Positions 1 through 64,000 of a stretch of DNA of 64,000 bases are shown piece by piece. Where the stretch lies: the NCBI GenBank assembly GCA_014802445.1, contig JAAVCF010000022.1, forward strand, positions 1-64,000, written 5' to 3'. A model generated the notes under the pieces. The model worked only from the letters and a program-made list of their open reading frames with translations, had not been told where the DNA came from and made no database searches. Source of the stretch: Bacteroides sp. Lineage in GTDB: Bacteria; Bacteroidota; Bacteroidia; Bacteroidales; Muribaculaceae. The position numbers were made by a program, and so were the translations under genes. Positions within the stretch are counted from its first letter, which is position 1. Every line of letters starts with the position of its first letter.

Positions 1-121
1 GGGCGTCATTTTTTTTGCCCCCTCCGGAAAGTTAGCGCCGGTTGGGGGCTGTTCCGACACTCACTACGGTCGTGTCCGGCTTAAACACAACGGCACCACC
101 CCGTCTGTCCACGGGCCGCTA

Positions 122-900
122 ACGTATGTAGGGGCGGCCGTTCGGGCCGCCCGCCCTCCGAGTCAAGTTACCTTCGGAGGGGTGTTTGCGGGTGAGTTTT
201 GTCGCGGAGTGCGGGCGCCCAGAATGGCGCCCCTACATTTTGCGGACGTAGGTTTGCGGTTGGGTGTCGCCAAGGGGTGCGGAAGCACCAGGGTAAGTAC
301 GTATGGGTCGGCGACTTTTCGTTGGGAGAGGTTTTACGATATCGCCGCGCAGCGGCTCTTGCTTTGGGGATTGCTGTCCCGGCACTCCCTACGGTCGTGA
401 CCGGGTTAAACACAACGTCGCCACTCCGTGGCTCAGTAAAGATTGTAATAACATGGTGTCCACGGGCCGCTAATGTATGTAGGGGCGGCCGTTCGGGCCG
501 CCCGCCCTCCGAGTCATATTATCTTCGGAGGGTGTTTTTTGTCTCGGAGTGCGGGCGCCCAGAAAGGGGCGCCCCTACAATTTGCGGACGTAGGTTTGCG
601 GTGGGGTGAGTTTTGTCGCGGAGAGCGGGCGCCCAGAACGAGCGCCCCTACATTTTGCGGACGTAGGTTTGCGGTGGGGTGTTTTGTCACGGAGTGCGGG
701 CGCCCCGAAGGGCGCCCCTACATTTAGCGGACGTAGGTTTGCGGGGGGTGAGTTTTGTCGCGGAGTGACCGCGCCCAGAACGAGCGCCCCTACATTTAGC
801 GGACGTAGGTTTGCGGTGTGGTGTGTTTTGTCGCGGAGTGCGGGCGCCCCGAGCGGGCGCCCTACATTCTTTAGCGGGGCATCGGGCTCCCTGCCCGCAA
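122..900. repeat. REP/BIME-like hairpin repeat array: two A units (about 128-181, 479-534) and six inverted B units (starts about 197, 537, 611, 682, 753, 826)
   Basis: A = gtaggggcggccgttcgggccgcccgccctccgagtca; B read in reverse complement = gtaggggcgcccgttcggggcgcccgcactccgcgacaaaa. The last five B units recur at about 71-74 bp with the shared spacer gcggacgtaggtttgcgg. Confidence 0.9.
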
Positions 901-1049
901 CGTCAACGGTATGTCTTAACAACCACTTTTTTACCTTGACGCAGTTTTTCTTGGGTGAATTGAACTAGTTTGAACCGATTTATTTTTGGCGCGGTATGTG
1001 ATTGTCAGTACATTTGTGGCGAATTCGTTTTATGTAGTTGTAATTCTGT

Positions 1050-2678
1050 ATGATAAAGTTACGTTCATGCCTTTTCTGTTTTGTGCTGTCGACTGCTTTT
1101 GCATCTGCTGAGTCCGGCTATACTCAGAGGGAAAGCAATGGCAAAGGCGAGGTGTTGTTGAATGTGGCCCAGGCTTCTGCCTCGGAGTCGAATGGAGGAG
1201 CTGAGGTAGAAAAATCTTCCGTAATAACGACTGGAAGTGTCGAGAAAAAAGGAGGTGTCCCGCCGGTGGTACATCCCAAGGAGGGAGAAATGTTGGTCCT
1301 TGCCGATGGTGTTAATATCAAACTTGTCGGCAAGTTGCAGAATTATTATGGCAGCGGGAGCGATGGCGATATCCTTTCGCCCAAAAGCGTTAATATACAT
1401 CCTTCGGGGAAGAAGTTTTATGTGAATTCGTTGGAGGGAGGGAAGACACTGGTCTATTCGCTGCCTGCTCTTAAGAAACTGGGGGTGATTGATCACATAT
1501 TTTCAGCTAAGGACTCGGCGTTGTGGGCTCCTTCATCCGGATTGTTTAAGTTTCGCCACTACACCAAGAATCTGGACACGTTTATGGGCAAACCGGTGGA
1601 GAGCGCATTCAGTCATGGAGGGCGCTATCTTTGGGTGCCTTATTATCGGCGTTCGTTTGATCTGAATGCACAGGATCCATCCGCTATTGCGGTTATTGAT
1701 ACGGAGACTGATACGATTGTGAGAATGATGGAAGCTGGTGTATTGCCTAAAATGGTGGCGGTTTCGCCTGATGGCAAAACGCTTGCAATTGCTCATTGGG
1801 GTGACAACACTGTGGGGCTTATTGATATATCCTCTTCCGAGCCGAAGCAGTGGAAATATAAAGCAAACGTTGTAATCGGCAGACAGTTATTTCATAATTT
1901 CAGTTTGACAGAATCGGTGGATCGAGATAGCAATACTGGAGAAGCGTTGCGCGGAACGGTCTTTTCGCCCGATGGTCGTTTTCTATTTGTTGGCTGCATG
2001 AGTGGCGGGGGAATAGCTGTGATTAATCTGCAGTCACAGAAATATGTCGGCAAGATTTTGGGATTAATGCCTAATGTGCGACATCTGGTCATTCGGGGCA
2101 ATTGGCTATATGCAAGCATTAATAAATCGGGCCTGGTTCAGCGTATACCTGTCGGTCAATTGGTGGAAGTGGTTGAGTCAATGGATGGTAGCAATGTTGT
2201 GGTTTCCGGTTGGGAGTCGGTAAAAGTATCCGGGGACGCGCGAACTCTTGAGCTTTCTCCTAAGGGCGACTATATATTCGTGGCTTGTAATAGTGGGAGT
2301 GCGCTTTGTGTGGTTGATTCTACGATGAAAAGTCGTGGGCAGATACCGGCAGACTCCTATCCTGTCGGCCTGGATATTTCTCCGGATGGCAGATGGTTGA
2401 TTACCACGTCGCAAGGGCGACAAGGTCATGGTGGCAACTGCGTCGATATCTTCCAACTGACCGGACTGGAAACTGATTTTATCTATGCTCCGGAGAACGA
2501 AGTGCCCCAACAACCGACAGATTCCAACGCTGTGCCTGATAAAGTTGCAACGAATGACAGTCTATCCCCTCTTAACGATCCGCAACTGCTATCAAAGATT
2601 GGAGCAGTGGTAGTTGTATTAGCATTGATAGCGGCCATCGGACTCGGTTTTCGTCATCGCAAAAGAAAGAATCATTAG
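1050..2678 (+). CDS. YncE/YVTN-type beta-propeller protein with signal peptide and C-terminal TM segment
   Basis: 542-aa ORF; repeated VSPDGK/FSPDGRFLFV/ISPDGRWL propeller motifs; C-term GAVVVVLALIAAIGLGFRHRKRKNH. Confidence 0.8.
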   Translation: MIKLRSCLFCFVLSTAFASAESGYTQRESNGKGEVLLNVAQASASESNGGAEVEKSSVITTGSVEKKGGVPPVVHPKEGEMLVLADGVNIKLVGKLQNYYGSGSDGDILSPKSVNIHPSGKKFYVNSLEGGKTLVYSLPALKKLGVIDHIFSAKDSALWAPSSGLFKFRHYTKNLDTFMGKPVESAFSHGGRYLWVPYYRRSFDLNAQDPSAIAVIDTETDTIVRMMEAGVLPKMVAVSPDGKTLAIAHWGDNTVGLIDISSSEPKQWKYKANVVIGRQLFHNFSLTESVDRDSNTGEALRGTVFSPDGRFLFVGCMSGGGIAVINLQSQKYVGKILGLMPNVRHLVIRGNWLYASINKSGLVQRIPVGQLVEVVESMDGSNVVVSGWESVKVSGDARTLELSPKGDYIFVACNSGSALCVVDSTMKSRGQIPADSYPVGLDISPDGRWLITTSQGRQGHGGNCVDIFQLTGLETDFIYAPENEVPQQPTDSNAVPDKVATNDSLSPLNDPQLLSKIGAVVVVLALIAAIGLGFRHRKRKNH

Positions 2679-2799
2679 GCGCAGTCTCCTTACGGATGTC
2701 AAGAGAGGTTTTCGTGGTAGGAGTGTCCCGGGATGCGGGGGGCGTTTTGGGGGCTGGAGTGTGCTTTTGATGGCAAAAACGTTAAAAATCGATTAGTTG

Positions 2800-2831
2800 T
2801 TTGTTAGTTTGCGTCAATCGGCTTATCTTTG
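2800..2831 (+). promoter_or_regulatory. Bacteroidetes-type promoter (TTTG-N20-TATCTTTG)
   Basis: TTTG at 2800-2803 and TATCTTTG at 2824-2831, upstream of the ATG at 2868. Confidence 0.6.
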
Positions 2832-2867
2832 CTAAAATTATATGAATAAACCAGTTGTTTTGTTACA

Positions 2868-4268
2868 ATGATAAAGAAACTAATGCTTTCGGCTCTCGCC
2901 GTGACTTCGCTTGCTCCTGCGGCTATTGCGGCGGACTGGCTGGGCGATGACCACACGGTGACACTCAATGTGTTTAACGGAGCTATCTTTTATGACGGGT
3001 ATGCAGGCCTTGACCGTAACCTTGAGGCTGATGCTGATGACGGAATTCTTCGCCATCGCAACTCTCTCTATGCAGTGCCCCTGACTGACGAATTCCTCTC
3101 TCAGATTGGCGAGAAGCTCGACGTGAGCGTTGTGGTGGAAGCGTGCTGTGACAACTACGACCGCATTGGCAACGTCAACCTGGCTCTCGTGCCTAAAGGC
3201 GCCGAGACCTACAACACTGCCGATGTGCAGCGTCTGGAGCTGGGCCGCTTCATTACCCCCTTCATGGACATGAACCGTCAGCCCAACCAGGTGCCTTACA
3301 GCTACTGGATGGACTATCTGAGCCCTATTCTGCGCGATGCCAACCTGCGCGCCGAGTATGACCTCTGGCTTGAGCTCGAGATTTTCGGTGTGCCCTACGC
3401 CGCTAACCAGCAGATTTCAGGCTGCGCCGGCCGCAACGACGTGTTTAAGGGCTACCTTGACTTCATTACCTCCGACGAGCCTGCTCCGCTGACCGAGAAC
3501 AATGTGCTTGTGCCCATGGTGATGAAGAATCCCGAGTATATCCGCAACAACCTCAACAACTACCAGGAAGCTGCCACTGACGAGATTGGCAAGACCCGCA
3601 AGACCTACACCTTCACCGTGCCCCGCGACGTTGAGGATGCACAGATTGTGCTCATCACCTCCAATCACGGCGCCGACGTGAACGGCGAGGAGTATAACCG
3701 CCGCGACCACTTCGTGTATTACGACGGCGAGCTCATTCTCGAATACAAGCCCGGCCGCACCAGCTGCGAGCCCTTCCGCAAGTACAACACCCAGCGCAAC
3801 GGCATCTACGGCGACTATAAGCGCACCGACCGTGGCTGGCAGAGCTTCAGCAACTGGTGTCCCGGCGACGTGATTGACAACCGCATCCTCCATCTGGGTC
3901 CGGTCACCGCCGGTGAGCACTCGGTGGTTATCGATGTGCCCGATGCAGTGTTCTACAACAACGACGGTGACTTCCCCGTGTCAATGTTCTTCCAGGGCTC
4001 CATCGCCGGCATGCTCCCCTCGAGCATCGACAGTGTGGAGTTTGATCCCACCGCTGTGTTCACCGTGAGCACCGATGGCCGCGTGATCAGTGTCAACACT
4101 GACCGCAGCGTGCTGTGGCTTGAGGTTCACGACATGGCCGGCCGCTGTCTCCGCCGTCAGGCCGGACTCGGCGACGTTGACGCCACCCGCTGGGCTGCAG
4201 GCACCTATCTTGTGACCATTGACGATGCCGACGGCTATCGCACCACCCAGAAAGTGGTTCTCAAGTAA
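2868..4268 (+). CDS. PNGase F-like (peptide-N-glycosidase F C-terminal-domain-like) secreted protein with Por/T9SS-type C-terminal tail
   Basis: Signal peptide; HGADVNGEEYNRRDHFVYYDGELILEYKPGRTSCEPFRKYNTQRNGIYG...SNWCPGD; C-term LEVHDMAGRCLRRQ...AAGTYLVTIDDADGYRTTQKVVLK. Confidence 0.75.
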   Translation: MIKKLMLSALAVTSLAPAAIAADWLGDDHTVTLNVFNGAIFYDGYAGLDRNLEADADDGILRHRNSLYAVPLTDEFLSQIGEKLDVSVVVEACCDNYDRIGNVNLALVPKGAETYNTADVQRLELGRFITPFMDMNRQPNQVPYSYWMDYLSPILRDANLRAEYDLWLELEIFGVPYAANQQISGCAGRNDVFKGYLDFITSDEPAPLTENNVLVPMVMKNPEYIRNNLNNYQEAATDEIGKTRKTYTFTVPRDVEDAQIVLITSNHGADVNGEEYNRRDHFVYYDGELILEYKPGRTSCEPFRKYNTQRNGIYGDYKRTDRGWQSFSNWCPGDVIDNRILHLGPVTAGEHSVVIDVPDAVFYNNDGDFPVSMFFQGSIAGMLPSSIDSVEFDPTAVFTVSTDGRVISVNTDRSVLWLEVHDMAGRCLRRQAGLGDVDATRWAAGTYLVTIDDADGYRTTQKVVLK

Positions 4269-4296
4269 GCACCATCACACGAAACCGAACAAACTG

Positions 4297-4328
4297 ACAG
4301 GGGGCGCCGCTATGGTGCCCCCTGTTTT
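4297..4328 (+). terminator. Rho-independent terminator-like hairpin
   Basis: acagggggc-gccgctatgg-tgccccctgt followed by ttt, just after the stop at 4268. Confidence 0.75.
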
Positions 4329-4352
4329 ATGTGAGAGAAGTCAGAGAGAGAA

Positions 4353-5042
4353 TCAGGGGTGCAGCAGCTCCACGAGCTTGCGCACTCCCTCCGTGGCCCG
4401 CATCTTGAGCACCGTCACTCCCGGAGGCACCGGCGCAGGATTGGGGTCGATATAGTAAACAGGTATCCCCTTGCGCACATAGTTGAGCAGCGCCGCGGCA
4501 GGGTAGACCACCAGCGACGTGCCAATCACCACAAAGATGTCGGCCTGCTCAGCCAGCTCCACAGCCATCTCGAAATTGGGCACCGACTCCTGAAAGAACA
4601 CAATGTGGGGGCGCACCGGGTCGCCATGCTCATCACGAGTGTCAACCGACGTTTCCAGCGCATCCTTGTCGAGCTGATACACGCGGCTCTCATCCCTCAT
4701 CGAGCGAATCTTCATCAGCTCACCGTGGAGATGGAGCACATAATTGCTGCCCGCACGCTCATGCAGGTCATCGACATTCTGGGTTATGACAAACGTGTCA
4801 TACCACTTTTCGAGTTCCACGAGCGCCTTGTGGCCCTCATTGGGCGAAGCCTTCACCAGCTCCTTGCGGCGCTTGTTGTAAAACTCATGGACAAGCTCGG
4901 GATTGCGCGCAAAGCCATCAGCGCTCGCCACGTCCATCACCGGATAATTGTCCCACAGTCCGCCACTGTCGCGAAATGTGCTGAGACCGCTCTCGGCGCT
5001 CATGCCTGCGCCGGTTGATATGACCAATTTCTTCTTCATCAT
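4353..5042 (-). CDS. SIR2-family NAD-dependent protein deacylase (cysteine-free)
   Basis: STGAGMSAESGLSTFRD, TQNVDDLHERAG, LHLHGEL, VVIGTSLVVYPAA motifs. Confidence 0.9.
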   Translation of the reverse strand: MMKKKLVISTGAGMSAESGLSTFRDSGGLWDNYPVMDVASADGFARNPELVHEFYNKRRKELVKASPNEGHKALVELEKWYDTFVITQNVDDLHERAGSNYVLHLHGELMKIRSMRDESRVYQLDKDALETSVDTRDEHGDPVRPHIVFFQESVPNFEMAVELAEQADIFVVIGTSLVVYPAAALLNYVRKGIPVYYIDPNPAPVPPGVTVLKMRATEGVRKLVELLHP

Positions 5043-5139
5043 AGATTATATAGATTGAGGTAGAGGAGAGGGGGGAAAGCCCCCCTACGTAAGAATACAA
5101 CAATGCCAACGATGCAAAGTTGGCTCCCGGCAGAGGGGA

Positions 5140-5964
5140 TTACTGCTCGTTGACGGCGTCATACTCACGGTCCGACACCGGCTCCAGCCACACATTGTCA
5201 GTGGCCTCGCCCGGCACCGCAAAAGCCAGATGGGCAAACCATGAATCCTTTGCTGCGCCGTGCCAGTGCTTCACATTGGGCGGGATATTGATTACCGTGC
5301 CCGGCAGAATCTCCACCGCCGGCTTGCCCTCCTCCTGATACCATCCGCGACCGGCCACGCCCACGAGCATCTGGCCTCCGCCTTTCTCCGCCTTGTGGAT
5401 GTGCCAGTTATTGCGGCAACCCGGCTCGAACGTGACATTGGCAAACGGAATCTGAGCCGAGGCCACCTGAGCCAGATAGCTATTGCCCGTGAAATAAGCC
5501 GCATAAGCCGTGTTAGGCTCGCCGATGGGGAAAATCATGGAGCGAGCAAACTCCGCCTTGGCATCATCGCCATGAATATCGTCGGCCCACACCTCCTTGG
5601 CCAGATTGAACGCCGCCCAAGCCTTGGGCCATCCGGCATAGAAAGCTATGTGAGTGATGATTTCGGCAATCTCCGTGCGGGTGATGCCATTGGTGCGCGC
5701 CGTCTGCAGGTGGTAACGCAGCGAGCTGTCAGTGATGCCCTGCGATATGAGTGAAGTGATGGTCACGAGGCTGCGGTCACGCAGCGACAGGAGGTCATTT
5801 CTGCTCCACACCTCGCCGAAAAGAATGTCGTCATTAAGCCGGGCAAACTCCGGTGCGAACTCGCCAAGCTGTTGGCGGCCCGCTGTCTGAACTATTTTAT
5901 GCTGTGCCATAACTGGAGATAAAGATGATAAACTCAAAACAACTGATATAACAAAACGATTCAT
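5140..5964 (-). CDS. Carboxymuconolactone decarboxylase-family + cupin fusion protein
   Basis: N-terminal CMD-like domain (LRYHLQTARTNGITRTEIAEIITHIAFYAGWP) and C-terminal cupin (NNWHIHKAEKGGGQMLVG...PPNVKHWHGA). Confidence 0.85.
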   Translation of the reverse strand: MNRFVISVVLSLSSLSPVMAQHKIVQTAGRQQLGEFAPEFARLNDDILFGEVWSRNDLLSLRDRSLVTITSLISQGITDSSLRYHLQTARTNGITRTEIAEIITHIAFYAGWPKAWAAFNLAKEVWADDIHGDDAKAEFARSMIFPIGEPNTAYAAYFTGNSYLAQVASAQIPFANVTFEPGCRNNWHIHKAEKGGGQMLVGVAGRGWYQEEGKPAVEILPGTVINIPPNVKHWHGAAKDSWFAHLAFAVPGEATDNVWLEPVSDREYDAVNEQ

Positions 5965-6141
5965 TGCTGTAAGATAAATAACCTTAATTGCGCGCTACGG
6001 CCGATGCCAAACCGCGTAGATGCAAAAATACGGAAAATTAATCACACATCCATGACATAATGCGTCTTTGAAAATCAAAAAGTTATTATCTTTGCATCAG
6101 CATAAACCATTTATTATCCATCCTTAACTCATAGAATCCTG

Positions 6142-7617
6142 ATGCTAAAAAAGATTAGACAGGCAGTGGCGGTGATAAGCATCGTCATGGTCACACTGCT
6201 GTTTGTTGACTTTACCGGCACTGCTGCGCGATGGTTTGGCTGGATGGCAAAAATCCAGTTTCTGCCCGCCCTGCTGTCGGCCAATCTCGTCATTGTGGCA
6301 GTGTTGATTCTGCTCACCCTCCTCTTGGGGCGCCTCTATTGCTCCGTCATCTGCCCCCTCGGCATCATGCAGGACATTTTCGGCGCCGCCGGCAAGAAAG
6401 CCCGCAAAAACCGTTACAGCTACTCCAGGCCCAAGAGCATCCTGCGCTACACCATGCTGACCCTGATGGTGATAGCCATTGTGTTCGGCATCGGTGCCTT
6501 TGTGGCTCTCCTTGCCCCTTACAGCGCCTACGGCCGCATAGCCCAGACGATGTTAGCCCCCGTGTGGGCCTACGGCAACAACCTCCTTGCCTCATGGGCC
6601 GAAGCGCGTGACAGCTACGCCTTCTACACTGTTGACATCCTGCCCCGCGCCGCCCTCACCCTCACCGTGGCCGCCATGACGCTCATTGTCCTCGGCTACC
6701 TTGCCTGGCGCAACGGCCGAACCTATTGCAACACCATCTGCCCCGTGGGCACACTGCTCGGCTTCTTCTCGCGCTACTCATGGCTGCGCCCCGTCATTGA
6801 CACCTCCAAGTGTAATGGCTGCGGACTCTGCGCGCGCAACTGTAAAGCCGCCTGCATCAACAGCAAAGAGCACACCATTGACCTGTCGCGCTGCGTCACC
6901 TGCTTTGACTGCATCAACAAATGCCACAAAGGCGCCATCTCCTACACCACACGCCGCGCCGCCGCGCCCGTGACAGCAGCCACCACTGACAGCTCACGCC
7001 GCCAGTTCATGGCCGTCACCGCCACCATGGCCACCGCCGCCGCCCTGAAAGCCCAGGAGAAAACCGTGGACGGCGGCCTCGCCACCATCGTTGACAAAAA
7101 GATTCCCGCCCGCAAAACCCGGATTGTGCCCCCGGGTGCCGTGAGCCTGCGCAATCTCACCTCCCACTGCACCGCCTGCCAGCTCTGTGTGTCGGCCTGC
7201 CCCAACGGAGTGCTCCGCCCCTCCACCGAGCTTGACACCCTCATGCAGCCCGAATCGTCCTATGAACGAGGCTATTGCCGCCCCGAGTGCAATCTCTGTT
7301 CTCAGGTGTGTCCCACGGGCGCCATCATCCCCGTGAGCCGTGAGGACAAATCCTCCATCCAGATAGGCCACGCCGTGTGGGTGAAAGCCAACTGTGTGCC
7401 CCTCACTGACGGAGTGGAGTGTGGCAACTGTGCGCGCCACTGTCCCGCCGGCGCCATCACAATGGTGCTCTCCAATCCCGCCGACGAGGAGTCGCCCAAG
7501 ATTCCCGTGGTCAACACCGAGCGCTGCATAGGCTGCGGAGCCTGTGAAAACCTCTGCCCGGCGCGCCCCTTCAGCGCCATCTATGTGGAAGGACACGAAA
7601 GTCACCGAACAATATAA
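6142..7617 (+). CDS. NapH-like membrane ferredoxin fused to a NapG-like 4Fe-4S module
   Basis: N-term TM helices, CPLGIMQD, multiple CxxCxxCxxxC clusters, internal SSRRQFM Tat-like motif. Confidence 0.85.
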   Translation: MLKKIRQAVAVISIVMVTLLFVDFTGTAARWFGWMAKIQFLPALLSANLVIVAVLILLTLLLGRLYCSVICPLGIMQDIFGAAGKKARKNRYSYSRPKSILRYTMLTLMVIAIVFGIGAFVALLAPYSAYGRIAQTMLAPVWAYGNNLLASWAEARDSYAFYTVDILPRAALTLTVAAMTLIVLGYLAWRNGRTYCNTICPVGTLLGFFSRYSWLRPVIDTSKCNGCGLCARNCKAACINSKEHTIDLSRCVTCFDCINKCHKGAISYTTRRAAAPVTAATTDSSRRQFMAVTATMATAAALKAQEKTVDGGLATIVDKKIPARKTRIVPPGAVSLRNLTSHCTACQLCVSACPNGVLRPSTELDTLMQPESSYERGYCRPECNLCSQVCPTGAIIPVSREDKSSIQIGHAVWVKANCVPLTDGVECGNCARHCPAGAITMVLSNPADEESPKIPVVNTERCIGCGACENLCPARPFSAIYVEGHESHRTI

Positions 7618-7631
7618 TCCCCCAAGACCCT

Positions 7632-9032
7632 ATGGAACAGAAATATATAAACCGACGTGACTTTTTGCGACGCCTCGGTCTCGGCGCGAGCGTAACCGGC
7701 CTGGCCCTTGCCGGATGTGAGCCCGCAGCCAAGAAGATTGCCGCCGACACTCACGCCCTCCCCGATATCCCCACCGACAAGATGACCTATCGCACCAATC
7801 CCAAAACGGGTGAAAAGGTGTCGATATTAGGCTACGGATGTATGCGCTGGCCCACTATCCCCGGCGAGAAAGAGGGCGAAGATGAGCTTGACCAGGAAAC
7901 CATCAACCGCCTGGTGGACACCGCTCTGGCCCACGGAGTGAACTATTTCGATACATCGCCCGCCTACTGCAAAGGGCGCTCCGAGCATGCCACCGGCATA
8001 GCCCTTGCCCGCCATCCGCGCGACTCCTATTTCATTGCCACCAAGCTCTCCAACTTCGCCCCGCAGACGTGGAGCCGCGAGGCCTCCCTGGCCATCTATC
8101 GCAACTCCCTCAAAGAGCTGCAGACCGACCATATTGACTATATGCTCCTCCACGCCATAGGCGGAGGGGCCGACGCCATGAAGGAGTTCAACGCTCGCTA
8201 CATTGACAACGGCATCCTTGACTTCCTTGTGGCCGAGCGCGAGGCCGGACGCATAAAGAACCTCGGATTTTCCTATCACGGTGATATCAAGGTGTTTGAC
8301 TGGGCGCTGGCCAACCACGACAAGTATAAATGGGACTTCGTGCAGATTCAGCTCAACTATCTTGACTGGAAACACGCCCGCGAGCTCAACCCCCGCAACA
8401 CCGATGGTGAATACCTCTACGGCGAGCTCGAGAAGCGAGGCATCCCCGCCATCATCATGGAGCCCCTGCTGGGCGGCCGCCTCTCAAACGTGCCTGACCA
8501 CATTGCCACGCGCCTCAAGCAGCGCGAGCCCGAGAACAGTGTGGCCTCCTGGGCATTCCGCTATGCCGGCACCCATCCCGGAGTGCTCACAGTGCTCAGC
8601 GGCATGACCTATATGGAACACCTTGAGGACAATCTGCGCACCTACTGCCCCCTTAAGCCGCTCAACAACGAGGAGATGCAATTTCTCTACGACACGGCCG
8701 ACCTCATGGTGCAATATCCCACCGTGGCCTGCAATGACTGCAAATACTGCATGCCTTGCCCCTACGGCATTGACATCCCCGCCATCCTGCTCCATTATAA
8801 TAAATGTGTCAATCAGGGCAACGTGGCCGAGAGCAGCCAGTCGCCCAACTATGCCGAAGCCCGGCGCGCCTTCCTTGTGGGCTATGACCGCTCCGTGCCC
8901 AAGCTCCGTCAGGCAAGCCACTGCATAGGCTGCAACACCTGCGGGCCTCACTGCCCCCAGTCAATTGACATTCCCAAGGAGCTTCACCGCATTGACCAAT
9001 ATGTGGAGATGCTCAAACAGCAAACCGTGTGA
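7632..9032 (+). CDS. Aldo/keto reductase with C-terminal 4Fe-4S domain and Tat-like/lipobox N-terminus
   Basis: NRRDFLRRLGLGASVTGLALAGCEP; AKR motifs; CNDCKYCMPCPYGIDIP and CIGCNTCGPHCPQSIDIP. Confidence 0.9.
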   Translation: MEQKYINRRDFLRRLGLGASVTGLALAGCEPAAKKIAADTHALPDIPTDKMTYRTNPKTGEKVSILGYGCMRWPTIPGEKEGEDELDQETINRLVDTALAHGVNYFDTSPAYCKGRSEHATGIALARHPRDSYFIATKLSNFAPQTWSREASLAIYRNSLKELQTDHIDYMLLHAIGGGADAMKEFNARYIDNGILDFLVAEREAGRIKNLGFSYHGDIKVFDWALANHDKYKWDFVQIQLNYLDWKHARELNPRNTDGEYLYGELEKRGIPAIIMEPLLGGRLSNVPDHIATRLKQREPENSVASWAFRYAGTHPGVLTVLSGMTYMEHLEDNLRTYCPLKPLNNEEMQFLYDTADLMVQYPTVACNDCKYCMPCPYGIDIPAILLHYNKCVNQGNVAESSQSPNYAEARRAFLVGYDRSVPKLRQASHCIGCNTCGPHCPQSIDIPKELHRIDQYVEMLKQQTV

Positions 9033-9460
9033 TGACCGTAGCCGAGCTTGCTGAAATCCTTCACCGCGAAAACTGCTCCTGCGTGATTTTCAATCACGGA
9101 GTGATTCGCCAGTGTCATCGCCGCGGAGTGGCCGACCTCTATCAGCTGCTCACCCGTGAGCCGGCCCTGCTCAAAGGCGCTCTTATTGCCGATAAGGTTA
9201 TTGGCAAGGGCGCGGCGGCGCTGATGGCTCAGGGAGGAGTGAGCGGAGTGTATGCCGACGTGGCCAGTACTCCGGCGCTGGAGTTGCTCCGGCGGGCAGG
9301 CATCCCCGTGGAGTGCATCACCGAGACACCCCGGATTGTGAATCGCGCCGCCACCGGGCCGTGCCCCGTGGAGACACTTTGCGCCCCCTGCGCCACTCCC
9401 GCCGAGTGTGTGCCTCTCATCGCATCATTTTTGAAACATCTTAACGAAAACCCGTCATAA
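9029..9460 (+). CDS. DUF1893-like protein
   Basis: 143 aa; ENCSCVIFNHGVIRQCHRRGVADLYQLL...GALIADKVIGKGAAALMAQGGVSGVYADVAS; ATGA overlap with the preceding gene. Confidence 0.75.
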   Translation: MMTVAELAEILHRENCSCVIFNHGVIRQCHRRGVADLYQLLTREPALLKGALIADKVIGKGAAALMAQGGVSGVYADVASTPALELLRRAGIPVECITETPRIVNRAATGPCPVETLCAPCATPAECVPLIASFLKHLNENPS

Positions 9461-9978
9461 TGCTGACATCCATCGCATCCCGCAATCTCACCTTCAGCCA
9501 CCCCCGCACCTATGTGGCTGCCACCCTCTTCATTATCGGCAACATCCTGCTTCCCCAGCTTGTCCACACCCTCCACCAGGGAGGCCCCACATGGCTGCCC
9601 ATCTACTTCTTCACCCTCATCGGCGCCTGCCTGTGCGGTTGGCGCGTGGGGCTGCTCACGGCTCTCGCCTCGCCGGTGGTCAACAGTCTGCTGTTCGGCA
9701 TGCCCGCCGTGGCCATGCTCCCCGCCATCATCCTGAAATCCACCGTGCTGGCAATGGTGGCAGCCCTCGCTGTCCGCAAAGCCGGGCGGGTGAGTCTCGC
9801 CCTGATTGTAGCCATAGTGGCTTGTTATCAGGGGATAGGCACTCTGGGCGAGTGGATGCTCACCGGTGACTTTGCCGTGGCCTGTCAGGACTTCCGCCTC
9901 GGGCTTCCCGGCATGCTGCTGCAGATTTTCGGCGGTTACGCCGTGGTCCGTTTCATGGAGGGGCGCCGCCTTATCTGA
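9460..9978 (+). CDS. Membrane protein, ECF transporter S-component-like
   Basis: 172 aa, multiple hydrophobic helices; TAATG overlap with the preceding gene. Confidence 0.6.
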   Translation: MLTSIASRNLTFSHPRTYVAATLFIIGNILLPQLVHTLHQGGPTWLPIYFFTLIGACLCGWRVGLLTALASPVVNSLLFGMPAVAMLPAIILKSTVLAMVAALAVRKAGRVSLALIVAIVACYQGIGTLGEWMLTGDFAVACQDFRLGLPGMLLQIFGGYAVVRFMEGRRLI

Positions 9979-10312
9979 AAGGGCGCTCCGAGCGGAGATA
10001 GTGGCGCCAGGCATAATGCTTGCGGCGCCTCAGGTAACCGAGGTCATCGCCGTTGGTATAGGCCTCGCGCTCGAATGATATGGCCCTGTAAGCCTTCCAC
10101 CATGAGCGCAGCCTGATGAGTCGCCACAGCCATTCAATCACGTAGGCGAGATAAAAGCCCACGTAGGCCATTTCGCGCTGCTGTGCATCGTGAATCCGCT
10201 CATGGTTGATTACTTTCTCGTCAATCCACGAGGTGTCACGCGCCAGATACATCCCGAAAAGATTCAGGCATATCCCCTTGGGCATCAGTGGGGTTTTGAT
10301 AATCAGCGGCAC
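9971..10312 (-). CDS. Small HExxH-containing membrane-associated (zincin-like) conserved protein; GTG start
   Basis: 113 aa; INHERIHDAQQREM...YLAYVIEWLWRLIRL...AYRAISFEREAYTN. Confidence 0.7.
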   Translation of the reverse strand: MPLIIKTPLMPKGICLNLFGMYLARDTSWIDEKVINHERIHDAQQREMAYVGFYLAYVIEWLWRLIRLRSWWKAYRAISFEREAYTNGDDLGYLRRRKHYAWRHYLRSERPFR

Positions 10313-10413
10313 TGGCTGGCGGCGTGAGGGTTAAGAGTGTTTATGATGTCCTGAAGCGCCTTTCCGAAGCGCCCTATGTGGCAACCGTCCATGTCAATAA
10401 TCATGCTGTCCAT
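10303..10413 (-). CDS. Putative 36-aa leader ORF (MDSMIIDMDGCHIGRFGKALQDIINTLNPHAASQCR)
   Basis: ATG at 10413 lies 5 nt after a TAATTTTG -7 box (10426-10419, minus strand); 3' end overlaps the downstream GTG by 10 nt. Confidence 0.4.
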   Translation of the reverse strand: MDSMIIDMDGCHIGRFGKALQDIINTLNPHAASQCR

Positions 10414-10506
10414 AAGTGCAAAATTAATAAAAAAGCGGGGATATGAGGCGCTGAGACGCAGGATGTCATTGGGGAGGCGGTGACTTTTTTGTAACTTTGC
10501 AGAATT

Positions 10507-11826
10507 ATGATTGACCACAATTCATTTTCACCCCGCACGGCATTGTTCCACACCTTAGGGTGTAAGCTCAATTTTGCCGAGACCTCCACCGTGGCCCGTA
10601 TTTTCGCCTCGCGCGGCATCATGCGTGTGCAGCAGGGCGATGTGCCTGATATTGTGGTGGTCAACACATGCTCGGTGACCGAGCTGGCCGACAAGAAGTG
10701 TCGTCAACTCATCCGTCAGTTTGTGCGCCGCTATCCTGAAGCCACGGTGATTGTGACCGGCTGCTATGCTCAGCTCAAGCCCGAGGAGGTGGCCGCCATT
10801 CCCGGTGTGGCTATTGTGGCCGGAAATGATCGCAAGGCTGACCTTGCCGAGTTTCTTGACCGTTGGCTGGAGACGCGCAGCCCTCAGATGGCCGTGATTC
10901 CCGCCAAGGAGATTGACAGCTTCACACCCTCATGTTCACGCGGCGACCGCACCCGCTGGTTCCTCAAGGTGCAGGACGGATGTGACTACTGGTGCACCTA
11001 TTGCACCATCCCCATGGCCCGCGGGCGTTCACGTTCGGCATCGGTGGAGTCACTTGTGGCTCAGGCCCGTCAGGCTGCCGCCGAGGGGGCCCGCGAGATT
11101 GTGCTCACCGGAGTGAATATCGGTGACTTCGGCCATCGCACCGGCGAGACCTTTGAGCAGCTCTGCCATGCTCTTGCTCAGGTGGAGGGAATAGAGCGTT
11201 ACCGCATATCATCCATCGAGCCTAACCTGCTTTCCGACAGCCTCATTGACTGGATTGCCACCGAGCAGGGGAGCCGCTTCATGCCTCACTTCCACATCCC
11301 GCTGCAGAGCGGCAGCGACGAGGTGCTGCACCTGATGCGCCGCCGCTATGACACTGACACCTTCCGCCGCAAGATCGAGAAAATCCGCGCCACGCTTCCT
11401 GACGCCTTTATCGGTGTTGACCTCATGGTGGGATGCCGCGGTGAGACTCCCGAGTGTTTCGACGAGTGCAAGCGGTTTGTGGAGAGTCTGCCCGTGAGCC
11501 GCCTCCATGTATTCCCTTACAGCGAGCGTCCCGGTACCCGCGCTCTGGGCATCGACCATATTGTCAGTCAGGAGGAGAAGCATCGCCGCGCCCGCATTAT
11601 GATTGGCGTGTCGGAGCGGATGCTCGCTGACTTTGCCGGACGCTATGTGGGCACTGTGCGCCCCGTGCTGCTGGAGCATCGGCGCTCCGATGGCTCCATG
11701 AGCGGGTTCACTGACAATTATCTCAGGGTCAGCGTGGAGCCACGTCCCGAACTGGCCAACACGGTGGTCAATGTCCGGCTCACCGGCCTTGACGGCGAAG
11801 AATTGCGGGGGGAGGTGGTTGACTGA
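10507..11826 (+). CDS. mtaB: tRNA (N6-threonylcarbamoyladenosine(37)-C2)-methylthiotransferase MtaB
   Basis: MiaB-like radical SAM: FHTLGCKLNFAETSTV, DGCDYWCTYCTIPMARGRSRS. Confidence 0.92.
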   Translation: MIDHNSFSPRTALFHTLGCKLNFAETSTVARIFASRGIMRVQQGDVPDIVVVNTCSVTELADKKCRQLIRQFVRRYPEATVIVTGCYAQLKPEEVAAIPGVAIVAGNDRKADLAEFLDRWLETRSPQMAVIPAKEIDSFTPSCSRGDRTRWFLKVQDGCDYWCTYCTIPMARGRSRSASVESLVAQARQAAAEGAREIVLTGVNIGDFGHRTGETFEQLCHALAQVEGIERYRISSIEPNLLSDSLIDWIATEQGSRFMPHFHIPLQSGSDEVLHLMRRRYDTDTFRRKIEKIRATLPDAFIGVDLMVGCRGETPECFDECKRFVESLPVSRLHVFPYSERPGTRALGIDHIVSQEEKHRRARIMIGVSERMLADFAGRYVGTVRPVLLEHRRSDGSMSGFTDNYLRVSVEPRPELANTVVNVRLTGLDGEELRGEVVD

Positions 11827-12701
11827 TGAGCCTGCTGCTTCGCGCTTTGGGCGCCCTCCCGTTCAGGGTGCTTTATGTGCTCTCGGATGTGATATTCGCG
11901 GTGGTGTATTATCTGGTCCACTATCGCCGCCGGCTGGTGAGGGCAAACCTTGCCGCCGCATTTCCTGATATGAGCACCGATGAGCGCCGCAAGGTGGAGC
12001 GCCGGTTTTACCGCAATTTCTGCGACTATTTCGTCGAGACCCTGAAGCTATCGTCGATTTCCGACGAGGAGATGCGCCGCCGCATGGTGTTTGATAACCC
12101 CGAATTGATTGACGGGCTGCTTGACCGCGGCCTCTCGGTGGCTGTCTACTTCAATCACTGCTTCAACTGGGAGTGGGCGCCCTCGGTGACCCTCTGGTCA
12201 GCCCACGCCACTGACCCTACGGTGAGGTTTTGCCAGGTGTATCGCCCGCTGAAAAACGAAGGCTTTGACCGATGGTTTCTCAAGCTGCGCTCACGCTTCC
12301 ACTCCGTGTCGCTGGCCAAGCACTCCGTAGCGCGTGACCTCCTGCGCATGCGTCGCGACGGTCTGCTCAGTGTCACCGGCTTCATGAGTGACCAGCGGGT
12401 GTCGCATCTTGACTCTACGCTCCCCGTGAGCTTCCTTGGCCGCCCCACCGAGGCCATCCTCGGCACAGAACTGCTGGCGTCGAAGCTCGGCCTCGCCGCC
12501 GTGTATTGGGACCTCACCCGCACCTCCCGCGGCCATTACCGCATCACCACACGCCTGATTTCCGACAATCCCGCGGAGCTCCCTCAGGGTGAGCTCACGC
12601 GCCGCTACTTCTCACTCCTTGAAACCACCATACGCCGCGATCCCGCCAACTGGCTCTGGAGCCACAACCGCTGGAAGCGCGTGAACCATCCCAACAAATG
12701 A
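11826..12701 (+). CDS. LpxL/HtrB-like lysophospholipid acyltransferase
   Basis: 291 aa; YFNHCFNWEWAPS acceptor motif, SVTGFMSDQR, AVYWDLTRTSRGHYRI. Confidence 0.85.
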   Translation: MSLLLRALGALPFRVLYVLSDVIFAVVYYLVHYRRRLVRANLAAAFPDMSTDERRKVERRFYRNFCDYFVETLKLSSISDEEMRRRMVFDNPELIDGLLDRGLSVAVYFNHCFNWEWAPSVTLWSAHATDPTVRFCQVYRPLKNEGFDRWFLKLRSRFHSVSLAKHSVARDLLRMRRDGLLSVTGFMSDQRVSHLDSTLPVSFLGRPTEAILGTELLASKLGLAAVYWDLTRTSRGHYRITTRLISDNPAELPQGELTRRYFSLLETTIRRDPANWLWSHNRWKRVNHPNK

Positions 12702-13705
12702 AAAAGCCCGTAGCCGTCATCATTCTCAACTGGAACGGAGAGAAGCTTCTCAGCGAGTTTCTCCCCTCGATTGTGCGCTTCACCCCCGGCGATATCGCCG
12801 ATGTGATAGTGGCCGATAACGGGTCGACCGATGGCTCTCTGAAGCTGCTGGCCGAGCGTTTCCCTACGGTGAAGCGCCTGGAGTTTTCCGAGAATCTCGG
12901 GTTTGCCGGCGGCTATAACCGCGCTATTGCCGAGACCGGCTATCAATACACCGTGCTGCTCAACAGCGATGTGGCCGCCAAGTCTGACTGGCTCACGCCC
13001 CTCTATCGCTTCATGGAGAGCAATCCTCAGGCGGGAGCTTGCCAGCCCAAGCTGCTGTCGTATGTTGACCCTTCCAAGTTTGAATATGCCGGAGGGGCGG
13101 GCGGATATATTGACCGCCACGGATATCCCTATTGCCGGGGGCGCATCTTCGGCTCGGTAGAGACGGACCGGGGACAGTATGACGACACGGTGGAGGCCGA
13201 CTGGGCAACCGGCGCGGCCCTGATGGTGCGCACCGAGGTTTACGAACGCTGCGGTGGTCTCGATGCCGGATTCTTCGCCCACATGGAGGAGATTGACCTC
13301 TGCTGGCGCATGAGGCTGTGTGGGTTTAAGATTTATGCCGTGGGTGATGCTGCGGTGTATCATCTTGGCGGCGGTTCGCTGCCCGCCTCCAATCCACGCA
13401 AAACCTATCTCAACTTCCGCAATAACCTGCTGATGCTGCGCAAGAACCTGCCCGCCAAGGGACGCCGGAAAGCGCTGTTTGTGCGCCGCCTGCTCGACAC
13501 CGTGGCATGGGCCAAGTTTATGGCCCGGGCTGATTTTGCCAATGCCGGGGCTGTGCTGCGCGCCCATAACGATTACCGGAGCATGGCGGCCGACGGTCCC
13601 TTTGCCGCCACAGTCAACCTCCTTGCCGGGCGCCCCGACATTCTGGTGAGCTATTACTTGCGGGGGATTAAGGAGTTCAGCCGTCTGCCCAAGCCGCTTT
13701 TTTAG
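12698..13705 (+). CDS. Glycosyltransferase family 2
   Basis: VAVIILNWNGEKLL, VADNGSTDGSLKLL, LNSDVAAKSDWL. Confidence 0.9.
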   Translation: MKKPVAVIILNWNGEKLLSEFLPSIVRFTPGDIADVIVADNGSTDGSLKLLAERFPTVKRLEFSENLGFAGGYNRAIAETGYQYTVLLNSDVAAKSDWLTPLYRFMESNPQAGACQPKLLSYVDPSKFEYAGGAGGYIDRHGYPYCRGRIFGSVETDRGQYDDTVEADWATGAALMVRTEVYERCGGLDAGFFAHMEEIDLCWRMRLCGFKIYAVGDAAVYHLGGGSLPASNPRKTYLNFRNNLLMLRKNLPAKGRRKALFVRRLLDTVAWAKFMARADFANAGAVLRAHNDYRSMAADGPFAATVNLLAGRPDILVSYYLRGIKEFSRLPKPLF

Positions 13706-13716
13706 TGCCGGGTGAC

Positions 13717-13739
13717 AATCCCTTTCGGGGGATTTTGTT
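13717..13739 (+). terminator. Short hairpin terminator-like
   Basis: aatccctttcgggggattttgtt after the GT2 stop. Confidence 0.45.
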
Positions 13740-13774
13740 AAATTTGCATTATAATTTTCAGAAGTTCTTGACCT

Positions 13775-14683
13775 ATGAATAAAAAATCGCCCTTATTGTG
13801 GATTGCCGTAGCTCTGGCCGCCGTGCTTGCCGCCGTGGTTGTGGTGAGTGTGATTCGCACATCGAGTGTGTCACGTGAGCTTGAAGAGGCTCGCCTGGCC
13901 AATGAGGAACTGCAGCTGGCTAATGAGCAGCTCCAGCTCACTCAGGAGTTTGAGGCCGTCAATGCCGAGTTTGACCAGTATGAATCGGCCGCTCAGCGAC
14001 TGACCAATGACACCATCTATGCCAAGTACACTGCCGCCAAGCAGAAGGTGGAGCAGCTCATGAACGAGCTGCGCAGCGAGAAGGTCAAGAGCAAGGAGCG
14101 CATTGCCCAGCTGCAGGGTGAGATTTCCACGCTTAAAAATCTGCTCCGCCACTATGTGGCGCAAATTGACTCCCTATCACGCGAGAATGCCGGACTGAAG
14201 GCGGAGAATCAGGAGATTCGCGCCGCCAATGAGGAGCTGAGCTCGCGTGTGCGTGAGGAGTCGCAGAAAAATGAGGTGCTCTCCGAGCGCATGACTCTCG
14301 CCGAGAAGCTTAATGTCACCGGCGTGACCCTCACCCCGCTGAAGAAGAACGGCAAGGTGGAGAAGAATGTCACCAAGGCTTCGCAGCTCAAGGTGTCATT
14401 CACTATCCCGCAGAACAATTCCACCCCCGTGGGCCACAAGACAATCTATCTCCGTCTGGTCAACCCGGAGGGCCAGCTGCTCGGCGGTGCCGGCTCATTC
14501 AGCTTTGAAGGCGGCAACGTGGCTTGCTCGGCAAAGAAAACCATAGAATATGCCGGCGACGAGCTGTCAGGGGTGACCATCTACTGGGATGTGAACGCCA
14601 CCCTCACCCCCGGCGACTACACCGTTGAACTCTTCACCGACGGCTATCGCCTGACCTCGCGTCGTTTCACCCTCAAAAAGTGA
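13775..14683 (+). CDS. Coiled-coil protein with N-terminal TM
   Basis: Hydrophobic N-term then heptad-rich LEEARLANEELQLANEQLQLTQEF..., C-terminal beta-rich domain. Confidence 0.8.
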   Translation: MNKKSPLLWIAVALAAVLAAVVVVSVIRTSSVSRELEEARLANEELQLANEQLQLTQEFEAVNAEFDQYESAAQRLTNDTIYAKYTAAKQKVEQLMNELRSEKVKSKERIAQLQGEISTLKNLLRHYVAQIDSLSRENAGLKAENQEIRAANEELSSRVREESQKNEVLSERMTLAEKLNVTGVTLTPLKKNGKVEKNVTKASQLKVSFTIPQNNSTPVGHKTIYLRLVNPEGQLLGGAGSFSFEGGNVACSAKKTIEYAGDELSGVTIYWDVNATLTPGDYTVELFTDGYRLTSRRFTLKK

Positions 14684-14689
14684 TAACCA

Positions 14690-15418
14690 TTGATTGAAAT
14701 CAATTCGCTGCAAAGCTTCGTTGAATGCCTCAACTCCACTGAGGTTACGACGGTCAACTCCACCTTCCGCCTTGTGCTGAGCCTGATTCTCGGCAGCTCG
14801 GTGGGCCTTGAGCGCAAGCGCAAGGGGCAGATGGCCGGCATACGCACGTTTGCGCTCATCTCCATGGGCGCCACGCTGGCTATGATTCTCTCGGTGTATG
14901 TGCCTCAGGAGTATCTGGGGCTCAAGAACGGCGACCCCGGGCGTATAGCCGCGCAGGTGATTACCGGCATAGGCTTCCTCGGCGCCGGAGCCATCATTCA
15001 GATGAAAGGCTCGGTGCGCGGTCTCACCACGGCTGCGGGCATATGGATGGTGGCCACCATAGGCATGGCTATCGGTGTGGGCATGTATGCCGTGGCGCTG
15101 ACGGCCACGGTGCTCGTGCTGTTCATCCTGATGCAGCTGGAGCGCATTGAGCATAAGGTGCATGTGGGCTCCGAGGCCCGAACGGTCAGAATCAAGCTCC
15201 GCGGAATCGTCACTGACATCAAGAGCTATCGCAATCTGCTGCGCCGCCACCATGTGACGCTCAATAACTTCTATGTGGAATATGACTATCAGGAGAACGT
15301 CACGCGCCTCAACCTGGTGGTGCTCGTGAAGGAAAACACTGATTTTGTGGCGCTTTTCTCCCAACTTAGCGAAATTAACCCCACTCTAACCATTTCACTG
15401 GCTAATCAACCCTCATGA
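14690..15418 (+). CDS. MgtC/SapB family membrane protein (TTG start in the ORF track)
   Basis: LILGSSVGLERKRKGQMAGIRTFALISMGATL; GIGFLGAGAIIQMKGSVRGLTTAAGIW. Confidence 0.88.
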   Translation: MIEINSLQSFVECLNSTEVTTVNSTFRLVLSLILGSSVGLERKRKGQMAGIRTFALISMGATLAMILSVYVPQEYLGLKNGDPGRIAAQVITGIGFLGAGAIIQMKGSVRGLTTAAGIWMVATIGMAIGVGMYAVALTATVLVLFILMQLERIEHKVHVGSEARTVRIKLRGIVTDIKSYRNLLRRHHVTLNNFYVEYDYQENVTRLNLVVLVKENTDFVALFSQLSEINPTLTISLANQPS

Positions 15419-17688
15419 ACCCGATGATGATTCTTACTGCGGCCCAGGTGGCTGAATCGGCGGCCCAGGTGGCCGGCGAGATGCAGGTGGAAGGTCTGAT
15501 TCGTGACCTTGCGCTTATTCTTATTCTCGGTGCCGTGGTGACGGTGCTGTTCAAACTGCTGAAGCAGCCTGTTGTGCTCGGTTATATTGTGGCGGGCTTT
15601 CTGGCGAGTCCTCACTTCGCTTACCTGCCGTCCGTAACCACTGAGAGCAACATTGAATTCTGGGCGCAGATTGGTATCATCGTGCTCTTGTTTTCGCTGG
15701 GTCTGGAGTTTAGCTTCAAGAAGCTCATGAACGCCGGCGGTTCGGCGGTGGTGACGGCGCTGATAATAGTGTGTGGCATGCTCGCCACGGGCTACGCCAT
15801 AGGCCATCTGATGGGCTTCTCTAACATCAACAGTCTGTTTCTTGGCGGCATGCTGTCAATGTCGTCCACAACCATTATCATCAAGGCGTTTACTGACATG
15901 GGGCTGCGCCATCAGAAGTTTGCGGCCAATGTGTTTGCGGTTCTCATAGTCGAGGATCTGTTTGCAGTGTTGATGATGGTGGTGCTGTCGTCCATAGCCA
16001 TCAACAATAGCGTGGAGGGCGGCGAACTGCTGTGGAGCGTGAGCAAGCTTGGATTTTTCCTTATCATATGGTTCCTGGTGGGTGTGTTTGTGCTGCCGTC
16101 GCTGCTCAACAGCTCGCGCAGGTTTCTCAATAGTGAGACGCTGCTGATAGTGTCGATGGGCCTCTGTCTGGGCATGTCGGTGTTCTCCGTGGCCTGCGGA
16201 TTCTCGCTGGCTCTGGGTGCGTTTGTGATGGGTTCCATCCTTGCCGGCACCAGTTTTGCCGAGCGCATTGAGCATGTGGTGATGCCGGTGAAGGACCTCT
16301 TCGGCTCGGTGTTCTTCATCTCCGTGGGCATGATGGTCAATCCGGAGGTGATTGTGGAGTACTGGTCGCCGATTCTGATACTGTCGGCGGTTGTTATCTG
16401 CGGCATGATACTGTTCGGCACCTCGGGCATGCTGCTCACGGGGCAGACTCTCAAAGTGGCCATCCAGAGCGGTTTCTCGCTCACTCAGATTGGTGAGTTT
16501 GCGTTTATCATCGCGTCGCTCGGTATGAGCCTGGGTGTGCTTGACCCAACGATTTATCCCATTGTGGTGGCCGTGTCGGTGCTTACCACCTTCACCACCC
16601 CTTATTTCATCCGCATGGCCAACCCCGTCTATCGGTTCCTGGAGCGCCGCCTCCCCAAGCGCCTCCATTTCCTGATTGACAGATACTCCACTCAGGCTTC
16701 GACGGAGAGCGAGAGCGGCATTCTGTGGCATACGGTGCTCAAGCGCTATGCGTGGCGCATACTGCTCTATTCAATAGTCCTTATAGCCATCACGCTGATA
16801 TCGCTGCAGGCGTTTATCCCCTGGATGACTGACCACTTCCCCGTGTGGGGACGCCTGGCGGGTGTGGTGGTGTCGCTGGCGGCCATGTCGCCGTTCCTGC
16901 TGGCGCTGTCGCTGCCTGCCTCCAAGAAGGTGGAGCGCGAGCGGCTTGTGCAGACCAATGCGCGCTTTGACCTCCCGTTGCTGATTATGCGCATTGTGCG
17001 CTTCGTAATCGCGCTGGGCTTTGTGGTGGCGCTGCTGAGCCATGTCTATTCCATGACCATCGGCTGGACGTTCGGCCTGGCGGTGTTCGTGATTATGATG
17101 GTGGTGTTCTCACGCAGTGTGCGACGCCGCATGCGCCGCATAGAGTCACGCTTCCTTGAGAACCTCAATGAGCGCGACCTGCGTCGCACGGGGCGCAACA
17201 ATAACCTTGTGAGCAACATGCACCTGGCCTTCCTCACCGTGGGTTATGACGGCCCTTACGTGGGTGAGCGTCTGGCCGACTCCAACCTCCGCAAGAAGTA
17301 TGGCGTGAACGTGGCGAGCATCCAGCGCAATGGCCACACCATCCTCGTGCCCGGCCCTGACGCGCGCCTCTTCCCGGGCGATGTGCTCGGCATCATCGGC
17401 ACTGACGATGAGATTCAGCGCGTGATTCCGCTGGTGGAGTGTCAGAATGATGATGACTCAGCCGGCGGCCCCGAGGAGGTGAAGCTCACCAGTATCCACC
17501 TGACGGAGAAGTCGCCTCTGGCGGGCCAGACGTCGCAGTCAAGTGACCTGCGCGGCAAGTATAAGGCCCTCCTTGTCAACATCCAGCGCGGCGATGAGTT
17601 TCTGGCGCCTGACGGCACCACGCGTTTCATGCCCGGCGATGTGCTCTGGATGGTGGGCAACCCCAAGATTATCTCAAAACTGCGCTGA
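15415..17688 (+). CDS. CPA2-family cation:proton antiporter with C-terminal TrkA_C domains
   Basis: 757 aa; KefB-like TM region, FSLGLEFSFKKL, two C-terminal RCK-C-like domains. Confidence 0.88.
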   Translation: MNPMMILTAAQVAESAAQVAGEMQVEGLIRDLALILILGAVVTVLFKLLKQPVVLGYIVAGFLASPHFAYLPSVTTESNIEFWAQIGIIVLLFSLGLEFSFKKLMNAGGSAVVTALIIVCGMLATGYAIGHLMGFSNINSLFLGGMLSMSSTTIIIKAFTDMGLRHQKFAANVFAVLIVEDLFAVLMMVVLSSIAINNSVEGGELLWSVSKLGFFLIIWFLVGVFVLPSLLNSSRRFLNSETLLIVSMGLCLGMSVFSVACGFSLALGAFVMGSILAGTSFAERIEHVVMPVKDLFGSVFFISVGMMVNPEVIVEYWSPILILSAVVICGMILFGTSGMLLTGQTLKVAIQSGFSLTQIGEFAFIIASLGMSLGVLDPTIYPIVVAVSVLTTFTTPYFIRMANPVYRFLERRLPKRLHFLIDRYSTQASTESESGILWHTVLKRYAWRILLYSIVLIAITLISLQAFIPWMTDHFPVWGRLAGVVVSLAAMSPFLLALSLPASKKVERERLVQTNARFDLPLLIMRIVRFVIALGFVVALLSHVYSMTIGWTFGLAVFVIMMVVFSRSVRRRMRRIESRFLENLNERDLRRTGRNNNLVSNMHLAFLTVGYDGPYVGERLADSNLRKKYGVNVASIQRNGHTILVPGPDARLFPGDVLGIIGTDDEIQRVIPLVECQNDDDSAGGPEEVKLTSIHLTEKSPLAGQTSQSSDLRGKYKALLVNIQRGDEFLAPDGTTRFMPGDVLWMVGNPKIISKLR

Positions 17689-17716
17689 CGGCGCTCATAA
17701 ACATCTCTCCATCACT

Positions 17717-18661
17717 ATGCGAATACGCAATCTTACAATAGTTACTGTGGCGGCGGCGCTGATGATAAGCGTTGCTTCGTGCGGCTCGTCGCATAAGTCA
17801 ACCGCCCGTGCCACAGGCTACAGCAAGCACTCTCACTCGGCCGGTCACGGCGGCAAGCAGAAGCCTGTGCCGCAGACCATCCGGATTGACAAGTCGCTTC
17901 CCACGGCAGCGCAGACTTTGCTGGCCGAGGCCAATACATGGCTCGGCGTCCCCTATCAGTGGGGCGGCAACGACCGTCAGGGGGTGGACTGCTCCGGCTT
18001 CGTGACCCAGGTGTTTCTGAAGGCTCTTGACATCAAGCTGCCGCGCACATCGGTCACGCAGAGCGAATATTGCACCAATCTTGACCGCAAGAAGCTGCAG
18101 CCGGGCGACCTTGTGTTTTTCGACACCTCCGGCGACCGTCAGGGCACGGTGTCACATGTGGGTCTCTATATCGGCGACGGCAACATGATTCACGCTTCCA
18201 CCTCGCGAGGGGTGATTGTGAGTGACATTGACGGCGTGTATTATGGCGAGCGCCTGCTTGGCGGCGGCCGCGTGGAGGCTTTCTACGCTATGGAGCGCAA
18301 CGCTCCGCGCACTGACAAGTTGCCGGATGTTATGATTGCCGAGCAGGATGCCGTGGAGGTAGCTGCGGCGGTGCCGGTCGTTGCTGCCGCCGCACCGCTG
18401 TCGGTGAGAAACACCCCTGCCAAGGCCGAGGAGCCTCGCCTCTCGGCTGTGCCCGCATCAGCGCCCGTTTATTCCCTTCCCGAGGCTGCCGAACCGAAGC
18501 CTGCACCGACCGAGCCGAAGCCTGCGCCTGTAGTGACGGCCTCTGCGCCGGTGCGCAGCGCGGCTACGCCCGTAAACCCCGACATAGCCTCGCGCGATGC
18601 ACGGGCTATGGTGCTTGACTTTCTTGTGGAAGAAAAACTTGACTCCATCTACACCAAATGA
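17717..18661 (+). CDS. NlpC/P60 (C40) peptidase, lipoprotein
   Basis: ATG at 17717 gives lipobox SVASCGSS; WGGNDRQGVDCSGFVTQVF, VSHVGLYIGDGNMIHAS; Pro/Ala/Lys-rich tail. Confidence 0.88.
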   Translation: MRIRNLTIVTVAAALMISVASCGSSHKSTARATGYSKHSHSAGHGGKQKPVPQTIRIDKSLPTAAQTLLAEANTWLGVPYQWGGNDRQGVDCSGFVTQVFLKALDIKLPRTSVTQSEYCTNLDRKKLQPGDLVFFDTSGDRQGTVSHVGLYIGDGNMIHASTSRGVIVSDIDGVYYGERLLGGGRVEAFYAMERNAPRTDKLPDVMIAEQDAVEVAAAVPVVAAAAPLSVRNTPAKAEEPRLSAVPASAPVYSLPEAAEPKPAPTEPKPAPVVTASAPVRSAATPVNPDIASRDARAMVLDFLVEEKLDSIYTK

Positions 18662-19947
18662 CCCACACCCTCAACCGCTCAATAGCGCCGGAGGTCCATC
18701 CCATAGGCGAGATGACCATGCCGCGCCCCGTAACCCACGTGCTCCCCAACGGCCTGACCCTCCACGTCATTGACCGTGGCGAGGATGAGGTGAACCGCCT
18801 CACGCTTCTCATGCCCGGCGGCAGTGCCGAGAGTGGTGTGCCGGGTCTTGCGGAGCTTGGCGTGTCGGGGGTGCTCGAGGGCACGTCGTCCTTCACGAGC
18901 GCCCAGGTGGCCGACACCCTTGACTTCAACGGCTCATGGGCCGGTGGGTCGGCCCACACCCACCACCATTCGCTCAATGTCTACTCTCTCAACTCACGCA
19001 TGGAGCGCGTGATGCCGCTGCTGCTGGAGCTTGCGGCATCGCCCTCCTTTCCCGAGCATGAGACGGAGGTGGCCCGCGAGAAAGCTGCCCGCGCGCTTGA
19101 GCTGTCAATGCAGAAGGTGGCGTGGCTCTCGCAGCGTGAGCTGCGCCGTCTGGTGATGGGGGAGGGGTGTCCTCTGGTGGATGAGACCACTGTGGAAGGC
19201 TTGCGCTCGGTGACTCCTGACATGCTGCGTCGCTGGCATGCCGAATGGTTTGACCCTGCCCGGACCCACCTGTTCCTTGCCGGACGCATCACGCCAGAGA
19301 TTGAGCGCATGGTGGCCGACGGTTTCGGCTCATTGAAGGGCGCCGGCGCCGCTCCTGAGCTGCGCAGCATCACCTTTACCCCAAATCCCGATGTGCGCTT
19401 TGCAAAGGTGGAGCAGCCCGAGTCGCTCCAGACGGCTGTGAGCTGCGGCCTTCCCACGATTGGACGCACTCATCCTGACTATGTGGCGCTGCGCCTTGTG
19501 GTGACCCTGCTGGGCGGCTACTTCGGCAGCCGCCTGATGCTCAACATCCGTGAGGACAAGGGTTACACCTACGGCATCTCGGCTGCCCTGATGGGCTATC
19601 GCAGCGAGGGAATGGTGACCATAAACACCGAATGCGACAACCGCTATGCCGATGCCGTGCTTGAAGAAATCTCGGCCGAAATCCGCCGCCTCCATGACGC
19701 GTCAAGCTACGATGCCGAGGAGCTGGCGCGGGCGCGCTCGTTCATCACCACATCACTTGCCGCACAGCTCGACTCACCCTTTGCCGTGGCCGACTACTAT
19801 GTGACGCGCCTTGCGGCTGATATCCCCGACGGATATTTCGAAGCGCAGCAGCATGCATTGGCCGCTATGACTCCCGAGAGTCTTGCCGAGATTGCGCGCC
19901 GCTATCTCGACCCCGACCGCCTCTACACCGCCCTTGCGGGCCGCTGA
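18658..19947 (+). CDS. M16-family (insulinase-like) peptidase homologue
   Basis: 429 aa; M16 fold-type sequence, SCGLPTIGRTHPDYVALRLVVTLLGGYFGSRLMLNIREDKGYTYGI. Confidence 0.85.
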   Translation: MTHTLNRSIAPEVHPIGEMTMPRPVTHVLPNGLTLHVIDRGEDEVNRLTLLMPGGSAESGVPGLAELGVSGVLEGTSSFTSAQVADTLDFNGSWAGGSAHTHHHSLNVYSLNSRMERVMPLLLELAASPSFPEHETEVAREKAARALELSMQKVAWLSQRELRRLVMGEGCPLVDETTVEGLRSVTPDMLRRWHAEWFDPARTHLFLAGRITPEIERMVADGFGSLKGAGAAPELRSITFTPNPDVRFAKVEQPESLQTAVSCGLPTIGRTHPDYVALRLVVTLLGGYFGSRLMLNIREDKGYTYGISAALMGYRSEGMVTINTECDNRYADAVLEEISAEIRRLHDASSYDAEELARARSFITTSLAAQLDSPFAVADYYVTRLAADIPDGYFEAQQHALAAMTPESLAEIARRYLDPDRLYTALAGR

Positions 19948-19948
19948 A

Positions 19949-20692
19949 TCACTCCGCTGCGCCGTCGCGCTGAGCGGCGGGTAGCGATGAGTTGATGGCT
20001 CGGCGTGTGAGGGTCATGAGACGTTCAAGGTCATGACCATCAGCCTCGGGCATCACCGGCTTGTGGATGGTCAGGGTGATGTGGCCCCAGTGCGGGAGCT
20101 TCTTGAAGCGCGGCATCACGTCGAAAGCACCATCAATGGTTACCGGCACCACCGGAAGGTCAAACTCCATGGCAAGCTTGTAAGCGCCCTTCTTGAAGGG
20201 GCGCATGCGGCCGTTCCATGTGCGGGCCCCTTCGGGGAACACCACCAGCGACATGCCGCCGCGCAGCTGTGCCTCGGCCTCCTCCATAGTGCGCTTCACT
20301 CCGGCCACTGACGAGTTGTCAACGAAAATCTGCTTTGACCATGCGCAGGCTGCGCCCACAAAGGGAATCTTGCGGAGCGACTGCTTCATCATCCAGCGGA
20401 AATTGTGGTTGAGATAGCCGTAGATTGAGAAGATGTCATAGGCCCCCTGATGGTTCGCCACAAAGAGATAGGAGGTGTTGGGGGAGATGTTCTCACGACC
20501 CTTCACTGTGACCTTTACCAGCGACACCAGGCAGAACACCCGAGCCCAAAAGCGGGGAGGATAGTAGCCTCCCCAGCGTCCGAAGCCGAGGGCGCAGACG
20601 GCCATGGTGAAAAGCGCCGTCATTATGGTGGTGACCACAATCACCGGCGCCATCACAAACAGTTGCCAGAGTCGGTAGAGGAAAAGCTTCAT
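19949..20692 (-). CDS. 1-acyl-sn-glycerol-3-phosphate acyltransferase (PlsC-like)
   Basis: VANHQGAYDIFS (HX4D-type), VFPEGARTWNG; start chosen at MKLFLYRL. Confidence 0.88.
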   Translation of the reverse strand: MKLFLYRLWQLFVMAPVIVVTTIMTALFTMAVCALGFGRWGGYYPPRFWARVFCLVSLVKVTVKGRENISPNTSYLFVANHQGAYDIFSIYGYLNHNFRWMMKQSLRKIPFVGAACAWSKQIFVDNSSVAGVKRTMEEAEAQLRGGMSLVVFPEGARTWNGRMRPFKKGAYKLAMEFDLPVVPVTIDGAFDVMPRFKKLPHWGHITLTIHKPVMPEADGHDLERLMTLTRRAINSSLPAAQRDGAAE

Positions 20693-22728
20693 TTCTTCTT
20701 GCGGCTTTGGCGGGTGGAACGACGTTTTTTGCGGAGCACCTGAGCCGAGCGGGCCGGCAGATAAAGCTTCAGCCATTCGCGCCCGAGCGGTGTGTAGAGC
20801 GGGTCAGAGAGGGTGAGGTGGCTCACGCTCTCGTCGATGTTGCCATAGCCGCCGAAAGCGGGATTGTCGGAGGAGAGCACCACTTCATACTCGCCCGGTT
20901 CGGCAAGCACACCGTAGTCGCTGAATGACTTGGAAGGATTGAAATTGAACACGAAGATGAGGTCGCCACGCTGATAGGCAAGCACCTGGTCATCATCCTT
21001 CTCCCAGAGCTTCACCACAGGGAGAGCCTGGAAATTGTAGACCCCTGAGATGAGGTGGACCATAGCGTTGTCAAAATCGTTGAGGAAGCGATACTTTAAG
21101 TCCTCGCGGTCAACGAGGCTCCACTGTCGGCGGGCATACTTGTAGCTCCAGCCATTGCCTTCGCGCGGGAAGTCAATCCACTCGGGATGTCCCCATTCGT
21201 TGCCCATGAAATTGAGGTAGCCGCCATTGATTGTCGAGGCTGTGACAAGGCGAATGAGCTTGTGGAGCGCCATGCCGCGCGCCACTGTCATATTGTCGTC
21301 GCCCACCATCATGTGCCAATACATCTCCTTGTCAATAAGGCGGAAAATGATGGTCTTGTCGCCCACGAGCGCCTGGTCATGGCTCTCGGCATAGGAGATT
21401 GTCTTTTCGTCGGCGCGGCGGTTGGTGAGCTCCCAGAATATTGAGGTGGGGTGCCAGTCCTCATCCTTCTTCTCCTTGAGCATCTTTATCCAGTAGTCAG
21501 GGATGCCCATAGCCATGCGATAGTCAAAGCCAATGCCGCCGTCCTTGAACGGGATTGCCAGTCCGGGCATGCCGCTCATCTCCTCGGCAATGGTGATTGC
21601 GCGCGGATTGATTTCGTGGATGAGCTTGTTGGCCAGGGTGAGATAAGTGATGGCATTTGTGTCCTGATTGCCATTGTAGTAATCGTCGTAGGCGCCGAAC
21701 GCCTGGCCCAGACCGTGGTTATAGTAGAGCATCGACGTCACGCCGTCAAAGCGGAAACCGTCAAAGCGGAACTCCTCAAGCCAGTATTTGCAGTTGGAGA
21801 GCAGGAAGTGAACCACCTGATTCTTGCCATAGTCAAAGCAGAGCGAATCCCACGCCGGGTGCTCGCGGCGGCTGTCGCCGTAGAAGTATTGCGCCGGGTC
21901 ACCGTCCAGACGGCCCAGGCCCTCCACCTCATTCTTCACCGCATGACTGTGGACAATATCCATAATCACGGCTATGCCGAGGGCATGGGCCGCGTCGATG
22001 AGCGATTTCAGCTCCTCAGGGGTGCCGAAACGGCTCGACGGAGCGAAGAAGTTTGACACATGGTAGCCGAACGAGCCATAATAGGGGTGCTCCTGAATAG
22101 CCATAATCTGGATGGCATTATAGCCGTCGCGGGCTATGCGGGGCAACACAAGGTCACGAAATTCAGTGTAGGTGCCCACACCCTCGCGCTCCTGCGCCAT
22201 GCCGATGTGACACTCATAGATAAGCAGCGGCTTGGTGTCAGGCTCAAACTTCTTCACCTTCCACTTGTAAGGCTCCGGGGACCACACCTGGGCCGAGAAC
22301 ACCTTCGTGTTCTCATCCTGAACCACGCGGTTGGCATAGGCGGGGATGCGCTCCCCCTCGCCGCCGGGCCATTCCACCATCATCTTATAGAGCTGACCAT
22401 GAGTGAGGTCGGAGTCCTTGAGGCGAATCTGCCACACACCCTCGCTGCCCGGAAGGCGTTTGAGAGCATACTTTTTGAGCTTCTTCCAGCGCGAGAAATC
22501 GCCCACGAGGGTAATTGCCGAAGCGTTGGGAGCCCATTCGCGGAACACCCATCCGCCGCGGTCGGTGCGGTGGAGTCCGAAATAGTTGTGAGCGTTAGCA
22601 AAACCGTCAAGCGAGCCGGTTTCGGCCGTAAGTTCTTTTTCTTTGTTTATGGCGTCCTGATGGCGTCCTTCAATTGCGGGAGCAAAAGGTTTGAGCCAAG
22701 GGTCATTCTTTGTGAGTTTAAGTTCCAT
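20689..22728 (-). CDS. glgB: 1,4-alpha-glucan branching enzyme (GH13)
   Basis: 679 aa; DIVHSHAVKNEVEGL, GFRFDGVTSMLYYNHG, AEEMSGMPG, YAESHDQALVGDKT. Confidence 0.92.
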   Translation of the reverse strand: MELKLTKNDPWLKPFAPAIEGRHQDAINKEKELTAETGSLDGFANAHNYFGLHRTDRGGWVFREWAPNASAITLVGDFSRWKKLKKYALKRLPGSEGVWQIRLKDSDLTHGQLYKMMVEWPGGEGERIPAYANRVVQDENTKVFSAQVWSPEPYKWKVKKFEPDTKPLLIYECHIGMAQEREGVGTYTEFRDLVLPRIARDGYNAIQIMAIQEHPYYGSFGYHVSNFFAPSSRFGTPEELKSLIDAAHALGIAVIMDIVHSHAVKNEVEGLGRLDGDPAQYFYGDSRREHPAWDSLCFDYGKNQVVHFLLSNCKYWLEEFRFDGFRFDGVTSMLYYNHGLGQAFGAYDDYYNGNQDTNAITYLTLANKLIHEINPRAITIAEEMSGMPGLAIPFKDGGIGFDYRMAMGIPDYWIKMLKEKKDEDWHPTSIFWELTNRRADEKTISYAESHDQALVGDKTIIFRLIDKEMYWHMMVGDDNMTVARGMALHKLIRLVTASTINGGYLNFMGNEWGHPEWIDFPREGNGWSYKYARRQWSLVDREDLKYRFLNDFDNAMVHLISGVYNFQALPVVKLWEKDDDQVLAYQRGDLIFVFNFNPSKSFSDYGVLAEPGEYEVVLSSDNPAFGGYGNIDESVSHLTLSDPLYTPLGREWLKLYLPARSAQVLRKKRRSTRQSRKKK

Positions 22729-22808
22729 GAAATTTGGAGATATGAGGGGGTAAGCGTGGATGGCGTCAATTGGAGAGGGCTATCCGTTACAAACTTACTA
22801 AAATAATT

Positions 22809-23678
22809 TTACAAATCGGAGTAGGGCACGGAAAAAGTGTCGCCCTGACGGATGTCGCCCGTGCGGAGTCCACGGTTGAGCCAGCGGTAGCGTTGGTCCG
22901 ATGTGCCGTGATTAAACGTCTCCGGCAGCGCATAGCCCCGCGCCTGCTTCTGGAGATAGTCATCGCCAATCTTTTGCGCCGCGTCAAGCGCCTCCTCAAG
23001 GTCGCCCGGCTCCAGCGAGCCAAACATCCTGTTGTCATGATTGGCCCACACGCCGGCCAGGAAGTCGGCCTGAAGCTCAATGCGCACACTCATGCGGTTG
23101 GCATCGGCCTCGCTCATGCGTGCCATCTGCTCATGCGCCTCGTCGAGAGTGCCCAGCAGATACTGCACATGGTGTCCCACCTCATGCGCAATCACGTAGG
23201 CATAGGCAAAGTCGCCGTCGGCCCCGAGCGTCTGCCTCATCTGGGAGAAGAAGCTCAGGTCAATGTAAAGCGCACGGTCAGCCGAGCAGTAAAACGGCCC
23301 CATGGCTGATTGCGCCGTGCCGCATCCGCTGGTGGTTGAGCCGGAGTAGAGCACCATCTTGGGCGGCTCATATTCCCGCCCGAGCTTGCGGAACTCTTCG
23401 GTCCACACATCCTCCGTGCCAGCCAGAATCTTGCGTGAAAAGTCGGCCAGCTCCTCCTCCTGAGCCGTAGGCGTGTAGGATGACTGCGCACTCTGCGCCC
23501 CGGGGATATTGTCGGACATGCCTGACAACACCGAGAGCGGGTCGCCCCCCAATGCCCAAGTGATCAGGGCGGCAATAATCACCGCTCCTATACCGCCTCC
23601 CACCTTGAGGCCCCCGCCGCCGCTTCTGCCGCGCCGGTCGTCAACATTGTTGCTGAATCGCCGTCCGTCGAGTTTCAT
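22809..23678 (-). CDS. Neutral zinc metallopeptidase (YpfJ-like)
   Basis: MKLDGRRFSNNVDDRRG, GPFYCSADRALYIDLSFF, VIAHEVGHHVQYLLG. Confidence 0.92.
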   Translation of the reverse strand: MKLDGRRFSNNVDDRRGRSGGGGLKVGGGIGAVIIAALITWALGGDPLSVLSGMSDNIPGAQSAQSSYTPTAQEEELADFSRKILAGTEDVWTEEFRKLGREYEPPKMVLYSGSTTSGCGTAQSAMGPFYCSADRALYIDLSFFSQMRQTLGADGDFAYAYVIAHEVGHHVQYLLGTLDEAHEQMARMSEADANRMSVRIELQADFLAGVWANHDNRMFGSLEPGDLEEALDAAQKIGDDYLQKQARGYALPETFNHGTSDQRYRWLNRGLRTGDIRQGDTFSVPYSDL

Positions 23679-23722
23679 ATTGAGATAGTTATAAATAATA
23701 AATGCAAAAATAGCAAAAAGAG

Positions 23723-23753
23723 TTGCATCTGACATCTATTTGCTTTAACTTTG
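23723..23753 (+). promoter_or_regulatory. Bacteroidetes-type promoter for tRNA-Leu (TTG-N20-TAACTTTG)
   Basis: TTG at 23723-23725, TAACTTTG at 23746-23753. Confidence 0.55.
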
Positions 23754-23766
23754 CATCAGCAAAAAC

Positions 23767-23848
23767 GCCCGGATGGCGGAATCGGTAGACGCGACGGTCT
23801 CAAACACCGTTGGGGCAACCCATCCCGGTTCGAGCCCGGGTCCGGGTA
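23767..23848 (+). tRNA. tRNA-Leu (CAA)
   Basis: gcccggatggcggaatcggtagacgcgacggtctcaaacaccg...ggttcgagcccgggtccgggt; anticodon loop ctcaaac. Confidence 0.93.
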
Positions 23849-23851
23849 CTG

Positions 23852-23892
23852 AAAGCAGGCTGTGTCATTGTTGGCGCGGGCTGCTTTTTTGA
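23852..23892 (+). terminator. Probable terminator after tRNA-Leu
   Basis: aagcaggc ... gggctgctttttt. Confidence 0.5.
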
Positions 23893-24278
23893 TTTTGCAG
23901 GATGCAGGGACAGGGAGCATCCTCCGTCCGATGGATGCCCCTGACTCACTGATTGTTTGGGGAACGTGCCTTTCGGCCTTTCTCCGTTTTGGAGTGATGG
24001 TTGGTTTTGGGATTGGTGGAGAAAGACCTCCGGGGGTAGCCCCTCATCGCGGGCGCGCCGGTCGCGACAGCGACGAGCCCGAGAATCTTTTGCCAACCGC
24101 CGGACATTTCCGCATCTCTATGGTCCGTTCACACATCCTCTCTTCCGATGGTTGACAATGCAAAGTTATCCCCTCGGATTTCCAAAAAGTGGACATCGTG
24201 CGGAAAAAAGCGCCGGTTGCACCCCAGGTCAATGTGCGGACCTGCCCGCCATCCATTTCATCAATTTTTGCGTTGCTA

Positions 24279-24366
24279 AAATGTAGGGAAGCGCCCTCGT
24301 GCGGGCTCCTTTTGCGACAAATTTTGTCGCGGAGTGCGGGCGCCCCGAACGGGCGCCCCTACATTC
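24279..24366. repeat. Head-to-head pair of the REP-like element found in the 122-900 array
   Basis: atgtagggaagcgccctcgtgcgggctccttttgcgacaa / attttgtcgcggagtgcgggcgccccgaacgggcgcccctacat. Confidence 0.8.
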
Positions 24367-24453
24367 TTTAGCGGGTAATGGGCGCATTTGGCGAGTATGG
24401 CCAGGTCGTCCCATTTAACGACCGCTTTATTACATTGACTTTATTACATTGAC

Positions 24454-24479
24454 AAAAAAGCGCCAACCGGCGCTTTTTT
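24454..24479 (-). terminator. Bidirectional palindromic terminator
   Basis: aaaaaagcgccaaccggcgctttttt next to the 3' end of the 24509 CDS. Confidence 0.75.
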
Positions 24480-24508
24480 AGTCAGGAGATTATATTTTGC
24501 GGGAGGGG

Positions 24509-25825
24509 TCAGAACGAGAACTGGGCCATGAGGCCGGCGCGGTGGGCCCACTTGGTGGCCCCGCTCATGTTTTTGCGCATGCCCAGGTCAAGCTCAACGC
24601 CTGTCTGGATGCGGGCGGTGAGGTTCCAGAAATAGTTTACGGCTATGACCTGACCATATTTATATTCGTCAGGGGCGCTGCCTGAGCGGGGCAGGTAGCG
24701 TGACTGAGAGTAGTTGGCGCTGACAAACATGGCCGGGGTGATGTTGTACTGCACGCCTACGTTCCAGCCTATTGCGCCGGGAGCATACATCTCGCCCTCC
24801 TTGCCGGGGGTGGACACAAGGTCATAGGCACCCACCTGAAGGTCGCCGCCGAGGCTCTCGTAGCCCTGTCCGCCGTTGAGGCTCAGGTAAGTGGTCCATG
24901 CGGGCAGGGGGTGCCACACGGAGCTTATCTGCAGGCCCCAGCCGAGCTTGGTGTGGTTGGTGGCAGCCGGGAGGTCGCGATAAGAGAGTGTGCGGAGAAT
25001 GCCGGCCAGACGGATATGTTCCGACTCATTCCAGCCATACTGCACAAAAGCGGCCACGTCAGGGAGCCATTCCGACACCTTCTTCGTTACGTCGGGCGTG
25101 GCGGAGATGGCCGTGGAGGGAGTTTCAAGTGATGCAGCAACGGTGATGCCGTGGCGGAAGCCGTGCATCCAGCGCACCAGCACATTGGTGGGCGACACTT
25201 TGTTGTTGGGGCCCGAAGCGTCAACCGTGGGAGGCACGGCGGCGGGGTCGCTGAATGTGGAGTTGGCATAGCCTATGGTCCAGTCGTTGATGATGCCGTA
25301 GGACTTCTTGAGCTTGAAGCCCACGCCGTTATATCCGTCGAAGTTGGCCTCGATATAGAGCTGATAATTGCCCCAGCGCTTGTCGCGCCCAATCACGCGA
25401 TAGAAAATCGACGTGCCGGCCGGAGTGGTGCCCAGATGGCGCTTATTGGTGGGGTCAGGGGTCATCTGAATGAGATAGGGGGTGAAGCCGTTGGCGGGAA
25501 TGGCGCCTCCCCAGTCATACCATCCTCTCATCCTGACGCATCCGCCTATGCCCATAGCCAGCTTGGCATCCTTGCTCATAAAGAGGAAGTAAGGCGCCGC
25601 AGGGTCCTGGAAATGACGGAACTGGTCATAGTAGAAGTTGTTAATCAGGGTCTTGATGGAGTCAGAATAGGCCTGCATGGTGTCACGCTGACCCGGTGAA
25701 CCGTTGAGATACACAATCTTGTGGGATGATTTGAGCGAGTCGAGCTGCATGTCGACAAGCGAGCGACCCGAAGCCGCCGTGAGGCTCAGGAGCGCTGTGA
25801 GGGTGACGAATAGGCGCATAGTCAT
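24509..25825 (-). CDS. Outer-membrane porin-like protein
   Basis: 438 aa; signal peptide; alternating beta-barrel pattern ending ...HRAGLMAQFSF (terminal Phe). Confidence 0.65.
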   Translation of the reverse strand: MTMRLFVTLTALLSLTAASGRSLVDMQLDSLKSSHKIVYLNGSPGQRDTMQAYSDSIKTLINNFYYDQFRHFQDPAAPYFLFMSKDAKLAMGIGGCVRMRGWYDWGGAIPANGFTPYLIQMTPDPTNKRHLGTTPAGTSIFYRVIGRDKRWGNYQLYIEANFDGYNGVGFKLKKSYGIINDWTIGYANSTFSDPAAVPPTVDASGPNNKVSPTNVLVRWMHGFRHGITVAASLETPSTAISATPDVTKKVSEWLPDVAAFVQYGWNESEHIRLAGILRTLSYRDLPAATNHTKLGWGLQISSVWHPLPAWTTYLSLNGGQGYESLGGDLQVGAYDLVSTPGKEGEMYAPGAIGWNVGVQYNITPAMFVSANYSQSRYLPRSGSAPDEYKYGQVIAVNYFWNLTARIQTGVELDLGMRKNMSGATKWAHRAGLMAQFSF

Positions 25826-25947
25826 AGCAATGAACGTGAGTTGAAACTGAAATTATAACGCGCTCCGCCTCTCAAAAGTTGACCCGCGCGGCCAATTGGC
25901 TTCGCGATTGGGAAAAAAGTTTTACCTTTGTGGTAAAGCTTCGCCAC

Positions 25948-27111
25948 ATGAGGAAGATAATGGTTTTTACCGGCACGAGAGCCGACTGGGGACTGCTCAG
26001 TCCCATTTGCCGCGCCCTGGCGGCCCGCGCCGACGTGGAGCTGACCGTGGTGGCCACCAATATGCATCTGAGCGAGCGCTACGGACTGACCGTCAGTGAA
26101 ATCCGCGCCGACGGCATTGAGCCCCTGCTGCTCCCTATGAACGTTGATGCCGCCACTGATGAGGAGCGCGTTGACTCCATGGCTCAGGTGATGACCGGTG
26201 CCGCGCAGCTGCTGGGCCGCGTGAGGCCTGATTTGGCTGTGATTCTCGGTGACCGCTTCGAGATGCTTGCCGCTGCCACAGCCTGCCTGATGATGCGGGT
26301 GGCGGTGGCCCACATTTCCGGCGGCGAAATCTCCGAGGGAGCCATTGACGACTCCATCCGCCACGCCATCACCAAGATGAGTACCCTCCATCTCACCTCC
26401 ACCGAGCCTTACCGCCGCCGCGTGATTGCCATGGGCGAGGACCCCGCACGAGTAATCAACACAGGCTCCATCGGGGTGTGGAACCTTGCCAACACCGAAC
26501 GTGCCGACGCCGCCGAGCTGGCAGCCTTCTGCGGCATGGAGATTGACAAACACACGGCCATAGTGACCTATCATCCCGCCACGCTCGACGACGGCGACAT
26601 CGATGCCCGCGTTGACGCCCTGACCGGCGCTCTTGATGACGTGGAGGGCCTGAAAGCCGTGATAACCTATCCCAACAACGATGCCCGCGGGCAGCGCGTC
26701 ATAGCCCGCCTGCAGGCTTATGCCGCCGCGCGCCCTGACCGCGTGAGGCTCATCCCTTCGCTGGGGCGCCGCCGCTATCTGACGGCCATAGCCCGGGCCG
26801 GAGTGGTGGCGGGCAATTCCTCCAGCGGCATCATCGAAGTGCCCTCGGCCGGCACCCCTACGGTCAACATCGGCATCCGCCAGCGCGGCCGCATAGCCGC
26901 TGACAGTGTGATTCACTGCGGCGACACCCGCGCCGAGATTGCCGCCGCCCTGCGCCGCGCCCTGTCGGCCGACTTCCGCCGCCGCGCCGCCATGACCGTC
27001 AACCCCTATTCACGCCCCGACACCCTCGAACTCACCGTTGCGGCCCTCTGCGACACCCCCCTCGAGCTGCTGAAATCCAAGAAGTTTTACGACGTTAACC
27101 CGCTGCAATGA
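25948..27111 (+). CDS. UDP-GlcNAc 2-epimerase, hydrolysing (NeuC/LegG-like)
   Basis: MRKIMVFTGTRADWGLLSPICRAL, LGDRFEMLAAATA, HISGGEISEGAIDDSIRHAITKMS, AGNSSSGIIEVPS. Confidence 0.9.
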   Translation: MRKIMVFTGTRADWGLLSPICRALAARADVELTVVATNMHLSERYGLTVSEIRADGIEPLLLPMNVDAATDEERVDSMAQVMTGAAQLLGRVRPDLAVILGDRFEMLAAATACLMMRVAVAHISGGEISEGAIDDSIRHAITKMSTLHLTSTEPYRRRVIAMGEDPARVINTGSIGVWNLANTERADAAELAAFCGMEIDKHTAIVTYHPATLDDGDIDARVDALTGALDDVEGLKAVITYPNNDARGQRVIARLQAYAAARPDRVRLIPSLGRRRYLTAIARAGVVAGNSSSGIIEVPSAGTPTVNIGIRQRGRIAADSVIHCGDTRAEIAAALRRALSADFRRRAAMTVNPYSRPDTLELTVAALCDTPLELLKSKKFYDVNPLQ

Positions 27112-27803
27112 AACCCCTCTATATCATCCCCGCCCGCGGCGGAAGCAAAGGCATTCCCCGCAAGAACATCAAGCCCCTGTGTGGCAAGCCGCTGCTTGTC
27201 TACACCGTTGAGGCCGCCCTGGCGCTGGCCCCGGCGGAGCGGGTGGTGCTCACCACTGACAGCGAGGAGATTGCCGCCGTGGGGCGCAATGCCGGCCTCA
27301 CCGTTGACTATATGCGTCCCGCCGAGCTCGCCACTGACACCGCCGGCTCGCGCGAGGTGATTCTCGACGTCATGGACTATGCGGATGCCAAGGGGATTGA
27401 CTATGACTGCGTGGTGCTCCTGCAGCCCACATCGCCCCTGCGCACCGCCGCCGACATCGTGGCCTGTCAGGACCTCTACGCCTCGCGCATGCCTGACATC
27501 GACATGGCCGTAACCGTCTGTGAGGCCGCATGCAATCCCTACTATGACTGCTTCGAGACCGGTGCCGACGGCTTCCTCCACGTGAGCAAGGGCGACGGCA
27601 CCATCACCCGCCGTCAGGACGCTCCGAAGGCATGGGAATATAACGGAGCCGTCTACGTAATCAATCCCGCTTCAATCAGGGCTATGACGCTGGGCCAAAT
27701 GCCGCGCCGCGCTGCGTCAGAGATGCCCCGCAGCCGCAGTGTGGACCTTGACACACCGCTTGACTGGACCATAGCCGAAGCCATAATGAAAGCTCAATCA
27801 TGA
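27108..27803 (+). CDS. Acylneuraminate cytidylyltransferase-family protein (NeuA/LegF-like)
   Basis: IIPARGGSKGIPRKNIKPLCGKPLLVYT, LLQPTSPLRTAADI. Confidence 0.9.
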   Translation: MKPLYIIPARGGSKGIPRKNIKPLCGKPLLVYTVEAALALAPAERVVLTTDSEEIAAVGRNAGLTVDYMRPAELATDTAGSREVILDVMDYADAKGIDYDCVVLLQPTSPLRTAADIVACQDLYASRMPDIDMAVTVCEAACNPYYDCFETGADGFLHVSKGDGTITRRQDAPKAWEYNGAVYVINPASIRAMTLGQMPRRAASEMPRSRSVDLDTPLDWTIAEAIMKAQS

Positions 27804-28849
27804 TCAATCCCTCACCCCACATCATAGCCTCCACGGCTACGCTCCTGGATGCCCTGCATCGCATCAACACCCTGCCGGGCGGCGCAATGACGCTGCTTGT
27901 CACTGACGATGAGGGACGCCTGGCCGGAACCCTGACCGACGGCGACGTGCGCCGCGCACTCATTGACGGCGCCGGGCTTGACTCACCTGTGGCCCGCGCC
28001 ATGCGCCATGACTGCCGCATGCTCCGTCAGGGCGCCATCAGTCCCGGCGAGCTGCGTCGCCACCGCGCCGAAGGCATCACGCTGATTCCCGTGGTGGATG
28101 ACCAAGGGCGCCCCGTGAGCATCATTGACACCCGCCTGACCCATACGGTGCTCCCCGTCAAGGCCGTGCTGATGGCCGGAGGCCGGGGCGAACGCCTGCG
28201 TCCGCTCACGCTCAATGTGCCCAAGCCGCTTCTGGAGGTGGGTGGACGTCCCATCATAGACTATAATGTACGCGCGCTTGCGCGGGTGGGCGTGACCGAT
28301 GTCACCGTGACGCTCAATTATCTGGCCGAGCAGCTCGAGGACCATTTCAGCAGCCCCGTGGAGGGCATAAAGGTCAAGACCGTGCGCGAGCCGGCCTTCA
28401 TGGGCACCATAGGCTCCGTGGCTCTCACCGATGTGGCCGCTGACGCTCAGGGTGTTACCCTGGTGATGAACTCCGACCTCCTCACCGACATATCGCTTGA
28501 GGAAATGTATCTGCGCCATGTGGAGACCAAGGCCGACATCACCATAGCCTCGATTCCTTACCTTGTGTCGGTGCCCTATGCGGTGATGGTCACCGAGGGA
28601 GAGCTCGTGACCGCCATTGAGGAGAAGCCCTCCATGAGCTATCAGGCCAATGCCGGCATCTACATGATTTCCAATGCATTGCTTCAGGCTCTCCCCGCCG
28701 AGGGGCGCACCGATGCCACTGACCTCATTGAGAGCGCCATTGTTCAGGGCAGGAGGGTGACATGGTTTCCCGTCAACGGCACATGGATTGACATAGGCTC
28801 GCCGGCCGATTATCGCCACGCCTGTGAGCTCATGAAAATGAAAATCTGA
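27800..28849 (+). CDS. CBS-domain + sugar-nucleotidyltransferase (PtmE-like)
   Basis: N-term CBS-like TDDEGRLAGTLTDGDVRRALIDG; VLMAGGRGERLRPLTLNVPKPLLEVGGRPII. Confidence 0.88.
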   Translation: MINPSPHIIASTATLLDALHRINTLPGGAMTLLVTDDEGRLAGTLTDGDVRRALIDGAGLDSPVARAMRHDCRMLRQGAISPGELRRHRAEGITLIPVVDDQGRPVSIIDTRLTHTVLPVKAVLMAGGRGERLRPLTLNVPKPLLEVGGRPIIDYNVRALARVGVTDVTVTLNYLAEQLEDHFSSPVEGIKVKTVREPAFMGTIGSVALTDVAADAQGVTLVMNSDLLTDISLEEMYLRHVETKADITIASIPYLVSVPYAVMVTEGELVTAIEEKPSMSYQANAGIYMISNALLQALPAEGRTDATDLIESAIVQGRRVTWFPVNGTWIDIGSPADYRHACELMKMKI

Positions 28850-28924
28850 CCTTTCAGTTGTTATATAGTCACAGGCCCGCTTTCAGAGCCTGAGAATCAC
28901 CAACCTCAAAACCAAAATTCCAGC

Positions 28925-30103
28925 ATGGCTGACTCCAATTTCATAGACTACGTCAAAATTCTTTGCCGCTCAGGCAAGGGAGGTGCGGGTTCGCGCCATT
29001 TTCATCGTGCCAAATATGTGCCCAAGGGTGGCCCTGACGGCGGCGACGGCGGTCGCGGCGGTCACATCATCCTTCGCGGCAACTCCCACATGTGGACCCT
29101 CCTTCCGCTGCGTTACCGGCGCCACATCTTCGCCGAGAACGGCGAGAGCGGCGGTGCAGGTCGCTCCTTCGGCAAGGATGGAGCCGATGTGGTGGTTGAC
29201 GTGCCTTGCGGCACCGTGGTGTTCGACGCCGAGACGGGCGAGTATCTCTGCGAGGTGACCGACGACGGTCAGCAGGTGAAGCTCCTGCGCGGCGGTCGCG
29301 GCGGCCTGGGCAACTGGCACTTCAAGAGCGCCACCAACCGCACTCCCCGCTATGCCCAGCCCGGCGAACCCGCCATTGAGCGCTCGGTGATTCTGGAGCT
29401 TAAGCTGCTGGCCGATGTGGGCCTCGTGGGCCTGCCCAATGCGGGCAAGTCGACGCTGCTGAGTGCCGTGTCGGCCGCACGCCCCAAGATTGCCGATTAT
29501 CCCTTCACCACCATGGAGCCCCAGCTGGGCATTGTGGAATGGCGCGGCAATGCCACTTTCGTCATGGCCGATATCCCCGGCATTATCGAGGGAGCCAGCG
29601 AGGGGCGCGGCCTGGGTCTGCGCTTCCTTCGCCACATTGAGCGCAACGCTGTGTTGCTCTTTATGGTTCCCGCTGATGCTGACGATATTAAGGCTGAATA
29701 CGAGATGCTGGTCAATGAGGTGGTGCAGTTTAATCCTCAGCTTGCCGACAAGCCCAGAGTGCTGGCCGTGTCGAAGTGTGACATGCTCGACGAGGAGCTG
29801 ATGAGCGAAATCGAACCCACGCTGCCCGAGGGTGTGCCCCGTGTGTTTATCTCGGCTGTCACCGGCCAGGGTATCCAGGTGCTCAAGGACCTCCTCTGGA
29901 AAGAAATCAACGATGAGCGAAACGTAATCTCGGAGCCCATCACTCACCGTCCGCTCGACATCCGTCACCGCGTTCAGGAGGAGGACGAGTTTATCTTCGA
30001 ACCTGAGCCTCAAACCATCGAAGAGGATGAGGAGGACTTTGACTGGGATGACGAAGAGGGCGACTGGGAGTATGAGTCGACGCTCGACGATGACAACGAT
30101 TGA
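28925..30103 (+). CDS. obgE: GTPase ObgE/CgtA
   Basis: Gly-rich Obg domain, GLPNAGKSTLLSAVSAARPKIADYPFTT, acidic C-terminus. Confidence 0.95.
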   Translation: MADSNFIDYVKILCRSGKGGAGSRHFHRAKYVPKGGPDGGDGGRGGHIILRGNSHMWTLLPLRYRRHIFAENGESGGAGRSFGKDGADVVVDVPCGTVVFDAETGEYLCEVTDDGQQVKLLRGGRGGLGNWHFKSATNRTPRYAQPGEPAIERSVILELKLLADVGLVGLPNAGKSTLLSAVSAARPKIADYPFTTMEPQLGIVEWRGNATFVMADIPGIIEGASEGRGLGLRFLRHIERNAVLLFMVPADADDIKAEYEMLVNEVVQFNPQLADKPRVLAVSKCDMLDEELMSEIEPTLPEGVPRVFISAVTGQGIQVLKDLLWKEINDERNVISEPITHRPLDIRHRVQEEDEFIFEPEPQTIEEDEEDFDWDDEEGDWEYESTLDDDND

Positions 30104-30806
30104 CCTCCTCCCGGGCCTGACGGCTTTCTCCACCCTCCGCGGATGCACTGACCCCGAGGCGCCTTATGACGGGTTTAATGCCTGCCACTACACGGGCGAT
30201 TCACCTCTCCATGTGGAAGCCTGCCGCGCCGCTCTGGGCCCTGACATTGTTATTCCTCGCCAAACTCATTCATTGAATGTGGCTTACATTGACTCCCCCG
30301 GGATGCCCGAGGGAGTCGATGCACTTGTCACCACCCGCCCGGGGCTGCTGCTCTGTGTCCACACGGCCGACTGTGTGCCCCTCGTCATGGCCGACCGCGA
30401 GGCCGGGGTAATTGCCGCCGTCCACTCAGGATGGCGGGGCACAGTGGGGCGCATAGCAGCTCTGGCTCTGCGGCGCATGGTCATCGCCGGGGCTGATCCG
30501 CGTAGGGTGGTGGCGGCTATGGGGCCGTGTATCTGTCCTGATTGTTTCGAGGTGGGTCCCGAGGTGGCTCAGGCGTTTCGTGATGCCGGACTGGCCGAGG
30601 CTATCCTGCCCCGCGAGCCGCGGCCTCACATTGACCTGCCTCTTGCCGTGCGCCTAACCCTCATGGCCGAGGGGGTGGCTGACTCTGCCATAGCACCCCC
30701 TGTGGGGTGTTCGCGCTGCCGCCCTGACCTGTGGTTTTCGGCGCGGAGGCTGGGGGTCAACTCAGGCCGGACCCTCACCGCCATAGCTCTGCCGTCTCGC
30801 CCCTGA
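30090..30806 (+). CDS. pgeF: Peptidoglycan editing factor PgeF (multicopper oxidase/laccase-like fold)
   Basis: RQTHSLNVAYID, TADCVPLVMADREAGVIAAVHSGWRGTVGRI, GPCICPDCFEVGPEV. Confidence 0.9.
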   Translation: MTTIDLLPGLTAFSTLRGCTDPEAPYDGFNACHYTGDSPLHVEACRAALGPDIVIPRQTHSLNVAYIDSPGMPEGVDALVTTRPGLLLCVHTADCVPLVMADREAGVIAAVHSGWRGTVGRIAALALRRMVIAGADPRRVVAAMGPCICPDCFEVGPEVAQAFRDAGLAEAILPREPRPHIDLPLAVRLTLMAEGVADSAIAPPVGCSRCRPDLWFSARRLGVNSGRTLTAIALPSRP

Positions 30807-31184
30807 TGGCAAGTGAGGGCTAAAAGTTCACGAATGGCACGTTAAACGGTGTTAAATGTTGTAATTTTGTAGCGCTGAAATTTAACATTTGGGATTGCAC
30901 ATTCACGGGCAGCAGCGTGCAAAATGCACGGAAGCCCCGTTTTTTGTGCAATAAAAATCGACCGAAAATGTTAATAAATATTTAATTAATTGATGGGTAG
31001 GGAAATAAGTCCATTTGAGGGCGGGATGGGGTGAATTCGGATTGTGAAATTCCGTTAATTATTGTAATTTTTCAAGGCGAAAACGGCATTTTTGTTAACA
31101 AATCTGTCGGAGTGCTAATTTTGCTTCACATTTGTGCAACAATGTTGGATTTGGGCTAATGTGGCTATTGTCAACGTTTTGTAA

Positions 31185-31216
31185 TTTGCTTATGCGGCTG
31201 AAAATGCGTAATTTTG
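31185..31216 (+). promoter_or_regulatory. Bacteroidetes-type promoter (TTTG-N20-TAATTTTG)
   Basis: TTTG 31185-31188, TAATTTTG 31209-31216, upstream of the ATG at 31296. Confidence 0.6.
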
Positions 31217-31295
31217 CATTGTTGATAAACCAATCATCATTTCTTGCTCCGCCTTAATCAGACAGAGAATTTTAACCAAGACAATCATTTCAATA

Positions 31296-31928
31296 ATGAA
31301 AAAATATATCAAAGCCCTCGTTTCGGGCATTGCAGCTTTAACCTTATTTGCCATCTCACCCGCCGTCAAGGCTGAGCCGGTTCCCGCTCAGACCCCGGCG
31401 AGCCACACCATCCTCACCACTCCTGACCTCTCTGACCTCTTCGTAGAGCAGGCTTATGAGAATGCGCGCCTCAACTCACCCTTCGCTTCATTCACGGCTC
31501 AGGCTGTGGAGGTGCCCTTCAAGTCGGCTTCGCTTGCCGATAAGATGGTGAGCTACGCATCGAAGTTCCTCGGCACCCGCTATCGCCGCGGCGCCACCGG
31601 TCCTTCGGCCTTTGACTGCTCAGGCTTCACCAGCTATGTGTTTCGCAACTTCGGCATCACCCTCAGCCGCACCTCAAGCTCACAGTATAAGCAGGGCACC
31701 AAGGTGAATGTGAAGAATCTCCGCCCCGGCGACCTCCTGTTCTTCTCGTGCCACAGCAGTGGCCGCGGCAACGTGGGTCATGTGGCCATGGTGGCATCGG
31801 TTGACAAAGAGAACGGCACCTGTGAATTTATCCACGCTTCGGTGAAGCGCGGTGTCACCTATCAGAAATTCCCTGACGGTGGCTATTATGACCGCCACTT
31901 TATCGGCGCCAAGCGTGTGCTTGACTGA
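31296..31928 (+). CDS. NlpC/P60 (C40) peptidase
   Basis: Signal peptide; RYRRGATGPSAFDCSGFTSYVF, GHVAMVASVD. Confidence 0.9.
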   Translation: MKKYIKALVSGIAALTLFAISPAVKAEPVPAQTPASHTILTTPDLSDLFVEQAYENARLNSPFASFTAQAVEVPFKSASLADKMVSYASKFLGTRYRRGATGPSAFDCSGFTSYVFRNFGITLSRTSSSQYKQGTKVNVKNLRPGDLLFFSCHSSGRGNVGHVAMVASVDKENGTCEFIHASVKRGVTYQKFPDGGYYDRHFIGAKRVLD

Positions 31929-32072
31929 TTCTCCTCCCTCCTTCTCCTCTCTCATCTGAAGCGCGCTTTTCCCCTGCGGGAAGGCGCGCTTCGGCGTTGT
32001 GGAGGAATTTAGGGCCGTCCGGTTGTTATATAGGATAAGCGATTATCGCTGAGATTTACGTATCTTTGCAAT

Positions 32073-33029
32073 GTGATTATGAATGACAATGAAGGTCTGG
32101 TGATTAGAAACACCGGGAGTGCCTATCAGGTGCTCCTTGACGACGGACGCTCCGTCGCCTGCAAAATAAAGGGTAAATTCCGTCTCAAAGGGATTCGCAC
32201 CACCAATCCCGTGGCCGTGGGCGACCGTGTGACCGTGGCGCTCAACGAGTCAGACACCTCTTATATAACGGCCATCACCCCGCGCCGCAACTACATTATC
32301 CGCCGCGCGAGCAATCTCTCAAAGGAGGCCCACATCATTGCCGCCAACGTTGACCTGGCCGTGCTGGTGGTGACGCTGGCTCATCCCGCCACCTCCACCA
32401 CCTTCATTGACCGCTTCCTTACCACTGCCGAGGCTTATAATGTCAAGGCCATGCTGGTCATCAACAAGACTGACCTGCTGACCTCTGACGATGACCGCGA
32501 GCTGCTGGAGGCCGTGAGCTATCTCTATTCCTCGATTGGCTATCCCGTGATTGCCCTCTCGGCCGCTACCGGCGAGGGGGTCGACGCCCTGCGCGAGAGT
32601 CTGGCGGGGAAAATCACTCTCTTCTCAGGCAACTCGGGCGTGGGCAAGTCAACGCTCATCAACGACCTCATCCCCGGCCTCAACCTGCGCACGGCGGCCA
32701 TCTCGGCCATTCATGACACCGGCATGCACACCACCACCTTCAGCGAGATGTTCCCCCTGCCCGGCGCCGAGGGGGGATATATTATCGACACTCCCGGTGT
32801 GAAAGGCTTCGGCACCATTGATTTTGACCCTCACGAGGTGGCCCACTATTTCCCCGAGATTTTCAGTGCCGGCGCCGACTGCCGCTACGGCAACTGCACC
32901 CACACCCACGAGCCCGGATGCGCCGTGCGCCGCGCTATTGACGATAATCTCATAGCCGCCTCGCGCTATGCCTCTTACCTGAGCATCCTCGAGGACTCGG
33001 CCGACGATAAGTATCGCAAGGCATTCTGA
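32073..33029 (+). CDS. rsgA: Ribosome small-subunit-dependent GTPase A
   Basis: [42 protein letters not shown]; start GTG 32073 or ATG 32079. Confidence 0.93.
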
Positions 33030-33077
33030 ACCTTTCCGCCCCGGGAAGTGTTATGGGGGTAGTGATGGCAGGAAAAT

Positions 33078-33104
33078 CTGTCAACCCCTTTCAGGCCTTG
33101 ACGG
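33078..33104 (+). promoter_or_regulatory. Inverted repeat CTGTCAA-N13-TTGACGG (candidate activator-binding dyad)
   Basis: Read directly, 35 bp upstream of a -24/-12-like promoter. Confidence 0.5.
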
Positions 33105-33138
33105 CCATTTTGTCAGTCGGCGCATGTCATGCACCGCT

Positions 33139-33154
33139 TGGCACGGTTTATGCT
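33139..33154 (+). promoter_or_regulatory. Sigma-54-like -24/-12 promoter upstream of groES
   Basis: TGGCACGGTTTATGCT; GG and GC elements 12 bp apart (start to start). Confidence 0.65.
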
Positions 33155-33214
33155 ATCCTTAACCTTGAAAACGAATAAAAAAATACTCATAACCTAAAAA
33201 TACTATCATCAATC

Positions 33215-33490
33215 ATGAATATCAAACCATTAGCTGACCGCGTGCTCATTGAGCCCACTCCCGCTGAGGAAGTTACCATGTCAGGCATCATCATCCCTGA
33301 CTCTGCAAAGGAAAAGCCTCTCAAGGGCAAAGTGCTGGCTGCCGGCTGCGGCACCAAAGATGAAGAAATGGTGGTGAAAGAGGGCGATAATGTGCTCTAT
33401 GGCAAGTATGCCGGCACTGAAATCGAACTCGACGGCACCAAGTATCTCATCATGCGTCAGAGCGACATTCTCGCTGTTATCGAAGGTTGA
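33215..33490 (+). CDS. groES: Co-chaperonin GroES
   Basis: [40 protein letters not shown]. Confidence 0.97.
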
Positions 33491-33519
33491 TAACCCCTCT
33501 CCACTGATTAATACCGTAA

Positions 33520-35172
<1,653 letters not shown>

Positions 35173-35196
35173 TCCCCTGAATAAAGAGTAAATATG

Positions 35197-35229
35197 ACAG
35201 AGCCACGGCGCCGGGCGCCGTGGCTCTGT
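35197..35229 (+). terminator. Perfect 16-bp inverted repeat after groEL
   Basis: acagagccacggcgcc-g-ggcgccgtggctctgt. Confidence 0.75.
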
Positions 35230-35252
35230 TGTGTTATGATGGGATTGCAGGG

Positions 35253-36224
35253 TCAGTATTTCACGCCGGGCACCATGGCGGCTTCGGCTATGGCATGGAG
35301 GTCTTCAGGGGTGAAGGCGTCGTGGCCGATGGCGTCGAGGTTGGCCTCGAGCTGCTTAACTGATGAGGCACCGATAATCACCGAGGTGACGCGCTTGTCG
35401 GCAAGGAGCCATGCAATGGCCATCTGAGCCAGCGTCATGCCGAGGCGGGCTGCAATCTCGCCCAGACGACGGGCGGCTTCAATACGCTCCGGAGTCACCT
35501 CGGAGCTCTTCAGATAGCCCGTGGCGCGGGCCGCGCGGCTCCCTTCGGGAATGCCGTGGAGGTATTTGTCGGTCAGGAGCCCTTGTGCAAGGGGCGAGAA
35601 GCACACAATGCCGCTGCCGTTGGCTGCCGCCGGGCCAAAGTTGTTGTCAATGGCATGGGTGTCGAAAATCGAGGCGCGGTATTGACTCAGCAGGCAGGGA
35701 ACGCCGGCCTGACGCAGGATGTCGTAGCATCGCTGCTGCTCGCGCGGGGGATATTTGGAGATGCCCACATAGAGCGCCTTGCCCTGACGCACAATGTCGA
35801 TAAGGGCCTGCATGGTCTCCTCCACAGGGGTCACGCCGTCATAGCGGTGGGAATAGAACACGTCGAAATATTCCAGCCCCGTGCGGCGCAGGCTGGCGTT
35901 GCAGGAGGCTATGAGGTTTTTGCGTGAGGAGCCGTCGCCATACACTCCCGGCCACATGTCGTGACCCGCCTTGGAGGATATGAACATCTCGTCGCGGTGG
36001 GCGGCAAGGTCGCTTTTGAGGATTTTGCCGAAGTTTGTCTCGGCGCTGCCGGGCGCGGGGCCATAGTTGTTGGCAAGGTCGAAGTGACACACCCCTTTGT
36101 CGAAGGCGGTGATGATCATTCGTCGCGCTTCGTCAAAATTGTCCACATCGCCGAAATTGTGCCACAATCCCAGCGACACCTCGGGCAGAAACACTCCGCT
36201 CTCGCCCGCTTTCCTGTATTCCAT
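35253..36224 (-). CDS. Aldo/keto reductase (YghZ-like)
   Basis: MEYRKAGESGVFLPEVSLGLWHNFGD, NNYGPAPGSAETNFGKIL; start at 36224. Confidence 0.9.
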   Translation of the reverse strand: MEYRKAGESGVFLPEVSLGLWHNFGDVDNFDEARRMIITAFDKGVCHFDLANNYGPAPGSAETNFGKILKSDLAAHRDEMFISSKAGHDMWPGVYGDGSSRKNLIASCNASLRRTGLEYFDVFYSHRYDGVTPVEETMQALIDIVRQGKALYVGISKYPPREQQRCYDILRQAGVPCLLSQYRASIFDTHAIDNNFGPAAANGSGIVCFSPLAQGLLTDKYLHGIPEGSRAARATGYLKSSEVTPERIEAARRLGEIAARLGMTLAQMAIAWLLADKRVTSVIIGASSVKQLEANLDAIGHDAFTPEDLHAIAEAAMVPGVKY

Positions 36225-36300
36225 GTTGCTTTCCGTTATTGATGATGCCGCAAAAATAGTTATTATAAATATTATTTTACTAATTTTGTGTTTCAAATAA

Positions 36301-37158
36301 ATGGTAAAAAGGATGATTGTAGTAGCTGACGCCGGGAGCAGCAAGACGGCTTGGAGCGTTATTTCGGCCGAGACGGGCGCTGTGGTTGAAGGGTTTGTCA
36401 CTGCAGGGGTCAACCCCGCCGTGATGGGCGGCGAGGAGCTGCGCGGCGCTTTGACCGAGGCGGCTTCGCGGCTTGCTCCTTATGCTATTGAGGCGCTGCA
36501 TTTCTATGGCGCGGGATGCCTGCCGGAGCTTTGCGGCTCTGTGGCCGGGCTGCTGGCTACCATCACCGGGGCGCTCAATGTGGAGGTGGCGAGCGATTTG
36601 CTTGGCGCTGCAAGGGCGCTGCTCGGCTCTCAGGCTGGAATTGCCTGCATTTTGGGCACCGGCTCTAACTCCTGTCTTTATGACGGTCAGCGCATTGTTG
36701 ACAATGTGTCGCCGCTGGGCTATATCCTCGGCGACGAAGGTAGCGGCGCCGTGCTTGGCAAGCTGCTGGTGGGCGATGTGCTCAAACGCCGTTTGCCGTC
36801 CTGGCTATGCCGCGAGTTTTTGGACCATTATGAGCTTGATGCAGCCGAGATTATCCGCCGTGTCTACCGCTCGCCGGGTGCCAATCGCTTTCTGGCTTCT
36901 TTTGCGCCGTTCATTGCCGCCCACATTGAGGTCCCCGAGGTTCACCGCCTGGTGATGGGGGCGTTCACCGCTTTTTTGCAGCGCAATGTGGCCAATTACC
37001 CTGATTACCGCTCGCTTCCGCTGGCTTTCTGCGGCAGCATTGCGGCTCATTTTTCCTCCGTGCTCGCTGAGGCGGCCGCCGCCGAGGGGTGTGTGGTGAG
37101 GTCAGTGATGGCTTCGCCCATGGAGGGTCTCATAGCTTTTCACACACAGAAATCATGA
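36301..37158 (+). CDS. BadF/BadG/BcrA/BcrD-type ATPase / N-acetylglucosamine kinase-like
   Basis: VVADAGSSKTAWSVI, ILGTGSNSCLYDGQ, GYILGDEGSGAVLGKLL. Confidence 0.88.
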   Translation: MVKRMIVVADAGSSKTAWSVISAETGAVVEGFVTAGVNPAVMGGEELRGALTEAASRLAPYAIEALHFYGAGCLPELCGSVAGLLATITGALNVEVASDLLGAARALLGSQAGIACILGTGSNSCLYDGQRIVDNVSPLGYILGDEGSGAVLGKLLVGDVLKRRLPSWLCREFLDHYELDAAEIIRRVYRSPGANRFLASFAPFIAAHIEVPEVHRLVMGAFTAFLQRNVANYPDYRSLPLAFCGSIAAHFSSVLAEAAAAEGCVVRSVMASPMEGLIAFHTQKS

Positions 37159-38381
37159 CCAACAATCCCACAACCGAACTCATCCTCATAAACATCTCCG
37201 GCCAGGACCATCCGGGCCTCACGTCAGCGCTCACCGAGGTGCTTGCCCGCTATGATGCGTCAATCCTCGACATCGGCCAGGCTGATATTCACCACACTCT
37301 CTCGCTCGGCATCCTGTTCAAGACGGACAGTAGTGTGTCAGGCGACATCATGAAGGAGCTCTTGTTTCGCGCCTATGAGCTGGGGGTGAAGATACGTTTC
37401 AACCCCGTGACGGCTGAGGATTATGCTGCGTGGGTGGGCATGCAGGGGCGCAACCGTTGGATTATCACCATCCTGGGCAGGCGCCTGACGGCACGCCAGA
37501 TAGCTCTGGTGACGAGCGAAATCTCCAATCAGGGGCTTAACATCGACTCCATTCAGCGCCTCACGGGACGTCCGCCGCTGGATGCCGATGAGGAGCCGCG
37601 CTCAAAAGCTTGCGTGGAGTTTTCGGTGCGAGGCACTCCCAATGACTATCAGGCTATGCAGGAGCGCTTTATGCACCTGTCGGCTGTGGAGGACTTTGAC
37701 ATTTCGGTTCAGGAGGACACCATGTATCGCCGCTGCCGCAGGCTTGTGTGCTTCGACATGGACTCCACTCTCATTGAAACCGAGGTTATCGACGAACTGG
37801 CCATGAGGGCCGGCGTTGGCGCTCAGGTCAAGGAGATTACCGAGCGAGCCATGCGCGGTGAGATTGATTTTTGCGAGAGCTTCCGCGAGCGTGTGGCGCT
37901 CCTGGAGGGGCTTGACGAGAGCGTGATGCGAGACATTGCCGAGAATCTACCCATCACGGAGGGTGTGGACCGCATGATGCGGGTGCTCAAGCGCGCCGGG
38001 TTCAAGACGGCCATCCTGTCGGGCGGCTTCACATATTTCGGCAACTATCTCAAGCAGCGCTTCGGCTTTGACTATGTCTATGCCAATGATCTGGAGATTG
38101 AGAACGGCAAACTGACCGGGCGTCATCGCGGCGACATTGTCGACGGGCGCCGTAAGGCCGAGCTGCTCAGGCTCTTGGCCCAGGTGGAGAACATTGACAT
38201 TGCCCAAACCATTGCCGTGGGCGATGGTGCTAATGACCTGCCCATGCTGTCCACTGCAGGCCTGGGCATAGCATTCCATGCCAAGCCTAAGGTGAAGCAG
38301 ACTGCCGAGCAGTCCATTTCCACCATCGGGCTTGACGGTTTGCTCTACTTCCTCGGCTTTAAGGATTCGTTTATCTCCTGA
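37155..38381 (+). CDS. serB: Phosphoserine phosphatase with ACT-like N-terminus
   Basis: LVCFDMDSTLIETEVIDELA, AVGDGANDLPML; start at 37155. Confidence 0.93.
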   Translation: MTNNPTTELILINISGQDHPGLTSALTEVLARYDASILDIGQADIHHTLSLGILFKTDSSVSGDIMKELLFRAYELGVKIRFNPVTAEDYAAWVGMQGRNRWIITILGRRLTARQIALVTSEISNQGLNIDSIQRLTGRPPLDADEEPRSKACVEFSVRGTPNDYQAMQERFMHLSAVEDFDISVQEDTMYRRCRRLVCFDMDSTLIETEVIDELAMRAGVGAQVKEITERAMRGEIDFCESFRERVALLEGLDESVMRDIAENLPITEGVDRMMRVLKRAGFKTAILSGGFTYFGNYLKQRFGFDYVYANDLEIENGKLTGRHRGDIVDGRRKAELLRLLAQVENIDIAQTIAVGDGANDLPMLSTAGLGIAFHAKPKVKQTAEQSISTIGLDGLLYFLGFKDSFIS

Positions 38382-39475
38382 TTGTCAGGCGTGGAGGTCT
38401 CCTCTGGGTCAATGATATACTCATCATAGTAGCCCAGGAGGAGAGTGGTGAGGGGGAGCGCTATGATGAGGCCGATGAAGCCCAGCAGCGAGCCCCACAC
38501 CGACAGCGACAGCAATATCAGAGCGGGGTTAAGCCCCATGGCCTTGCCCATGATTTTGGGGGTGAGGAAAAAGTCCTGTATCAGCTGCACGATGCAGTAA
38601 ACGGCTATGCACTGTCCCATCATAGGCCAGAAGGCCACACCGTTGCCAACACTGTAAACCAGGCAGAGCAGGGTGGTGGGCACCAGGGAGATAAGCTGCA
38701 GATAGGGCACCATGTTGAGCAGCCCTATGAACAGTCCCATCACTATGGCAAGAGGCATCTTGATGATGAGGAAGCCTATGCTGAACAGGATGCCCACCAG
38801 CAGGGCCACGAGGGCCTGACCGCGGAAGTAGTGGTTCATGCTCCGCTTTATGTCATTGCCCAGGCGGAACACCGATTTGCGCGACCGCGGGGGCACCATG
38901 CGCCGCATCATCTTGCCCAGCTTGTCATAGTCAATCATGATGAACACCACATAGAGCAGCACGATAAACCAGCTGCAGATGGCCCATATCACCGTCACTC
39001 CGCTTGACACCACGCTCCATGCCGCCGCAAGGGTTTCCTGAATGGCGGCGGTCCAGTCAATCTGTTCAAGCATCCGGCTCAGGCGCGTCAGGTCAACGTT
39101 CTGGCGGATGAAATGGTGCACGGTGTCGGGTATGTATGGGATTCTCAGCTCATTAGTGGCATAGGCCTGCAGCATGCTGCTCATCTGGGAAACCTCGCCG
39201 AGAATCATGGGCACGAAGAAGTAGCCCAGGATGGCAAGGAGAAAAACGGCCTCGAAGAGCGTCACGAAAATCGGCGCCACGCGCCCCTTGAAGTGAAGCA
39301 GGCGTCGGTTGAACTGCACGAACGGTTCGAGCATGTAGGCAATGAGTGAGGCCACACAGAAGGGCAGCAACACGTCGCTGAGGCGGTTGACGAGCCACAC
39401 AATTCCCAACAGTGTCACCACGGAGAGAATCAGTCGCACAGTGCGGTCAAGGGTGAAGGGCTGGCGGGAAAACAT
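38345..39475 (-). CDS. AI-2E family transporter/permease
   Basis: 376 aa, polytopic; PerM-like, QDFFLTPKIMGKAMGLNPALILLSLSVWGSLLGF. Confidence 0.9.
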   Translation of the reverse strand: MFSRQPFTLDRTVRLILSVVTLLGIVWLVNRLSDVLLPFCVASLIAYMLEPFVQFNRRLLHFKGRVAPIFVTLFEAVFLLAILGYFFVPMILGEVSQMSSMLQAYATNELRIPYIPDTVHHFIRQNVDLTRLSRMLEQIDWTAAIQETLAAAWSVVSSGVTVIWAICSWFIVLLYVVFIMIDYDKLGKMMRRMVPPRSRKSVFRLGNDIKRSMNHYFRGQALVALLVGILFSIGFLIIKMPLAIVMGLFIGLLNMVPYLQLISLVPTTLLCLVYSVGNGVAFWPMMGQCIAVYCIVQLIQDFFLTPKIMGKAMGLNPALILLSLSVWGSLLGFIGLIIALPLTTLLLGYYDEYIIDPEETSTPDNQEINESLKPRK

Positions 39476-39503
39476 AACGTTAACGGTTAGTGATGGTCAA
39501 TGG

Positions 39504-40976
<1,473 letters not shown>

Positions 40977-41088
40977 AATGTGGTCAATTCAAGCCACAAA
41001 GATAGTCAAATTCCCCCACACTTCCAATATACGCGCTGCTGAGGCGCGGGGATGGGAGGATGTGGGGAAAAATTGCTAACTTTGCGGT

Positions 41089-42027
41089 ATGATGGATGAT
41101 TGCAAGATTCTCTCGGTGATTACGCCGGTGTTTAACCGCGCTGACTGCGTGGGGCGGTGTATGGCGAGCGTTGCGGCTCAGGATGTGCCGCAGGGCTGGA
41201 TGGTGGAGCACGTGGTGGTGGACGATGGTTCGGCCGACGCCACGGCTGCCGAAGTGGAACGCCATGCAGGGCCGCATGTGAGCTTCGAGCGGCTGCCCGA
41301 GAATCGCGGCACCAATGCGGCGCGCAATGCCGCCATGCGGCGCGCGCGAGGCCGCTGGGTGGTGCTCCTGGACAGCGACGACGAGATGCTTCCCGGCGCT
41401 GTCAGGGAGATATGCGGCGCCATTGATGCCAACCCTGACATTAGCCATTTCATCTTCTCCACCGATGACACCGCGGCTGACCATCAGGGCTACGGGGCGC
41501 AGCGCATTATGACCTTTGAGGACTTCCTGCTCCGCAAGGTCAAGGGGGATTTTGTGCATGTGTTGCTGCGTCAAACCATTCTTGACCATCCTTTCGGGGA
41601 GAAGCTGCGCATCCATGAGGGGGTGTTTTTCCTCCACTACTACCGCCGTGCCGGGCGGGTGATGTTTATAGGCAAGGTGCTCTATCATCGTGACCGCGAG
41701 CGCACTGACCACGTGACCTTTGACCTCGATATGACCAACGACCGTGCCCTGGCCAACAAGCGCGATGCCGCGCGCCTGCGCATAGCCGACTTCGAGGCTG
41801 ACTACGCGCTTACCGAGCGCGGCCGCGAGCTCCTGGAGATGGAGCGGCAGACGGTTTATAAGCTCAGTGTGCTTGCCGGTGACTATGCCGAGGCCAAGGA
41901 GGTGGAGCGGCGATTGATGGCCGTGGCGCCCGGCTATGCATTGCTGCGCCGGCTCCACTGCGGCCCTATGGCTTGGCGGGTAATCAAGCCGCTGGTGCGC
42001 CTCAAGCACAGGCTCACAAGAGGGTGA
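41089..42027 (+). CDS. Glycosyltransferase family 2
   Basis: ILSVITPVFNRADCVGRCMASV, VVDDGSADATAAEV, LLDSDDEML. Confidence 0.9.
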   Translation: MMDDCKILSVITPVFNRADCVGRCMASVAAQDVPQGWMVEHVVVDDGSADATAAEVERHAGPHVSFERLPENRGTNAARNAAMRRARGRWVVLLDSDDEMLPGAVREICGAIDANPDISHFIFSTDDTAADHQGYGAQRIMTFEDFLLRKVKGDFVHVLLRQTILDHPFGEKLRIHEGVFFLHYYRRAGRVMFIGKVLYHRDRERTDHVTFDLDMTNDRALANKRDAARLRIADFEADYALTERGRELLEMERQTVYKLSVLAGDYAEAKEVERRLMAVAPGYALLRRLHCGPMAWRVIKPLVRLKHRLTRG

Positions 42028-42038
42028 GCCCGCTCCGT

Positions 42039-43058
42039 TCAGAAGCCGGAGGTGATGAGCTCTACGGCAAAGTCAAGCATGGTGTCATGACCGGCCAGAG
42101 CGGACTCGGGGTCGAGGTTGACGGCACACCCCGGCGAGGGGTCGATGCCCTGCTCGGTGGTGAGTCCACGAGCGTCAAGCACCGAGCATGCCGAGAATCT
42201 CACTCCCCAGCCGTTAGGCAGCTCGGAGTTAAACGGCATTCCGGAACCGCCGCCGGTGCGCGCTCCCACAATCTTCACCTGCGGCAGATATTGCATCACT
42301 GACACAAAGTTATTGGCCGCGCTGAATGTGGAACGGTTGGTGAGGATAACCACCGGCTTGGCCCAGCGCTGACGCCCTTGGGCTGCGGGGTTATACGTGT
42401 AAGGGAACGGTTCCGAAAAGTCATTGTGGCCCGGACCTGTCTTGTGGCAGATGTAGCCGGCAAGGGTGGGCTCGCTGATGAAGCGGGCCACGAGGGTTTC
42501 CACATTGGTCATCGAGCCCCCGCCATTGTCACGTATGTCAATGATGAGTCCCGAGGCTGTAGCGCAGTAGGCCAGAATGTTGTCCAGATTCCCCTCGCCG
42601 ATGGTGTAGGAGAACGATGGATAGCGCATGTAGCCCACGTTTTGCGGCAGAATCCCGTAGTCAATCCCGCCGGTGGTGATATAATTGAAGTTGAAATAGC
42701 TCTGCTCAATGAGGCGCTCGCTGAAGTTCTGGGGATAGTCGCTCCACCAGGCGCGATAATATGAGGTGGCGAAGCCTGACGATAGGTTGGTGTGGCCGTC
42801 GCGCAGCTCGTCAAGCATTTCGGCACACACGTTGAACAGCTCCTCGCGGGTCATGGCGTCGGATATGCGCGGCGCGTAGCGGTCATGCACCTGCTGCCAG
42901 TCCACACCCTTCTCCTCGAAGAAGCAATAATGCTCGTCAAGGATGGTCCAAAGCATCTCGAAGTTTCCCGTGGGGGTGTCAGGTTGCTCAGGCATGTCAT
43001 GACATCCTGAAAGCAGCAGGGCCGCTGCAAAGGCTATTATGAGGGTCAGGCGTTTCAT
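42039..43058 (-). CDS. S41-family C-terminal-processing peptidase, lipoprotein
   Basis: LLLSGCHD lipobox; LIIDIRDNGGGSMTNVETL, ILTNRSTFSAANNFV. Confidence 0.88.
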   Translation of the reverse strand: MKRLTLIIAFAAALLLSGCHDMPEQPDTPTGNFEMLWTILDEHYCFFEEKGVDWQQVHDRYAPRISDAMTREELFNVCAEMLDELRDGHTNLSSGFATSYYRAWWSDYPQNFSERLIEQSYFNFNYITTGGIDYGILPQNVGYMRYPSFSYTIGEGNLDNILAYCATASGLIIDIRDNGGGSMTNVETLVARFISEPTLAGYICHKTGPGHNDFSEPFPYTYNPAAQGRQRWAKPVVILTNRSTFSAANNFVSVMQYLPQVKIVGARTGGGSGMPFNSELPNGWGVRFSACSVLDARGLTTEQGIDPSPGCAVNLDPESALAGHDTMLDFAVELITSGF

Positions 43059-43062
43059 GGGG

Positions 43063-43914
43063 TCAATAATATGCTGAGATGATGCGGGTTTCAGGGGTGG
43101 GAGTGTGGACCGGCGAGAGGCTGAGCCATTCGCCCGACACACCGATTACCAGCGCGTGGGTGAAGCTGCGGGTCACAATGTTGTTGACCTTGCTGCTGAT
43201 GATGCGGCCTGAGTAGCCCAGGCGCAGGGCGGTGGCTCCGAAGCGGAGGTCGGCTGTCACGAGGTTACTCATGGCGAAGCGGTTGCCAAACCATGCGCAG
43301 TGGGCCAGATTGCTGTGGTTGCCCAGCGAAATCTCGTAGTAGAGCTCGCCATAGTCGGGCGAGAAAAACGCGCCGATGACAGGGAGTGCCGGCTGATAGC
43401 GCAGCGTCACCGGCAGGCGCCCCAGGCGGGTTGACCATGTGGCCATGGCTGTCAGTCCCACGGTCCATGCCGCGCGGGCGCTCACGGGATTGTTGCCGTT
43501 GCGCGACAGAATCAGCGCACCCGCATCAAGCTCAGTGATGCCGCCGGCGGCCACGCGCAGCCCACTGACCGCGGGGATTGCGAAGCGGCGCATCATGCTC
43601 CATGAGTCCCGCAGCGAGGCACCGGTCATGGAGGCATTTCGGGCGGGATTGTCCGTGCGGTCCACAGCGGCCCCTATGTCGAGGCGCATCACCCATCGCT
43701 CGGGATCAAACCGCATGGCCTGAAAGCGTTCATAGTTAAAGCCGGCATGCCAGCCGGAGTAGTGGAGCGGGGAGAGATAGGTGTCGGCCTCATGTGCCGA
43801 ACCGATTTCAACGGTCCAAGCGCTCGTGACCGGGCGCAGCGGCCGGTCTGAGTCGGCGCCGGCGGCGGTCAGCGAGGCCACAAAGGCAACTAACAGAGCG
43901 ATGGCGGCGCGCAT
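43063..43914 (-). CDS. DUF3316-like outer-membrane-type protein
   Basis: 283 aa, signal peptide, beta-rich; adjacent to the topoisomerase gene. Confidence 0.6.
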   Translation of the reverse strand: MRAAIALLVAFVASLTAAGADSDRPLRPVTSAWTVEIGSAHEADTYLSPLHYSGWHAGFNYERFQAMRFDPERWVMRLDIGAAVDRTDNPARNASMTGASLRDSWSMMRRFAIPAVSGLRVAAGGITELDAGALILSRNGNNPVSARAAWTVGLTAMATWSTRLGRLPVTLRYQPALPVIGAFFSPDYGELYYEISLGNHSNLAHCAWFGNRFAMSNLVTADLRFGATALRLGYSGRIISSKVNNIVTRSFTHALVIGVSGEWLSLSPVHTPTPETRIISAYY

Positions 43915-43916
43915 GG

Positions 43917-46649
43917 TCAGAAAATTCGCTGTTGGCCGGTGAGCTCGTCGCGCACCTCGTCGTCACTGCGCTCCTCAATCTCCTCTATGTTGTCGGGCTG
44001 ATCATCGGTCTGATCATCGGCGTCAGGGGCAATATCCTCCTCCTGAGGGTCAATTTCCAGCGGCTCAAGCTCCTTCACTTCGCCCAGCTCAAACGTGGTG
44101 AGGCGTTTGCCCTTGGCCTTGAAGCTCTTGACGGCGATAAATTCCGATGCCACAATCTCCATTGCGGGGCGGAAGGCATCGTTGCCGCCGAAGGTCACCT
44201 CGAAGCGCGCTCCGGGAGCGTCGCTCAGGGCAATGAGGGATGACTTTTCATTGTCGCCCAACCAGCGCTGACGCTTTGCCGACGGCTCAAACGTGAAGCG
44301 CTTGATGTAGGGGTAGCCCTGGTCGGCATCGTTGAGGATGGCCGTCCACACTGTGCCGGGGCGGAACTTCTCGATGCGGAGAATGTTGTCCTCATAATGG
44401 TTGGCGGCGTCAAACGTCGAGGTGTAATACTCGCCGTTCTTGAGCACCACCAGCACCAGGTCAGTGCCTCCGAACTCGCCCAGATACTCGCCGCGGCCCT
44501 CATAGTTGAGGCGCAGCACATCGGGGTCAAACCACACCTCGCGTCCGCCGAGCGTCGACACGCCCTTGCGCTTGAGCGAGATGCGGGCCACCTCATTCTT
44601 CGTCACCAGATTGCCCATTGCGCCGCGCCCCTTGATGGCCAGGGCGCTGAAGTCAACCTCAATCTGGAGCTTGTTGAGGCGCGGGCGCGGCTTGAGGGTC
44701 ACGTTGACGGTCTCGGCCTCGCCGTTGGGGTTGCAGGTGAACCAGGCCACACGTGTGCCCGGCTCGCCCGGTGTGAGGTTATATTCACGGTCACGGGTCA
44801 CTCCCGTCACCTTGAAGCGCTTCATATAGAACGCGCCGCCGCGGCCGTTCTGATAGATGGTGTTGTAGACGGTGCGCTCGTCGCGCTGCTTGAACACGCC
44901 CACAAATATCACGTTCTTGCCCACAAAGAGCTTCTCCTGAATGCGCACCACCTTGTAGCGGCCGTCGCGGTAAAAGAGGATAACGTCGTCGATTGATGAG
45001 CAGGGCCCCACAATCTCCGTCTTGTCGTCCTTCTTCAGCGCCGTGCCGATGAAGCCCTCCTCGCGGTTAAACATCAGCTTCTCGTTGGCCTCGGCCACTG
45101 ATGCCGCCTGAATATTGTCGAAGGCGCGGATTACCGTGCGGCGCGGATACTCGGCACCATACTTCTTCTTCAAGCGCAGGAACCAGTTGATGGTGTAGTC
45201 AGTGATGTGAGCCAGATGGCCCTCAATCTCCTCGATGCGGCCGCGCAGGGATGCCATGAGCTCCTCATTCTTGTCGACATTGAAGCGCAGAATCCGGCCC
45301 ATCTTGATTTCATAGAGGCGGTCAATGTCCTCATCGGTCACCTCGCGGATAAACTGAGGAGTGAAGGGTTGCAGGCGCTTGTGGATGTGGCGGGTGGCCT
45401 CCTCTTTGCTCTTGCTCTGCTCATACTCCTTGTCCTTGTAGATGCGCTCCTCAATGAAAATCTGCTCCAGCGAAGCGAAGAAGAGCTGTTCACGCAGCTC
45501 ATCGCGCTGAATCTCCAGCTCGCGGCACAGGATGGCGCGGGTGCTGTCAACATTGTGGCGGAGCACATCGCTCACCCCCACAAAGTGAGGCTTCTTGTTG
45601 GAGATGACGCAGCAGTTGGGCGACACCGACACCTCGCAGTCAGTGAAGGCATAGAGCGCGTCGATGGTCTTGTCGCTTGACGTTCCGGCAAGCAGGTGAA
45701 CCAGGATGCGGGCCGTGTGTGAGGTGTTGTCGTCAACCTTGCGAATCTTTATTTTTCCGCTTTCGAAAGCCTTGAGGATGGAGTCAATGATGGTGCCGGT
45801 GGTTTTGCCGTAAGGAATCTCGGTGATGGCCAGGGTCTTATTGTCAACCTTCTCGATTTTGGCTCGGATTCTCACCGCACCGCCGCGCTGCCCATCGTTG
45901 TAGCGCGACACGTCAATGAATCCGCCGGTCACGAAGTCGGGGTAGAGCGTAAACTCCTCGCCGCGCAGATAAGCCACGGCGGCGTCAATAATCTCATTGA
46001 AATTGTGGGGCAGAATCTTTGACGACAAACCCACGGCAATGCCCTCCACGCCCTGAGCCAGCAGCAGAGGGAACTTTGAGGGGAGTGACACCGGCTCACG
46101 CTTGCGCCCGTCATAGCTCAGGGTCCATTCTGTCACCTTGGGACTGTAGAGCACATCGAGGGCAAACTGCGACAGGCGCGCCTCGATGTAACGGCCTGCA
46201 GCCGCCGAAGCTCCTGTGAGCACATTGCCCCAGTTACCCTGCGTCTCCACCAGCAGGTCCTTCTGACCGAGCTGCACCAGCGCCTCATAGATCGACGCGT
46301 CGCCGTGGGGGTGATACTGCATCGTGTTGCCCACAATGTTGGCCACCTTGTTGAAGCGCCCGTCGTCAAGCGTGTGCATGGAGTGGAGGATTCGTCGCTG
46401 CACAGGTTTCAGACCATCGTCCACGCCTGGTACGGCACGCTCCAGAATCACGTAAGAAGCATATTCAAGAAACCAGCTCTGATACATGCCCTTGAGCTGA
46501 TGACGCACCACATCGGGGCTCGCTGCAGGGTCAACGGCCAGAGAGTCAGGGAGCGATGAGCGTTGGGGGGTGTCGGAGTCAGGAGCGGGGATGGGAGAGT
46601 TATCCTCAGGCGTTTCGTCAGGATTGATATGCTGGTTATCTTCGGTCAT
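43917..46649 (-). CDS. Type IIA topoisomerase subunit A (ParC/GyrA-like)
   Basis: 910 aa; SWFLEYASYVILERAVPGVDDGLKPVQRRILHSM, YHPHGDASIYEALVQLGQ. Confidence 0.92.
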   Translation of the reverse strand: MTEDNQHINPDETPEDNSPIPAPDSDTPQRSSLPDSLAVDPAASPDVVRHQLKGMYQSWFLEYASYVILERAVPGVDDGLKPVQRRILHSMHTLDDGRFNKVANIVGNTMQYHPHGDASIYEALVQLGQKDLLVETQGNWGNVLTGASAAAGRYIEARLSQFALDVLYSPKVTEWTLSYDGRKREPVSLPSKFPLLLAQGVEGIAVGLSSKILPHNFNEIIDAAVAYLRGEEFTLYPDFVTGGFIDVSRYNDGQRGGAVRIRAKIEKVDNKTLAITEIPYGKTTGTIIDSILKAFESGKIKIRKVDDNTSHTARILVHLLAGTSSDKTIDALYAFTDCEVSVSPNCCVISNKKPHFVGVSDVLRHNVDSTRAILCRELEIQRDELREQLFFASLEQIFIEERIYKDKEYEQSKSKEEATRHIHKRLQPFTPQFIREVTDEDIDRLYEIKMGRILRFNVDKNEELMASLRGRIEEIEGHLAHITDYTINWFLRLKKKYGAEYPRRTVIRAFDNIQAASVAEANEKLMFNREEGFIGTALKKDDKTEIVGPCSSIDDVILFYRDGRYKVVRIQEKLFVGKNVIFVGVFKQRDERTVYNTIYQNGRGGAFYMKRFKVTGVTRDREYNLTPGEPGTRVAWFTCNPNGEAETVNVTLKPRPRLNKLQIEVDFSALAIKGRGAMGNLVTKNEVARISLKRKGVSTLGGREVWFDPDVLRLNYEGRGEYLGEFGGTDLVLVVLKNGEYYTSTFDAANHYEDNILRIEKFRPGTVWTAILNDADQGYPYIKRFTFEPSAKRQRWLGDNEKSSLIALSDAPGARFEVTFGGNDAFRPAMEIVASEFIAVKSFKAKGKRLTTFELGEVKELEPLEIDPQEEDIAPDADDQTDDQPDNIEEIEERSDDEVRDELTGQQRIF

Positions 46650-46726
46650 GATTGATAGATTAATGGCGTGGTGACCAACAAAATTAGCAAAAAATGCTTA
46701 ACCAAGTAGGGTTATCGTGCTGAAAA

Positions 46727-46764
46727 AATAAAAAAGAGCGCCCGGTGAAGAAAATCACCGGGCG
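46727..46764 (-). terminator. Terminator downstream of tRNA-Met (minus strand)
   Basis: cgcccggtga-agaaaa-tcaccgggcg with an A-tract on the plus strand (T-tract on minus). Confidence 0.75.
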
Positions 46765-46774
46765 ATTGAGCGAG

Positions 46775-46848
46775 TAGCGGGACCGAGAATTGAACTCGGG
46801 ACCTCCGGGTTATGAATCCGACGCTCTAACCAACTGAGCTATCCCGCC
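46775..46848 (-). tRNA. tRNA-Met (CAU)
   Basis: Minus strand ggcgggatagctcagttggttagagcgtcggattcataacccggaggtcccgagttcaattctcggtcccgct. Confidence 0.93.
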
Positions 46849-47023
46849 ATTGGAGGTTTGCGAGTGCAAAGGTAATGCCTTTCCCGTCAACCACCAAATT
46901 TTTTCCAAATTTTTTTCAAATAAATTGCTCCGCCCCTCCGCCACCGTATTGTCCAAGAGGACCGAAAAAGCTATGACAGGCAGAGGAACCAAGAGTGCTA
47001 CATGTGGAAAATAGATAACCGCA

Positions 47024-47896
47024 TTAAAAATGCAGGTCTTTACCATATTCAGCCACAGGTTCTTTGACGCAACCTGTTGGTGAAGCAAATGATAGGTCCC
47101 GTAATCTGTTAATATAAGAAGAGCGGATTGCTTTGTTGTTAATTTCTAATCGGCGCGCTTTTGAAAGTGAAGCAAACTCGGATGCCTGTTCAATCCCTAA
47201 AAAACGTCTGTTGCATAAATTTGCTGCGATGCCTGTTGTTGAAGAACCTGCGAAAGGATCAAGAATCCAATCGTGTTCGTCAGTGCTGGCGAGTATAATA
47301 CGGGTCAGGAGTGCCAATGGTTTTTGCGTAGGATGTTTGCCGCATGATTTCTCCCAACGGCCAATTGCCGGAAGACGCCATACATCAGTCATCTGTTTCC
47401 CTTCATTTATAGCCTTCATAAGCTCATAATTATACTTATGAGGTACTTTTGGATGCTTTCGCGCCCACACTATAAACTCTGTTGAGAAGGTAAAGAACCG
47501 ACAAGATATGTTTGGCGGAGGATTAGTTTTCGCCCAAGTGATAACATTTAGGATTTTATAGCCAAGCTCTGTAAGTAAATTGGCTATAGAAAAAATATTA
47601 TGATGCGTACCGGAAATCCAGATTGTGCCATTTTCCTTGAGTTTATCCCGACATAGCGTCAACCATTTACGATTATATTCCATGATTGATTCCGGCGTCC
47701 CACCTTTGTCCCAATCGCCTTTATCTACACAAACTATTTTACCAGCCTGATAACTAATCCCTCCATTGGAAAGAAAATAAGGCGGGTCTGCGAAGATCAT
47801 GTCAAATTTGAAATCAAACTGCGGAAGCACATCAAAGCAGTCGCCATGTACAATGGTGAAAGCCCGGTCGTCTGATTTATAGAATGGAGTTATCAT
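47024..47896 (-). CDS. DpnA-like N6-adenine DNA methyltransferase
   Basis: MIFADPPYFLSNGGISYQAGKIVCVDKGDWDK, ISGTHHNIFSIA, KHPTQKPLALLTRIILAS, LDPFAGSSTTGI. Confidence 0.9.
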   Translation of the reverse strand: MITPFYKSDDRAFTIVHGDCFDVLPQFDFKFDMIFADPPYFLSNGGISYQAGKIVCVDKGDWDKGGTPESIMEYNRKWLTLCRDKLKENGTIWISGTHHNIFSIANLLTELGYKILNVITWAKTNPPPNISCRFFTFSTEFIVWARKHPKVPHKYNYELMKAINEGKQMTDVWRLPAIGRWEKSCGKHPTQKPLALLTRIILASTDEHDWILDPFAGSSTTGIAANLCNRRFLGIEQASEFASLSKARRLEINNKAIRSSYINRLRDLSFASPTGCVKEPVAEYGKDLHF

Positions 47897-48597
47897 CCCT
47901 TAATGGCAGATAAATCCAGATTCGGAATTATTTGTGTATTAGTATAATTTTTCTTGTAGTAGAAAGCTCGTCTTCGCGCACGTGTTTTTCCTCCTTTTCC
48001 GTCAGGTGCATCCGTTGTGTCTTGGTTGTTAGCACCTTTGGTCTTTGGCTCGAGATATGTCCCCATGCTACATGAAAGTTTATCTGCATCGCCGCGGATA
48101 ATATAGGATTGGATCTCTTCCCAATCTGTCCGAAACACGCCATTTTGTACGTCGGATGGATGATCAAGAAAATAATCAACAATTACATAATCATCTTGCT
48201 GTTTGCGTACACCATTCTCCTTAGCAAGATAAACAACCCAAAAAGTTAAATTAATCTTACTTCGTATTTTGGCCGTTTCCCAAGTCTCTTTGGCAACTTC
48301 ACAATAGTTAATCATCTGAATGGCTGTCGGTTCTTTTGCCTTAATAGACCCATTTTTATTCTTCTGCAAAGGCAATATCTTAATCTCACAGCCAATCTGG
48401 GGTATATCAGCTTCATCCCTATTGTTATTTTCTAAGCCGAGTAAATTCTCGACAATTAATCCTGCTGCACCCTTCTTCATTTTACACTTATCACCAATAA
48501 ACAGAGATTCTTTTAGCTGTCCTATTGTTTTCCCCTTTGCATTGGTAACTATATCAAAAAGAGGAGTAAGAATCTCTATAACTTTACTACTGATCAT
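47893..48597 (-). CDS. MutH/Sau3AI-like restriction endonuclease
   Basis: KGAAGLIVENLLGLENNNRDEADIPQIGCEIKILPLQ (MutH-family pattern with ExK); 234 aa. Confidence 0.8.
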   Translation of the reverse strand: MISSKVIEILTPLFDIVTNAKGKTIGQLKESLFIGDKCKMKKGAAGLIVENLLGLENNNRDEADIPQIGCEIKILPLQKNKNGSIKAKEPTAIQMINYCEVAKETWETAKIRSKINLTFWVVYLAKENGVRKQQDDYVIVDYFLDHPSDVQNGVFRTDWEEIQSYIIRGDADKLSCSMGTYLEPKTKGANNQDTTDAPDGKGGKTRARRRAFYYKKNYTNTQIIPNLDLSAIKG

Positions 48598-49418
48598 ATT
48601 TTTACCTTGGATATAAATTCGTTGATATTTGTAAGGTTGTACACACTCGGAATATGAGCAAAAGCTTCTTCAAGTTTATTGCGGGCTGATTCCCAACCGA
48701 TGCCGTCAGTTATCCAAACGAACTCGAAACCGGGAACCGCATTGATTTTCGGTGCAAGTTCCGAATATGACCTGGCAACTTCGTTGAGCTTTGAACCTCC
48801 TCCGGTATAGAAGTTGGCCTCAATCAGATAGGTCAGATCTTTATGTTTGACAACGAAATCAAATCGCTTATTGTCCGCTCCCAATGCCTTGACGATCTCA
48901 GGAAATTCTGTATAATAAACTTCTTGTTCATAGGCGATGCCATGATTGTCGAAGATGTTAGCCACAAGTTCCTCCATGATATGGCCTCCTCTGTTTTTAC
49001 GCGCATTGGAATCCAAACCAACTTCAACTCCGAACACATAGTCCACAAGGTTCTTAATCTGTTTTTTCTGGAAAACTTCTGTAAGTCCAGTGTCGTTCAG
49101 AAACTTCGTTACCTGTGCAGACGATGTGAAGTAGTCGGCGACAAGGAGAATATTTCCATTCTCATCAATGGCTTTCTTTTTGTCTTTTGTGCGCACAGCA
49201 ATGAGAATGTCCAAAACCGAGAATACTCTCGGATTCTCCTCCCATAGGCGCTCTACGGCTTTGGCCATATCCTCTTGTCCTATCAGATAGTTAAGCTGAT
49301 TAAGCTTAATGGATATTGCTTCTACATTCGCCGCAACCTTCGGGAAATCCACATAGTCCTTCAGTGAGAAGTGAGTTTCCTTCAGTGGCTTCATAAAGTC
49401 ATTAAAACGGTCTGCCAT
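48594..49418 (-). CDS. DpnII-like type II restriction endonuclease (GATC specificity inferred)
   Basis: DYVDFPKVAANVEAISIKLNQLNYLIGQEDM..., GLDSNARKNRGGHIMEELVANIF, RFDFVVKHKDLTYLIEANFYTGGGSKLNE. Confidence 0.88.
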   Translation of the reverse strand: MADRFNDFMKPLKETHFSLKDYVDFPKVAANVEAISIKLNQLNYLIGQEDMAKAVERLWEENPRVFSVLDILIAVRTKDKKKAIDENGNILLVADYFTSSAQVTKFLNDTGLTEVFQKKQIKNLVDYVFGVEVGLDSNARKNRGGHIMEELVANIFDNHGIAYEQEVYYTEFPEIVKALGADNKRFDFVVKHKDLTYLIEANFYTGGGSKLNEVARSYSELAPKINAVPGFEFVWITDGIGWESARNKLEEAFAHIPSVYNLTNINEFISKVKI

Positions 49419-49421
49419 ATC

Positions 49422-50369
49422 TTATAAGTCAAAAAGGGTTGATGAAGGACCTTGGAAGTTGTCGTAGTTTCGAATCAATAATTCGGTAAGGCTCCCTCGC
49501 TTGGATGCATTGGCGTTAATGTTTCTTTTTGCGTACACTCGTTCAATGTAAAAATCCTTATAAAGGATGTCAAAGAAATCATCTTTGGAGTTGCGTCCTT
49601 TGCAGTCGGAATTGCTTAGCATGCCTTGATAACCTTGAGAGGATATAGACGAATAAAAGTCCTTTAATCGAATTTGTTCTTTATCGTCAAATCCCTCCTT
49701 TACATAGGAATTGAAACTTGATGTTGCGTCAAGTGGTCTGTAGGGAGGATCGAAATAGAAAAATGTGTACCCCTCAACAAACTCACCAGTTTGAGAAAAA
49801 TCACCATTCAGGATCTCTACTTTCTGCAAAAGTTCGCTATCTGCGATTAATAGGGCTTTATCGCAGATGGTGGGATTAGAGTATCTACCGAAAGGTACAT
49901 TGAAAAAGCCTTTGGAGTTTTCGCGATATAAGCCGTTAAAACAAGTGCGGTTTAAGAAAATCATGAAGGCTGCTTCTTCAATGTCTGTCAGGGATTCTTG
50001 GTTAAATCGAGAACGAATATTTAGAAAAAGCTCTTTTTGCTTCTCAGAATCGTTAGCTGTTCTGAATTTTTCTTGTAATTCTGACAATGCGTTTATCAGA
50101 GCATATGGATTATCCCTGATGATGGTGTATGTCCTAATTAAATGGGGGTTTATGTCGTTTATGATTGCCTTCTTAATGTTGGGATATTTCTGTAGTATAA
50201 AGAAGAGCATTGCACCTCCTCCGACAAAAGGCTCTATGTAGGTTATATCCTTTTCCCTTTCAAAAGATTCCGGAAGAAAGGAATCTAAAGTTGGCAGCAA
50301 TTGGGTTTTGCCACCAGCCCATTTAAGGAAAGGCTTTGCCTTCGTTCTGGAAATAGTCTGTAAAGTCAT
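49422..50369 (-). CDS. Dam/DpnM-like N6-adenine methyltransferase
   Basis: KPFLKWAGGKTQLLPTL, EPFVGGGAMLFFIL, FFYFDPPYRPLDATSSFNSYV. Confidence 0.93.
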   Translation of the reverse strand: MTLQTISRTKAKPFLKWAGGKTQLLPTLDSFLPESFEREKDITYIEPFVGGGAMLFFILQKYPNIKKAIINDINPHLIRTYTIIRDNPYALINALSELQEKFRTANDSEKQKELFLNIRSRFNQESLTDIEEAAFMIFLNRTCFNGLYRENSKGFFNVPFGRYSNPTICDKALLIADSELLQKVEILNGDFSQTGEFVEGYTFFYFDPPYRPLDATSSFNSYVKEGFDDKEQIRLKDFYSSISSQGYQGMLSNSDCKGRNSKDDFFDILYKDFYIERVYAKRNINANASKRGSLTELLIRNYDNFQGPSSTLFDL

Positions 50370-50521
50370 TGTTTACAAGCTAATAGCACCTCAACTACAA
50401 GATAGCAATCTAAGGTGTGGTCTACCTGTAACGACTATTTCGGAGTTGACATTAGGGCATTCCTGCCATTTTTAGGATAAATAGATGACCATCGTTTAAG
50501 ATTATTATCGCTATGATCTTG

Positions 50522-50552
50522 CAAAGATACGAAGAAATGGTGAGTGTGTCAA
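50522..50552 (-). promoter_or_regulatory. Promoter of the R-M operon (TTG-N20-TATCTTTG), minus strand
   Basis: Plus-strand caaagata at 50522-50529 and caa at 50550-50552. Confidence 0.6.
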
Positions 50553-50617
50553 GGCTTTATTCATAGTGGCCTGTTACAAAATGTCATAGTATTCTTTGTT
50601 CAATACTTTTATGGAGG

Positions 50618-50663
50618 GAGGGGGAGAAAAAGTATCTGCAACCGGGGTGGGTTGCAGATACTT
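50618..50663 (-). terminator. Terminator for the 50676-53600 gene
   Basis: Perfect 14-bp stem aagtatctgcaacc/ggttgcagatactt followed by TTTTTCTCC on the minus strand. Confidence 0.85.
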
Positions 50664-50675
50664 GGGGGTGGGGGA

Positions 50676-53600
50676 TTACTTGACGAGGATTTTGCGGCCG
50701 CGGGCTATGTAGAAGCCGGCGGGGAGGCGGGAGATGTCGGCTTGGTCGGCATTGCGGAGCACGAGGGTTCCGGTCAGCGAGTAGACGTCGCAACGGGCGG
50801 AGGTGGCCGTGATGGCGCTGATGCCCGAGGTGCCGACGGATATTTCAGCTTTGCCCACCATGCCTTCATAGTCGGCGGTGGCGGTGAGGGTGGCTATGCC
50901 TTCGGCTGTGAGCGAGATGTCAAACTCTCCGTAGCCGCAGGGGGTGACGGTGCACACCGCCGGGTCAGAGCTTTCCAGGGTGTATTCAATCATCATGCGG
51001 TTGCCGGCCTTGAGGGTGGTGAGGGCGGCGAGGTCAATTGTGGCTGAGCCTTCCTCGAGCGTGAAGCCGGAAAGATGAATCTCCGGCGCCTCATAGCAGC
51101 AGAAAGTCACCATGGAGGGGAACCAGTAGTACTCAGAAAGCTTGACGCTGCGCTCGGGAATAATCCGGCCGTCGGCGGGGTCAGCGCGATACACGTGGTT
51201 TTGAGTGTAGTGGCTGCCATAGCCTTTCTCCACGGTCGTGAGCACAATCTCATCGGTGAGAGGGTCAACGGCAATACCCTTGCCGTAGAGACATTCACCC
51301 TCAGGCAGGGTGATGAAGTCAGGGATGAACTCGCCGTTGTCGAGGTCAAGACGAGCCACTGCGGAAGCGTTGGAGGCGGTGGCGTAGTACACCACATTCT
51401 CACGATTGTCAACTGCCAGCGGGGCGGGGAACCATGTGGTCCACACGTTGGCGATGCATGTGCGGCCCTCGTAGGTGCCCGGGTCAATCTCCACGCGTGA
51501 GGCCTCGAGGGTCTCGGGGTCAATCTTCATAAACTGGCTGCCGGTGTCGAGCGTGGCTGCATAGAGGCTGCCGTCGGGAGTGACGAAGCAGCACACGGCG
51601 GCTCCGGCATTAATGTCGGTAATCTTGTCGGTGGCAGGGTCAATGGCCATGAGTTGCCAGTCCTTGGCGGTTACGAACACCCGGCCGCGATAGCGCAGCA
51701 TGTCGCCATAGGCCAGAGTGATGCTCTGTGTGTCAGAGAAAGGCTCGCCGGCGGTCATCGAGGCAAGGTCAATGGGATAGATGCCTTTTGAGGTGGTGAG
51801 ATAGCCCTTCTGAGCTGTGGCGCCGCAGAATGCGCGTCCCTGCTCGCTGTTGGTAGCCGGCGAGAAGGCGTTGACATAGGTGAGTGAGGCGGCATCAAGC
51901 TGCGTGAGAACATTACCCTCCACGCCGCCGAGATTTTTGCCGCTCTGCTTGCTGACAGCATAGAGTTTATCGGCAAAGCGGGTGGCGCAGGTGCCGGTGA
52001 TGCCCAGCGACTTGTTGGGGTTGACATCGATAAACGCGTCATACCAGGCCGTGTTGTCAACGCTCAGATGGGTGAACGACGCCATGTCGTGGCCAAACCA
52101 CCCCTCGTTATAAATGAGCATGCCGCTTGACAGCGAGCCTGGCTCGGGGCGCTCCACGGTGAACGTGACGGTGATTTCATCCATCGGTGCGGTGAGGTTG
52201 TCCTTGTCCGTAGTGACAATGTATCCGGCCGGGATGGTGATGGTGTAGGTGCCGTCGGCAAGGTTGGCGCCCCCTTTCACGGCCAGCATCACACTCTTGC
52301 TTGACACCGAGCCTGCGAGCTCCAGGCTCACGCCGTTGCCGCTGAGCATGGGAGTGCCGCTTTCGGCATTGATGCTCACCTTCTTGGTAGCGCTCTCCAC
52401 GTCGATGGTAAGCTTGGTGAAGAGCTCAATTGTGGCGCCCTGCGTGGGGGTGGTGGTGAAGGAGAAGCGCTGAGGCTGCTTGACGGTGTAGGTGGTGGTG
52501 AAGGGCTTGGCATTGACAATTTCGAGGCCTGAGGTGGTCACGCCCGAGAGTGCCCCGGCGGGGATGGTGAGGGTCCACTCGCCCGTGCCGGGCTGAGCCT
52601 CGGGGACGAAGGTCACCCCGGTGGCGGTGTCGGTGCCGCGGAGGGCTATGGTGGAGACACCGTCAGAGAGAGTGGCCTGCGAAGCCGCTCCGGCAAGAGT
52701 GATGGAGGCCATCACGTCGGTGGGGGCGACGGTGATTTCCGCAATCTCCTGCAGCACGGTGCCGGAGGCGGGGGTGATGCTGCATGTGAAATTCAGCGCC
52801 GGGTCAATGGTGAAGTGGGTCACGATTTCCGGATTGGTGGCCGAGGGGTCGGCCTCGGCGGCAAAGGTGCCCTCGGGGATGGTGAGGGTGTAGAGTCCGG
52901 GAGTGCGCAGGATGATGCTGCCGGAGGGAATCCCTTCGCCCTCGGCAAAGCCGGCGGTGATGGTGTTGTCCTTTGACAGCTGGGCGCCATAGCCGTGATA
53001 AACCTCCGTGTCGCCCTGACGCTGCAGGGTGACGGCAGAGATGTCAAACGGCCATCTCACCCCGTTCTCAGGGAGGTCAGTGAAGGTGATGCTGAAAAGG
53101 TCAAGCTCGCCCACCGTGGCGCCGTCGGCCGGCACGGTCACGAAGCTGCCTATGCTCGGCTTGGCGGGCCCCTCGCCGGCATTGCTGCCGTCGACGGTGT
53201 AAGTGGCCGTGATGGTGGCGTTGCAGATGTCAGGCTTGTTGAGCTGGATGAATGTGGCTTCAGGCACTGTCAGGGTGTAGACACCTGCCTCAGTGATGGT
53301 TTTCTCAACGCCGTCCGAGCCGAAAAACATGGTGCAGAAAGCCTCGTCATAATCCTGCTCGGTTCTGACCACGGTGAATGTGGAGCCGCTTTCGGCCCGG
53401 AGGGTGATGCCGGAGGTGTCGAAGCGTCCCAGGCCGCGCCATCCCAGATCATAGAATCTGAGAGTGATTGATTCAATCTCGCTCACCGAGCCCTGCTCGG
53501 GGCTGAGGGAGACTTTGCCGATGGTGCCTGAGGTGAATGACTGGGCCGAGGCCGAGAGCCATGCCAGGCACAACAATAATAATCCTAATGCTTTTTTCAT
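50676..53600 (-). CDS. Secreted Ig-like-repeat + DUF5074-like beta-propeller protein (BtuG-like) with Por/T9SS-type tail
   Basis: Signal peptide MKKALGLLLLCLAWLSASAQS; four N-terminal P..G.T/SV repeats; propeller region MLIYNEGWFGHDMASFTHL...; C-term CDVYSLTGTLVLRNADQADISRLPAGFYIARGRKILVK; riboswitch upstream. Confidence 0.8.
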   Translation of the reverse strand: MKKALGLLLLCLAWLSASAQSFTSGTIGKVSLSPEQGSVSEIESITLRFYDLGWRGLGRFDTSGITLRAESGSTFTVVRTEQDYDEAFCTMFFGSDGVEKTITEAGVYTLTVPEATFIQLNKPDICNATITATYTVDGSNAGEGPAKPSIGSFVTVPADGATVGELDLFSITFTDLPENGVRWPFDISAVTLQRQGDTEVYHGYGAQLSKDNTITAGFAEGEGIPSGSIILRTPGLYTLTIPEGTFAAEADPSATNPEIVTHFTIDPALNFTCSITPASGTVLQEIAEITVAPTDVMASITLAGAASQATLSDGVSTIALRGTDTATGVTFVPEAQPGTGEWTLTIPAGALSGVTTSGLEIVNAKPFTTTYTVKQPQRFSFTTTPTQGATIELFTKLTIDVESATKKVSINAESGTPMLSGNGVSLELAGSVSSKSVMLAVKGGANLADGTYTITIPAGYIVTTDKDNLTAPMDEITVTFTVERPEPGSLSSGMLIYNEGWFGHDMASFTHLSVDNTAWYDAFIDVNPNKSLGITGTCATRFADKLYAVSKQSGKNLGGVEGNVLTQLDAASLTYVNAFSPATNSEQGRAFCGATAQKGYLTTSKGIYPIDLASMTAGEPFSDTQSITLAYGDMLRYRGRVFVTAKDWQLMAIDPATDKITDINAGAAVCCFVTPDGSLYAATLDTGSQFMKIDPETLEASRVEIDPGTYEGRTCIANVWTTWFPAPLAVDNRENVVYYATASNASAVARLDLDNGEFIPDFITLPEGECLYGKGIAVDPLTDEIVLTTVEKGYGSHYTQNHVYRADPADGRIIPERSVKLSEYYWFPSMVTFCCYEAPEIHLSGFTLEEGSATIDLAALTTLKAGNRMMIEYTLESSDPAVCTVTPCGYGEFDISLTAEGIATLTATADYEGMVGKAEISVGTSGISAITATSARCDVYSLTGTLVLRNADQADISRLPAGFYIARGRKILVK

Positions 53601-53613
53601 ACCTATATATAAA

Positions 53614-53664
53614 TAAAAAAACTCGCAGTCCGCAGGATGGCCGGAGCCGTCCGAAGGCTGTGAG
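53614..53664 (-). terminator. Candidate riboswitch expression-platform terminator
   Basis: Minus strand ctcacagccttcgg...cctgcggactgcgag hairpin followed by TTTTTTTATTT, 14 nt before the ATG. Confidence 0.55.
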
Positions 53665-53799
53665 AAAACACATAGGCACGCTGCATCATCGGCGCTCGGG
53701 CCGCATCGATGAGTAACCTCCCGGATGCGGAGTGGGGTGCCGCAGGCGGGTAATGAGAGTGCGAGCCACAGCTGTCTTCCCAGTGAGCCGTGATTCGGT

Positions 53800-54050
53800 G
53801 CATGCAGGCAGGTTTTCTGACTTGGCTCCTTTCATCAAGCCGCCTTCCCACACAGTTCAAGCCTGTGAAGTGACATTGTGGCGTGACTACTCCTGCGGAG
53901 CCTTACAGCAGCGGGTCTGTCCGGGATTCTCACCCGGTTCCCTGGCCTCCGCGAACAATATTCGCGGACGCCGGCGCTAAATGCGCCTCTCCTGCAACAC
54001 CGATATTCCCCTATGCCGCCTCTCCTGGCCAGCGGGAAACATCGGCGGCA
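53800..54050 (-). promoter_or_regulatory. Cobalamin (B12) riboswitch
   Basis: Minus strand ggaaccgggtgagaatcccggacagacccgctgctgtaaggctcc...gccaagtcagaaaacctgcctgcatgc (B12 box). Confidence 0.95.
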
Positions 54051-54204
54051 AAGGTAAGCAAATTTTTCAAATCAAGCTTTGCGTGACAAAACTTTTCTGA
54101 GATGCTGTTGCTAAACATATATTTTAATGTGGCGGGATGTGATGGGAGGTTGGCGGGATTTTGTTAATTTTGCGGATGAAGCAAAAATAAGTTACGTTAC
54201 TTTA

Positions 54205-54987
54205 ATGGCTAAGATTTTAACTAAGGAACATTTTTCCGAACATGTGGTCAAGCTCGTTGTCGAGGCGCCGCTGATTGCGCGCTCGCGCCGCCCGGGCCAC
54301 TTTGTAATAGTCAGAGCCACAGAGGGGGGCGAGCGCATTCCGCTCACCATTGCCGATGCCGACGTTAAGGCCGGCACGGTCACTCTGGTGGTTCAGGAAG
54401 TGGGTGAGTCAACCCGCAAGATTTGTGCTCTCGAACCCGGCGAGGAGCTGATTGACATTGTGGGCCCGCTGGGACAGGCCACCCACATTGAGCGCGTGGG
54501 CACCGTGGTGTGCTGCGGCGGCGGTGTGGGCGTGGCGCCTCTGCTGCCAATCATCAAGGCCATGAAGCAGGCCGGCAACAGAGTGATAAGCGTGCTTGCC
54601 GCCCGCACGGCTGACCTTGTGATTCTTGAGGACGAGGTGGCCCCCTGGAGCGACGAGGTCATTGTGATGACCGACGATGGCTCGCGCGGACGCAAGGGCC
54701 TGGTAACCGCCGGAGTGGAGGAGGTTATCAAGCGCGAAAAGGTGGATCAGGTGGTGACCATCGGTCCTGCCGTGATGATGAAATTCGTGGCTGAGTTGAC
54801 CCGCCGTTACAATGTGCCCACCATGTGCTCGCTCAACACCATTATGGTTGACGGCACGGGAATGTGCGGCGCTTGCCGTGTGAGCGTTGACGGACGCACC
54901 CGTTTTGTGTGTATCGAAGGGCCGGAGTTTGACGCTCACAAGGTTGACTTCGATGAAATGATGACCCGATTAAGATCCTTTAAGTGA
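54205..54987 (+). CDS. Sulfide dehydrogenase/NfnA-like FAD/NAD-binding subunit
   Basis: FCEHVV-type FNR-like domain, CCGGGVGVAPLLPIIKAMK, MCGACRVSVDGRTRFVCIEGPEFDAHKVDFD. Confidence 0.88.
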   Translation: MAKILTKEHFSEHVVKLVVEAPLIARSRRPGHFVIVRATEGGERIPLTIADADVKAGTVTLVVQEVGESTRKICALEPGEELIDIVGPLGQATHIERVGTVVCCGGGVGVAPLLPIIKAMKQAGNRVISVLAARTADLVILEDEVAPWSDEVIVMTDDGSRGRKGLVTAGVEEVIKREKVDQVVTIGPAVMMKFVAELTRRYNVPTMCSLNTIMVDGTGMCGACRVSVDGRTRFVCIEGPEFDAHKVDFDEMMTRLRSFK

Positions 54988-56459
54988 TGATGGAAAAGAA
55001 AACGTTGGCGCCTCGTGACGCTGAATGGCGCGAGGAGCTGCGCGCCGCAATGCCGGCCAAGGAGCGCATGGCGCTTCCCCGCGTGAAGATGCGTGAGCTC
55101 GACCCTGCCGACCGTATAGCGCAGCCCACCGCCGAGGTCAATATGGGCCTTACTCCCGAGCAGGCTGTGGCTGAGGCCACTCGCTGTCTTGACTGCCCTT
55201 CACCCCGCTGTGTGACGGGTTGCCCCGTGTCAATTGACATTCCCGGATTCATCAAGAATATCCAGCGCGGCGACGTGGCCGAGGCTGTGAAGGTGCTCCG
55301 CGCCACCAGTGCTCTTCCCGCCGTCTGTGGCCGCGTGTGTCCCCAGGAAAAGCAGTGTGAGTCAAAGTGTATCTACCATGCGAGCAAGCGCGAGCCTGTG
55401 GCCATCGGCTATCTGGAGCGCTTTGCCGCTGACTCCGCGCTTGACACCGAGGCTCTGCCGCCCGCTCCCGCCGTTGCTCCCGTGGGGGCTGTGAAGGTGG
55501 CAGTAATCGGTTCGGGACCTGCCGGACTCTCATTTGCCGGCGACATGGCCGCCCGAGGCTATGCCGTGACGGTGTTTGAGGCGCTGCATGAAATCGGCGG
55601 AGTGCTGAAATACGGCATCCCCGAGTTCCGCCTGCCCAATGCCATTGTCGACGCCGAGATTGCGGCCCTCAAGGCCCGCGGAGTGGAGTTTGTCAAGGAT
55701 GTGGTGGTGGGTAAAACCGTCACTCTCGATGACCTTGAGGAGCTTGGCTTCAAGGGGGTGTTTGTGGGGTCCGGCGCAGGCCTGCCCCGCTTTATGGGCA
55801 TTCCCGGCGAGAATCTGGTGGGTGTGATGTCGTGCAACGAGTATCTCACCCGCATCAACCTCATGGGTGCCGGTCGTGAGGGCTTTGACACTCCGGTGAT
55901 GCGCGGCAAGCGCGTGGCGGTGATTGGTGGCGGCAACACGGCTATGGACGCCGTGCGCACAGCCCGCCGCATGGGTGCCGAGGAGGCCATCGTGGTTTAT
56001 CGCCGCAGCATCGAGGAGATGCCGGCGCGCGTTGAGGAGGTGCACCACGCCCGTCAGGAGGGTGTGACCTTCATGACGCTCCACAATCCTCTGGAATATC
56101 TGGCCGACGAGAACGGCCGCGTGAAGGCCATGAAGCTCCAGCGCATGGAGCTGGGCGAGCCTGACGAGAGCGGGCGCCGCAGCCCGGTGCCCGTGGAGGG
56201 CGCTGTGGAGGAGGTGCCTGTAGATTTGGTTATCGTGTCGGTGGGCGTGTCGCCTAACCCACTGGTGCCCAACTCTGTCAAGGGCCTGGATGTGAGCCGA
56301 CGCGGCACCATCGTGGTCAATGAGGAGACCATGCAGTCATCCATCCCCACCCTCTTTGCCGGCGGCGACATTGTGCGCGGCGGTGCCACGGTGATTCTCG
56401 CCATGGGCGACGGCCGCCGTGCTGCCGGAGCAATGGACCGCACTCTGCGCGGCGAATAA
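54984..56459 (+). CDS. NADPH-dependent glutamate synthase/NfnB-like flavoprotein
   Basis: ATRCLDCPSPRCVTGCPVSIDIPGFI, VIGSGPAGLSFAGDMAARGYAVTVFEAL, VIGGGNTAMDAVRTARRMG. Confidence 0.92.
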   Translation: MMMEKKTLAPRDAEWREELRAAMPAKERMALPRVKMRELDPADRIAQPTAEVNMGLTPEQAVAEATRCLDCPSPRCVTGCPVSIDIPGFIKNIQRGDVAEAVKVLRATSALPAVCGRVCPQEKQCESKCIYHASKREPVAIGYLERFAADSALDTEALPPAPAVAPVGAVKVAVIGSGPAGLSFAGDMAARGYAVTVFEALHEIGGVLKYGIPEFRLPNAIVDAEIAALKARGVEFVKDVVVGKTVTLDDLEELGFKGVFVGSGAGLPRFMGIPGENLVGVMSCNEYLTRINLMGAGREGFDTPVMRGKRVAVIGGGNTAMDAVRTARRMGAEEAIVVYRRSIEEMPARVEEVHHARQEGVTFMTLHNPLEYLADENGRVKAMKLQRMELGEPDESGRRSPVPVEGAVEEVPVDLVIVSVGVSPNPLVPNSVKGLDVSRRGTIVVNEETMQSSIPTLFAGGDIVRGGATVILAMGDGRRAAGAMDRTLRGE

Positions 56460-56491
56460 GAATCTTGTTAAACATTATGAACCAATCGTAT

Positions 56492-57700
56492 ATGAAAAAA
56501 TATATCATCCCTCTGGCCGCTCTGGCCGCTTTATCAGCTCAGGCCGCCGACCCCAACGATGGGGTGGTGGTGCCTGATTCCACCGGTTTCACTTTCACTG
56601 ATGTCACTCTGGTGCCCACAGGTTCGGTCAAGGACCAGAACAAGAGCGGCACATGCTGGTGCTTCGCCACCACCTCATTCATGGAGGATGAAATTCGCCG
56701 CAAGACCGGCCGCGAAGTTGACCTCAGCGAGATGTTCACCGTGCGCCACTGCTATGCCGACAAGGCTGACCGCTATGTGCGCATGTATGGCGAGGCCAAC
56801 TTCGGCGCCGGCGGCTCGGCTGTGGATGTCAACTATGTGTGGGACCGCTACGGCATGATGCCTGAGGAGGCGTATGCCGGTCTGAACTATGGCGAGCCCA
56901 AGCATGACCATTATGAGCTTGACGCGGCGCTCACCGCTTATGTGAAAGCAATATCCTCAAAGCCCGGCAAGAAAATCTCCACCGCTTGGCGCAAGGGCCT
57001 CGAAGGGGTGCTGGACGCTTACATGGGCCCTGTGCCTGAAACGTTCACCTATCAGGGCAAAACCTACACTCCCCGCTCATTTGCCGACGCTATGGGCCTG
57101 GACATGAACGACTATGTGGCTCTCACTTCGTTCACTCACCATCCCTTCTACAAGCCTTTCGTGCTTGAGGTGGCCGACAACTGGCTCTGGGCACCTTATT
57201 ATAATGTGCCTCTCGACGAGCTGAAAGCCACCGTTGACAATGCTCTCAAAAAGGGCTATTCAGTGGTGTGGGCGGCCGACGTGAGCGAGGGCGGCTTCAA
57301 GTGGCGCGAGGGTTATGCCCTGATGCCCAAGGAGAAGGATCAGGCCGACATGGACGGCACCGAACTCTCGCGCTGGGTGCAGCTCAGTGACAATGACCGT
57401 GACAAGGCCCAGTTTGACATCCACGGTCCCGTGCCTGAAATCGAGGTGACCCCCGAGCTGCGTCAGGAGATGTTTGACCGTCAGGAAACCACTGATGACC
57501 ATGGCATGGTGATTGTGGGCATCGCCACTGACCAGGAGGGCAACCGTTATTATAAGGTAAAGAACTCTTGGGACACCAACCAGCTCTATAACGGCTACTT
57601 CTACGTGTCAGAGCCTTACTTCCTTGCCAAGACTCTCAGCATCATGCTCAACAAGGAGGCCATCCCCGCAGCCACAGCCAAGGCGCTGTCGCTCAAGTGA
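56492..57700 (+). CDS. C1-family peptidase (bleomycin-hydrolase/aminopeptidase C-like)
   Basis: SVKDQNKSGTCWCFATTSFMEDEIRR, DDHGMVIVGIATDQEGNRYYKVKNSWDTN. Confidence 0.92.
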   Translation: MKKYIIPLAALAALSAQAADPNDGVVVPDSTGFTFTDVTLVPTGSVKDQNKSGTCWCFATTSFMEDEIRRKTGREVDLSEMFTVRHCYADKADRYVRMYGEANFGAGGSAVDVNYVWDRYGMMPEEAYAGLNYGEPKHDHYELDAALTAYVKAISSKPGKKISTAWRKGLEGVLDAYMGPVPETFTYQGKTYTPRSFADAMGLDMNDYVALTSFTHHPFYKPFVLEVADNWLWAPYYNVPLDELKATVDNALKKGYSVVWAADVSEGGFKWREGYALMPKEKDQADMDGTELSRWVQLSDNDRDKAQFDIHGPVPEIEVTPELRQEMFDRQETTDDHGMVIVGIATDQEGNRYYKVKNSWDTNQLYNGYFYVSEPYFLAKTLSIMLNKEAIPAATAKALSLK

Positions 57701-57721
57701 CGGCTCTCCATCCATCGCATC

Positions 57722-57747
57722 AAAGCCCGCCCTCCCCGGCGGGCTTT
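57722..57747 (+). terminator. Rho-independent terminator
   Basis: aaagcccgccctccccggcgggctttt. Confidence 0.85.
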
Positions 57748-57830
57748 TCTGATTTCCGGCGGCGGTGAACAAACGGCGGCGGGAGTGTGTTCTTCTGTTA
57801 AAGAATGTTGAACACTTATGCTTCTAATAA

Positions 57831-59531
57831 ATGTGGTTTGTTAATGCTTTCCGTGAAGCTCCGGCTCTGGCCGTTTTTCTGACCATCGGACTCGGCTTTC
57901 TCCTTGGCCGCCTGAAATATAAAGGATTCTCACTCGGCACTGTCACTTCGGTGCTCATTGTCGGCGTGCTCGTAGGCCAGATGGATATCAACGTGGGCGG
58001 TCCGCTTAAAAGCGTGTCGTTCATGCTCTTCCTGTTTTGTATAGGCTACAGTGTGGGCCCCCAGTTTTTCCGCTCGCTCAAGGGCGACGGACTCAAGGAA
58101 GTGGGCTTCGCCGTGGTGATGTGCCTGATGATTCTCGGTGTGTCGTGGGTGGTGGCCCTGTGGCTCGGCCTTGACCCCGGACAGGCGGCGGGCATGATGG
58201 CCGGTGCATCCACGGCTTCCCCGGTGGTGGGCGCGGCTGAGGACACTGTGGCCAATCTGGCGGCCTCGCCCGACAGGGTGAAGCAGATGGTGGATGCCAT
58301 TCCGGTGTGTTATGCAATGACTTACGTGTTCGGCACCATCGGCGCCGTGTGGCTCATAGGCTATGTTGGCCCGGCCATGATGGGCGGTCTCGACAAGGTG
58401 AAGCAGCTCACCCGCAAGTATGAGCAGGAACACACCTCGAGCTCTATCTCTGACAATCCCGCTTTCTTCAACGCCGCCCGGCCCGTGGCGTTCCGCGCCT
58501 TTGTGGCCGACGGTCCCTGGATGGACTCGCCGCGCTCGGTGGCTGATATAGAGGGCCGTTACTCCTCGCTTGGGCGCCGCATGAAGGTGGAGCGCATCAA
58601 GGATGCCGCAGGCTCGGTTACTGACAATCCGGCGCCTGACGCTGTGGTGGAGCAGGGGATGACGGTGGTTATCTCCGGACGCCGCGAGGCCATCGTGGCC
58701 GACAATTCGTGGCTCGGTCACGAGGTAGCCGATGTGGAACTCCTCACCTTCCCGGTAGAGGATGTCCCGGTCACCGTGGCCCGTCACACTCCCGAAATGA
58801 CTGTTGCCGAGTTGCTTAAACAAGACTGGATGCACGGTGTGGAGGTTAAGAGCCTGCGCCGCGACGGCAAGGTCATTGCCGCTGACGCTGATGCCACAGT
58901 GCGCCCTGCCGATGTTGTCGAGCTTGTGGGCGGCAAGCGTGAGCTTAGCCTTGCTGCCGAGAAGCTGGGCTATGCCGATGTGCCGTCGCTGGCCACTGAC
59001 TTTGTGTTCGTGGGTTTCGGAGTGCTCATTGGCGGCCTGCTGGGCATGCTTGCCTTCAAGGTGGGCAATGTGTCGGTGAGCCTCGGCACGAGTGGCGGCG
59101 CCCTCATCTCGGGCCTCATTCTGGGCTGGCTGCGCTCGCGTCGCCCCGTCTACGGTGCCATCCCCAAGGCTTCGCTCTGGGTGTTTAACAATCTGGGCCT
59201 TAACATGTATATCGCCGTCATCGGCATCGCCTCGGGCCCGTCGTTTGTCAGCTCGTTTGAGGCTGTGGGACCCAAGATTTTCCTGGCCGGCATTATCGTC
59301 ACGGTGGTGCCTCTGTTCATAGGCCTGATTCTGGCCCACAAGGTGTTTAAGTTCCACCCCGCCATTGCCTTGGGCTGCTGCGCGGGTGCGCGCAAAACCA
59401 CCGCCGGCCTCGGTGCCGTTCAGGAGCGCCTCGGAAGCACGGTGCCCGCCGTGGGCTACACCATCACCTACGCCGTCTCAAACACTCTGCTAATCATCTT
59501 CGGCATCCTCCTCGTGATGCTTCTTGCCTGA
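57831..59531 (+). CDS. AspT/YidE/YbjL-family transporter with TrkA_C domains
   Basis: 566 aa, duplicated membrane domain flanking two RCK-C-like domains; GCCAGARKTTAGLGAVQERLGSTVPAVGYTITYAVSN. Confidence 0.9.
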   Translation: MWFVNAFREAPALAVFLTIGLGFLLGRLKYKGFSLGTVTSVLIVGVLVGQMDINVGGPLKSVSFMLFLFCIGYSVGPQFFRSLKGDGLKEVGFAVVMCLMILGVSWVVALWLGLDPGQAAGMMAGASTASPVVGAAEDTVANLAASPDRVKQMVDAIPVCYAMTYVFGTIGAVWLIGYVGPAMMGGLDKVKQLTRKYEQEHTSSSISDNPAFFNAARPVAFRAFVADGPWMDSPRSVADIEGRYSSLGRRMKVERIKDAAGSVTDNPAPDAVVEQGMTVVISGRREAIVADNSWLGHEVADVELLTFPVEDVPVTVARHTPEMTVAELLKQDWMHGVEVKSLRRDGKVIAADADATVRPADVVELVGGKRELSLAAEKLGYADVPSLATDFVFVGFGVLIGGLLGMLAFKVGNVSVSLGTSGGALISGLILGWLRSRRPVYGAIPKASLWVFNNLGLNMYIAVIGIASGPSFVSSFEAVGPKIFLAGIIVTVVPLFIGLILAHKVFKFHPAIALGCCAGARKTTAGLGAVQERLGSTVPAVGYTITYAVSNTLLIIFGILLVMLLA

Positions 59532-59548
59532 CTAATAACGGATTCACT

Positions 59549-61837
59549 ATGTTACGTCGTGTCTTTTCAGCGTTAATTGCTCTCTTTGTATGTGTCGGCG
59601 CTCATGCCGAGACTGTCGGTCTGGTGCTCAGCGGCGGCGGCTGCAAGGGCATAGCCCACATAGGCTTCATTCAGGCCCTTGAGGAGAACGAAATCCCCAT
59701 TGACTATGTGACCGGCACCTCTATGGGTGCCATCGTCGGCTCGCTCTACGCCATGGGTTATTCCCCCGCCGAGATGATTGGGGTACTCACCTCCAAGGAC
59801 TTTCAGGAGTGGTCGTCAGGTCGCATCAGCGATTCTAACCGCTATCTCTATGCCATGCCGTCGCAGCGGCCTGACTGGGTGAGCGTCAACCTCTCGCCCA
59901 ACGACTCTTCTATGATGGCCGGCATGCTCCCCACGCGCCTCATCAACCCCCTCCCCATGAGCTTCGCCTTCATGCAGCTCTATGCCCCCGCCACAGGCGC
60001 ATGCCGGGGCGACTTCAATCGCCTCATGGTGCCTTACCGCTGCGTGGCAAGCGACATCTATCGCCATGAGTCAGTGGTGTTCAGCCACGGCGAACTGGCC
60101 GAGTGTGTCCGCGCCTCAATGAGCTTCCCGCTTGTGTTCCAGCCTATTGAGATTGGCGATACGCTCCTTTATGACGGCGGCCTCTACGATGTCTATCCCG
60201 TCAACGTCATGGAGCGCGACTTCAACCCTGACCGCCTCATTGGCGTCGACGTGTCCACCCCTAACACTCCCCCCGGCCTCAATGACCTCGTGAATCAGGT
60301 GGAGAACATGATTATGACCGGCTACATGGCTCCCTTCCCTGACGATAAGGGGGTCAATGTGGTCTTTGACCTCTCGCGCTTCGGACTGCTCAACTGGGAT
60401 GCTGCCGCTGAGATTTATCAGATTGGCTATAAGCGCGGTATGGCGCTGGCCGATTCTTTGCGCTCGCGCATCTCCGCCCGCCGTCCCGCAGCCGAGGTGG
60501 CCCGCCGCCGCGCGGAGTTCCGTAAAGGCTGGCCCGAGCTGAGGTTCGACAGTCTCAGCGTCACCGGCACCACCCCCGGCAAGGAGGCTTACATCTCCAA
60601 GGTGTTCAGTGGCTCGGCTTCGCTTCCCCCGGACACCATCGGCATTGACCGCGCGCGCCGCGGCTTTTACCGCGTGGCCTGCTCGGGACGCATGCGCAAC
60701 CTTGTGCCCCACGCGCTCTATGACTCTGTGACAGGCCTTTACTCGCTCAATCTCAAGGCCGACCCTGAGAACGATTATCATCTCGGAATCGGCGGTTACC
60801 TCACCTCCTCGCCCGGCAGCTTCATCTATGTCGGCGCCCGCTGGAACCGCTACAGCTTCCGCCGCATGGACCTCGGCATGGAAGCCTGGATGGGCCAGTC
60901 CTACATGGCCGCGCTCCTCACAGGCACCTGGCGCCTCCCCACAGCCTCACCCTCCGACGTCACCCTCCGCTTCAGCGCTCAGCGTGAGCGCATGTATGAA
61001 ACGGAGCGGATGTTCTACGACTTCACCTCGCCGGCGTTCATCTCCACCACAACCGTCTGGGGAAGTGCCACCTATCGCATCGCTGCGGGATTCCACGGCG
61101 AGGCCTCGCTGGCCATAGCCGGCGGCCGCGTGGCCGACAGTTACCGCAAGTGGACCCTCCATCTCCCTGACAATGAGAAGGAGCATTTCACCAACGACCT
61201 CGGCGAAATCACCCTCTCATGGCGCCGCTCAACGCTCGACAATGAGTATCTCCCCACATCAGGCTGGGATTTCCGCGCCGAAGCCACAGGTATCATCTCG
61301 CGCACCCGCGTAACACGCCCTGACTTCTCTGCCCCCTGGAATCATCAGGGGTGGGGCGACTTCCGCCTCTCCACGCGCAATTTCTTCCCGCTCAGCTCGC
61401 GCTTCACGCTCGGCGCCGAGGGCTGGTTCCACTGGTCAACAACCTCGCTCCAGCCCACTTACGAGGCCTCGATTGTACGCGCCTCTGCCTTCATGCCGGT
61501 GCCCACAAGCCTTGACCTCTACGACCCCGGCTTCCGAGCCAATCAGTGGATTGCCGCCGGAGTGGTGCCCGTGGTCCGCCTCACCTCGGCCATCCACCTT
61601 CAGGCCTCGGCCTATGTCTATGCGCCGCTGCGCCGCATCCTCCCCACAGCCGACGGCGGCGCGCGCTACGGCGCATGGTTCTCCTCCACCGAATTCCTCG
61701 GCGACCTCTCCGCCGTCATGACCCTCCCCTTTGCCACCGTGCGCCTCTATGGCAATTATCGAACCACTCCCGCCTGCCATTGGACCGCCGGAATAGGCAT
61801 CGGACTCCCCATCCGGGCCCCGCGCCTTATCCGCTGA
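59549..61837 (+). CDS. Patatin-like phospholipase with C-terminal beta-barrel-like region
   Basis: Signal peptide; VLSGGGCKGIAHIGFIQAL, VTGTSMGAIVGSLYA; YDGGLYDVYPVN (catalytic D); long beta-rich C-terminus. Confidence 0.88.
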   Translation: MLRRVFSALIALFVCVGAHAETVGLVLSGGGCKGIAHIGFIQALEENEIPIDYVTGTSMGAIVGSLYAMGYSPAEMIGVLTSKDFQEWSSGRISDSNRYLYAMPSQRPDWVSVNLSPNDSSMMAGMLPTRLINPLPMSFAFMQLYAPATGACRGDFNRLMVPYRCVASDIYRHESVVFSHGELAECVRASMSFPLVFQPIEIGDTLLYDGGLYDVYPVNVMERDFNPDRLIGVDVSTPNTPPGLNDLVNQVENMIMTGYMAPFPDDKGVNVVFDLSRFGLLNWDAAAEIYQIGYKRGMALADSLRSRISARRPAAEVARRRAEFRKGWPELRFDSLSVTGTTPGKEAYISKVFSGSASLPPDTIGIDRARRGFYRVACSGRMRNLVPHALYDSVTGLYSLNLKADPENDYHLGIGGYLTSSPGSFIYVGARWNRYSFRRMDLGMEAWMGQSYMAALLTGTWRLPTASPSDVTLRFSAQRERMYETERMFYDFTSPAFISTTTVWGSATYRIAAGFHGEASLAIAGGRVADSYRKWTLHLPDNEKEHFTNDLGEITLSWRRSTLDNEYLPTSGWDFRAEATGIISRTRVTRPDFSAPWNHQGWGDFRLSTRNFFPLSSRFTLGAEGWFHWSTTSLQPTYEASIVRASAFMPVPTSLDLYDPGFRANQWIAAGVVPVVRLTSAIHLQASAYVYAPLRRILPTADGGARYGAWFSSTEFLGDLSAVMTLPFATVRLYGNYRTTPACHWTAGIGIGLPIRAPRLIR

Positions 61838-62004
61838 CCTCCCTGACCATGAAATTGAAGCACCAATGAGTAAATTTCCGCAAAAAATGTTTCCTGTCAC
61901 GAAAAAAATTGCGAAATTTGCACCCATACTTCGCGTCGGCGCCGTGAAAGGCGCTACACCCGCTTCGATTTTCATATCTAACAACTTATAACCACTCATT
62001 TTCA

Positions 62005-63663
62005 ATGAAAAAGAGCGCCCTGCAGAAAATCCGCGCCGCTTATCGCCCCAAGCTCCCCGTTGAGCTTGAAGGTGCCGTTGTGGCAGTTGAAGGAAAGCCC
62101 ACCCAGAGTGTGGCTGATCAGGAAGAGATTAAAGCTCTGTTCCCCAACACCTACGGTCTTCCCGAACTCAGCTTCAAGAAGGATCCCAACCCCGTAGCCC
62201 CCACTTCAAACCGTCCGCTCAACGTCGGAGTTATCCTCTCCGGCGGTCAGGCCCCCGGCGGTCACAACGTTATCTCCGGCCTCTTCGACGGTATCAAGAA
62301 AATTAACCGCGACAGCCGCCTCTTCGGCTTCCTCATGGGCCCCGGCGGTCTCGTGGACCATCAGTATAAGGAACTCACTGCCGAAATCATCGACGAATAC
62401 CGCAATACCGGCGGCTTCGACATCATCGGCTCCGGCCGCACCAAGCTCGAACTCAAGGAGCAGTTCGACAAGGGCCTCGAAATCCTCAAGGAGCTCGGCA
62501 TCGAAGCTCTCGTTATCATCGGTGGTGACGACTCTAACACCAACGCTGCCATCCTCGCTGAATACTATAAGAGCATCAACGCTGGTGTGCAGGTAATCGG
62601 CTGCCCCAAGACCATCGACGGTGACCTCAAGAACAATGTCATCGAAACATCTTTCGGCTTCGACACCGCCACCAAAACTTACTGCGAAGTCATCGGTAAC
62701 ATCCAGCGTGACTGCAACTCAGCTCGCAAATACTGGCACTTCATCAAGCTCATGGGCCGCTCTGCAAGCCACATCGCCCTTGAATGTGCCCTCCAGACTC
62801 AGCCTAACGTCTGCATCATCTCTGAAGAGGTTGAAGCCAAGAATCAGACTCTCGCCGACGTGGTTAACTACATCGCCGACATCGTAGCCAAGCGCGCCGC
62901 CAACGGTGAAAACTTCGGCACCGTCCTCATCCCCGAGGGCCTCATTGAGTTCATCCCCGCAGTGAAGCGCCTCATCGCCGAGCTCAACGACCTCCTGGCC
63001 AAGAGCGCCGACAAGGTGGCCGGTCTTGACGAAGATGCTCTCCGCGCTTTCGTTATCGAAAACCTCACCCCCGAGAACTCAAAGACTTACGCTTCGCTTC
63101 CCCACGACGTGGCCCGTCAGCTCACCCTTGACCGTGACCCCCACGGCAACGTTCAGGTGTCGCTCATCGAAACTGAGAAGCTCATCAGCCGCATGGTTGC
63201 CGATCGTCTTGAAGAGATGCGCGCCGAGGGCAAGTACAATGGCAAGTTCGCCACCATGCACCACTTCTTCGGCTACGAAGGTCGCTGTGCTGCTCCCTCT
63301 AACTTCGACGCTGACTATTGCTACGCTCTCGGCTACAATGCCGCTTGCCTCATCAAGGCCGGCGTAACCGGTTATATGACCCTCCTCCGTGACCTTACCC
63401 GTCCCTCTGTTCAGTGGATTCCCGGCGGTATCCCCATCACCATGATGATGAACATGGAGCGTCGCCACGGCGAGATGAAGCCCGTAATCCAGAAGGCTCT
63501 CGTTGACCTCGACGGCACCCCCTTCAAGAAGTTCGCCGCCAAGCGCGACAATTGGGCTGTTGAAACAAGCTTCATCTATCCCGGTCCCGTACAGTATTTC
63601 GGCCCCGCCGAAGTGTGCGATCAGCCCTCGATGACTCTCAAGTACGAGCAGCTCGACCGCTGA
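62005..63663 (+). CDS. pfp: Diphosphate--fructose-6-phosphate 1-phosphotransferase
   Basis: 552 aa; [48 protein letters not shown]. Confidence 0.94.
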
Positions 63664-63696
63664 TTCCCCCTCTGAATCCTTATTCACAGTTTGCAC

Positions 63697-63743
63697 GAAG
63701 CCCCGCAGCGAGCAATGTCGCTCTCTGCGAGGGCTTCATTTTT
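63697..63743 (+). terminator. Terminator after pfp
   Basis: gaagcccc...gcag/ctgc...gagggcttc followed by attttttat. Confidence 0.8.
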
Positions 63744-63937
63744 TATAACTGTCCTATTTGTCGTTTTGGTTAAAATAGTTTAATTTAATTAGCAAACTAT
63801 TGTGTATTTCCAAAAATATATATACTTTTGTATGTGTGTTTTTCATAGTATTAGATTAAGATAAAGGTTTAAGAAGAAGCGTTGTTGTGAAACAGCGCTT
63901 CTTTATTGTTTCATCTCCTCTAAAATTTTTAATGATT

Positions 63938-64000
63938 ATGAACATTCTCCGTATTTACCCCTCAAGCATCAATGAGCGTCATATTGACCAGGCTGTGGAG
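63938..64000 (+). CDS. Partial CDS, threonylcarbamoyl-AMP synthase-like (YrdC/YciO), cut by window edge
   Basis: MNILRIYPSSINERHIDQAVE; only 21 codons visible. Confidence 0.5.
   Translation, partial: MNILRIYPSSINERHIDQAVE

What the first reader, a model, noticed from the sequence alone, without database searches (positions are those of the whole stretch)
47024..50369. Four-gene GATC restriction-modification operon with two different GATC-type nucleases
Seen: four minus-strand ORFs nearly or actually overlapping (3-nt gap, then two 4-nt ATGA overlaps), noticeably more AT-rich than the flanks. Established: Dam/DpnM, DpnII and DpnA are the classic three-gene DpnII system, while MutH/Sau3AI is an unrelated GATC nuclease family. 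Inference: the operon order dpnM-dpnII-mutH/sau3AI-dpnA gives one cassette two nucleases expected to read the same site. The MutH-like protein is the size of single-domain MutH, about half of Sau3AI, so it could be a nickase, a second restriction enzyme with different methylation sensitivity, or a co-opted mismatch-repair-type nuclease.
Basis: partly seen in the sequence, partly recalled or inferred. Interest (0 to 1): 0.75.

Follow-up and report, generated by a model that had tools for sequence, protein, structure and literature searches.

The report
GATC restriction operon, two unrelated nucleases
A gut-type Bacteroidales bacterium carries a mobile DNA-defence operon in which two methylases appear to guard GATC sites while two unrelated cutting enzymes, a DpnII type and a small MutH/Sau3AI type, are both expected to attack unguarded GATC; related bacteria keep one, the other, or both.

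Summary
In detail: four minus-strand ORFs, one 3-nt gap and two 4-nt ATGA overlaps, about 40% GC against 57-60% around them. They are a Dam/DpnM methylase, DpnII, a single-domain MutH/Sau3AI nuclease with intact D64-E71-K73 and K114, and a DpnA-like methylase. The MutH-type protein is best read as a second restriction enzyme, not a repair protein. In 19 of 28 relatives with visible upstream DNA it sits between the same two methylases without an intact DpnII. Hosts of those MutH-only operons avoid GATC (O/E 0.21) as strongly as DpnII hosts (0.31); Bacteroidales genomes without either scored 0.69. The methylase pair is a recurring frame whose contents change: DpnII only, MutH only, both, or extra genes. 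The DpnII tree needs several separate pairings with MutH, so the nuclease seems to move as a module. It is rare (5 of 150 genomes of the family). No paper describing the pair was found in the library searched. Cutting of GATC, one strand or two, and response to methylation are inferred, not shown; residue evidence on methylation is mixed (Tyr at MutH Y212, Ala at F94). New variant of a known kind.

The parts
49422..50369 (-). M1: Dam/DpnM-type adenine methyltransferase, 315 aa
   Evidence: Pfam PF02086 E 6.4e-61; NCBIfam dam TIGR00571 271.6 bits, over its cut-off; closest PDB is DpnM 2dpm, E 1.8e-59; the only D12 MTase found in the genome
48594..49418 (-). R1: DpnII restriction endonuclease, 274 aa
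   Evidence: Pfam PF04556 E 2.4e-101, full length; PADLOC REase_II E 3.6e-90; dN/dS about 0.04 in its lineage (two unsaturated pairs)
47893..48597 (-). R2: single-domain MutH/Sau3AI-type nuclease, 234 aa
   Evidence: Pfam MutH E 8e-21; phmmer to Sau3AI 4pxg E 1.2e-21 and MutH 2azo E 6e-19; model matches 2aor E 6e-12 and 4pxg E 5e-11; D64, E71, K73, K114 intact; dN/dS 0.042
47024..47896 (-). M2: DpnA-like (N6_N4) adenine methyltransferase, 290 aa
   Evidence: Pfam PF01555 E 6.1e-56; 55% identical to the second MTase of Lactococcus plasmid pSRQ700
50522..50552 (-). promoter-like site of Bacteroidales type, TTG-N20-TATCTTTG
   Evidence: sequence match only
50630..50663 (-). terminator-like perfect inverted repeat between the upstream 974-aa gene and the operon
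   Evidence: 14-nt arms, 100% complementary, followed by T-rich DNA

Best explanation
A horizontally acquired Type II restriction-modification operon for GATC. The Dam/DpnM and DpnA-like enzymes methylate the adenine of GATC and protect the host. DpnII and the single-domain MutH-type nuclease are two independent restriction enzymes under the same protection, each cutting incoming DNA that lacks the mark; the MutH type probably cuts one strand at a time, so that two nicks give a break. The MutH type is a movable restriction module that works alone in sister operons and has been paired with DpnII several times. Shown: gene identities, intact catalytic residues, purifying selection, MutH-only sister operons, repeated pairing, GATC avoidance in hosts. 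Inferred: GATC methylation and cleavage, one-strand-at-a-time action, sensitivity to Gm6ATC, and the benefit of having two.
For: Families and fold. Catalytic D/E/K/K plus the MutH positions K48, E91 (E89 here), K186 and Y212 kept. 19 of 28 relatives have MutH after DpnM with no intact DpnII; 15 of these have an undamaged MutH frame. GATC O/E: MutH-only hosts pooled 0.21, DpnII-only 0.31, both 0.32, neither 0.69; MutH-only versus neither p = 2e-5 by Mann-Whitney, while six control palindromes showed no matching drop in MutH-only hosts; a simpler background model agrees. Window outside the operon: 30 GATC against 218 expected. Two-domain Sau3AI relatives in the same class mostly sit next to a C5 methylase where the neighbour could be read, so the adenine-methylase partners are particular to this clade. 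DpnM tree: presence of MutH changes 10 times; L121 (DpnII only) and L015 (MutH only) have nearly the same DpnM. dN/dS of MutH is 0.042 where DpnII is also present.
Against: No biochemistry. R184 of MutH is Lys here and F94 is Ala; the F94A form of E. coli MutH is reported to nick all methylation states (PMC10940147), which would make methyl protection incomplete. E. coli MutH alone is slow and is stimulated by MutL (PMC3848065), and Sau3AI has a second domain that is absent here. Genomes lacking both systems were not screened for other GATC systems; the MutH-only samples are 6 kb of flank each and not phylogenetically independent.
Confidence: 0.75

Rival explanations
1. The MutH-type protein is a strand-specific nickase that acts at hemimethylated or unmethylated GATC and assists DpnII, rather than being a full restriction enzyme.
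For: Size and architecture of single-domain MutH, a nicking enzyme (PMC3848065); Tyr at the methyl-sensing position 212 in all 24 aligned members while Sau3AI relatives have Ser or Ala.
Against: It is the only nuclease found in 15 operons with an intact frame, and MutH-only hosts avoid GATC as strongly as DpnII hosts; an assistant without a partner would not be expected there. MutH can also cut both strands of unmethylated sites (PMC3848065).
Confidence: 0.17
2. A co-opted mismatch-repair nuclease that gives the host methyl-directed repair.
For: MutH homology, Dam-type methylase in the same operon, MutS and MutL genes elsewhere in the genome.
Against: Found in only 5 of 150 genomes of the family, so repair there does not depend on it; not beside mutS or mutL in the window; placed between two restriction-type methylases; moves between operons; below NCBI's MutH equivalog cut-off (109.5 against 243 bits).
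Confidence: 0.03
3. One nuclease is a passenger being lost; only one is working.
For: Natural losses occur: DpnII reduced to 33 residues in L005; MutH stops at the catalytic codons in L018 and L007.
Against: In the window both frames are intact, and in its lineage both show dN/dS about 0.04, so both have been kept by selection.
Confidence: 0.1
4. The MutH-type enzyme reads a different or relaxed site (for example GAT plus any base) while the methylases still protect it.
For: F94 is replaced by Ala; the E91A/F94A double mutant of E. coli MutH nicks GATN (PMC10940147).
Against: E91 is invariant here (E89); GATC avoidance in MutH-only hosts.
Confidence: 0.08

Closest known systems
DpnII system of Streptococcus pneumoniae and the DpnII-type system of Lactococcus plasmid pSRQ700 (LlaDCHI, name from memory)
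   Same: Dam-type M1, DpnA-type M2 and DpnII nuclease for GATC; M2 55% and DpnII 38% identical to those of pSRQ700
   Different: pSRQ700 order is M1-M2-R; here M1-R-R2-M2 with a second, unrelated nuclease
Sau3AI Type II system
   Same: Same nuclease superfamily and catalytic residues; best NCBIfam score is the Sau3AI model
   Different: 234 aa single domain instead of about 490 aa with two; partners are two adenine methylases instead of a C5 methylase; Tyr instead of Ser at position 212
MutH of methyl-directed mismatch repair
   Same: Size, fold, D/E/K/K residues, Tyr212
   Different: Lies in a mobile restriction operon, no link to mutS/mutL, below the MutH equivalog cut-off, F94 and R184 not kept
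MboI-type GATC system of Prevotella intermedia (Pin25611FII, PMC5608340)
   Same: Bacteroidales GATC Type II system; in strain 17F the nuclease gene next to the same methylase is lost and other DNA stands in its place, similar to the swaps seen here
   Different: One methylase and one nuclease; the word MutH does not occur in that paper

Membership tests
DpnII (M1, M2, R) Type II system | Dam-type M1, DpnA-type M2 and DpnII-family nuclease together | tested here: met
DpnII (M1, M2, R) Type II system | Gene order M1-M2-R with a single nuclease | tested here: not met
   M1-R-R2-M2 in the window against pSRQ700
DpnII (M1, M2, R) Type II system | Methylation and cleavage of GATC | not testable with these tools
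   Indirect only: GATC depletion in the genome
Sau3AI family | Catalytic D-E-x-K in a MutH fold | tested here: met
Sau3AI family | Second, C-terminal MutH-like domain; about 490 aa | tested here: not met
   234 aa; all 24 aligned relatives have about the same length
Sau3AI family | C5-cytosine methylase partner | tested here: not met
   Two adenine methylases; C5 neighbours seen beside Sau3AI-type relatives
MutH (mismatch repair) | Single MutH domain with catalytic residues | tested here: met
MutH (mismatch repair) | Score over NCBI's MutH equivalog cut-off | tested here: not met
   109.5 against 243 bits; TIGR02248 88.5 against 229.9
MutH (mismatch repair) | Activation by MutL | not testable with these tools
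   Host has MutL; interaction not tested

The most novel reading that the evidence does not exclude
The two nucleases divide the work: DpnII cuts fully unmethylated GATC, while the MutH type also nicks half-methylated GATC, giving a second layer against phages or plasmids that carry some GATC methylation of their own; the host tolerates this because GATC is nearly purged from its genome.
Probability: 0.17. Interest if true: 0.7.

Novelty: new variant of a known kind. Interest (0 to 1): 0.47.

Why it matters
It gives a natural test of why a cell keeps two unrelated nucleases for what is expected to be one site, and shows a single-domain MutH relative working, by context, as a restriction enzyme without MutL or a Sau3AI second domain. 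Natural operons with DpnII only, MutH only and both allow a direct comparison. It also bears on how a repair nicking enzyme and a restriction enzyme turn into one another.

Tried and rejected
Methylation control of the promoter by a GATC at the presumed start (50515-50518): only 2 of 54 related operons have a GATC near such an element. Phage carriage: no relative of the MutH protein in viral contigs; the two weak hits in phage records (31-32%) carry no annotation and were not pursued. Structure of the accessory 443-aa protein: model too poor to search (pLDDT 40); no hit in Pfam, PADLOC, PHROGs or PDB sequences. Clean empty site in a same-genus genome: the DNA next to the topoisomerase gene differs there and no tRNA was found, so no junction could be read. 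The host MutL metal motif reads DQHRAHKRVLYE, degenerate against DQHA-x2-E-x4-E, so no conclusion on the host's repair type was drawn. Literature searches gave no description of a DpnII plus MutH operon; only open-licence papers were searched.

Full report
What is there. The four ORFs are at the stated coordinates, minus strand, tightly packed and AT-rich. Pfam, NCBIfam and PADLOC name them Dam/DpnM, DpnII, MutH/Sau3AI and an N6_N4 adenine methylase. The MutH-type protein matches Sau3AI (E 1.2e-21) and E. coli MutH (E 6e-19) by sequence, and its model, of moderate confidence (pLDDT 69), matches MutH-DNA 2aor and Sau3AI 4pxg. It scores below NCBI's cut-offs for both equivalogs: a relative of both, a member of neither as curated.

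Residues. Against E. coli MutH, D70, E77, K79, K116, K48, E56 and Y212 are kept in the window protein and in all its 23 aligned relatives; E91 corresponds to E89, which is invariant. F94 is Ala (Gln in three relatives) and R184 is Lys. All readable Sau3AI relatives have Ser, one Ala, at Y212. Tyr212 is reported as important for reading the methylation state (PMC3848065), which would fit an enzyme restrained by adenine methylases; but F94A MutH is reported to nick all methylation states (PMC10940147). The residue evidence on methyl sensitivity is therefore mixed, and since the clade is one lineage the match of Tyr with adenine-methylase partners counts as about one event. Two Sau3AI rows (L031, L040) were misaligned because of their start choice and are not counted.

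Relatives. A genome scan gave 29 loci, mostly 70-92% identical. Nine have DpnM-DpnII-MutH-DpnA (one, L002, with a 442-aa gene inserted between DpnII and MutH); 19 have DpnM and MutH without an intact DpnII; in one (L030) upstream DNA is missing. Most are Bacteroidota; three come from records labelled Akkermansia, others from records labelled Lachnoclostridium and Gastranaerophilales (metagenome bins, so labels may be wrong). DpnII operons of Bacteroidales and their class, fetched separately, have no MutH but often other genes before DpnA. The two methylases thus frame a slot with changing contents.

History. The MutH tree needs at least two origins of the two-nuclease state; L022 stands apart with MutH-only relatives. 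The DpnII tree shows three separate settings: window/L003/L004/L006/L010, L002/L008/L011/L012, and L022, with DpnII-only operons between them (quick tree). In the window's lineage the synonymous difference is 0.58 for MutH but about 0.8 for the other three genes, and window against L002 keeps 72-81% DNA identity over MutH while DpnII falls to 60-68% or is unalignable. So MutH was exchanged on its own, or its synonymous sites are more constrained. The window's flanking genes occur at none of the other loci: the operon has no fixed place.

Target site. The window outside the operon has 30 GATC against 218 expected, ratio 0.14; the operon itself 0.53; three other 20-kb pieces of the genome 0.20; two same-family genomes without the system 0.86 and 0.93, but one without it 0.36. 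Pooled: MutH-only hosts 0.21, DpnII-only 0.31, both 0.32, neither 0.69; MutH-only against neither p = 2e-5. Other palindromes show no such step for MutH-only hosts (GTAC and GGCC are low in the both-nuclease hosts). Avoidance of orthodox Type II sites is known (PMC4687349). The higher ratio inside the operon suggests that avoidance in this genome is older than this copy of the operon. This is the best available evidence that the MutH-only operons act on GATC, but it is indirect.

Selection. MutH and DpnII in the window's lineage both have dN/dS near 0.04 (DpnII from two unsaturated pairs only). Both are maintained.

Rejected and open. A repair role is unlikely: the gene is in 5 of 150 genomes of the family, whereas MutS and MutL are present in this genome elsewhere. 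A nicking helper is less likely than a restriction enzyme because the protein often stands alone. What remains unknown is cutting itself, one strand or two, and why both nucleases are kept.

Novelty. Each part is known. The pairing of DpnII with a single-domain MutH-type nuclease, and the MutH-only operons with two adenine methylases, were not found in the literature searched. I rate it a new variant of a known kind.

Noticed in passing
L016:6713-8044, L002:4639-5967, L013, L014, L030: A 442-443-aa protein found five times in MutH operons, either between DpnII and MutH or between MutH and DpnA; cysteine-rich C-terminal part, ends in EGGGGLMA; no hit in Pfam, PADLOC, PHROGs or PDB sequences.
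   Followed up: partly
L018:5614-6306 and L007:197-895: Stop codons in MutH fall exactly on the two catalytic codons (E71 in L018, K73 in L007); frameshifts near residues 79 and 97 in L028 and L029. May be chance, assembly error or selection against the nuclease.
   Followed up: partly
L118, L122, L124, L131 (DGQHR-like by eye), L109 (AIPR-like by eye), L135 (OLD-like by eye), L013 (GmrSD by Pfam), L026 (NOV_C by Pfam), L108, L110, L123, L125-L127, L096 (about 175-185 aa): The slot between DpnII or MutH and DpnA holds many other putative defence genes in Bacteroidales.
   Followed up: partly
L005:724-863: DpnII reduced to its first 33 residues by an internal deletion with MutH kept intact.
   Followed up: yes
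window 46774-46848: tRNA-Met directly downstream of the operon, a possible insertion landmark; no repeat marking an integration end was found.
   Followed up: partly
window 1-64000: CTAG is almost absent (2 copies, ratio 0.03) and GTAC is depleted (0.48), besides GATC.
   Followed up: no
L022, L023, L027: Near relatives of these operons in records labelled Akkermansia suggest transfer between phyla, if the bins are right.
   Followed up: no
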